From Actinomycetota bacterium (GTDB lineage Bacteria > Actinomycetota > Acidimicrobiia > Acidimicrobiales > Acidimicrobiaceae), in assembly GCA_004298555.1 (NCBI GenBank), contig SCQM01000042.1, positions 1-34,485 on the forward strand: DNA of 34,485 nucleotides, written 5' to 3'. The position numbers and the translations under genes were made by a program. This document shows positions 1 through 34,485 of the stretch, piece by piece (the stretch's first letter is position 1; each line of letters opens with the position of its first letter). Under the pieces are notes generated by a model, which saw nothing but the letters and a program-made list of their open reading frames with translations, made no database searches and was not told where the DNA came from.

Positions 1-78
1 GAGGTGATCAAGACCTACATCGAGAACCAGCAGTCCCCCAACCGTCCGGGTCGTCCACGCAAAGGTAAGCGGCCTTGA
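1..78 (+). CDS. C-terminal end of a probable IS200/IS605 TnpA transposase (partial)
   Basis: The window opens inside a reading frame that runs 25 codons to a TGA at 76-78. The visible tail contains VIKTYIENQ, which resembles the last helix of Y1 (HUH) transposases, where the catalytic tyrosine sits in a YIxxQ motif. It is followed by a basic tail, GRPRKGKRP. In the family this Tyr attacks single-stranded DNA at the element end. A hairpin and a TCAA follow directly, as expected at the right end of such an element. Only the last helix is visible, so the family call is tentative; the sequence to the left of the window would decide it. Confidence 0.45.
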   Translation, partial: EVIKTYIENQQSPNRPGRPRKGKRP

Positions 79-120
79 CCCCTCCCTCACGGAAGGGGAT
101 TGCGGCCTCGGTAGGTTCAA
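79..120 (+). mobile_element. Possible right end of an IS200/IS605-type element (hairpin plus TCAA)
   Basis: Directly after the TnpA-like stop, CCCCTCCC (79-86), a TCAC loop and GGAAGGGG (91-98) form an 8-bp stem with one mismatch. TCAA follows at 117-120. IS200/IS605 elements end with a subterminal hairpin and a short 3' cleavage tetranucleotide, which is TCAA in IS608. The spacing here is longer than in IS608, and the left end lies outside the window, so the boundary is inferred. Confidence 0.3.
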
Positions 121-139
121 TCATCTTGCAGGACCTTTC

Positions 140-799
140 GTGAAGTACCCTCGACCACCGAAGAATACACATCAAAATTTCCTGCGCCTGGCATACGACG
201 AGCGCAGCGATCTCGCAGCATTCCTCGCTACGCTGACGCCGCAGCAGTGGCGAGCGCCGACTTTGTGTTCACAGTGGCGGGTGCGTGATGTGGTGGCACA
301 CGTGATCTGTTACGACGTGCTTGGCTGGCGTGGCCTGCCCCGATACATGATACAGGGGCGACTTGTCACCAACAGGGTCAACGCCGCCTCACTCGCGGAT
401 TATGACAGGCACGACCCCGAAGAGTTGCTGGCGTTACTTGAAAGACATCTGCAGCCTCATGGCCTTTCTGCGGCGCTGGGCGGCCGGGTTGCGCTGGTCG
501 AGGGAATCATCCACCATCAGGACATCAGGCGGGGGCTTGGAGTGCCGCGCATCATACCTGCGGAACGGCTGATGCCAGCGCTTCGCTGGACATTGATTGC
601 TCCGGATATCGGCAGCTTTTGGCGAATCCGGGGTCTTCGCCTAGTTGCTACAGATTTAGACTGGTCGACAGGAATAGGGTCCGAGGTGCGAGGCGAGGCC
701 GAGGCTTTGCTCATGGCCATTGCCGGTCGGCGTGGCGTGGTGGAGGAGCTGACAGGTCCTGGCCAGGCGAAACTCGCAGCTCGCATTAACGGGCAGTGA
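140..799 (+). CDS. Maleylpyruvate isomerase / mycothiol-dependent DinB-like family protein
   Basis: A 219-aa protein of the actinobacterial family that shares the DinB-like four-helix fold with mycothiol-dependent maleylpyruvate isomerase. The N-terminal part shows the family pattern: ERSDLAAFLATLTPQQW, then CSQWRVRDVVAHV with the conserved metal-ligand-type His. A second His-rich helix, VEGIIHHQDIRR, supplies the other likely metal ligands. These proteins are cytoplasmic metal enzymes that use mycothiol as cofactor; the substrate here is unknown. The start is GTG at 140 with AGGA six bases upstream. It stands alone just after the transposase tail and faces the Ddn-like gene convergently. The family call is good; true isomerase activity is not established. 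Confidence 0.75.
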   Translation: MKYPRPPKNTHQNFLRLAYDERSDLAAFLATLTPQQWRAPTLCSQWRVRDVVAHVICYDVLGWRGLPRYMIQGRLVTNRVNAASLADYDRHDPEELLALLERHLQPHGLSAALGGRVALVEGIIHHQDIRRGLGVPRIIPAERLMPALRWTLIAPDIGSFWRIRGLRLVATDLDWSTGIGSEVRGEAEALLMAIAGRRGVVEELTGPGQAKLAARINGQ

Positions 800-1023
800 C
801 CGCATTTGGCGCCGGTCTGCGTCCTATGCCACCTTTCGCGAAGGAATTCCTGGATTGATAACGCAGGTCATGCCAACTCGCCTTTTTTTGTGGGCCGATG
901 CTTCAAGGGACGGCTTTGCAAGGGTGCTTACCGTATCCCCCAAAGTCTGCGGTGCGGTGAACATTTATTGGAACAGAACTGCTCACATGCCAGGCTTCGA
1001 GCCAAATGCGGATTGAGGCATTC

Positions 1024-1506
1024 TCAGATTGATTGGTCGAGATGCCAGCGGATGACTCGAAAACCAAACTGGACAGCCGTCCCCAGTTTCGCGGGATCGA
1101 ACCGGCCACTGGAGTCCCGGGAGATTCCGATAAAGCTTGTTGCCCGGGGATTGGAAGCAACGATGATCCCGAGAAGCCTTTCGATCTCGCCGAGATCACT
1201 CACAATTTCAGGGAGCGCATATACATCATGGCCTCGGAGGCGGATTCGAACCGGCTTGCCCTCGACAAGATTCAGCTTCCACTTCCCACCGCCTGGCGTC
1301 AGCAGCGTCGAGCCATCACGCACGTAGCTCACAGGCTGGCGATATGCCTTGCCGGTCTTGCGCCCAGTCAGGAAAAGCAGCATGAGCCGGCTGCCAAGCG
1401 GAGTGGCGAATGGAAGACCAAGCACCCTGCGCATGGGTATATTGACGAGGGCCATTACGCGGACCTGGATACGCCGTTTCAGCGGGCGCTTCGTTGGTAG
1501 AGTCAC
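1024..1506 (-). CDS. Deazaflavin (F420)-dependent nitroreductase family protein (Ddn/DUF385)
   Basis: A 160-aa protein with the Ddn/FDR family signature GRKTGKAYRQPVSYV followed by a GGGKWKLNL segment, a split-barrel fold that binds F420H2 and reduces quinones, nitro compounds or similar acceptors. The GTG at 1506 is chosen because AGGAG lies a few bases upstream; the frame stays open further upstream but without a better signal. The last residues contain RVIRWHLDQSI. The gene follows marR by 32 bp on the same strand, so the two probably form an operon in which MarR controls a redox or detoxification enzyme. The physiological substrate cannot be told from sequence. Confidence 0.8.
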   Translation of the reverse strand: MTLPTKRPLKRRIQVRVMALVNIPMRRVLGLPFATPLGSRLMLLFLTGRKTGKAYRQPVSYVRDGSTLLTPGGGKWKLNLVEGKPVRIRLRGHDVYALPEIVSDLGEIERLLGIIVASNPRATSFIGISRDSSGRFDPAKLGTAVQFGFRVIRWHLDQSI

Positions 1507-1538
1507 TTTTAGTCTCCTTTCACAGGGCCCATTCGCTA

Positions 1539-1997
1539 TCAGGCCAGTTCCCATCGGGCCGAGGTACCCTCCCCGGCGGTCACGTTGCGGGCCAGTTGTC
1601 CCAGCAGGCTTCCGAATTCGACAATCTGCTCGTCGGTTAGGCCGCTCCGCAAGCGCCTGTCAAAGCTGATTGCGGCGCTGCGCAGGCGCAGAAACATCTC
1701 CTCACCGGCTGTAGTCAGCTCCACCGTCTGCACGCGGCGGTTGGCCGCTTCGCGCACCCGGGTAATCAGTCCTGCTGAGTCCATAGCGTTGAGATGATGG
1801 GTGAGAGTAGCTTCATTAACCCCCACCGCCTTAGCTAACTCCCGTTGATTGGCCAGGCGCCGCGTCTTCAGATTGAGCAAAACCAGCCAGATGGGCAATG
1901 ACCCTCCGGCCTCGGCGAGGGAATCATCGAAAGCTCGGCTTACCGCGCGGGCCGTCCGGGCGAGTTGAAGGCCTATCGGAAAATGGGCAGGTCGCAT
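1539..1997 (-). CDS. MarR-family transcriptional regulator
   Basis: A 152-aa winged-helix regulator. The recognition region reads NQRELAKAVGVNEATLTHHL, followed by the wing TRVREAANRRVQTVELT and C-terminal dimerisation helices (LTDEQIVEFGSLLGQL). The frame is open much further upstream, but the ATG at 1997 gives the usual MarR length. A TATACT box ends eight bases before it, so translation is probably leaderless. Two copies of a palindromic operator-like sequence lie upstream, one over the expected -35 region, which suggests autorepression. The Ddn-like reductase gene lies directly downstream and is the likely regulated target. The ligand is unknown. Confidence 0.85.
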   Translation of the reverse strand: MRPAHFPIGLQLARTARAVSRAFDDSLAEAGGSLPIWLVLLNLKTRRLANQRELAKAVGVNEATLTHHLNAMDSAGLITRVREAANRRVQTVELTTAGEEMFLRLRSAAISFDRRLRSGLTDEQIVEFGSLLGQLARNVTAGEGTSARWELA

Positions 1998-2004
1998 ACC
2001 ACTT

Positions 2005-2070
2005 AGTATATCCAGATCATTCGATATCAAACTCTTTGATCTCGAAACTTTAGAAACCAAACTCTTTGCT
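2005..2070 (-). promoter_or_regulatory. marR promoter with two MarR-type operator copies
   Basis: On the minus strand TATACT (2005-2010) sits 7 nt before the marR ATG, as in leaderless promoters. ATCAAACTCTTTGAT (2026-2040) is a perfect inverted repeat, ATCAAA-3 nt-TTTGAT, that covers the position of a -35 box. A second, imperfect copy, ACCAAACTCTTTGCT, is at 2056-2070 in the same orientation, exactly 30 bp (about three helical turns) away. MarR proteins typically bind such short palindromes near their own promoter. Confidence 0.65.
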
Positions 2071-2358
2071 ATAAAATGGCAGTATCGAAGTGCTTGGAGA
2101 ACGATCGATTGAAACCTTCGGCCAGTCAGCCCAATCGCAACTCGAAAGATTGATGAGGCAACGCGCCTTACACGTGAATCAAAAGGGCTTGGCGAAGCTT
2201 TGCGCAACCAGATCAGCCGCAACTGCTTTTTTGGCTCATTTGAATCCAACATCTCATGGCCATATCAGCTGATTGCGCATCGTTGCCCAAGGCCATAAAG
2301 TCTGCCGTGCAAAACAATTCACGCTGACAGTTGCGCGTTGGACACCTGTGTCATTTGC
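2071..2358. other. Spacer between marR and the APC permease, nothing recognised
   Basis: Together with the operator region, about 360 bp separate marR from the permease gene, which ends at 2359. The only open frame here is 60 codons on the plus strand, with no recognisable protein pattern. I see no terminator with a clear T-run and no RNA gene. Confidence 0.5.
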
Positions 2359-3804
2359 TTAGACTTCGGCTGCATCAACGGAGCCTGCCAAGCCGGCATC
2401 AATTTGGGGCACAGCTGCGTTGCCATGGAACACGTAAATGAGGGTGTGCCGTTTGGCAAAGAATACAAATGCAAAACCTATAGCGATAAGTATGCCGACG
2501 ACATAATCGACGGAGGAGCCGATTGCCTTTGGCCCAAAGATAAAGAACCCAATCATGAACATAAGAAAAGTTACGGCAGATATTACCGAACCCGCCAGCA
2601 ATACCCGGTGCCTATGGGAAGCACCATCGACTCTCGAGGTATGCATCCTGAAGAGAAACACGGAAGCTGTCACCGAATCCAAAAAGAACTCTGCCACCAG
2701 AAAAAACCCCGCTGTAGAAAGTACCAGACCAAAGAAAGAGCTCAAGCTGGAAAAAAGGGCCTGCAGAATAGTCACCGCGAAAGCCGCCCCCAGCGTAGCT
2801 ATGGTTGCAATGCCTGGAACTCCACGGCTGTTTACCTTCCCAAAGGCCCGAAAGACCAGACCTTCCCGCCCCATGGCATGCAGGGCCCGGATAAGTATAA
2901 AGGAGGTAAGCCAGAGTCCTCCGGCAGTTGAGGCTAGCACCGGAATCAGCATCAGAAAGGAAGCGTGCGGGAGCAGGCGCTGCGCCCAGACTGACATGGG
3001 GTTGGGCGCTCCGGACAATAAAGCGAGGGGGGTTTCGCCAAACATCAATGGATACACCAAGGCATAGAATCCCAAAGCCATCAACGCGCCGATAATACCG
3101 CCGATTCCAGGATCACCCTTTGGGTTGACCGACTCTTCCGATGCGTAGCTGTCGATCTCCCAGCCATCGAGAATCGTCGCCGCTACCACAGCCGTGATGA
3201 CCATTCCTCCGATTGGCGGCTTTCCGAAGTGCATTGGCACTGAAATCGCCTGCCACCTCAAAATAGCCACTACAGCTACAGCGGCAACGGATAATAGCTC
3301 GACTGCCAAAAAAATCTGCGTCAGTTTTGCTGTCGGCCGTGAGCCCCTCAATAGCGGTATCAGTGCGAACCCCGACCAAAACATCGCCGCGATTATCTCG
3401 GCAAGAGTAGAAGGATGATATGCAGGAAAAACCAAATTCAGGGTGTAGTTAGCCGCAGGAATGATTATTGGCGGAATTGAAGTGAAATAGGCCAGAATCA
3501 AAATCCAAGCCTGGAAGCGCGATGCTCTTATTCCGAGTACTCTACCGGACCAGTGATAGGAGGCCCCAGCGTGGGGAAAGTGTTTGTTGAGAAGTCTGAA
3601 AATAAATGACGCAAGAATGAACGGGATCGCAATTAGTCCTATTGACGGAATTGTCCAGAGCCCCGCATTTGCTGCCATGACGCCGCCAGTGGCGGCAATG
3701 GAAAACAGAGGACCAACGCTTGACACAGAAAGAGCCACCAGATCCGCCATCTTTAAATTCTGCTTCAGAGCATTTGGCACTTTATCCTGGGCTTTAGGCA
3801 CCAT
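2359..3804 (-). CDS. APC-superfamily amino acid permease
   Basis: A 481-aa integral membrane protein with about 12 hydrophobic segments. The N-terminal signature LVALSVSSVGPLFSIAATGG corresponds to the first, broken helix of APC transporters, where substrate and cation bind. ATILDGWEIDSYASEES matches the conserved helix-6/loop region (usually F-x-G-x-E...SEE) of this superfamily. ALHAMGREGLVFRAFGKVNSRGVPGIA is the typical cytoplasmic loop, with its RDG-like and P-x-x-A pattern. It probably imports an amino acid or amine by proton symport. The ATG at 3804 is preceded by an AAAGGTG element. The gene follows pirin on the same strand, but a hairpin and a dyad in the 174-bp gap suggest its own control. 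Substrate unknown. Confidence 0.85.
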   Translation of the reverse strand: MVPKAQDKVPNALKQNLKMADLVALSVSSVGPLFSIAATGGVMAANAGLWTIPSIGLIAIPFILASFIFRLLNKHFPHAGASYHWSGRVLGIRASRFQAWILILAYFTSIPPIIIPAANYTLNLVFPAYHPSTLAEIIAAMFWSGFALIPLLRGSRPTAKLTQIFLAVELLSVAAVAVVAILRWQAISVPMHFGKPPIGGMVITAVVAATILDGWEIDSYASEESVNPKGDPGIGGIIGALMALGFYALVYPLMFGETPLALLSGAPNPMSVWAQRLLPHASFLMLIPVLASTAGGLWLTSFILIRALHAMGREGLVFRAFGKVNSRGVPGIATIATLGAAFAVTILQALFSSLSSFFGLVLSTAGFFLVAEFFLDSVTASVFLFRMHTSRVDGASHRHRVLLAGSVISAVTFLMFMIGFFIFGPKAIGSSVDYVVGILIAIGFAFVFFAKRHTLIYVFHGNAAVPQIDAGLAGSVDAAEV

Positions 3805-3861
3805 ATAACATTTTCACCTTTGCGAAAGATCTCGGAACCGGGTAGCGCTTGAGTTCCATAG

Positions 3862-3878
3862 TTGCGACGTGATCGCAA
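3862..3878 (-). promoter_or_regulatory. Operator-like inverted repeat upstream of the permease
   Basis: TTGCGA-CGTGA-TCGCAA is a perfect 6-bp inverted repeat with a 5-nt spacer, 57 bp upstream of the permease ATG. Its size and placement fit a dimeric regulator site, but no cognate regulator is identified. Confidence 0.35.
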
Positions 3879-3902
3879 TAGCCAGTATATGCAAGCCCGG
3901 GT

Positions 3903-3930
3903 CCGTCCTCAGTCGAAGACTGATAGACGG
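3903..3930 (-). terminator. Strong hairpin downstream of the pirin gene
   Basis: CCGTC, one base, TCAGTC, GAA loop, GACTGA, two bases, GACGG. This makes an 11-bp stem with a small internal loop. It lies about 50 nt past the pirin stop. There is no T-run after it, so it would be a hairpin-only terminator of the kind common in actinobacteria, or an mRNA-stabilising structure. Confidence 0.45.
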
Positions 3931-3978
3931 CGAAGCGCCGGTGTTGCCAATTGAAGCAGACAAAGCGTCAGCGCAGTA

Positions 3979-4977
3979 TCATTCTTTCGAAATCTCAATG
4001 TCACCGGGGTGTCTGTGCGGCATCTGGGCCGCCGGAATCCGTCCCAGCCGTCCGGCCTGATAATCCTCCAGAGCCTTGACAATCTCATCCTCGCTGTTCA
4101 TGACAAAGGGTCCGTAATGCACTACCTTCTCGCGTATAGGCAATCCACCCAGGAACAGCAGCTCGAGGTTGACGGTATTGGAATCCTGCTTGGCGTCGGC
4201 AGCAACTAAGATCCAGTCACCCTCGCCAAATACGACAAGCTGACCAGTCTGAATTGGGCGGTGATCCTTGCCGACACTACCCTTCCCCGCCAATACATAA
4301 ACGAGGGAATTGAAGTCGCGCCTCCAAGGCAGATCGACCGTTGCACCCGGACTCACGGAAGCGTGCACCAAGGTGATCGGGGTGAAGGTGGATCCGGGAC
4401 CCTTATATCCTGCCACCTCACCGGCTATAATCCGCAATAACGCACCACCGTCGTACGAGGACAAAAGAGTGGCTTCCTGGGCTCGGATATCCTGATACGC
4501 AGGCGGGTTGAACTTGTTAGCAGCGGGCAAATTAACCCAGAGTTGAATCCCATGAAACAGTCCGCCGGCCAGCACTAAATGCTCCGGTGGTGCTTCGATA
4601 TGGAGTATTCCCGAGCCGGCTGTCATCCATTGGGTATCGCCGTTGGTGATAGTGCCGCCGCCCCCGTTCGAATCCTGATGGACAAAGGTCCCGTCGATTA
4701 TGTAAGTTACCGTTTCAAACCCTCGGTGGGGATGCCATGGTGTGCCCTTGGCTTCCCCGGGCGAATACTCAACTTCCCCCATTTGGTCCATATGAACAAA
4801 TGGGTCAAGCTCCCGCAGGTTTACCCCGGCAAATGCCCGCCGGACCGGAAAACCCTCACCCTCAAATCCACTGGGCGCTGTAGTAAGAGACTTTACGGGC
4901 CTTTCCCTAAGAACTCCCTTGTCCACCTGTGGGATTCGGGGCAGAGAAAGAATATTTTCCACGGAAATAGCTGGCAC
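3979..4977 (-). CDS. Pirin family bicupin protein
   Basis: A 332-aa protein with two cupin domains. The N-terminal cupin has the pirin metal site: H82 and H84 in WHPHRGFETVTY, and H126 and E128 in GILHIEAP, matching the His-His-His-Glu iron ligands of human and bacterial pirins. The C-terminal pirin domain contains YVLAGKGSVG and GPFVMNSEDEIVKALEDYQ. Bacterial pirins act as quercetin-2,3-dioxygenase-like enzymes or metabolic regulators; the role here is unknown. The GTG start at 4977 has TGAGGAG six bases upstream. The length is slightly above the usual 280-310 aa. It is flanked upstream by the LysR gene on the same strand, with a 166-bp gap. Confidence 0.88.
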   Translation of the reverse strand: MPAISVENILSLPRIPQVDKGVLRERPVKSLTTAPSGFEGEGFPVRRAFAGVNLRELDPFVHMDQMGEVEYSPGEAKGTPWHPHRGFETVTYIIDGTFVHQDSNGGGGTITNGDTQWMTAGSGILHIEAPPEHLVLAGGLFHGIQLWVNLPAANKFNPPAYQDIRAQEATLLSSYDGGALLRIIAGEVAGYKGPGSTFTPITLVHASVSPGATVDLPWRRDFNSLVYVLAGKGSVGKDHRPIQTGQLVVFGEGDWILVAADAKQDSNTVNLELLFLGGLPIREKVVHYGPFVMNSEDEIVKALEDYQAGRLGRIPAAQMPHRHPGDIEISKE

Positions 4978-5143
4978 GTCAAACTCCTCAATAATTGCGG
5001 CACCGTTTCCAATGCGCTACAAAGACTCAACACCGCAAAGGGACTCGGTATTCCGCAGAAGACTTGACGCCGGACCGGCGGAGCGGTTGCCAGCACACTC
5101 GTCATTGCTGTGCGCATCGAGGCCGCCTGCTCCTTGAGCCGCT

Positions 5144-6076
5144 TTAATTGGGTTTCTGAAACTCACCGTTTTGATAACTGTCGGCAACCAGCTTTAGAAA
5201 ACTCCTCGCCAGTTTATTCATGGCGGCACTTTTAGACCAGATCGCCCGTATTGACCGGTCGAGAGCAATCCCCTGTGTCTTGACAATCACCAGTCTGCCG
5301 CTTTCCACCTCTGCATTTGTAACCAGTCTGGAAAGTACGCCCGGAGCAACTCCGGAACTGACCATGGCTCTGATGGCAGTGTTTGATCCGAGTTCAACCA
5401 TCGGCATAGTCTTCAGACCCTGGGCCTCCAGGGCTTTGTCCAGAATTTCCCTTGTACCTGAACCGATCTCTCTCACGATCAGAGGAGTCGCAGCCAATTC
5501 CCTAGCGGTTACAATTTTTTTCCGGTTGGCCCAGGGATGATCCGGTGCCACAATGACAACCAGATCGTCGCTGCATACGACGCTATGACTGAATTCCGGA
5601 GCCACTCTCCAACCTTCCACAAAACCGATATCAGCCTTGTGGGCTCGAATTATTTCGATTATGTGCTCACTATTGCCGACCTGGAGGGATACGGAGATAT
5701 CCGCGCCAGCCGATCCGAGCTTGCTAAGCCAGAGTGGCACCAGATACTCCGAAACGGTCATGCTCGCTGCCAGCCTGAGACTGGTTTGTCCTTGCTGTCG
5801 CAGCGCTTGGGTACCCCTCATCAAGTCTGCAACACCTTCGAGAATCTGGTTGCTCCATTCCACGACGGCAATTCCTGCTGGAGTCAGTCGGGCGCGTCCT
5901 CTGGAGCGGTCTAAAAGAGTCAGCCCCAGCACCTTTTCCAACGACCTTAACCTCATGCTCGCCGCCGGCTGACTGACATCATGAACCATTGCAGCCTGGC
6001 GGATCGATCCGAATTCACCCACGCTCCGAAGCAAATCGAGCGACACCAAGTCGGGAACCGGTAATTGAATGGGCAT
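5144..6076 (-). CDS. LysR-family transcriptional regulator, divergent from the YeiH-type exporter
   Basis: A 310-aa protein with a typical LysR N-terminal helix-turn-helix: LLRSVGEFGSIRQAAMVHDV, then SQPAASMRLRSLEKVLG. A periplasmic-binding-like effector domain follows from about residue 95 (RLAASMTVSEYLVPLW, IGFVEGW, PLIVREIGSGTREI). The SGTRE motif places it with CysB/CbbR/YeiE-like regulators that control transport or assimilation genes. It is divergent from the exporter gene with 70 bp between the starts, an arrangement repeatedly seen for YeiE-YeiH pairs. TATAAG ends 8 nt before the ATG, so the transcript may be leaderless. A dyad just upstream is the likely binding site for both promoters. 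The effector is unknown; sulfite or sulfonate is a guess from family context. Confidence 0.88.
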   Translation of the reverse strand: MPIQLPVPDLVSLDLLRSVGEFGSIRQAAMVHDVSQPAASMRLRSLEKVLGLTLLDRSRGRARLTPAGIAVVEWSNQILEGVADLMRGTQALRQQGQTSLRLAASMTVSEYLVPLWLSKLGSAGADISVSLQVGNSEHIIEIIRAHKADIGFVEGWRVAPEFSHSVVCSDDLVVIVAPDHPWANRKKIVTARELAATPLIVREIGSGTREILDKALEAQGLKTMPMVELGSNTAIRAMVSSGVAPGVLSRLVTNAEVESGRLVIVKTQGIALDRSIRAIWSKSAAMNKLARSFLKLVADSYQNGEFQKPN

Positions 6077-6084
6077 AAGGCGAG

Positions 6085-6116
6085 CTTATAGGTTGCTCAT
6101 TAATTCGGGGTAATGA
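6085..6116. promoter_or_regulatory. LysR binding dyad and lysR promoter
   Basis: TCATTA (6097-6102), 8 nt, TAATGA (6111-6116) is a perfect inverted repeat in the 70-bp divergent gap. The lysR -10 box TATAAG reads on the minus strand at 6085-6090. The dyad would cover the lysR spacer and -35 region and lies about 31-50 bp upstream of the exporter ATG, the classical place for a LysR recognition site that represses its own gene and activates the divergent one. Confidence 0.6.
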
Positions 6117-6146
6117 ATAGGGACCTCCCACCCCAAAACTGTATCC

Positions 6147-7223
6147 ATGCCGAATCGATCCACCACGTCGAACCAAAACAAATCTTCGCTCGCCGACGGC
6201 GTGCCTGAAAATTCAAAGCGAGCCGGACTTCCTCAGATTCTTCCAGGCCTTGGAGTTGCAACAGGTCTGGCAGTAATCGCAACCGTGCTTGGCAAACTGG
6301 CCCCCGTCGTAGGTGCACCAGTTTTTGCAATATTGGCCGGAATCATGTTTGCAAGCATTCGAAGCCACTCACCCAAACTGCAGCCCGGACTTTCATTCTC
6401 GAGCAAGGCAGTCCTGCAGGGATCTATCGTTGTGCTAGGCACAGGACTTTCCTTCCGGCAGGTCTTATCAACAGGAGCAGCTTCCTTGCCGGTTCTTTTG
6501 GGCACTCTGAGCATTGCACTGATCGGGGCGTGGCTGGTCGGACGGGCATTGGGGATCTCAAAAGATCTCCGAACCCTGATAGGCGTGGGCACGGGGATCT
6601 GCGGCGCTTCCGCTATCGCGGCGACTGATGCGGTTATCGAAGCTCAAGAGACAGACGTCTCTTACGCAATTGCGACTATCTTTACCTTCAACATCTTGGC
6701 AGTCCTCACATTCCCATCCGTTGGACGCCTGATGTCGCTGACGCCGCACGCATTTGGCCTCTGGGCTGGCACAGCAATCAACGACATGTCCTCAGTGGTT
6801 GCGGCTGCATCGATTTTCTCCACGGGTGCGGGCTCTTATGCAGTAATAGTGAAGCTCACCAGAACGCTGATGATAATTCCAATCACCCTTGCAATCGCCA
6901 TCTGGCGCTCTAAGAAGTTGAGCGGTCCCTCCACCAGAACCAATCACTTCAAGCACGTTCGCCGCGTTTTCCCCGTTTTCATAGCATGGTTCCTGGCCGC
7001 CGTTTTTCTGAACACCTTCGGACTGGTTCCAAATGCTTGGCATTCGCGCCTGTCCAGCCTGGCCGAGTTCATGATTACCATTGCGCTGGGTTCCATCGGC
7101 CTCTCCACCCGACTGGACAAGATTAGGCGTGCGGGACCGAAACCCTTAGCGCTGGGAGCTATCCTCTGGCTGCTCGTTGCCGGTAGCAGCCTGCTTCTCC
7201 AGCTCCTGTCTGGAACAATATAA
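6147..7223 (+). CDS. YeiH/UPF0324 family putative exporter
   Basis: A 358-aa membrane protein with about ten hydrophobic helices, of the conserved family Cons_hypoth698 (PF03601), usually labelled putative sulfate exporter. Visible family blocks include SFSSKAVLQGSIVVLGTGLS, LIGVGTGICGASAIAATDAV (a conserved glycine-rich re-entrant stretch), FGLWAGTAINDMSSVVAAA and IALGSIGLSTRLDKIRRAG near the end. The first 28 residues are polar and likely cytoplasmic. There is no good ribosome-binding site before the ATG, so the start may be leaderless or slightly misplaced. The divergent LysR is probably its activator. The transported substrate is not proven for the family; sulfate or sulfite export is a hypothesis. 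Confidence 0.85.
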   Translation: MPNRSTTSNQNKSSLADGVPENSKRAGLPQILPGLGVATGLAVIATVLGKLAPVVGAPVFAILAGIMFASIRSHSPKLQPGLSFSSKAVLQGSIVVLGTGLSFRQVLSTGAASLPVLLGTLSIALIGAWLVGRALGISKDLRTLIGVGTGICGASAIAATDAVIEAQETDVSYAIATIFTFNILAVLTFPSVGRLMSLTPHAFGLWAGTAINDMSSVVAAASIFSTGAGSYAVIVKLTRTLMIIPITLAIAIWRSKKLSGPSTRTNHFKHVRRVFPVFIAWFLAAVFLNTFGLVPNAWHSRLSSLAEFMITIALGSIGLSTRLDKIRRAGPKPLALGAILWLLVAGSSLLLQLLSGTI

Positions 7224-7287
7224 GCAGCCCGGTCTCCGATACGAATGCGCGCTGCCAAGGCGCAAAAACAATCATCCCCGAACTGGC

Positions 7288-7785
7288 TCAGGCGCTGTGA
7301 AGATTTCCCTTAGAGTCCTCGATAATATCGCTAAGCTCCTTCGGCATCCCTATCCAGCGTGGCACGCGCCCTTTGTATTCCAAATAGGTTTCTCCAAACT
7401 TCTCAGTCAAGCGCTCTTCATCTTTCTTGACTCTTTCGTTGTACCATGGAATTACAGCTGAGACTGTGGCCAGGGCAACCGGGGACCGGGTGAGCAGAGT
7501 CAGGCCGCTAAGAAAGATCAGATGCCCAAGGTACATGGGATTTCTGGTCCATCTGTAAATGCCAGTCGTGACTATCCCCTCTGGAAATCCCTGCGACATT
7601 CCGGGCGGCCCGCCACCTATTTTTTCACGGTAATCACCGGTCAAACGGTACTGGAGGTAGCCCCATGCAAGCAGAGGCAGAAATCTCAGGTGCAGTTTTC
7701 GCCGCGAAAGTATCTGCTCAGCCATCACGGCCGCCGGAATGACAAGAAACGTGCGGGTTGAAGTGGACGATATAGATGGTCTCAA
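7288..7785 (-). CDS. Isoprenylcysteine methyltransferase (ICMT/PEMT-like) family membrane protein
   Basis: A 165-aa protein with four or so hydrophobic segments. It carries the ICMT/phospholipid-methyltransferase signature in its second half: GIVTTGIYRWTRNPMYLGHLI, followed by a helix, then the E-x-x-L/Y end pattern KKDEERLTEKFGETYLEYKGRVPRWI. These small membrane enzymes methylate lipids or related groups using S-adenosylmethionine, which binds at the RNPMY and EER regions. The start is a TTG at 7785, supported by AGGAAGG seven bases upstream. Bacterial members rarely have known substrates. It is convergent with the YeiH-type gene. Confidence 0.8.
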   Translation of the reverse strand: MRPSISSTSTRTFLVIPAAVMAEQILSRRKLHLRFLPLLAWGYLQYRLTGDYREKIGGGPPGMSQGFPEGIVTTGIYRWTRNPMYLGHLIFLSGLTLLTRSPVALATVSAVIPWYNERVKKDEERLTEKFGETYLEYKGRVPRWIGMPKELSDIIEDSKGNLHSA

Positions 7786-7979
7786 GCAGAGTCCTTCCTA
7801 ATTGTTTATCGCAACTGAGTGCCGTTTATTTCAATTCACAAATCTAACAGCTCAGCACCATCTCAATCAGGCTGGAAGCACTTTAGAAGACTGTTTTTGG
7901 CCGGCAAGCACCCGCAAGAAATAAATAAGGGCTGGATACTGTTGAGATATTCGCAAAGTGCAAAAGTTTTGGAGTACAT

Positions 7980-8786
7980 ATGAGCGAACAGATCGAGAAT
8001 CAGGTCATAAACGAGGCACGCATGCCGGCAATCTATCTCGGACACGGGGCACCACCTCTCCTTGACGATCCGCTATGGACCAGTCAACTTGCGCAATGGT
8101 CACTATCAATGCCCCTGCCAAAGTCGATCCTTATCATTTCTGCACACTGGGAAGCGGCTCCACTTGCACTCAGCTCTCCATCAGCATCGACGCCACTCGT
8201 GTACGATTTTTGGGGCTTCGAGGACCGGTTCTACAAGATGACCTACCCTACTCCGGATGCGAGCGCACTCGCCAAGCAGGTCACTGCCATCATCCCCAAG
8301 ACCTACTCGCTCTACCAGCATCCGAAGCGGGGCTTGGACCACGGCTCATGGGTGCCACTCAAGGTGCTTTATCCCGACGCTTCAATACCTGTTTTGCAGC
8401 TATCTCTGCCTACATTGGATCCGGAAGAGTTGGTCAGGCTGGGAACCAGGCTTCGGCCCTTGCGCGATGAGGGAGTCCTCATCATAGGATCAGGTTTTAT
8501 GACTCATGGACTGCCATTTCTGCGGGAGTTCACTCCAAATGCCAAGGCACCGGGATGGTCAGTCGAATTCGACGCATGGGCTAAGGAGAATTTGGACTCC
8601 GGCAACCTGGACCAGCTCATCAACTTTGAAAATGCACCCGGAATGCCATATGCCCACCCCACAAGCGAGCACTTTGCTCCCCTTTTTGTGGTGATGGGTG
8701 CCGCCCAGGATCCCCAAGCAAAGCCGCATACCGTCATCGAGGGATTCTTCTGGGGACTGGCCAAGCGATCCCTTGAAGTTGCCTGA
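7980..8786 (+). CDS. LigB/DODA-type extradiol ring-cleavage dioxygenase (YgiD-like)
   Basis: A 268-aa class III extradiol dioxygenase related to 4,5-DOPA dioxygenase YgiD. Conserved histidines are visible at H22 (YLGHGAP), H56 (ISAHWE), H121 (GLDHGSW), H176 (GFMTHGL) and H231 (SEHFAPL), the first two plus H231 fitting the metal site. The segment YDFWGFEDRFYKMTYP is characteristic of the DODA branch. The enzyme opens catechol-like rings next to the hydroxyls using a divalent metal and O2. GGAG lies seven bases before the ATG. It stands alone, convergent with asd, and no other aromatic degradation gene is close, so the natural substrate is open. Confidence 0.88.
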   Translation: MSEQIENQVINEARMPAIYLGHGAPPLLDDPLWTSQLAQWSLSMPLPKSILIISAHWEAAPLALSSPSASTPLVYDFWGFEDRFYKMTYPTPDASALAKQVTAIIPKTYSLYQHPKRGLDHGSWVPLKVLYPDASIPVLQLSLPTLDPEELVRLGTRLRPLRDEGVLIIGSGFMTHGLPFLREFTPNAKAPGWSVEFDAWAKENLDSGNLDQLINFENAPGMPYAHPTSEHFAPLFVVMGAAQDPQAKPHTVIEGFFWGLAKRSLEVA

Positions 8787-8867
8787 TCAGAGCCGCTTTA
8801 ATGCTGTCGGTAGAGGCCGAACTTCGCGTAGCTTAATGGCGAGCTCTGAGATATTGCCGGGAAGATC

Positions 8868-8896
8868 CGCCAGAAGGCCTTCAGGCCATGCTGGCG
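8868..8896 (-). terminator. Hairpin spanning the asd stop codon
   Basis: CGCCAG, two bases, GGCCT/AGGCC, three bases, CTGGCG. The outer 6-bp and inner 4- to 5-bp stems overlap the asd stop at 8881-8883. No T-run follows. It may act as a hairpin terminator between convergent genes or be coincidental coding structure. Confidence 0.25.
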
Positions 8897-9897
8897 CTGA
8901 TCGACTCGGCAATCTGGATCGCATTGAGAGCCGCCCCTTTGCGCAGGTTATCTCCTGAGACAAAGAAATTGACAGCCGGGCGCGAACCCAAATCTTTACG
9001 GATCCGCCCAACAAGGCAAAAGTCCCTTCCAGCCGAGTCAAGAGGAGTTGGCAAATCCACGACCTTAACGCCTGGTGCCACTGAAATTGCAGCAACTGCC
9101 TGAGAAGTGGAAAGCTCCCTGTCCAGTTCCGCATAGATCGACACCGAATGCCCGGTGAAAACCGGTACCCGCACGCAGGTGACGCTCACCTCGAGGCTCG
9201 GAAGCTCCAAAATCTTTCGTGACTCGTCGCGAAATTTGTGCTCTTCGTTTGTCTCATCGTCCACGAGGGTTCCCGCGATCGGCAGAACATTGGCAGCAAT
9301 CGGTCCGGCAAAAGCAGACGGTTTTCCAAAATCCACGCTGCGACCATCGTATGCGAGCCACATAAGCTGGCCTTCTTTATCGCTCAGCTGTTGCGCCAGC
9401 TCGGTAACTCCTGCAAGCCCGGCACCAGACACCGCCTGGTAAGTGCTCACCACCAGCTTTTTCAACCCTCCCGCACCGTCAAGCGCCTTAAGTGCTGACA
9501 TGGCGACAATGGTCGTGCAGTTTGGATTGGCAATTATTCCCTTGCGCATGTCTGACAGAGCATGGCCATTGACCTCAGGTACTACCAGCGGCACGTCAGG
9601 ATCCATCCGCCAAGCTGAAGAGTTGTCGATGACAACAGCCCCTTGCGCGGCTACCTTTGGAGCCAGTTCAATCGAAGCGGACGCGCCAGCCGAAAACAGC
9701 GCGATGTCAATGCCGCCGTAATTGCCGGAATAGGCATCCTCGACCGTGATCTCATAGCCCTTCCAAGGGAGCACCTTCCCGGCCGACTTCGGCGAAGCAA
9801 AATAGCGAATGTTGTCTACGGGAAAGTTCCGCTCCTCAAGTATGGTCCTCATTACGGTGCCAACTTGTCCGGTCGCGCCAAAAATTGCAATGTTCAC
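8881..9897 (-). CDS. asd: Aspartate-semialdehyde dehydrogenase
   Basis: About 338 aa. It makes L-aspartate-4-semialdehyde from aspartyl phosphate with NADPH, the second step to lysine/diaminopimelate, threonine and methionine. The N-terminal Rossmann motif IFGATGQVG, the nucleophile motif NPNCTT, the substrate loop VVSTYQAVSGAG and the RVPVFTGHS segment with its catalytic His are all present. The GTG at 9897 is preferred: the product then starts VNIAIFGATG like its relatives, and TAGAAT (minus strand, 9906-9911) ends 8 nt before it, consistent with leaderless transcription. A TTG at 9906 is also in frame but overlaps this -10-like box. It lies downstream of lysC with a 74-bp gap, the usual lysC-asd pair. 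Confidence 0.93.
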   Translation of the reverse strand: MNIAIFGATGQVGTVMRTILEERNFPVDNIRYFASPKSAGKVLPWKGYEITVEDAYSGNYGGIDIALFSAGASASIELAPKVAAQGAVVIDNSSAWRMDPDVPLVVPEVNGHALSDMRKGIIANPNCTTIVAMSALKALDGAGGLKKLVVSTYQAVSGAGLAGVTELAQQLSDKEGQLMWLAYDGRSVDFGKPSAFAGPIAANVLPIAGTLVDDETNEEHKFRDESRKILELPSLEVSVTCVRVPVFTGHSVSIYAELDRELSTSQAVAAISVAPGVKVVDLPTPLDSAGRDFCLVGRIRKDLGSRPAVNFFVSGDNLRKGAALNAIQIAESISASMA

Positions 9898-9971
9898 GAA
9901 GGTCAATTCTAAAGGATGAAAAATCTTTGGAAGCCAGCCGTTGCGTAATGCGGTTGTGCAACCCCAAAGAG

Positions 9972-10442
9972 CTAAAGCTCGAAGGCCTCGTGCAGCAGCT
10001 GTACAGCGCGCTCGATTACGTCTTCGCGCACCACGCAGGAGATCCTGATTGCCGAGGTCGAGATCATCTCGATGTTGATTCCCTCTTTTGCAAGCGTCTC
10101 GAACATCTTTGCCGTCACCCCCGGATTCGTCTTCATTCCTGCACCCACCAAGGAAACCCTGGCTATATCGGGATCAGCGTAAACGTCTCTGGCGCCAATT
10201 TCCTTGGCAGCCTGGGCAGCCACATTCATGGTGGCGTTCATATCGTCCTTTGGCACCGTGAAGGAAATGTCGGTCAGCCCCTCACGTGAGGTATTTTGAA
10301 CTATCATGTCGACGTTCACTCCGACATCTGCGATTTCCCGAAATATCCGCGCTGCTATTCCCGGCATGTCTGGCACCCCGGTAATAGTTACCTTGACTTC
10401 GGAAGTATCATGGCTAACTGCTGAAACTACTGCCTGTTCCAT
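9972..10442 (-). CDS. Nested aspartate kinase beta (regulatory) subunit, internal start
   Basis: In frame within lysC, codon 247 is an ATG ([18 protein letters not shown]) preceded by GAGGAG nine bases upstream. This is the place where Corynebacterium and Bacillus-type lysC genes start the separately translated beta subunit, made only of the two ACT domains (156 aa here), giving an alpha2-beta2 enzyme. The ribosome-binding site and Met are seen directly; actual internal initiation is inferred from the family. Confidence 0.5.
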
Positions 10443-11180
10443 TTCCTCATTCTCCTCACGAACCCAGGTGCCGGGCTCCCAGGTAAAGCTAGAGCGAACG
10501 TGTAACGTAACGTGATGGTTCTTCGCAAACTCGACGCTTCTCAACGCCAAAACCCTTCCGCCGGAAGCGGCGAGTTCCAACATCTCGTCATAGGAGATCT
10601 CATTTAGCTTGTGCGCCGTTGGAACAACTCGTGGATCAGCGCTAAAAATACCTGAAACATCGGTGTAAATCTCGCATAAATCGGCGTTCAGAGCTGCAGC
10701 CAAGGCGACCGCGGTGGTATCGGACCCCCCCCGCCCGAGCGTGGTCACGTCCTTATCCGTCGAAACACCCTGGAACCCCGCCACCACCGGCACTGAGCCT
10801 CTTTTGATCGATTCGAGAATCCGGCTGGGATGAATTTCCAATATCTTGGCTCTGGTATGGTCGGTATCGGTAATTATTCCGGCTTGAGAACCCGTAAACG
10901 ACGTTGCATCGATTTCCAGGTCGGCAAGCGCCATGCTCAGTAGAGACATGGAAATTCTTTCGCCTGAGGTGAGAAGCATGTCCAACTCCCGGCCCGGATG
11001 GGAATGCGACACCTCGTTGGCAAGCCGGATCAGATCGTCGGTGGTCTTTCCCATTGCCGAAACGACTGCCACAACTTCATTTCCATGCTTCCTGGTGCGC
11101 GCGATGTGGTCGGCAACCGCACGAATGCGATCCACGTCACCGACCGAAGTTCCGCCAAATTTTTGAACTATCAATGCCAC
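9972..11180 (-). CDS. lysC: Aspartate kinase (alpha subunit, full length)
   Basis: A 402-aa enzyme that phosphorylates L-aspartate, the committed step to the aspartate-family amino acids. The N-terminus has [11 protein letters not shown], the kinase region has [33 protein letters not shown] and [14 protein letters not shown], and two ACT domains follow from about residue 255 ([11 protein letters not shown] and [14 protein letters not shown]). The ACT domains mediate feedback control by lysine and/or threonine in this family. The start is GTG at 11180; no strong ribosome-binding site is seen, so it may be leaderless. An internal start for a separate beta subunit lies at 10442. asd follows on the same strand. 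Confidence 0.95.
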
Positions 11181-11299
11181 GTCTCAAAGCTAATAGAAGC
11201 GCCTGCCACATCTATACACCTCGTCCAAAGTTCCTATCTAAGAAAGTACCTAGCAATTGGTACAAGCATTGGCGCAAATTGCGACTAAGTTCTTGTTCC

Positions 11300-12088
11300 G
11301 TGCCTAGTGAAAAAAGACAAAGAATTCGTGAAAATCAAGCCAAAAAGGCTCAAGCTGCAGCCGCCAAGCAGCGGAGGGGGAAAACTCTGAAGCGTGCAAT
11401 CTATATTGCCGTCGGTGCAGTTGCCGCTGTGGTATTGATTTATTTCGTTTCAAAGAACTCCTCCTCGACCAGTGCGGCTCCCAAAGTTAAGACAAGTGCA
11501 ACCTCATCAACAACCACCACCACCGATGCTGCCATAGCGCCAACGTGTCCGCCGGCTGCAGGATCGGCTACCCGCGAGACCGCTTTTACCAAGGCCCCGC
11601 CAATGTGCATCAACACCTCGGCCAATTACACGGCCGTTGTAAAGACTGACGTTGGAACGTTCGACATCGCCCTTGATGCAAAAGCGGCGCCCAAAACAGT
11701 GAACAACTTCGTCTTTCTCGCCAGATACCACTTTTATGACGGTGTGATCTTCCACAGAGTCATGCCAGGATTCGTCGTTCAGGGCGGAGATCCCACTGGA
11801 ACCGGCACCGGAGGACCTGGCTACACATTCGCCGATGAACTTCCAAAGGCTGGTTCATATAAGCTCGGCTCAGTAGCTATGGCCAATACCGGATCGCCGG
11901 GTACCAACGGCAGCCAGTTCTTCATTATTGTGGGAACCCAGGGAGAGCAGCTTCCGCCGTCGTACTCACTTTTTGGCCAAGTTACGTCTGGCATGGACAT
12001 TGTACAAAAAATCGCTGCTGACGGTTCGACCAGTGGCACTCCTAAAGTTGTCCACAAAATGATCTCGGTCACAATAGAGGGACCCTAG
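11300..12088 (+). CDS. Membrane-anchored cyclophilin-type peptidyl-prolyl cis-trans isomerase
   Basis: A 262-aa protein. A basic N-terminus (PSEKRQRIRENQAKKAQAA) is followed by one transmembrane helix at about residues 33-50, a Ser/Thr-rich linker and a cyclophilin domain from about residue 113. The active-site block FHRVMPGFVVQGGDP supplies the catalytic Arg, and NGSQFFI is the second signature. The fold accelerates proline isomerisation, here on the outer side of the membrane. The frame is open far upstream, but the GTG at 11300 starts the typical actinobacterial PPIase N-terminus. It heads a tandem pair with a cytosolic paralogue 52 bp downstream and diverges from lysC. Confidence 0.9.
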   Translation: MPSEKRQRIRENQAKKAQAAAAKQRRGKTLKRAIYIAVGAVAAVVLIYFVSKNSSSTSAAPKVKTSATSSTTTTTDAAIAPTCPPAAGSATRETAFTKAPPMCINTSANYTAVVKTDVGTFDIALDAKAAPKTVNNFVFLARYHFYDGVIFHRVMPGFVVQGGDPTGTGTGGPGYTFADELPKAGSYKLGSVAMANTGSPGTNGSQFFIIVGTQGEQLPPSYSLFGQVTSGMDIVQKIAADGSTSGTPKVVHKMISVTIEGP

Positions 12089-12140
12089 AAATACTCGGCA
12101 GGATAAATGAATTCAAATCGATCCGAAAGGGCGTAAGCAT

Positions 12141-12698
12141 ATGGCAACAACGTTCCCACAGTTTGACGGTTCTTCTACCAAGACTCAGAAATTTTCTTCT
12201 CCACCGGAGATGGGTATCGACCCTTCTAAGCGCTATAGCGCAAAGATGGTCACCTCGATGGGAGAAATGGTCATCGCCTTAGATACGCAGTTGGCTCCTA
12301 AAACGGTCAACAACTTCGTTTTCCTAAGCCTCTATCACTACTTTGAAGGCATCGTTTTCCACAGGATAATTCCCGGTTTCGTAGCGCAAGGCGGTGATCC
12401 CGAAGGCACAGGCAGGGGTGGCCCGGGTTACCGCTTCGAAGACGAGCTTCCGCCGGCAGGCCGCTACGAAATCGGCACTGTGGCAATGGCAAATGCTGGA
12501 CCGAACACCAATGGCAGCCAGTTCTTCATTATTTCCGGCAAAGAAGGCACCATGCTTCCTCCTGCCTATTCAATATTCGGCAAGGTAGTCAAGGGGCTCG
12601 ACACTCTCAGTGCAATCGAGGCGGTCGGATCACGATCTGGAACTCCAAGCCAAACTGTGACGATCGAATCGGTCACCATTACTGAATCCGCAGACTAG
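12141..12698 (+). CDS. Cytosolic cyclophilin-type peptidyl-prolyl cis-trans isomerase
   Basis: A 185-aa cyclophilin without signal or membrane segment. It shares the blocks APKTVNNFVFL, FHRIIPGFVAQGGDPEGTG, NGSQFFII and PPAYSIFGKVVKG with its neighbour, so the two arose by duplication. The N-terminal 35 residues (FDGSSTKTQKFSSPPEMGID) are an extension typical of actinobacterial members. ATG at 12141 has GAAAGGGCG upstream. It is probably cotranscribed with the membrane-bound paralogue and serves cytoplasmic folding. Confidence 0.92.
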   Translation: MATTFPQFDGSSTKTQKFSSPPEMGIDPSKRYSAKMVTSMGEMVIALDTQLAPKTVNNFVFLSLYHYFEGIVFHRIIPGFVAQGGDPEGTGRGGPGYRFEDELPPAGRYEIGTVAMANAGPNTNGSQFFIISGKEGTMLPPAYSIFGKVVKGLDTLSAIEAVGSRSGTPSQTVTIESVTITESAD

Positions 12699-12729
12699 CG
12701 CAAGATACGGTGATAGTGGTCATATGCGC

Positions 12730-13416
12730 CTAAGTGTCAAGCTGGATGCGCTCTGGCAGAACCGATATATCGATTTCGGCGCCATTTGAAATCAGATGGA
12801 CAGATCCTTGGCCCATAGAGGTCCAGGATCCATCGGACTCCCTTATGAGGGCAGTCTGCTCATCTATGCCAGCGATAACAACCTCGGGTTCGGCAAGGGA
12901 CTGCGTCCTGTGCTTAAGTTCAGCAGAGGTCGTTGTGTAATGGGGCATAACTGCCAGATCCTTCACCAGCCCAAGTCCGAGCGTCAATCCCCCTCCCCTG
13001 GGATCGACCATGGGGTCGCCAAGCACCATTGCTCCGGCCGATGAGCCTGCCAAAACGGCTCCCTTGTGAAATGCACTTACCATCGCCTGGTAGCAATGTG
13101 AGTCTTTAAGCACCGAAAACAGATGCAGCGGAGATCCGCCTCCCAGATAAATGAACGGGGATTCAGCAAGCTGAAGAGCGAAGCCTGGATCTTCGGCGTC
13201 GTGACGGGTTATCACCATTGCCGCTTTAACTTTGACCCCGAAAGTCGAAAACCATTTCGTAGCATGCTCTACGGCCAAATCCGGCCTTTCATAGGCTGCT
13301 GCGGTTGGCAAAATGGTGACCTCTTTCGATCCCGACCTCTCAATTAGATAGGCATCGAAACTGCAGCCGTCATTCCACTCTGCGCCCCCAACAAGTCCAA
13401 GTATTCCCACAGCCAT
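12730..13416 (-). CDS. Cyanophycinase / peptidase E-like (S51) protein
   Basis: A 228-aa protein of the type-1 glutamine amidotransferase-like S51 group. The nucleophile elbow GSSAGAMVLGDP carries the catalytic Ser, FIYLGGGSPLHLFSVLKDS is the conserved strand-loop before it, and MPHYTTTSAE supplies the likely catalytic His. Family members hydrolyse aspartyl dipeptides or cyanophycin-type bonds in the cytoplasm; which one applies here is unclear. The ATG at 13416 is preferred over the GTG at 13425 because GAAGGTGAG lies just upstream of it. Convergent with the cyclophilin gene; the methyltransferase gene lies upstream on the same strand with a 35-bp gap, so they may be cotranscribed. Confidence 0.82.
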   Translation of the reverse strand: MAVGILGLVGGAEWNDGCSFDAYLIERSGSKEVTILPTAAAYERPDLAVEHATKWFSTFGVKVKAAMVITRHDAEDPGFALQLAESPFIYLGGGSPLHLFSVLKDSHCYQAMVSAFHKGAVLAGSSAGAMVLGDPMVDPRGGGLTLGLGLVKDLAVMPHYTTTSAELKHRTQSLAEPEVVIAGIDEQTALIRESDGSWTSMGQGSVHLISNGAEIDISVLPERIQLDT

Positions 13417-13451
13417 ATTTCTCACCTTCGTTAAGTTGATCCTAACAAAAT

Positions 13452-14105
13452 CTAAGCAAAGAAATCGCTCTTGAGCCTTGCAGTTCCCATGATTCCATGG
13501 GGTATCAGGGGCCTTCCAAGTGGAAAATTGAATCGAAATAATGTGGTAACGACCATTTGCGAGTTATCAAGCGATCCGAGGAGATCACGATTTAGATGAC
13601 AGCCGCCCGCTACCCGTTTCCACAGCGGCGTCGCTAGATTCTGGACCAGCTCGTAGACGCCCGGTGTCACCACGTGCTCGAGGAACACGAACTTTCCCCC
13701 TGGTGCAAGCATCGCGGATACGGTTCGAAGCGCCTCGTCCGGATCGGGCACGGAGCAGAGCACGAAAGTCGACACTACGAAGTCAAACGATTTTGGGGCT
13801 ATGCCGCTGCTGGAAAGATCCTCGACCGAGCCCTCTATGATCTCGATATTTCTGCCCGCTGCCTTGGACCTGAGAATCACCAGCATTTCAGGATTGGGCT
13901 CCACAACCACGAGCTGGACATCCTCCGGGTAGTGGGACAGGTTGAAACCAGTTCCAGCTCCGATTTCGAGAACCCTGCCCGACACTTGACTCAGAAGTTC
14001 CTGACGCCTTTTGGCAAGTCCGGCCTTCTCTACAAGTGGCATTAAAGCTTCGTAGACCGAAGCGAAGGAATATCTGAATCCCGGCCGTCGAGCGCTGTAT
14101 TGCAT
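13452..14105 (-). CDS. Class I SAM-dependent methyltransferase
   Basis: A 217-aa Rossmann-fold methyltransferase. Motif I is VLEIGAGTGFNL, the acidic residue of motif II is in LVVVEPNPEM, and the post-motif region SFDFVVSTFVLCSVPD resembles UbiE/METTL7-like enzymes, as does FLEHVVTPG. A C-terminal patch, LWKRVAGGCHLNRD, is also characteristic of the METTL7-like group, which methylates small molecules or lipids. ATG at 14105. It sits at the edge of the gene-poor island, upstream of the peptidase gene. Substrate unknown. Confidence 0.85.
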   Translation of the reverse strand: MQYSARRPGFRYSFASVYEALMPLVEKAGLAKRRQELLSQVSGRVLEIGAGTGFNLSHYPEDVQLVVVEPNPEMLVILRSKAAGRNIEIIEGSVEDLSSSGIAPKSFDFVVSTFVLCSVPDPDEALRTVSAMLAPGGKFVFLEHVVTPGVYELVQNLATPLWKRVAGGCHLNRDLLGSLDNSQMVVTTLFRFNFPLGRPLIPHGIMGTARLKSDFFA

Positions 14106-14649
14106 GAATTTCCAAGTTAGGCGAAAAAGTCACCTAACCGACCTAAACGTGCGAATCAAATTCAAGGAATTCCTCTCCACAAGGACTGCAGCTTGTTTCT
14201 TATCTTCTGTGCTCAGGGGAATGCCCAGGAAGATAACCCTGCACTGTTTGGCAGCACGCATACCTGACACATTCAAATTGCTCCCGAGTTCCGACACCTA
14301 CTCCCACTACTTCCATGCCAAAGGTATGACCTAGGCAAACAATTTACGGCAGGACTCCTAGCAAACCATAGGTCTTAAGTCTTATAGGTGGTAGCAAAAG
14401 TGCTGTCAAACCACCGAGTCCGGTCCATATGGGACTAGGGAGACCCAGAGGCTGGAGAGCAGTAACAAAAAGATGCCTAGTAATGCTCAGGTTTTCTGAA
14501 GCGGGTCGACCGATCGTAAATAGCCAGCGACGACCACATGCCCTTACTAGGTAAACATTTCGACGACCCATGACTGAGCCTTCTCGGGGTACAACGGCAC
14601 AATTTTGTGCTGCTTTCCTGTATCGTCAAGGTGTGGACCACTAGCGGCA
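14106..14649. other. Gene-free stretch at the left border of the island
   Basis: No reading frame here has a recognisable protein or a ribosome-binding site; the open frames are short and overlap on both strands. It may hold the decayed 3' part of the transposase remnant that follows, but I cannot align it convincingly. Confidence 0.4.
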
Positions 14650-14859
14650 AGTGAACGGTGCGTTCGGGCAGCGGACGGAGTAGCACTCGATACTAAATTC
14701 AGCGCTCATGTCGAAATCGCTCGCGCCTCGCACGATGCCATGGCCGTTGCTTGTACCGTTCAAGGCTGAGACGACCAAAACCAGATGACCACCGAACACC
14801 CGGTACCAAAGACATGGGATAACCGCAACTTTCACGGTCGTGGTATTCGAAGTCCACAA
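14650..14859 (-). pseudogene. Degraded DDE transposase fragment (IS701-like)
   Basis: On the minus strand the frame reads VIPCLWYRVFGGHLVLVV, then GIVRGASDFDMSAEFSI, then ECYSVR. This matches the order of the C-terminal catalytic part of IS701/DDE_5-like transposases, where a WY..F....VRVVL strand is followed by ALVSTDLxLSAEEIIExYxxRW. The Asp of the StD block is preserved, but the frame ends soon after and further pieces (an FTVVDFEYHDRES-like stretch) lie in another frame upstream. It is a short, inactive relic. The assignment rests on pattern memory only. Confidence 0.4.
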
Positions 14860-15289
14860 CAGTGAAGAAGCGGAGCGTGACCTGCTTGGTGAGCACCCGG
14901 AGACACGGGCTCCACGGCAGCAACTGGACCATCCGCTTCAGCTATCGGTAGCTCTCCGAACTGGGTATTTACCGCCTCATGGTGAAGGTCCGTCACGTCC
15001 GGACTGTATCTGCCGGAAGTTAAATAGCGACCGGGACCCAGATAAGTGTCGGAGCTCATGCCCGAATCAATCGCGGTGATCGGAGGAGCCAACATCCACA
15101 GTGAGGCAATGCAGTGACGCCAAGTTAGCAAACCGATGGAACTGAGCCTGCACGTCTGACTGATGAGGGCCGAGCCAGCCGCATACTAACCAATTCACAT
15201 TTGCCGGCCTCTCCTAATTGTACGAGCACGAGGCCAAGGAGTCCCTGATTTCTCATCAGTGAACCGCGGAAAGTAGTATCATGTGACGC
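14860..15289. other. Gene-free stretch inside the island
   Basis: Only short overlapping frames are present. Fragments on the minus strand near 14860-14930 may continue the transposase relic in a shifted frame. No promoter, RNA gene or repeat is evident. Confidence 0.35.
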
Positions 15290-15838
15290 GTGACGGCTTA
15301 TTGCGATTTGCCGGAGACCGGGGCAACTGGGAAGCAATCGTTGCTCGCCATAGTCGCGGCGAGTGTGGTGGTCACTGACCTCGTCGCCAACCCTCGTTTC
15401 GGAACCCCAATCTACACCCGGAAGAGCCCCAGTTCCAGCTGCACCAATGACCTCTTCGGACTTTCCACGCTCTTTGTCGCGGCCCTCGAGGCGCAGCCAG
15501 CCGCCCAAGATGGATCGGGTGGGTCGTCGAAGTCCCTGAACCCGACGGCGCTATTGGTAGCGAGTCGCCATAACGAGCTACTCGGCTACTCGCCGGATCA
15601 CGACGAGGCGGCTGACGCCGTCATGATAAACCTACCTACCGATCTACGGAGACCTGGTCACCGTGAGTGAGTACCAGGACACCGGTCGTGTCGCCATCTG
15701 CGAGAAGGACGCGGTGAGACCGGCAAGCATCGACTCTTTGGGCTTTTCTCCGGCGAGCGGGGAAGCCACCTGCGCACCTATCATGGCGCGGACTGCCCGG
15801 AGATTTCATTCCTGCGACCTCGCCGGTCCACACTGAGG
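15290..15838 (+). pseudogene. Frameshifted reading frame of unknown function
   Basis: From a GTG at 15290 the frame shows strong G/C preference in third codon positions (LLAIVAASVVVTDLVANPRF, LSTLFVAALEAQPAAQDGSG), as in the two genes that follow. The preference stops near 15620. From about 15642 a different plus-strand frame shows it instead (YGDLVTVSEYQDTGRVAICE) and runs towards 15838. This looks like one former coding region broken by a frameshift, possibly with a second shift near 15740. No family is recognised. A sequencing error would give the same picture. Confidence 0.3.
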
Positions 15839-15845
15839 TTCCGGC

Positions 15846-16727
15846 ATGTTCTGCACCAACTGCGGATCGCCCCTCGAAGAAGCCCATGACTTCTGTACGG
15901 CCTGTGGCTCCAAAGTGGGTCAGCCCGCGCCGACCCCGGCGCCGCTGAGGTCCGTTCAAGTCACCTGCCACCTATGCAAACACAGTTTCGCGACGGACGG
16001 CAAGACGAAGCGGACAACATGTCCTGCGTGCGGAGCAACCGGCCGCTGGTTCCGCTGCACTGGCTGCCACAAGACGGTGGGGATCTGGAGTAACAGCGAT
16101 GAGGAGACATGGACCTTCACGTGCCCACTCTGCGGTGTGCGCCAGACCCAGTCCGCACCTGCTCCCGCTTCTATAAGAAAAAGAAAGGGCATTGGATCGG
16201 CCATCTTTACGCTGACCTTGGCGGCCATTACCGTGGGATTGTTCCTGTTCCACCAACAACTTGTTAGCTGGTTGTCCGAACTGGGCAGCACAACAGCTTC
16301 CTCCTCGGGGCCGGGATCATTGGGCAGATCGGACTCGAATGTGCCAAACTCGGCCGGGGGAAGCGGTGCAACTACCGGCCCGTACTGCCTCATCCAGCCG
16401 GATGGTGGAGCAGATGGGGTTTCGCTCTACCACCGGGTGAACACCAGAACCACGGCTCCCTGCTATTCCCACTGGAATCTCACCGTCGCTAACGGTGGTC
16501 TCATTAATTTCGGCCGCGCATGTGGCTTCTATGTCAACGATCAGGGACCTTCCGCAGTTCCCCTCAACATCTGGAACATCATCAAATGGGGTGAGACTCC
16601 GGTACCTGGGACCGGCCAGGCCGTGTACACGGCGTGGCTGCATGACGGCACGGTCATCAACCTAGCCTGTGTCGCGATCTCCGAGAATGCACCTCAAACA
16701 ACTCTGATAAGCAACGATTGGGGGTAG
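15846..16727 (+). CDS. Membrane protein with three N-terminal zinc ribbons, unknown function
   Basis: A 293-aa protein. Six CxxC knuckles form three consecutive zinc ribbons: C3/C6 with C17/C20 (MFCTNCG...FCTACG, the common short ribbon), C41/C44 with C59/C62, and C71/C74 with C93/C96. A basic stretch (RKRKG) leads into one transmembrane helix at about residues 116-134. A Ser/Gly-rich linker and an extracytoplasmic domain of about 120 residues follow, with four Cys and several Trp, which I do not recognise. The topology should be cytoplasmic ribbons and an external domain. The start ATG opens the ribbon motif directly. A similar gene follows after 6 bp, so the two are an operon. Base composition is GC-richer than in the flanking genes. 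Confidence 0.75.
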   Translation: MFCTNCGSPLEEAHDFCTACGSKVGQPAPTPAPLRSVQVTCHLCKHSFATDGKTKRTTCPACGATGRWFRCTGCHKTVGIWSNSDEETWTFTCPLCGVRQTQSAPAPASIRKRKGIGSAIFTLTLAAITVGLFLFHQQLVSWLSELGSTTASSSGPGSLGRSDSNVPNSAGGSGATTGPYCLIQPDGGADGVSLYHRVNTRTTAPCYSHWNLTVANGGLINFGRACGFYVNDQGPSAVPLNIWNIIKWGETPVPGTGQAVYTAWLHDGTVINLACVAISENAPQTTLISNDWG

Positions 16728-16733
16728 CAACTG

Positions 16734-17654
16734 GTGACTCAAACATTCTGTTCAAATTGCGGCAAGCCGGTAGCAGAGGGCATTGCCTTTTGTGGGCACT
16801 GCGGCGCGAAGCTGCAGCCCACGCAGGGAGCGACCAAACCCGCCGGTGCCCGGCCACGAAACCGGCCATGGAAAAGGGCGATCGGCATTGCGATCCCGCT
16901 CTTCGTCATCACTGTGACTGCCGGATTGCTCTTCGGATTCTTCGTCATTCCAGCAGTCACCCAGCAGCCGGCTGGCACTTCTGTCGGCGCCCGCGCCGCT
17001 CCCCCGATCGCGGGTGGATCTTCGTCCACCACGCAGCAGGCTGCACCTGCGGCCGTGGCTGGCTCCTGGCCGGCTGCCTGCCTCGCTCTCGATCTCACCA
17101 ATGCGCAGGAGTGGAACAAGGGCGCCGACGAGTGGGCCCAAGCCGCTTCGGAGGCGGCATCAGCGAGTGGCAAGGGCGTCGCTAATGCGCCCACCGCCGA
17201 GACGGCTTTCGGCACACTGGAGCAGATTGACGCCGCGGCGGCCAAGGCGGCGGCGACGACCGCTACCACGTCTTCGGGCGTGGCGGGGGCACTGGCAAAT
17301 TCCCCCATCTCAAATGCGACCCCGTACCGCGGGCCAACAGAGACACCGCTCCAAGCCGACCAGGTTTACCTGGGCGGCTGTGGGACAACTGTGGATGGCA
17401 GAGGCAGCTTCACGCCGCCGCCGGCCTGCGCGGCAGTCAGGCTCGGGAACGCTCACAACTGGGCAGGAGCCTCTACAGACTGGAAGTCTGCCCAGAACCA
17501 GGCCAGCTCCGACCACCTTGCGGCCGCCGAAGCGGAGTACGGTTCGCTGGCAGATGACGCCGATGTGCTCACAGAGCCTGGTGCGCCCCCCGACGCCCTC
17601 TCCAGGTACAGTAACGACGTGAAAGCGGCACAGCCGGATCTTACCGGCTGCTGA
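16734..17654 (+). CDS. Zinc-ribbon single-pass membrane protein with duplicated external domain
   Basis: A 306-aa protein starting at GTG 16734, 6 bp after the preceding gene. One zinc ribbon (C6/C9 and C20/C23: FCSNCGKPV...FCGHCGAKL) is followed by a basic linker, a transmembrane helix at about 50-72 and an Ala/Ser/Thr-rich external part. That part contains two related units, residues about 113-170 and 229-280, sharing a pattern of P-x-AC, a D/R-L-x-NA-x-x-W element, a second W, and A-x-x-x-F/Y-G-x-L. Four external cysteines (116, 216, 232, 306) could pair. The function is unknown; the shared architecture with the upstream gene suggests the two products work together at the membrane. Confidence 0.7.
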   Translation: MTQTFCSNCGKPVAEGIAFCGHCGAKLQPTQGATKPAGARPRNRPWKRAIGIAIPLFVITVTAGLLFGFFVIPAVTQQPAGTSVGARAAPPIAGGSSSTTQQAAPAAVAGSWPAACLALDLTNAQEWNKGADEWAQAASEAASASGKGVANAPTAETAFGTLEQIDAAAAKAAATTATTSSGVAGALANSPISNATPYRGPTETPLQADQVYLGGCGTTVDGRGSFTPPPACAAVRLGNAHNWAGASTDWKSAQNQASSDHLAAAEAEYGSLADDADVLTEPGAPPDALSRYSNDVKAAQPDLTGC

Positions 17655-17723
17655 TACTCAGAGCATGACGGACCGCATAGTTTCGCCCAGATAAGGAGAA
17701 CCGTTGGATCGGTGAGATGATCG

Positions 17724-17742
17724 GCACATAGGCTTTATGTGC
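17724..17742 (+). terminator. Hairpin downstream of the zinc-ribbon operon
   Basis: GCACATA-GGCTT-TATGTGC is a perfect 7-bp stem with a 5-nt loop, about 70 bp after the last zinc-ribbon stop codon. ATAAAG follows rather than a T-run, so a terminator role is only plausible. Confidence 0.35.
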
Positions 17743-17820
17743 ATAAAGTCGTGAGGCTTTAACTCGATTTTCTCACCTACCTCATCACCTACGCAGCGAT
17801 GTTCTACAGGTTAAGCGGAG

Positions 17821-17837
17821 CACGGTGATTTACCGTG
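17821..17837. repeat. Perfect inverted repeat in the gap
   Basis: CACGGT-GATTT-ACCGTG: a 6-bp stem with a 5-nt loop, about 80 bp after the previous hairpin. It could be a terminator hairpin, an operator or a remnant of an element end; no gene starts nearby. Confidence 0.3.
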
Positions 17838-18426
17838 GGGTCTTCATGGCGAAATTGCGCGGTGATGTTGCCGCAGCGGAACCTAGTAAGCATCTCGAAA
17901 ACCAATAGATGGCGCATGCGTGGAACTACTTAGGGCTTGAAGGGTTTCTTCTTTCGCAATTAGCGGCGTTCCTTGCACCCTCGAAACTTCTGAAGACTGT
18001 TTTGTTTCTGAAAGGACAGGTTGGAATGACAATAACATCATTCGTAGAACGCAATTCAGCCATATCCGATCCTCAGGGTTTCAAACCCCGTCCTTCGCGG
18101 CGGACCTAGACTGCACCAACGGCAAACTTACCGCCTGGTTTGGAGTGACGTTAATATCACAATCAGATGCCAAGCCAACCTCACCAGTATTTGCCGGAGG
18201 CTTCATGCAAGCAGAGAAATGGAAAGGATTCCTTTTGTCACTGAAGAGATGTCCGCTCAGCTTGCATTCTCGGGCTCGCACATCGGATTCTCTGAAAAAG
18301 ATATCCCAAATCATAAGCCTAGGGTCCCAAGCTCGTTTTTCAAGGAGGCTGGATTACAGGCACGCATCATTGATAAAAGTCCGTGAATCAGCGAAAGTTG
18401 ATTCTTACCCTTAGTAATGTATCAAA

Positions 18427-19275
18427 ATGAAGAGCGATCTAGTGGGCCTGGTAGGATCCGGCATCATGGGTTCAGGAATTGCCGAAACGGCTATTGAATC
18501 CGGATACAAAGTAACCCTGCTCTCCCGAACGCCCGAAAGCGCACAGCTGATTGTCGCATCGATAAAAGACTCGTTTGAAAGAAAGATCGGCAAGCACAAG
18601 AAAACCAGCACCCAGGCCGATGAAGAACTTGGCAGGCTCAGCGTAACAAATGAAATTTCCGACCTTGCAGATTGCGACCTCGTGATTGAAACCGTGGTTG
18701 AAGACCTGGACGTGAAACTCCGGATGATGAGGAGCCTGGATGCGGTGTGCAAACCAAGTGCCATAATCGCCACAAACACTTCGACCTTCCCGGTAATCGA
18801 ACTTGCTGCCGCCACATCGAGACCCGACAAAGTCTGTGGGATCCATTTTTTCAATCCCGCCCCGGTCATGAAGCTGGTTGAAATCGTCAAAACTTTGGTC
18901 GTATCCGAAGACACCATCCAAGCAGCCAATTCTTTCGCGCTGTCTTGCAACAAAGAACCCGTGATTGTCAAGGATCAGGCAGGGTTTATTGTAAATTGCC
19001 TGCTTTTCCCCTACCTGAACAATGCCGTAAAGCTTTTGGAGCAGGGAGTCGCATCCATGGAAGACATTGACACCGCGATGAAGGGCGGGTGCGGCTTTCC
19101 TATGGGGCCGTTCGCCCTCTTGGATCTAGTTGGGCTGGACACTGCTGTATCGATTCTGAATTCTCTCTACGACGAATTCAAAGATCCCAATTTCTCCCCT
19201 GCTCCGCTACTTAAGAGGATGGTGACAGCGAAGCTGTGCGGCAGGAAAACCAGGGCTGGATTCTATAAGTACTGA
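18427..19275 (+). CDS. 3-hydroxybutyryl-CoA dehydrogenase
   Basis: A 282-aa enzyme of the Hbd/FadB2/PaaH family that interconverts acetoacetyl-CoA and 3-hydroxybutyryl-CoA with NAD(P)H. The nucleotide-binding motif VGLVGSGIMGSGIAE is at the start. The catalytic set is S119 (NTST), H140 and the following GIHFFNPAPVMKLVE with E152. The C-terminal helical domain contains DQAGFIVNCLLFPYLN, whose Asn completes the active site. Length matches the family. TAATGT lies 6 nt before the ATG, hinting at a leaderless start. It is the first gene of the acyl-CoA block and fits the ethylmalonyl-CoA or butyrate pathways together with thiolase, Ccr and the mutase nearby. Confidence 0.92.
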   Translation: MKSDLVGLVGSGIMGSGIAETAIESGYKVTLLSRTPESAQLIVASIKDSFERKIGKHKKTSTQADEELGRLSVTNEISDLADCDLVIETVVEDLDVKLRMMRSLDAVCKPSAIIATNTSTFPVIELAAATSRPDKVCGIHFFNPAPVMKLVEIVKTLVVSEDTIQAANSFALSCNKEPVIVKDQAGFIVNCLLFPYLNNAVKLLEQGVASMEDIDTAMKGGCGFPMGPFALLDLVGLDTAVSILNSLYDEFKDPNFSPAPLLKRMVTAKLCGRKTRAGFYKY

Positions 19276-19648
19276 GACAGGGCAGACTCATTCTCCATTT
19301 AGAAATTCTCAGCAGGCGAGCCATGGGGGACGACTAGAAATGCAAGCGGCTCAGGGTCCGATTTCATCTGCAGTTTTGCCTTTCCAACCACGACGGCTTC
19401 GCCCTCGTCGCGGCGCAACAGCCGCTCTTTCCCCAGGGAGCCGGGGTCTGCTTTGTCTAAGATGCCTTCGGCGATCCTGGTGATCAACACACCCGGTTCG
19501 CGAGACGGTTGCAGATTGAGGTAATCTCTCAGAGCGGCATACGAGTGATTTGAGCAGCACGATATCCCTCTTTTGGATGTCTGGATTTTGCATCAACTCA
19601 AAGGACTATGGCCGGTTGCGTTTCATCGTAAAATGTGCAAGGACAGGT
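19276..19648 (-). other. Intergenic region with a possible broken minus-strand ORF
   Basis: Between the dehydrogenase and the mutase there are 373 bp. On the minus strand a frame ending at 19299 codes for YAALRDYLNLQPSREPGVLI, then TRIAEGILDKADPGS and LLRRDEGEAVVVGKAKLQMK, which looks protein-like but lacks its own good start. A neighbouring frame starting near 19596 (MMQNPDIQKRDIVLLKSL) has an AGAGGG and could be its beginning if a frameshift joined them. No family is recognised. The mutase promoter must also lie here. Confidence 0.25.
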
Positions 19649-21640
19649 ATGACTTCTACTGACAACCAAAACAACCCAAGACTACCCGGGAGAGATAAGC
19701 CTTGGGTTATGAGAACCTATTCAGGCCACTCCACAGCCAAGGCCTCCAACGAGCTCTACCGCAACAACCTTGCCAAGGGCCAGACCGGCCTGTCGATAGC
19801 TTTCGATCTGCCCACGCAAATAGGGTACGACCCTGATTCGCCCCTTGCCAGGGGTGAAGTCGGAAAAGTTGGCGTGCCCGTGGCGCACCTCGGCCATATG
19901 CGCGAACTCATGGATGGGATTCCTGTCGAGAAGATGAACACCTCGATGACCATCAATGCCACGGCCCCATGGCTGCTTGGTCTGTACATCGCAAACGCAA
20001 TTGAAAGCGGAGCCGAGATCTCCAAATTGTCCGGCACGACCCAAAATGACATAGTCAAGGAATACCTTTCAAGGGGTACGTACATCTTCCCGCCGGAACA
20101 TTCCAAGCGGCTGATTGTGGACATGATCTCCTACACGGTCAGAAATCTCCCCAAGTGGAACCCAATCAACGTTTGCTCTTACCATCTCCAGGAAGCTGGC
20201 GCCACCCCATCCCAGGAGATTGCCTACTCCCTGGCTACCGCCATCGGAGTACTGGACGCAGTCAAAGAATCCGGGCAGATTCCTGAAGATCTCTTTCCCG
20301 AGGTGGTGGGAAGAATCTCGTTCTTTGTAAATGCCGGCATCCGGTTCATCGAGGAAGTCTCGAAGATGAGGGCATTTACCAAGCTTTGGGACCAAATAAC
20401 AAAAGACAGATACGGTATCGGCGACAGCAAGCTGCGCAGGTTCAGATATGGCGTTCAGGTCAATTCCCTTGGCCTAACGGAGCAGCAGCCGGAGAACAAC
20501 ATCACGCGTATAGTCCTTGAAGCGCTCGGTGTCACGCTGTCAAGAGATGCCCGGGCGCGAGCTCTTCAGTTGCCAGCCTGGAATGAAGCCCTCGGACTCC
20601 CGAGACCCTGGGACCAGCAGTGGTCCCTCAGGATACAGCAGGTGCTTGCATACGAAACCGACCTTCTCGAATATCCGGATGTGTTTGAAGGTTCTAAAGT
20701 CGTCGAATCACTTACCGATTCGCTGATCGAAAGTTCAAACAAGGAACTCACTGAGATCCTGGAGCTTGGCGGTGTTTTCAACAGTATTGAGCTACTCAAG
20801 TCCCGCCTGGTGGCATCGCAATCTGAACGAACGAGAAAGATAGAGACAGGCGAGCAAAAGGTGATCGGGGTCAACATCTTCCCGGAAACCGCGCCTTCGC
20901 CCTTGACCGAAGAGGGCACAGAAAGCCACTTGGTGGTCGATCCAAAGATTGAAGCGCAACTGGTTGAAGACGTCATCTTTTGGAGAAGTTCAAGAGATCA
21001 AAAAAAGGTTGACGATGCTCTGGAGGTCTTGAGGCAGACGGCCAGTAACAGCAAAATGAACATCATGTTGCCCACTATCGACCTAGCGATTGTCGGCGGA
21101 ACAACTGGTGAATGGGCCCAGGCTCTTCGCGAAATCTTTGGAGAGTACCGGGCGCCAACGGGAGTCGCAGGCGGCGTAGGCAGACGGGGTGCCGAGTTGA
21201 AGGACATTGCCGAAACCGCAAAGAAGCTGCCGGGCGGACCTCCAAAGCTTCTGGTCGCAAAGCCTGGCCTGGATGGTCACTCGAACGGGGCGGAACAGAT
21301 CGCCGTATCCGCAAGGGATGCCGGATTCGAAGTCGTTTACCAAGGAATCCGCCTCACGCCACTTGAGATCGCAATTGCGGCCAGAGATGAAGATGTCGAT
21401 GCCGTCGGCATCTCAATTCTTTCCGGAAGCCACCTTCAGCTTATTCCAGAAGTTATCCGCGAGCTAAAAAACGCCGGAAGCGACGCTCTGGTAGTGGTCG
21501 GCGGCATCATTCCTGATTCAGACCGCGATAGCCTGATTTCACAAGGCGTCTCCGCCGTCTATACGCCCAAGAATTATGAGATCGCTAAAATCATGGCCGA
21601 GGTGCTGGAACTTATTTCAGCGCGCCGCAAAGGCAAATAG
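19649..21640 (+). CDS. Ethylmalonyl-CoA mutase, coenzyme B12-dependent (MeaA/Ecm type)
   Basis: A 663-aa single-chain acyl-CoA mutase. The N-terminal TIM-barrel begins KPWVMRTYSGHSTAKASNEL and continues with GLSIAFDLPTQIGYDPD, MNTSMTINATAPWLLGLY and SRGTYIFPPEHS, the blocks that set MeaA apart from methylmalonyl-CoA mutases. The C-terminal B12 domain has the D-x-H-x-x-G motif at D542/H544/G547 and a GG-x-I-P segment. MeaA/Ecm converts ethylmalonyl-CoA to methylsuccinyl-CoA. The ATG at 19649 with AAGGACAGG just upstream is chosen over an earlier in-frame ATG at 19550. Genes for the carboxylase are convergent downstream; Ccr, which makes the substrate, is 10 kb away. Confidence 0.88.
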   Translation: MTSTDNQNNPRLPGRDKPWVMRTYSGHSTAKASNELYRNNLAKGQTGLSIAFDLPTQIGYDPDSPLARGEVGKVGVPVAHLGHMRELMDGIPVEKMNTSMTINATAPWLLGLYIANAIESGAEISKLSGTTQNDIVKEYLSRGTYIFPPEHSKRLIVDMISYTVRNLPKWNPINVCSYHLQEAGATPSQEIAYSLATAIGVLDAVKESGQIPEDLFPEVVGRISFFVNAGIRFIEEVSKMRAFTKLWDQITKDRYGIGDSKLRRFRYGVQVNSLGLTEQQPENNITRIVLEALGVTLSRDARARALQLPAWNEALGLPRPWDQQWSLRIQQVLAYETDLLEYPDVFEGSKVVESLTDSLIESSNKELTEILELGGVFNSIELLKSRLVASQSERTRKIETGEQKVIGVNIFPETAPSPLTEEGTESHLVVDPKIEAQLVEDVIFWRSSRDQKKVDDALEVLRQTASNSKMNIMLPTIDLAIVGGTTGEWAQALREIFGEYRAPTGVAGGVGRRGAELKDIAETAKKLPGGPPKLLVAKPGLDGHSNGAEQIAVSARDAGFEVVYQGIRLTPLEIAIAARDEDVDAVGISILSGSHLQLIPEVIRELKNAGSDALVVVGGIIPDSDRDSLISQGVSAVYTPKNYEIAKIMAEVLELISARRKGK

Positions 21641-21662
21641 CCTGGCCTTCCAGACCTTTGAG

Positions 21663-21854
21663 TTAATGGACGGTGGGGCGGTAACGTCCTATCGGAATCG
21701 GCTGATTCCACCATCGGCCGGAAAACCTCCAGGCCGACGTGTCCTGGGGAATCTCCGCCACGGCGGAACCCCTCCTTGCAAGGATTTCTTTCATAGCGGC
21801 GGCAATTAATGCCACCGCCTCGTCATCGCTCAGTTCTGCCTCAGTGAATTCCAT
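21663..21854 (-). CDS. accE: Acyl-CoA carboxylase epsilon subunit
   Basis: A 63-aa protein with the signature of actinobacterial carboxylase epsilon subunits. A short acidic helix (DDEAVALIAAAMKEILARR) is followed by the C-terminal SAWRFSGRWW motif. Epsilon subunits bind the beta-subunit ring and raise carboxylase activity in acetyl- and propionyl-CoA carboxylases of Streptomyces and mycobacteria. The gene starts 14 bp after the beta-subunit stop, so the two are cotranscribed and form one complex. It is convergent with the mutase gene, with 22 bp between stops. No sign of truncation. Confidence 0.85.
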   Translation of the reverse strand: MEFTEAELSDDEAVALIAAAMKEILARRGSAVAEIPQDTSAWRFSGRWWNQPIPIGRYRPTVH

Positions 21855-21868
21855 CTCAGATCAAACCC

Positions 21869-23428
21869 CTAGAGCGGCACGTTTCCATGCTTGCGGCGCG
21901 GAAGCTCTTCACGCTTTGTTCTCAACATTTCAAATGAAGAGATGAGAATCTTCCTCGTGTCGGCAGGATCTATCACATCATCGACGAATCCACGCTCGGC
22001 AGCAATATATGGATTGGCATACCGGTCAATATATTCGTCGACCAGCTCCTGGCGCCTCCGTATCGGATCATCGGCTTTCGCCAGTTCTCTGCGGTGCACA
22101 ACTTCCACAGCACCTTGCGGGCCCATGACTGCCAGCTCGGCGCTCGGCCAGGCAAACGCGAAATCTGCGCCAACAGACTTTGAGTTCATCACCACATAGG
22201 CACCGCCGTAGGCTTTGCGGGTGATTACCTGCACCCTGGGCACGGTCGCTTCGCAATAGGCGTACAGAAGCTTGGCTCCATGACGGATGATTCCGCCATA
22301 CTCCTGGTCCACTCCCGGCATAAATCCAGGAACATCCACAAACGTCGCAATAGGTATATTGAATGCATCGCAGGTGCGAACGAAGCGTGCCGCCTTCTCG
22401 GAGGAGTCGATGTCCAAAACGCCTGCGAGAACACTTGGCTGGTTCCCGACAACTCCCACCACATAGCCATTCAGGCGGCCGAAACCGCAGGTTATATTCC
22501 GCGCCCAATGTGGAAAGTACTCGAAATACTCTCCGTCATCCAGTACTGCGGTTATCACCTTTTTCATGTCATACGGCTGGTTCGAGGAGTCTGGCATGAG
22601 ATCGAGCAATTCCGGCAAAAGCCTCGCCGGGTCATCGGTGGACTCAACCCTTGGAGGTATTTCCAGATTGTTAGAGGGAAGAAAACCGAGGAGATATCTG
22701 ACCTCATCAAGGCAAGACTTTTCATCTTCGGCAACAAAGGTGGCCACGCCGCTCTTTGACGCGTGGCTCATAGCCCCGCCAAGCTCCTCCAGCGTAACAT
22801 CCTCACCAGTCACCGTCTTGACTACGTCAGGCCCGGTGATGAACATGTGGCTGCTTTCCTTGACCATGAAGATGAAGTCGGTCATCGCCGGCGAATAGAC
22901 CGCGCCTCCAGCGCATGGACCCATAACGACCGATATCTGCGGGATCACCCCGGATGAGGCGACGTTCCGATGGAATATGCCTCCATAAGAGTGAAGAGAC
23001 ACCACACCCTCCTGGATCCTGGCACCAGCACCGTCATTGAGACCGATCATCGGCACCCCTACGGATGCTGCCAAGTCCATTACCTTATGAATCTTCTCCG
23101 CAAAGACTTCTCCAAGAGCACCACCGAAAACAGTGAAGTCCTGAGAAAATATGCACACCTTGCGACCGTCGATGGTGCCAAACCCGGTTATGACGCCATC
23201 AGTGAACGGACGGTTCTTCTCCAGTCCCATACCGTGGGCCCGATGGCGCGCAAGCATGTCAAGCTCCTGAAATGAACCTTCATCCAGCAGATACTCGATG
23301 CGCTCGCGGGCCGTCATCTTTCCTTTTGAGTGCTGGCGCTCAACCGCATGAGGACTACCGGCAACCAGGGCCTCAGCCTTGCGCGCTTTTAGATCTTCTA
23401 ATTTTTTTGTGATCGGCTGTTCCGACAT
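21869..23428 (-). CDS. Acyl-CoA carboxylase beta (carboxyltransferase) subunit, PccB/AccD5 type
   Basis: A 519-aa carboxyltransferase that moves CO2 from carboxybiotin to acetyl- or propionyl-CoA. The crotonase-fold halves are intact, with oxyanion-forming segments [12 protein letters not shown] (about 169-180) and [14 protein letters not shown] (about 404-417). At the position that steers substrate choice in Streptomyces (Asp in propionyl-specific PccB, Ile in AccB), this protein has V412, a small hydrophobic residue. The AccE gene follows in the operon; no biotin carboxylase/BCCP alpha subunit is in the window. The ATG at 23428 has no ribosome-binding site, but TAGCCT lies 8 nt upstream. 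Divergent from aat with 49 bp between starts. Confidence 0.92.
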
Positions 23429-23477
23429 GGTTATTCAGGCTAACAAAAATATTCAACAATGCGCTAATTTTTCAGTA
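23429..23477. promoter_or_regulatory. Compact divergent promoter region for the carboxylase operon and aat
   Basis: Only 49 bp separate the two start codons. On the plus strand TAATTT (23465-23470) ends 7 nt before the aat ATG; on the minus strand TAGCCT (23437-23442) ends 8 nt before the carboxylase ATG. Neither start has a Shine-Dalgarno sequence. Both genes therefore look leaderless, with -35 regions overlapping the opposite promoter. Confidence 0.45.
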
Positions 23478-24236
23478 ATGAGTTTGAATCCGAAAGATCC
23501 AGGAATCTCGAACTTTGCCGTGCCACCTATCGATGAACTGATGGATATCCTGGTCAACTCTAATTTTAACAGCGATATGATATTTCGGGGTGGAGATCTG
23601 AGTCCTGCAACATTATTGGACGCCTATCGGTCCGGACTCTTCCCAATGCCGCTCGAAGGCAGCAAGCTTGGGTGGTTCTGCCCTCAGTGGCGGGGAATCT
23701 TTCTTACAGCCGCCGGAAACATTGACGGCAACCCATGTAAAATCTCCAGATCGCTAAGGAAGTCGCTCAGTAGATTTACCTACTCGATGAATCTGGCGTT
23801 CAGGGAGGTGATTTCAAATTGCGCAAATCCCCAAAGACCGGACGCCTGGATTACGCCCGACATTCAAGACGCCTATATCCGACTCCACGAAATGGGTTGG
23901 GCACATAGTTTCGAAGCCTGGACCGGACAGGGATCAGAAAAGGAACTTGCTGGCGGGCTATATGGCGTCGCGATCGGCGGACTCTTTGCCGGCGAATCTA
24001 TGTTTCACAAGGAAACTGATGCCTCAAAAGCGGCTTTGGTGGTCCTTGCATCGAAGATGATTGAACAGGGAGGACTCCTGATCGACACCCAGTGGATGAC
24101 CCGCCACCTTGAATCTCTCGGCGGAATTGCTATCCCCAGAATGGAGTACCTGCAGCTTCTGGATGAGGCGATCACGCTCCCGTTGCCAGGCATCTTTCAA
24201 CAGCGCTATAGCGGGCAAATCCAGTTCAAGATATAG
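23478..24236 (+). CDS. aat: Leucyl/phenylalanyl-tRNA--protein transferase
   Basis: A 252-aa member of the Aat family, which adds Leu or Phe from aminoacyl-tRNA to N-terminal Arg/Lys of proteins to mark them for ClpAP degradation. The family blocks are visible: ILVNSNFNSDMIFRGGDLSP, then AYRSGLFPMP, PDAWITPDIQDAYIRLHEMG, AHSFEAW, GGLYGVAIGGLFAGESMFHK and LIDTQWMTRHLESLG. The ATG at 23478 is preferred over an open upstream extension into the divergent gene. Translation is probably leaderless. It ends at a shared terminator with bioY. It has no obvious metabolic link to its neighbours. Confidence 0.93.
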   Translation: MSLNPKDPGISNFAVPPIDELMDILVNSNFNSDMIFRGGDLSPATLLDAYRSGLFPMPLEGSKLGWFCPQWRGIFLTAAGNIDGNPCKISRSLRKSLSRFTYSMNLAFREVISNCANPQRPDAWITPDIQDAYIRLHEMGWAHSFEAWTGQGSEKELAGGLYGVAIGGLFAGESMFHKETDASKAALVVLASKMIEQGGLLIDTQWMTRHLESLGGIAIPRMEYLQLLDEAITLPLPGIFQQRYSGQIQFKI

Positions 24237-24261
24237 GCATCCCTATTACGCCGCGCAAACA

Positions 24262-24299
24262 ATTATTGGGGTGCGGCATTGTCCACACCCCAAGATAAT
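24262..24299. terminator. Bidirectional terminator between aat and bioY
   Basis: ATTA-TTGGGGTG (24262-24273), a 12-nt loop, then CACCCCAA, a GA bulge and TAAT (24286-24299) form a 12-bp stem with one bulge. It lies between the convergent stops at 24236 and 24307. AT-rich flanks on both sides suit termination in both directions. Confidence 0.6.
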
Positions 24300-24306
24300 A
24301 GGAAAG

Positions 24307-24903
24307 TTACTTCGATAGTTTGCTGATTCCGTACCATGCGCCCGGCAGCAAAGCAGTCGCCAGGACAAGCTTGACCAGGTCTCCAGCCAGGAAAGGCGTC
24401 ATTCCAAGCGAAATGGCCTTTAAGGCCGATACGTGAATCGATGCGGCCAGCCAGGCGACGCCGAAGGCATAGATGACCACGTTGCCAATGACCATAGCCA
24501 GAGCTGTCCCGACGGCCTTTCGATCCCAACCAGCCTTGGCAAGCACTCCGACAAGGACGGAGCAAGCTATAAATCCAACGATATATCCAAAACTGGGTGA
24601 AGAAGCGATCTTTACTCCGCCCGTGCCCCCGGCAAACCACGGAACTCCGGCAAGGCCAACAATCGCATATAGAAGGGATCCGGCACCAGCCCTAGCCCAG
24701 CCAAGAGCTGACGCACCGATCAGAACTGCGAAGGTTTGCCCCGTAATCGGTACAGGAGTGAACGACAGATGCACGCTGATTTGGGCAAAGAGCCCAATGA
24801 ATGCAGCATATCCCACGACGAGAATAACCTCGCGAACTACACTCCCAGCAACCAGATCCGCTAGCACGTGCGGCTTTCTAATAGTCAACGCAGATGTTGC
24901 CAA
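24307..24903 (-). CDS. bioY: Biotin transporter BioY (ECF S-component)
   Basis: A 198-aa integral membrane protein with six hydrophobic segments. Family blocks include SFTPVPITGQTFAVLIGASA after the first helix, GSLLYAIVGLAGVPWFAGG, SFGYIVGFIACSVLVG and LGMTPFLAGDLVKLVLATAL. BioY binds biotin with high affinity and imports it with or without the energising ECF module. The start is a TTG at 24903, supported by AGGAG six bases upstream. Its position just past the biotin-dependent carboxylase operon fits a supply role. No biotin-repressor site is recognised upstream. Confidence 0.9.
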   Translation of the reverse strand: MATSALTIRKPHVLADLVAGSVVREVILVVGYAAFIGLFAQISVHLSFTPVPITGQTFAVLIGASALGWARAGAGSLLYAIVGLAGVPWFAGGTGGVKIASSPSFGYIVGFIACSVLVGVLAKAGWDRKAVGTALAMVIGNVVIYAFGVAWLAASIHVSALKAISLGMTPFLAGDLVKLVLATALLPGAWYGISKLSK

Positions 24904-24960
24904 CTTCTACTCCTTTTCCATGCCTACCCCAAAATACGCAATGAAAGACTCAAGCTAAAG

Positions 24961-24985
24961 CAAGTTGCAGCTCGAAGCTGCCTTG
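24961..24985 (-). terminator. Hairpin between the lipoprotein gene and bioY
   Basis: CAAG, TT bulge, GCAGCT, CGA loop, AGCTGC, CTTG gives a 10-bp stem with one bulge, 26 nt after the lipoprotein stop on the minus strand. The following minus-strand sequence is moderately T-containing but not a clean T-run. It likely separates the two transcripts. Confidence 0.45.
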
Positions 24986-25010
24986 TAAAACTAGAGAATC
25001 ATAGCATCAA

Positions 25011-25838
25011 CTACGGATTTGTTAACGGCCCAGGACTATTGGCTATCTGTGCAAATCCGGAGTATGGCAGAATTATACTCACCATGCCAGCTGCACCCGC
25101 CCCGACCTGGCCTTGGGAGAACGTAAGCTCGAGCCCCTTTTTGGTCAGGTTCCAGTTGGCAAAATTAACGGCATTAGGCTGCGTCCCGAAGTCAATAAGG
25201 CTCTGGTCTGCATTTTGGCCAAGCTTGGCTTCAACCGCCGCTTTCGAACGGCTCGACAGGGTGGGGAGATAGTTCGAGCCAGAGAACAGGTCGGCCAGTT
25301 GCAGCAGTTTGCCATTGCTGAGGTCAAAAGTCAGGCTCCGGGCCTGGGTAGTTGGTGATGCTGCGCCTGCAAAATAGGTGGTAATCGCAAACTTGAAGGA
25401 AGCATAGCGCGAGTCCAGCAGCTCTTTGGTGAAGGATCCGGTGATTTCGCTTTGGCTGTCCGCGGTTCCGCCGGTCCCTGGAGGGATGACGCCGGTTTCC
25501 CCTTTGAGCGAAGTCTCAAAGTCGGAGACGTAGCGAGTCACCGAGTTGAAGATGATCGAATTGACACCCTCCTCGACTCGCCGGGATGCCATTCCCTCCA
25601 GGGCCGGATAGGAAATGTTTACTACCAGGTCCGGCGAGCGAGCAGATGTGACATAGCTTTTCAAACTTACGGTCGCGGCAGCGGAGCGATGCGAAGTGCC
25701 GGTCTTCGTTCCAACTGGCTGCAGGGCACTTCCGGGTGCCGATGCTGCTTTAGCGATATGAGAACTTTCGCAGCCTGTGACTGAAAGGCCAAGGGTTATA
25801 GCAGGAATGATGAGCCACCGACTTTTCATCCCGAACAT
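25011..25838 (-). CDS. Predicted lipoprotein with a DUF3298/RsiV-like domain
   Basis: A 275-aa exported protein. The N-terminus (MKSRWLIIPAITLGLSVTGC) is a signal peptide ending in a lipobox (SVTGC), so it is likely lipid-anchored outside the membrane. The second half shows the DUF3298 pattern: SLTFDLSNGKLLQLADLF, then LTKKGLELTFSQGQVGAGAA and VSIILPYSGF near the end. Such domains occur in RsiV-type anti-sigma factors and in deacetylase-associated modules; no enzymatic residues are evident. Two ATGs, at 25838 and 25829, are possible; AGGA is better spaced for the second. Divergent from the diguanylate cyclase. Specific role unknown. Confidence 0.7.
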   Translation of the reverse strand: MFGMKSRWLIIPAITLGLSVTGCESSHIAKAASAPGSALQPVGTKTGTSHRSAAATVSLKSYVTSARSPDLVVNISYPALEGMASRRVEEGVNSIIFNSVTRYVSDFETSLKGETGVIPPGTGGTADSQSEITGSFTKELLDSRYASFKFAITTYFAGAASPTTQARSLTFDLSNGKLLQLADLFSGSNYLPTLSSRSKAAVEAKLGQNADQSLIDFGTQPNAVNFANWNLTKKGLELTFSQGQVGAGAAGMVSIILPYSGFAQIANSPGPLTNP

Positions 25839-25963
25839 CCTAGCGAATGCGCCCAGGATCGAATCGTACCAACGCAGAACAATGTTCCCAAATCAGAATT
25901 TCGGACTGGCGGCCAAATTCCCGGATAGAACTTGATTGAAGCCAGTCTCACCCCTGCGGTGAA

Positions 25964-25991
25964 ATTGAAATCACATGCATGTTAATTCAAT
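25964..25991. promoter_or_regulatory. 28-bp dyad in the divergent gap before the diguanylate cyclase gene
   Basis: The 333-bp gap between the lipoprotein and cyclase starts contains a 28-bp inverted repeat centred at 25977/25978. The half-sites ATTGAAATCACATG and CATGTTAATTCAAT match at 12 of 14 positions, with a perfect 10-bp ACATGCATGT core. It suits binding by a symmetric dimer controlling one or both genes. Nothing else is recognised in the gap. Confidence 0.5.
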
Positions 25992-26171
25992 GGTTTCATC
26001 TATCATTGTCGCGGTGCAATTGTCACTGATCGGCATAGGTTGCACTCGGCTGAAAAGCAGAGCTTCTTGACAGCGGCGCGAAGAAATACAGGGGTTTGGC
26101 GTGAGCATCATCAGATACCAGCCAACAGATAGCAAATCTCGACTCATTTGCGGGAAAGAACATGGCGAGCC

Positions 26172-27158
26172 ATGGAATACATGACCGACCCTGTAGCACA
26201 TTCCAAATTGCTTGACCAAATAATCGGCCAGTTTATCGAACTCTTCAACGAGCACTTGAAAGCCAACCGGGCGATGCAGGAGCTAATGGAGACGAGTTCG
26301 TCTCTGGAGCACCATGATGCTCTGATCAGAAACCACCTGAACCGGATTTATAGCGAGGGCGATACAATTGACGCCTTTGAGCTCTCTCACAAGGTGGGCC
26401 GCAGTCACATAAACCATGGAGTCCGACCTTCCTGGTACCTGACCACTTACAACAAGATCTTTCAGGCTTACCATTCTGTCCAAAAAGACGGGGCTGAAAA
26501 TATGCCAGATTTGGAAGAGTTCAGAAGGATTTGGCTTAGGGATGCCGGGGATACTTCCGACTCTTACCACGAACTTCTGATTCAGCAGCACACCAAAGAA
26601 AGCAGGCTGCTCCAGAAATCGATCCTCGAATTGGATATTCAGGCCAGAACAGATCCCCTGACGGAAATCCTCAACAGGCGGGGATTCCGATCTGAAATGG
26701 ACCGTACCGGCGGCTCCGGGCTATTTCTGCTTCTGGACTTAGACAATTTCAAATCCGTCAATGACCTGTACGGCCATGTCGCCGGCGACGAGGTGCTGAA
26801 GAAAGTTGCCACGGGATTGACCTCTGAACTCAGAAAAGGTGATCTCGTTGCGAGAATCGGTGGAGATGAGTTTTCACTCTGGCTCCCCGCACCAGCTGAA
26901 ATGACAACTGATGAGATAAGGAATGCTGTCAAGAGGATCCTTTCCAACATTCCATTTTCAGCCTGGAATATAGGAATCTCGGGCGGATTGGTTCACAGAC
27001 CTAGCCCAGCTGATTCATTCGACGACCTCTATGCCAAGGCAGATTTGGCGCTTTACGAAGCAAAGCTCAATGGCCGCTTCACACTTTGTCTGTTCGAAAC
27101 CAAAGAAATATTGGACATAAATCCTAGACATTGGAAATCGGGCAGACCAGAGATCTAA
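26172..27158 (+). CDS. Globin-coupled diguanylate cyclase (GGDEF)
   Basis: A 328-aa signalling protein. Residues about 10-145 resemble the protoglobin sensor of DosC/YddV-type cyclases; KVGRSHINHGVRPSWYL holds the expected proximal haem ligand, H79. A helical linker leads to a GGDEF domain: DPLTEILNRRGF (161-172), LDLDNFKSVND (187-197), the catalytic GGDEF at 230-234, and an RKGD inhibitory I-site at 221-224, five residues before it. It should make cyclic di-GMP from GTP in response to O2 or another gas, with product feedback. The ATG at 26172 is chosen; a TTG at 26148 is also in frame. The sensor is shorter at its N-terminus than the typical DosC domain. Its stop overlaps the convergent ridA stop. 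Confidence 0.83.
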   Translation: MEYMTDPVAHSKLLDQIIGQFIELFNEHLKANRAMQELMETSSSLEHHDALIRNHLNRIYSEGDTIDAFELSHKVGRSHINHGVRPSWYLTTYNKIFQAYHSVQKDGAENMPDLEEFRRIWLRDAGDTSDSYHELLIQQHTKESRLLQKSILELDIQARTDPLTEILNRRGFRSEMDRTGGSGLFLLLDLDNFKSVNDLYGHVAGDEVLKKVATGLTSELRKGDLVARIGGDEFSLWLPAPAEMTTDEIRNAVKRILSNIPFSAWNIGISGGLVHRPSPADSFDDLYAKADLALYEAKLNGRFTLCLFETKEILDINPRHWKSGRPEI

Positions 27159-27613
27159 ATCTCTATAATCGCCTCGATTTCAACACAGGCACCCCGAGGC
27201 AACGCAGATACTCCAACCGCAGACCGCGCATGGCGGCCGTTGTCGCCGAATACGGCAAGGAATAGATCCGAAGCACCGTCAATAACCTTAGGCTGGTCCG
27301 AAAATCCAAAGGCACTGGCAACAAAACCATTGACTTTCAAAATTTTCCTGATCTGGTCCACTGAGCCCAAATAGTTAGCCACATTGGCCAGAATGTTGAT
27401 TGCGCATATTCGTGCGGCTTGGTTTGCCGCTCCGATGTCTACGGTATCGCCAACCGTCCCCGGGTTGACCAGCACCCCGTCCCTCATGGGAAGATTCCCT
27501 GAGACGTATAGTGTATTTCCGCTTTGCACTACGGGCGCATAAGATCCGGCGGCAGCCGGAGGAGACAGAAGACTTATCTCCAATGCATCAAGAATTTCCG
27601 AAGGTTTAGGCAT
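27155..27613 (-). CDS. RidA/YjgF family protein
   Basis: A 152-aa protein of the RidA (YjgF/YER057c/UK114) family, in the longer subgroup. Family elements are SYAPVVQSGNTLYVSGNLPM near the N-terminus, the central QAARICAINILANVANYLG helix and ASAFGFSDQPKVIDGASDLF. At the end SAVGVSALPRGACVEIEAII carries the conserved Arg that binds the carboxylate of imine substrates in deaminating members. RidA enzymes hydrolyse reactive enamines/imines from PLP enzymes; some relatives lack that activity. TAGAGT lies 6 nt before the ATG, suggesting a leaderless start. Its stop codon overlaps that of the convergent cyclase gene. Confidence 0.88.
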   Translation of the reverse strand: MPKPSEILDALEISLLSPPAAAGSYAPVVQSGNTLYVSGNLPMRDGVLVNPGTVGDTVDIGAANQAARICAINILANVANYLGSVDQIRKILKVNGFVASAFGFSDQPKVIDGASDLFLAVFGDNGRHARSAVGVSALPRGACVEIEAIIEI

Positions 27614-28009
27614 GGCATGACTCTAGCCGCATTTTTTCGGCTGATAAAGAGAGGCCGCCAATATCCCTGCGCTTAAACGGGCGCAACCGGCCAGTCCCAG
27701 CCCCGAGCGCCAGAATCCCCTTCAATGAGGGGGCGAGCAGTCAAGGTCGAAGGAAATCCCGAATTCTTCCTGGCTGATCGGGAAGCGCAGTTTAGCGGAG
27801 CAATATGTTGCCTGGCCTTGACGGTGCTTGAGAGTCGGCATAAACGGATCGAGGCACCTGGGTAAAACTTACTGCGGATTACTCATAAATCAATGGCCCG
27901 GACTATTGTGAGCGGAGAAGGTCCTCCAGGAATTTAACCTCTGAATGGCTGGTTAAAATTTTGGAAGATTTTACTGAATAAGACAACACAACTAGAAACT
28001 GGGCAACCA
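27614..28009. other. 396-bp divergent gap before the YHS permease
   Basis: It contains a small hairpin CCCCT-TCAATG-AGGGG (27717-27732). From the ATG at 27725 there is a 46-codon open frame (product starting MRGRAVKVEGNPEFF) with no ribosome-binding site and no recognised family. The part next to the permease is AT-rich and presumably holds its promoter. No clear operator seen. Confidence 0.4.
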
Positions 28010-29740
28010 TTGATTTACTTGAGCATCTACTCAAAATTCATCGGGGGCGCTGAAGAAGCTTTATATATGTTTTGGGACACTGCCTGGGCTCTAATCTTAG
28101 GATTTGCCATTTCGGGCGCTGTCCAATCTTTCGTAACTCGCAAAGAAATGGAAAAAACGCTCGGGGATCACAAGCCCGTAACGGTGGCGAAGGCCTCAGT
28201 ACTGGGAATGGTCTCCTCTTCCTGCTCTTACGCCGCTTCGGCAATGGCAAAGTCGCTATTTTCCAAAGGCGCGGATTTTCTATCCGCGATGGCTTTCATG
28301 TTTGCGTCGACAAATCTCGTGATCGAACTCGGGATTGTGCTGATAATCCTTCTGGGCTGGCAGTTCTTCGCCGCTGAGTTCATAGGCGGCTCAATCATGA
28401 TTGTTCTCCTTGTCGCAGTCGGTGCCGCAGTTATCACCCCTGCCGCCATAGCAAGGGCAAGGGCAAGGGTCAAGTCTCCCTCGGGCGACTTTGACCCGAG
28501 TTGCGAGACTCCATTTTCACTCCAGCCTTCCAACGGTGGGCACAACCATAAAGAATCTTACGCAGATTCAGATTCAATGGCTGAGGGGGAAACGCTGAAA
28601 TCCAGATTGAGAAACCCAGCCCTGTGGGCTGATGGCGCCAACTATGCGCTTTCCGATCTGAAGATGCTGCGAAAAGAAATGCTTATCGGGTTCGTTGTCG
28701 CTGGATACCTGGCAACTATTGTTCCGACTTCCGTTTGGAGTGTGGTATTCATAAGCGGACACGGAATCCTTACCCAAATCGAGAATGCGCTCGTAGGACC
28801 AATTATCGCATTTCTGAGTTTTGTGTGTTCGGTCGGCAATATACCTCTAGCTGCGGCGTTATGGAAAGGTGGCATTTCCTTCGGAGGCGTTATCTCGTTC
28901 ATCTTTGCGGATTTGGTCGCATTCCCGCTGGTGATGATTTATCGCAAGCTGTACGGGGGCAAACTGGCGGTCCAGCTCGTTCTGGTTTTTTGGGTTGTCA
29001 TGTCTATAGCTGGATTCATTATTGAAGAGATCTTCAGCGCGGCAGGACTAGTTCCGACCAACCGGCAGATAAAGATCCTGAGTTCAGGAATCAGGCTTGA
29101 TTCCTCCACATACCTCGACATTACATTTTTCCTGCTATTCATTGCAATGATCTGGCTCGCACGCAATCGCGCCCGTTTCGGTGGTGGAAAGGGTTATGCA
29201 ATTGATCCGGTTTGCCAGATGCAGGTAGAAGTGGACAACGCCCCGGCCAAGGTCTATGCCAATGGCAGCTGGGTCTACTTTTGCTCAGACAACTGCAAGG
29301 AACGGTTCGAAAGATCTCCGGATATCCAAAAGAGGGTTTCCGGCAACGCCGGTGACACTCATAAAATGCACATGTCAGCCGAGGCTCACAATTCCCTGCC
29401 GGCAACCTCTACCGTTGCTATAGATCCGGTATGCTCCATGACCGTTGACATCGCCAGCGCACAATATTCGAGCAATCTGGACGGTATCGACTACTACTTC
29501 TGCAACAGCGGCTGCAAAGAGCAGTTTGACAATTCACCTGAAATATATCGAAAGGACGGCTCAATGAGCAGTCAGCACGACGAACACGGATCCGACCACG
29601 GCACAACCGCCATCGACCCTATCTGCGGCATGACAGTCGATATTGCCACAGCACAATACAGCGCAAACGTCAATGGAGTCGACTACTACTTTTGCTGCAG
29701 CGGCTGCAAGGAAAAGTTCCTGGCGCAACGCCATTCTTAG
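28010..29740 (+). CDS. Permease (UPF0718/ArsP-like) with three C-terminal YHS domains
   Basis: A 576-aa fusion protein. Residues 1-385 hold about eight membrane helices of the DUF318/YraQ permease family, including GMVSSSCSYAASAMAKSLF with C72 in the expected substrate-path helix and FVCSVGNIPLAAALWKGGIS in the second repeat. A His-rich cytoplasmic loop (NGGHNHKES) separates the halves. The C-terminus carries YHS domains starting near residues 397, 470 and 534, each with DPVC/DPIC-x-M and a C-x-x-x-C pair (FCSDNCKERF, FCNSGCKEQF, FCCSGCKEKF). YHS domains bind metal ions, and ArsP relatives export organoarsenicals; a metal or metalloid efflux role is inferred. The TTG start at 28010 is uncertain; an ATG at 28067 would cut into helix 1. 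Confidence 0.82.
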   Translation: MIYLSIYSKFIGGAEEALYMFWDTAWALILGFAISGAVQSFVTRKEMEKTLGDHKPVTVAKASVLGMVSSSCSYAASAMAKSLFSKGADFLSAMAFMFASTNLVIELGIVLIILLGWQFFAAEFIGGSIMIVLLVAVGAAVITPAAIARARARVKSPSGDFDPSCETPFSLQPSNGGHNHKESYADSDSMAEGETLKSRLRNPALWADGANYALSDLKMLRKEMLIGFVVAGYLATIVPTSVWSVVFISGHGILTQIENALVGPIIAFLSFVCSVGNIPLAAALWKGGISFGGVISFIFADLVAFPLVMIYRKLYGGKLAVQLVLVFWVVMSIAGFIIEEIFSAAGLVPTNRQIKILSSGIRLDSSTYLDITFFLLFIAMIWLARNRARFGGGKGYAIDPVCQMQVEVDNAPAKVYANGSWVYFCSDNCKERFERSPDIQKRVSGNAGDTHKMHMSAEAHNSLPATSTVAIDPVCSMTVDIASAQYSSNLDGIDYYFCNSGCKEQFDNSPEIYRKDGSMSSQHDEHGSDHGTTAIDPICGMTVDIATAQYSANVNGVDYYFCCSGCKEKFLAQRHS

Positions 29741-29746
29741 CAATGC

Positions 29747-29807
29747 GGCGCAAATGCGCCACACTGCCCTTATCTACCGTGAATCCGCGGTCTGGTACTG
29801 GCCGCGG
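29747..29807. terminator. Two hairpins between convergent permease and thiolase genes
   Basis: GGCGC-AAAT-GCGCC (29747-29760) follows the permease stop by 6 nt. CCGCGG-11 nt-CCGCGG (29785-29807) ends 2 nt before the thiolase stop. Each is a perfect stem; neither has a long T-run. They likely end transcription from the two sides. Confidence 0.5.
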
Positions 29808-29808
29808 C

Positions 29809-30996
29809 TTACTTGACGGAACGAATAATCATGGCGTCGCCCTGTCCGCCACCGCCACAAAGGGCGGCTGCACCTACTCCTCCGCCACGCCTGTTGAGCT
29901 CTATTGCCAGGGTTAGAGCCAATCGCGCACCCGACATCCCAACCGGGTGACCAAGCGCTATGGCCCCGCCGTTGACGTTTACTACACCGTCTCTAATACC
30001 CAGGTCGTCCATGGAAGCTACGGAAACGGCCGCAAACGCCTCATTTATCTCGAAAAGATCAATATCGGAAACCGACATGCTGACCTTTTCCAGTGCGGCT
30101 TTGATTGCCATGGAAGGCTGTGTCAGGAGTGAGGCGTCGGGACCTGCGACCTGTCCATAGCTGACGATCTCAGCAAGCGGCTGAATCGAGAATCTCTCAG
30201 CCAGATCCCTGCTCATCACTATGACCGCTGCTGCACCGTCGGAAATCTGCGAAGAGTTGCCAGCCGTGATCGACCCGTCTTTGTCAAAAGCGGGGCGGAG
30301 CCTCGCAAGAGCCTCGATCGTCGTTCCCGGACGGACGCCCTCATCACTGTCCACAACAATCGGATCCCCTTTGCGCTGGGGTATCTCCACTTCGACTATC
30401 TCGTCCGCAAAACGTCCGGCTTTGGCAGCCGCAGCGGCCCGCTCGTGGGAATTAGCGGATACCTCATCCATCCGTTCGCGAGTGATTCTCGAGTTCTTCC
30501 TGGCATAGCTTTCGGTTCCCAAACCCATGGCACACTTGTCGAAAGCGCAAAACAGGGCATCGTACATCAGTGAGTCGATTATGTTTGCGTCACCCAGACG
30601 GTATCCGCTTCTTGCCCCGGGCAGGAGATATGGGGCATTGCTCATCGATTCCATTCCACCGGCGACAACGATTTCGGCTTCGCCTGACTGGATAAGCAGA
30701 TCCGCGAGATAAATCGAATTCAGACCGGAGAGGCACACCTTATTAATGGTGGTGGATGGCACACTCATGGGAATGCCCGCCTTCACCGCTGCCTGTCGCG
30801 CGGTTATTTGGCCCTGGCCAGCCTGAAGAACCTGACCCATAAAAACATACTGAACAGCCTGGGGACTGAGTGCGATCTTGGACAGTGCTGCAGAAATTGC
30901 CAAGCCACCCAGATCCATGGCGCTGAAACTCGACAGGACGCCCGATAACTTTCCTATTGGCGTGCGAGCTCCAGAAACGATCACCGAACCCGGCAT
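29809..30996 (-). CDS. Acetyl-CoA C-acetyltransferase (thiolase)
   Basis: A 395-aa biosynthetic-type thiolase that condenses two acetyl-CoA to acetoacetyl-CoA or cleaves it. The catalytic residues are C88 in NKVCLSG, H350 in GGAIALGHPVGMSGAR and C380 in ALCGGGGQGDAM, matching the Zoogloea PhaA triad (C89, H348, C378). NEAFA with its conserved Asn-Glu is also present. GGGAGG sits upstream of the ATG at 30996. It is divergent from the crotonyl-CoA carboxylase/reductase gene and, with the 3-hydroxybutyryl-CoA dehydrogenase, supplies the C4 part of the ethylmalonyl-CoA pathway; polyhydroxybutyrate or degradation roles are also possible. Confidence 0.94.
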   Translation of the reverse strand: MPGSVIVSGARTPIGKLSGVLSSFSAMDLGGLAISAALSKIALSPQAVQYVFMGQVLQAGQGQITARQAAVKAGIPMSVPSTTINKVCLSGLNSIYLADLLIQSGEAEIVVAGGMESMSNAPYLLPGARSGYRLGDANIIDSLMYDALFCAFDKCAMGLGTESYARKNSRITRERMDEVSANSHERAAAAAKAGRFADEIVEVEIPQRKGDPIVVDSDEGVRPGTTIEALARLRPAFDKDGSITAGNSSQISDGAAAVIVMSRDLAERFSIQPLAEIVSYGQVAGPDASLLTQPSMAIKAALEKVSMSVSDIDLFEINEAFAAVSVASMDDLGIRDGVVNVNGGAIALGHPVGMSGARLALTLAIELNRRGGGVGAAALCGGGGQGDAMIIRSVK

Positions 30997-31076
30997 TGCT
31001 TACCTCCCGATCTTACGTATGAACAAGTCTACGCAATTAGCGGCAGAATCCTAAATTGGAAACGGGGCTTTCAATG

Positions 31077-31088
31077 GTTGCATGCAAC
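31077..31088. promoter_or_regulatory. 12-bp perfect palindrome in the thiolase-ccr divergent gap
   Basis: GTTGCATGCAAC lies 81 bp upstream of the thiolase start in the 383-bp gap. A perfect 12-bp palindrome between two genes of one pathway is a candidate operator for coordinate control. The rest of the gap shows only a weak ccr promoter and short open frames without protein patterns. Confidence 0.35.
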
Positions 31089-31304
31089 ACGAATTTCAAG
31101 AAGGCTTTATTTTCGACGCGGCAAAGCGGTGCAGCCCACTTTAACAGTGACAAACCTCCGGACTCCAACGGTCAGGAAGCGCCTTTCACCTGGAGCATCA
31201 ACCAAGCAATTCCGCAGATCAGTGGCAAAAGGGGTACTCTCGCGACAAAGCGTCGCCTCAACCCGGCAAGCCCACACGCTGATTTGCACGGAAAGTGCCC
31301 CTCT

Positions 31305-31334
31305 TTGCTTTAATGGGCATGTAGCAGTTAGGAT
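31305..31334 (+). promoter_or_regulatory. Candidate ccr promoter
   Basis: TTGCTT (31305-31310), 18 nt, TAGGAT (31329-31334) match the sigma-70-type consensus at three and four positions. Transcription would start about 40 nt before the ccr ATG, leaving room for the GTGGAG element just before it. Confidence 0.3.
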
Positions 31335-31379
31335 TTATCGATCAGGGCGTCTCTATCGCCGTAGAAATCGAGTGGAGTC

Positions 31380-32741
31380 ATGCGAGAGTTTGCCAAAGCC
31401 ATAGCAGCCGGAGTATCCGGGGAGGAACTGCAGAATATTCCAATTCCAGAGGCGTATAGAGCGGCATTTGTGAAAAAAGACGAGATTTCCATGTTCAAGG
31501 GGCTTCCTTCGCATGAGAAGGACCCCCGGAAGTCTCTTCATGTGGAGGAAGTTCCGGTTCCTGAAATGGCCCCCGACGAGGTGACTGTGGCGGTAATGGC
31601 CTCGTCGATAAATTTTAACACTGTGTGGAGCTCGATATTCGAACCGCTCCCCACCTTCGAATTCCTATCCCGGCTCGGACGATCGGGATACTGGGAAAAG
31701 CGGCATGATCTTCCCTACCATGTAGTCGGTTCCGACGGTGCCGGCGTAATAATCAGGGTCGGCTCGGCAGTAAGGAATTGGAAGGTGGGCGATAAGATCA
31801 CCATCCACTGCAACTACGTCGATGATCAAGACCCGTCAGCACACGATGACTCGATGCTTTCAAGCAATCAGAGAATCTGGGGTTTTGAATCAAACTTCGG
31901 CGGACTCGGTGATCTTACAGTAGTGAAGGCCAACCAGATCATGCCCAAACCATCCCACCTCTCATGGGAAGAGGCCGCAGTCAACGCGCTCACTAACTCC
32001 ACATCCTACCGAATGTTGGTATCGCAAAACGGAGCGTCGATGAGGCAGGGCAACGTGGTTCTCATCTGGGGAGCCAGCGGAGGTCTAGGTGGATATGCCG
32101 TTCAGTACGTCCTAAACGGCGGAGGGATTCCAGTGGGGGTGGTCTCTTCACCGGATAAGGTTAAGCTGCTGAACGACATGGGTGTTGAAGCCGTTATCGA
32201 TCGGCGGGCGGCAAACTACCGCTTCTGGAAGGACGACCACACTCAGGATGAGTCCGAATGGCGAAGACTTGGCGCCGACATCAGACGCCTAGTGGGCGAT
32301 GACCCGGACATCGTGTTCGAGCACCCGGGACGTCAGACAATGGGCGCTTCCGTCTTTGTCGCAAAGCGGGGCGGAGTAATCATGACCTGCGCTGCAACCA
32401 CCGGTTACATGATTGAGTATGATAACCGCCATCTTTGGATGAAGCTAAAGAGCATTAAATCCAGCCATTTCGCGAATTACAGGGAAGCGTGGGAAGCCAA
32501 CAGGCTCCTGGACAATGGCATGCTATATCCGATTATTTCCAAAACTTATAAATTGGAGGATGTGGGAGAGGCTGCATATTCCGTGCATCACAACCAGCAT
32601 GAGGGCAAGATTGGTGTACTATGCCTCGCTGAAGATGAGGACCAGGGGATAGAGAACTTCGAAATGCGCGACAAAGTAGGGGAAAACAAGCTGAGGCTGT
32701 TCCGAAACCACGCTAAGTATCTCGAAAAAAAGCTGCACTGA
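31380..32741 (+). CDS. ccr: Crotonyl-CoA carboxylase/reductase
   Basis: A 453-aa medium-chain reductase that reductively carboxylates crotonyl-CoA with NADPH and CO2 to ethylmalonyl-CoA. The N-terminal region ends in SSINFNTVWSSIFEPLPTF, and the cofactor motif is IWGASGGLGGYAVQY. The four residues that hold CO2 in the Kitasatospora enzyme (N81, F170, E171, H365) correspond to N80, F169, E170 (RIWGFESNFGG) and H363 (SSHFANY), so it should be a true carboxylase and not a plain reductase. ATG at 31380 with GTGGAG immediately upstream. Length fits the family. It is divergent from thiolase; the next enzyme for its product, the B12 mutase, is at 19.6-21.6 kb. Confidence 0.95.
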   Translation: MREFAKAIAAGVSGEELQNIPIPEAYRAAFVKKDEISMFKGLPSHEKDPRKSLHVEEVPVPEMAPDEVTVAVMASSINFNTVWSSIFEPLPTFEFLSRLGRSGYWEKRHDLPYHVVGSDGAGVIIRVGSAVRNWKVGDKITIHCNYVDDQDPSAHDDSMLSSNQRIWGFESNFGGLGDLTVVKANQIMPKPSHLSWEEAAVNALTNSTSYRMLVSQNGASMRQGNVVLIWGASGGLGGYAVQYVLNGGGIPVGVVSSPDKVKLLNDMGVEAVIDRRAANYRFWKDDHTQDESEWRRLGADIRRLVGDDPDIVFEHPGRQTMGASVFVAKRGGVIMTCAATTGYMIEYDNRHLWMKLKSIKSSHFANYREAWEANRLLDNGMLYPIISKTYKLEDVGEAAYSVHHNQHEGKIGVLCLAEDEDQGIENFEMRDKVGENKLRLFRNHAKYLEKKLH

Positions 32742-32780
32742 ACGGAACTTCTGGTTCAAGCTCAGTTCAACAGATAAGCA

Positions 32781-33836
32781 TTAAGCTCTTGCCACTTTCG
32801 GAGGAACGTACGACCTCACCTCAGTTATCTCCGTCCTAGCAATGTCTTCGACCAGCTGGAGCGATGGGCCAGAATCGACCAATACTAGATGGCCGTCATC
32901 ATCCCAGGTAACCGGGATTGGGTCGCTTACCTCGCCCACAAACTCCCCATTTGCGTCTTGATTGTGAAAAGCCAGGAGCATCCATTTTCCCGACCTGTTA
33001 CGAACCAAACGGCCACTGTAGAGACGGTCGTCACTCAGCAAGTGAGCATTGGCAACGTCAAATCCGCCAAGCAAGTCGTCTCCTACTGCAACCCAGATTC
33101 CTCCTCTGGTCTCTTTCTCGCGCTTCGAAGCCGACAGTTCAGGATGAGGGCAGGAAAACAGGAGAACCGATCTTCCCTCAACCTCCTCAACCTGCATAAC
33201 CTCCATTACACCGAAACCACAATTTGGCTGGCTGACCGGAGCCGTCACCTCCCAGTGAATTAGATCATTCGATAGAAGGTGGCCAACAACGCCCCTGCTG
33301 TCCTCGTCACCTTTATTGCTTCTCGAAGTGACGAACATGTGCCACATTTTATCCGTCGGGTTCCAAAAGACCCAGGGATCCCGCCAAGCTTCACTGGTCC
33401 AAGACGACTCACCAAGTTTTTCGTACCATCGGGAATCAGCTCCCAACACATTGAAGTCGGGATGCCGATTCCATCGGATCAGGTCTTCGGAAGTCGAGAG
33501 GCCGATCCTTTGCACTAGGCCACCCTCATCAGCCGAAATACCCGTGTAGTACATATACCAAAGGCCATCGGGACCACTGATCACCGATCCTGTCCAGGTT
33601 GCGATGTCGTCGAAAGCCGGGCGGTCGCCCGGAACCAATGCATCTGGCAACAAGCTCCAATTGTATAAATCAGCCGATACTGCATGACCAACACTTGCGC
33701 GGTAATGCCGCCTGTCCGGAGCTCCAAGCGCTCGCGATGCCCTCAAAAAGAAGAGGTGGAATTCCTGTCCGGTATCGGCCAACCAGAAATCCCATGTCCA
33801 GGCGTCAGGAAGCCGTAGCATCTGAGGCCCTAACAC
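32781..33836 (-). CDS. Glycoside hydrolase family 32-like protein (five-bladed propeller)
   Basis: A 351-aa protein resembling GH32/GH43-type beta-propeller glycosidases. In order: WTWDFWLADTGQEFHLFFL in place of the usual W-x-NDPN (candidate nucleophile D16), ATWTGSVISGPDGLWYMYYT, WRDPWVFW with D153 (the RDP transition-state residue), and GVMEVMQVEEV with E212 where families have the acid/base Glu. YSGRLVRNRSGKWMLLAF ends the propeller. There is no signal peptide, so it is probably cytoplasmic. It lacks the C-terminal beta-sandwich of classical GH32 invertases. Start is GTG 33836 or ATG 33821, undecided. Convergent with ccr. The substrate, probably a fructoside or similar oligosaccharide, is not established. 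Confidence 0.72.
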   Translation of the reverse strand: MLGPQMLRLPDAWTWDFWLADTGQEFHLFFLRASRALGAPDRRHYRASVGHAVSADLYNWSLLPDALVPGDRPAFDDIATWTGSVISGPDGLWYMYYTGISADEGGLVQRIGLSTSEDLIRWNRHPDFNVLGADSRWYEKLGESSWTSEAWRDPWVFWNPTDKMWHMFVTSRSNKGDEDSRGVVGHLLSNDLIHWEVTAPVSQPNCGFGVMEVMQVEEVEGRSVLLFSCPHPELSASKREKETRGGIWVAVGDDLLGGFDVANAHLLSDDRLYSGRLVRNRSGKWMLLAFHNQDANGEFVGEVSDPIPVTWDDDGHLVLVDSGPSLQLVEDIARTEITEVRSYVPPKVARA

Positions 33837-33927
33837 AAATCTGTGGAGTTAAACACCCCGTGGAAAAATCATTCCAAGTCATTTGCCCAAACGTTCCTAG
33901 AAAGTACACACACCTAGAGAAGCTTCA

Positions 33928-33967
33928 AGCTGAAAAATACAAGATCCTCTTCCAAATCTTTTCAGCT
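33928..33967. repeat. Bulged inverted repeat upstream of the glycosidase gene
   Basis: AGCTGAA (33928-33934), 6-nt bulge, AAGAT, 10-nt loop, ATCTT, TTCAGCT (33961-33967): two perfect stems of 7 and 5 bp. It lies about 90 bp before the glycosidase start and could be a leader hairpin or a regulator site. Confidence 0.35.
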
Positions 33968-34485
33968 GATCCGCCCAGCAGCGCTCATACATCTCAACCC
34001 TGCTTTAAACTTCATCTCAGAACATGTGCTAGCCCGTAATCAAAACATATCTCTTTTTTGCCACATTTTCAGCTCTGTAATTACAAATATGTAAAATATT
34101 TCTTATTTAAATCTCTATCTGTAAAAACCGGAAGTTTCACCGAAAATTCCGCAAAACAACTCTGCCATCCCAGCAAATCCACATCAGCCGTAATCTTTTA
34201 CTGGGATTACTATTCAATGCCTTGTCTAACTTACAGGCCATTGAAGAATAACGTGAAATCCAAAGAGGGAAAAATACCTTTCCCATTCATATTGTTAACC
34301 TGGCTGTTCACCGTATTCTTATTGAACACGCGGTATCGCAATTTTGCGGGTCAACTGGTAGGGGGTCCCAGGTGAACTATGTACCACTCGCCCTTCCATG
34401 AAATTAGCGAATAAATCGGAAAATGATGGCTCACGCCATTTATTGAAAACGTAAGCTCCGAACCATAGACGCGCCAGTAACTCCC
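33968..34485. other. AT-rich gene-free end of the window
   Basis: The last 500 bp are visibly AT-richer than the rest. A 105-codon plus-strand frame (34058-34375) has no ribosome-binding site and an unnatural residue mix rich in K, N, F and Y, as AT-rich noncoding DNA gives. GGGTCAACTGG followed by GGGTCCCAGGTGAAC near 34349-34375 may be part of a mobile element end, but this is not supported further. Confidence 0.4.

What the first reader, a model, noticed from the sequence alone, without database searches (positions are those of the whole stretch)
15846..17654. Two-gene membrane zinc-ribbon system: three ribbons in one partner, duplicated external domain in the other
Both proteins have cytoplasmic zinc ribbons, one membrane helix and a distinct external domain, and their genes are 6 bp apart. 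The first has three consecutive ribbons (six CxxC). The second has a roughly 55-residue external unit repeated twice (113-170 and 229-280) with conserved Trp and Cys. I know no described system with this pairing; it could sense the envelope and relay to cytoplasmic partners through the ribbons.
Basis: partly seen in the sequence, partly recalled or inferred. Interest (0 to 1): 0.65.

Follow-up and report, generated by a model that had tools for sequence, protein, structure and literature searches.

The report
Orphan pair of zinc-ribbon membrane proteins
Two adjacent genes in an uncultured bacterium encode small membrane proteins with zinc-binding knuckles predicted inside the cell and undescribed cysteine-containing domains outside; the pair is real but very rare, sits where relatives keep another gene, and is broken in the only relative found to carry it, so it looks like a dispensable accessory module and not a core signalling system.

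Summary
P1 (15846-16727, 293 aa) and P2 (16734-17654, 306 aa) are two coding genes 6 bp apart. P1 has three CxxC...CxxC ribbons, one helix and a 117-residue external domain. P2 has one ribbon, one helix and a duplicated external domain. The repeat beats 2000 shuffles, but its units probably run Cys to Cys (113-216, 229-306), longer than reported. The external domains have no credible match in Pfam, NCBIfam, PHROGs, PADLOC or PDB sequences, nor in about 400 genomes of the order (P1 also about 400 of the phylum). Of eight congeneric genomes only G007 has P1; there it is frameshifted and stop-bearing, in different surroundings, behind a truncated P2 homologue and before a ribbon stub. dN/dS of about 0.26 shows P1 evolved as a protein. 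In the window genome a segment of about 3.65 kb (14345-17991) with the pair stands in place of most of a PAS-GAF-GGDEF-EAL gene that two congeners keep. The ribbon-helix-external-domain plan is known (S. aureus TcaA), but the TcaA model is not met. Best reading: a lineage-restricted, dispensable envelope module of two bitopic proteins that probably act together. Sensing and relay are untested.

The parts
15846..16727 (+). P1 gene: three zinc ribbons, one helix, external domain (293 aa)
   Evidence: period-3 signal 6.1; dN 0.41, dS 1.6 against the G007 copy
15849..15917 (+). P1 ribbon 1 (residues 2-24)
   Evidence: PF13240, E 1.5e-5
15966..16031 (+). P1 ribbon 2 (Cys 41/44/59/62)
   Evidence: CxxC spacing; all four Cys kept in G007
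16056..16133 (+). P1 ribbon 3 (Cys 71/74/93/96)
   Evidence: CxxC spacing; all four Cys kept in G007, across a frame change
16191..16256 (+). P1 membrane helix (about residues 116-137), preceded by RKRK
   Evidence: hydropathy windows; helix 117-146 in the model
16374..16724 (+). P1 external domain (residues 177-293; Cys 181, 206, 226, 275)
   Evidence: no Pfam match; all four Cys kept in G007
16734..17654 (+). P2 gene: one zinc ribbon, one helix, duplicated external domain (306 aa, GTG start)
   Evidence: period-3 signal 14.0
16746..16814 (+). P2 ribbon (residues 5-27)
   Evidence: PF13240, E 3.9e-7
16875..16964 (+). P2 membrane helix (about residues 48-77), preceded by RPRNRPWKR
   Evidence: hydropathy windows; helix 50-74 in the model
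17070..17381 (+). P2 external unit 1 (residues 113-216, C116 to C216)
   Evidence: repeat score 70 against shuffle maximum 63
17418..17651 (+). P2 external unit 2 (residues 229-306, C232 to C306)
   Evidence: same as unit 1
14345..17991 (.). Segment that stands in place of most of a PAS-GAF-GGDEF-EAL gene and includes the pair
   Evidence: homology to the G007 locus ends at 14344 and resumes at 17992
14221..14355 (-). Remnant of the EAL-domain end of the lost gene (45 codons, one TAA)
   Evidence: E 6e-8, 56% identity

Best explanation
The pair is a lineage-restricted, probably laterally acquired accessory envelope module. Both products are bitopic membrane proteins: cytosolic zinc ribbons (three in P1, one in P2) sit before a single helix, and Cys-containing external domains lie outside the membrane. 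Most likely the two proteins act together: the external domains bind an envelope or extracellular ligand and the ribbons dock a cytoplasmic protein, the same layout as TcaA. Shown: the genes, coding status, motif architecture, past constraint on P1, presence of both in a second genome in decayed form, and replacement of a GGDEF-EAL gene at this site. Inferred: topology, disulfides, zinc binding, lateral origin, joint action, ligand and partner binding.
For: Six CxxC in P1 and two in P2, one helix each, basic residues before the helix. Two genes 6 bp apart with start-site signals. P1, a P2 homologue (41% over 79 residues through ribbon, linker and helix, E 6e-13) and a ribbon stub lie together in G007. 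dN/dS about 0.26 for P1 over 274 codons, all external Cys kept. P2 repeat conserved at protein level. Narrow distribution, higher GC and poorer codon fit than neighbours and the replacement junctions fit accessory status. TcaA gives a precedent for the layout (PMC10328498).
Against: No ligand, partner or complex is shown. No intact second copy of the pair was found, so constancy of the pairing rests on one decayed locus with a different gene order. Zinc binding was not measured. The external folds could not be modelled with confidence.
Confidence: 0.45

Rival explanations
1. Surface decoration without signalling: the external domains serve adhesion, competition or wall binding, the ribbons only stabilise or oligomerise the cytoplasmic ends, and the genes turn over as accessory cargo.
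For: Restricted distribution and decay in G007; replacement of an unrelated gene; no signalling gene adjacent.
Against: Three ribbons with all 12 Cys kept in G007 are more than an anchor needs, and the constraint on P1 includes the ribbons.
Confidence: 0.3
2. A divergent member of the TcaA family of envelope-stress proteins.
For: Same order of parts: zinc ribbon, one helix, external bulk (PMC10328498). The TcaA model gives a weak match to P2 residues 5-61.
Against: The TcaA model scores 10.9 bits against a cut-off of 550, E 0.14, on ribbon and helix only. No Pfam domain of any kind is found in the external parts.
Confidence: 0.08
3. A transmembrane zinc-binding anti-sigma factor pair, with the ribbons holding a sigma factor until an external signal arrives.
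For: Same topology: zinc-binding N-terminus inside, one helix, external domain (general knowledge of anti-sigma factors).
Against: The motifs are four-Cys ribbons; no anti-sigma model is matched and no ORF near the pair was recognised as a sigma factor (by inspection only).
Confidence: 0.05
4. A relic: both genes are no longer used and are early on the way to decay, as in G007.
For: Decay in G007; 1.5 kb without coding signal just upstream within the same segment; sigma-70-like sites no more frequent than in shuffles.
Against: Both frames are fully open with clear period-3 signal and start sites. The chance of 293 and 306 open codons at these compositions is about 6e-5 and 7e-4.
Confidence: 0.07

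Closest known systems
TcaA of Staphylococcus aureus (PMC10328498; NCBIfam NF053815)
   Same: Intracellular zinc finger, one membrane span, most of the protein outside; affects wall teichoic acids and sensitivity to wall-active agents
   Different: No match of the external domains; TcaA model 10.9 bits against a cut-off of 550. Here two adjacent genes, three ribbons in one, tandem Cys-bounded units in the other
Zinc ribbon proteins of PF13240 in the same order (ribbon-FHA, ribbon-cyclase and others)
   Same: Same N-terminal ribbon motif
   Different: Most of the sampled proteins have no membrane helix; two have ribbon, helix and a low-complexity Thr-rich tail (L106, L107). None has these external domains
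Ribbon-helix-discoidin-like protein beside phage-tail-like genes in G039 (L017 2185-4008)
   Same: CxxC pairs, one helix and an external C-terminal domain, in the same family of organisms
   Different: Different external domain and gene context; its match to P1 is generic (28% over 74 residues, E 5e-4). Domain naming is by eye

Membership tests
Zinc ribbon (PF13240) | Score above the curated cut-off of 25 bits | tested here: met
   P2 30.1 bits; P1 25 bits, at the cut-off
Zinc ribbon (PF13240) | Binds zinc | not testable with these tools
   Needs metal analysis of purified protein
TcaA (NF053815) | Score above the equivalog cut-off of 550 bits | tested here: not met
   P2 10.9 bits, residues 5-61 only; P1 not listed
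TcaA (NF053815) | Order of parts: cytoplasmic zinc finger, single span, extracellular bulk | tested here: met
   Motifs and hydropathy, basic residues before the helix; sidedness is inferred
TcaA (NF053815) | External domains of the TcaA type | tested here: not met
   No Pfam match in the external parts of either protein
Transmembrane zinc-binding anti-sigma factor | Anti-sigma zinc-finger model at the N-terminus | tested here: not met
   Only ribbon families listed
Known anti-phage defence proteins | Match to a PADLOC model | tested here: not met
   No match for either protein at E up to 1
Two-protein transmembrane sensor | External ligand binding changes a cytoplasmic partner through the ribbons | not testable with these tools
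   Needs binding, interaction and mutant experiments

The most novel reading that the evidence does not exclude
P1 and P2 form a heteromeric transmembrane sensor: two undescribed disulfide-stabilised external domains read an envelope signal and a four-ribbon cytoplasmic array relays it, at a site where congeners keep a PAS-GAF-GGDEF-EAL signalling protein.
Probability: 0.15. Interest if true: 0.55.

Novelty: new variant of a known kind. Interest (0 to 1): 0.3.

Why it matters
It adds two undescribed external domain types, one of them a tandem repeat, to the little-studied class of ribbon-helix-external-domain proteins, and gives a two-gene version of that plan. It also documents a site where such a module stands in place of a cyclic-di-GMP enzyme within one genus. 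Because the pair is rare and decayed in its only known relative, it says more about fast turnover of envelope accessory genes than about a general signalling system.

Tried and rejected
P1 hits in G024 are Cys-rich ORFs beside what look like IS21-type genes; judged chance similarity. The P1-domain hit in G002 is out of frame in a NADH dehydrogenase operon, and the one in G617 lies across stops ahead of and into another gene. P2-repeat hits across the order have E 0.001-0.01, the level at which the inspected P1-domain hits proved spurious; they were not inspected one by one. A PDB match of the P2 repeat profile (spike S2' construct, E 4e-4, 45 residues) was set aside as compositional (Ala-rich helix); this was not tested further. 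Genome-contig hits of P2 cover ribbon, or ribbon and helix, only. Fold searches were not run because confidence in the external domains was low (blocks of pLDDT 24-51). Plasmid, phage and viral-contig searches gave nothing. Four ORFs in the 1.5 kb upstream have no Pfam match, and no remnant of a P2-like gene was found there. Literature searches for the general architecture returned no paper. No direct or inverted repeats marking an insertion were found at the junctions.

Full report
Observation. P1 carries six CxxC motifs in three ribbons, one helix near 116-137 and an external part of 117 residues with four Cys. P2 carries one ribbon, one helix near 48-77 and an external part with four Cys. 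Pfam recognises only ribbons in the full proteins. The external parts alone have no meaningful match: nothing for P1 and one chance hit at E 2.2 for P2.

Repeat in P2. Residues 113-162 and 229-272 align with score 70; 2000 shuffles gave a mean of 34.6 and a maximum of 63. No corresponding DNA repeat is reported, and 7 of 15 identical residues use different codons, so this is a duplication conserved as protein. The second halves are only weakly alike.

Are they genes? Period-3 power is 6.1 (P1) and 14.0 (P2) against shuffle maxima of 3.6 and 3.5. The annotated frame has the best codon score of its strand, though for P1 one frame of the opposite strand scores the same. Purine-rich sites precede both starts. 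The 1.5 kb directly upstream, inside the same replacement segment, shows no coding signal (0.9). Codon fit of both genes is lower than that of the two native genes compared (which were in the training set), and their GC is higher (59% and 66% against 51-55% for the neighbours). This suggests foreign or fast-evolving origin (inference).

Relatives. The window genome has no second copy. Of 98 genomes weighted to genus and family, only G007 holds relatives of both. About 400 genomes of the order and, for the P1 domain, about 400 of the phylum gave no credible external-domain match; the two P1-domain hits were inspected and rejected, the weak P2-repeat hits were judged by E-value only. A species-wide contig collection (sensitive to close relatives only), viral contigs, plasmids and phages gave no external-domain match.

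The G007 locus (L013). P1 there begins at 6260 and keeps all 12 ribbon Cys and all four external Cys, but it has an in-frame TGA and changes frame at least twice. Assembly error is possible in a 69%-complete MAG, but the truncated neighbours argue for true decay. Over 274 codons dN is 0.41 and dS 1.6 (dS is near saturation), so it evolved as a protein. Upstream, 5902-6360 encodes a protein whose first 80 residues match P2 at 41% through ribbon, linker and helix (E 6e-13), without a P2-like external part. Downstream of P1 a stub FCSRCGQP begins where P2 begins in the window. The flanking genes differ from those in the window. An ancestral array of more than two such genes is possible (inference).

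The site. In G007 and G001 the methyltransferase and 3-hydroxyacyl-CoA dehydrogenase-like genes flank a PAS-GAF-GGDEF-EAL gene. In G003 they lie about 440 bp apart. In G008 transposase-like ORFs lie next to the dehydrogenase gene. In the window, homology to the G007 locus runs to 14344 and resumes at 17992. The EAL end survives as 45 codons with a stop, and no full-length ortholog was found elsewhere in the 92%-complete genome. So a segment of about 3.65 kb that includes the pair stands in place of that gene. How it arrived is not shown; no repeats mark the junctions.

Function. The topology follows from basic clusters before each helix. The layout matches TcaA, where the zinc finger is predicted inside and the bulk outside, and which affects wall teichoic acids and sensitivity to wall-active agents (PMC10328498). 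Membership is not met: the TcaA model scores 10.9 bits against a cut-off of 550. My reading is an accessory envelope module whose two proteins act together and whose ribbons contact cytoplasmic partners. Only architecture, coding status, past constraint and genomic history are shown. AlphaFold without homologues gave low confidence outside ribbons and helices: P1 external mainly strands, P2 external mainly helices. No fold claim is made.

Limits. The organism was not identified; the gene content suggests an actinobacterium (inference). Several congeneric genomes are incomplete, so absence is approximate.

Verdict. Real and undescribed in its external domains, ordinary in its overall plan, rare and dispensable. 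New variant of a known kind, interest 0.3.

Noticed in passing
window 14221-14355 (-); L075 1755-3986 (-); L076 1376-3619 (-): A PAS-GAF-GGDEF-EAL gene kept by two congeners between the methyltransferase and dehydrogenase genes survives in the window genome only as a 45-codon remnant.
   Followed up: yes
L078 55-1461 (-) and 1513-1959 (+), G008: TnpB-like and IS200-type transposase-like ORFs lie next to the dehydrogenase gene at the same site, so the site may be prone to insertion. Naming is by eye.
   Followed up: no
L013 3962-4089 and 12496-12623, G007: A 128-base stretch occurs twice at 83% identity, at the start of two unrelated-looking ORFs 8.5 kb apart on either side of the decayed pair; it was not found in the window.
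   Followed up: partly
L017 2185-4008 (-), G039: A 607-aa protein with two CxxC pairs, one helix and a discoidin-like C-terminus lies directly beside genes that look like phage-tail or contractile-injection baseplate parts.
   Followed up: no
window 14356-15845: About 1.5 kb without coding signal or Pfam match inside the segment that carries the pair.
   Followed up: partly
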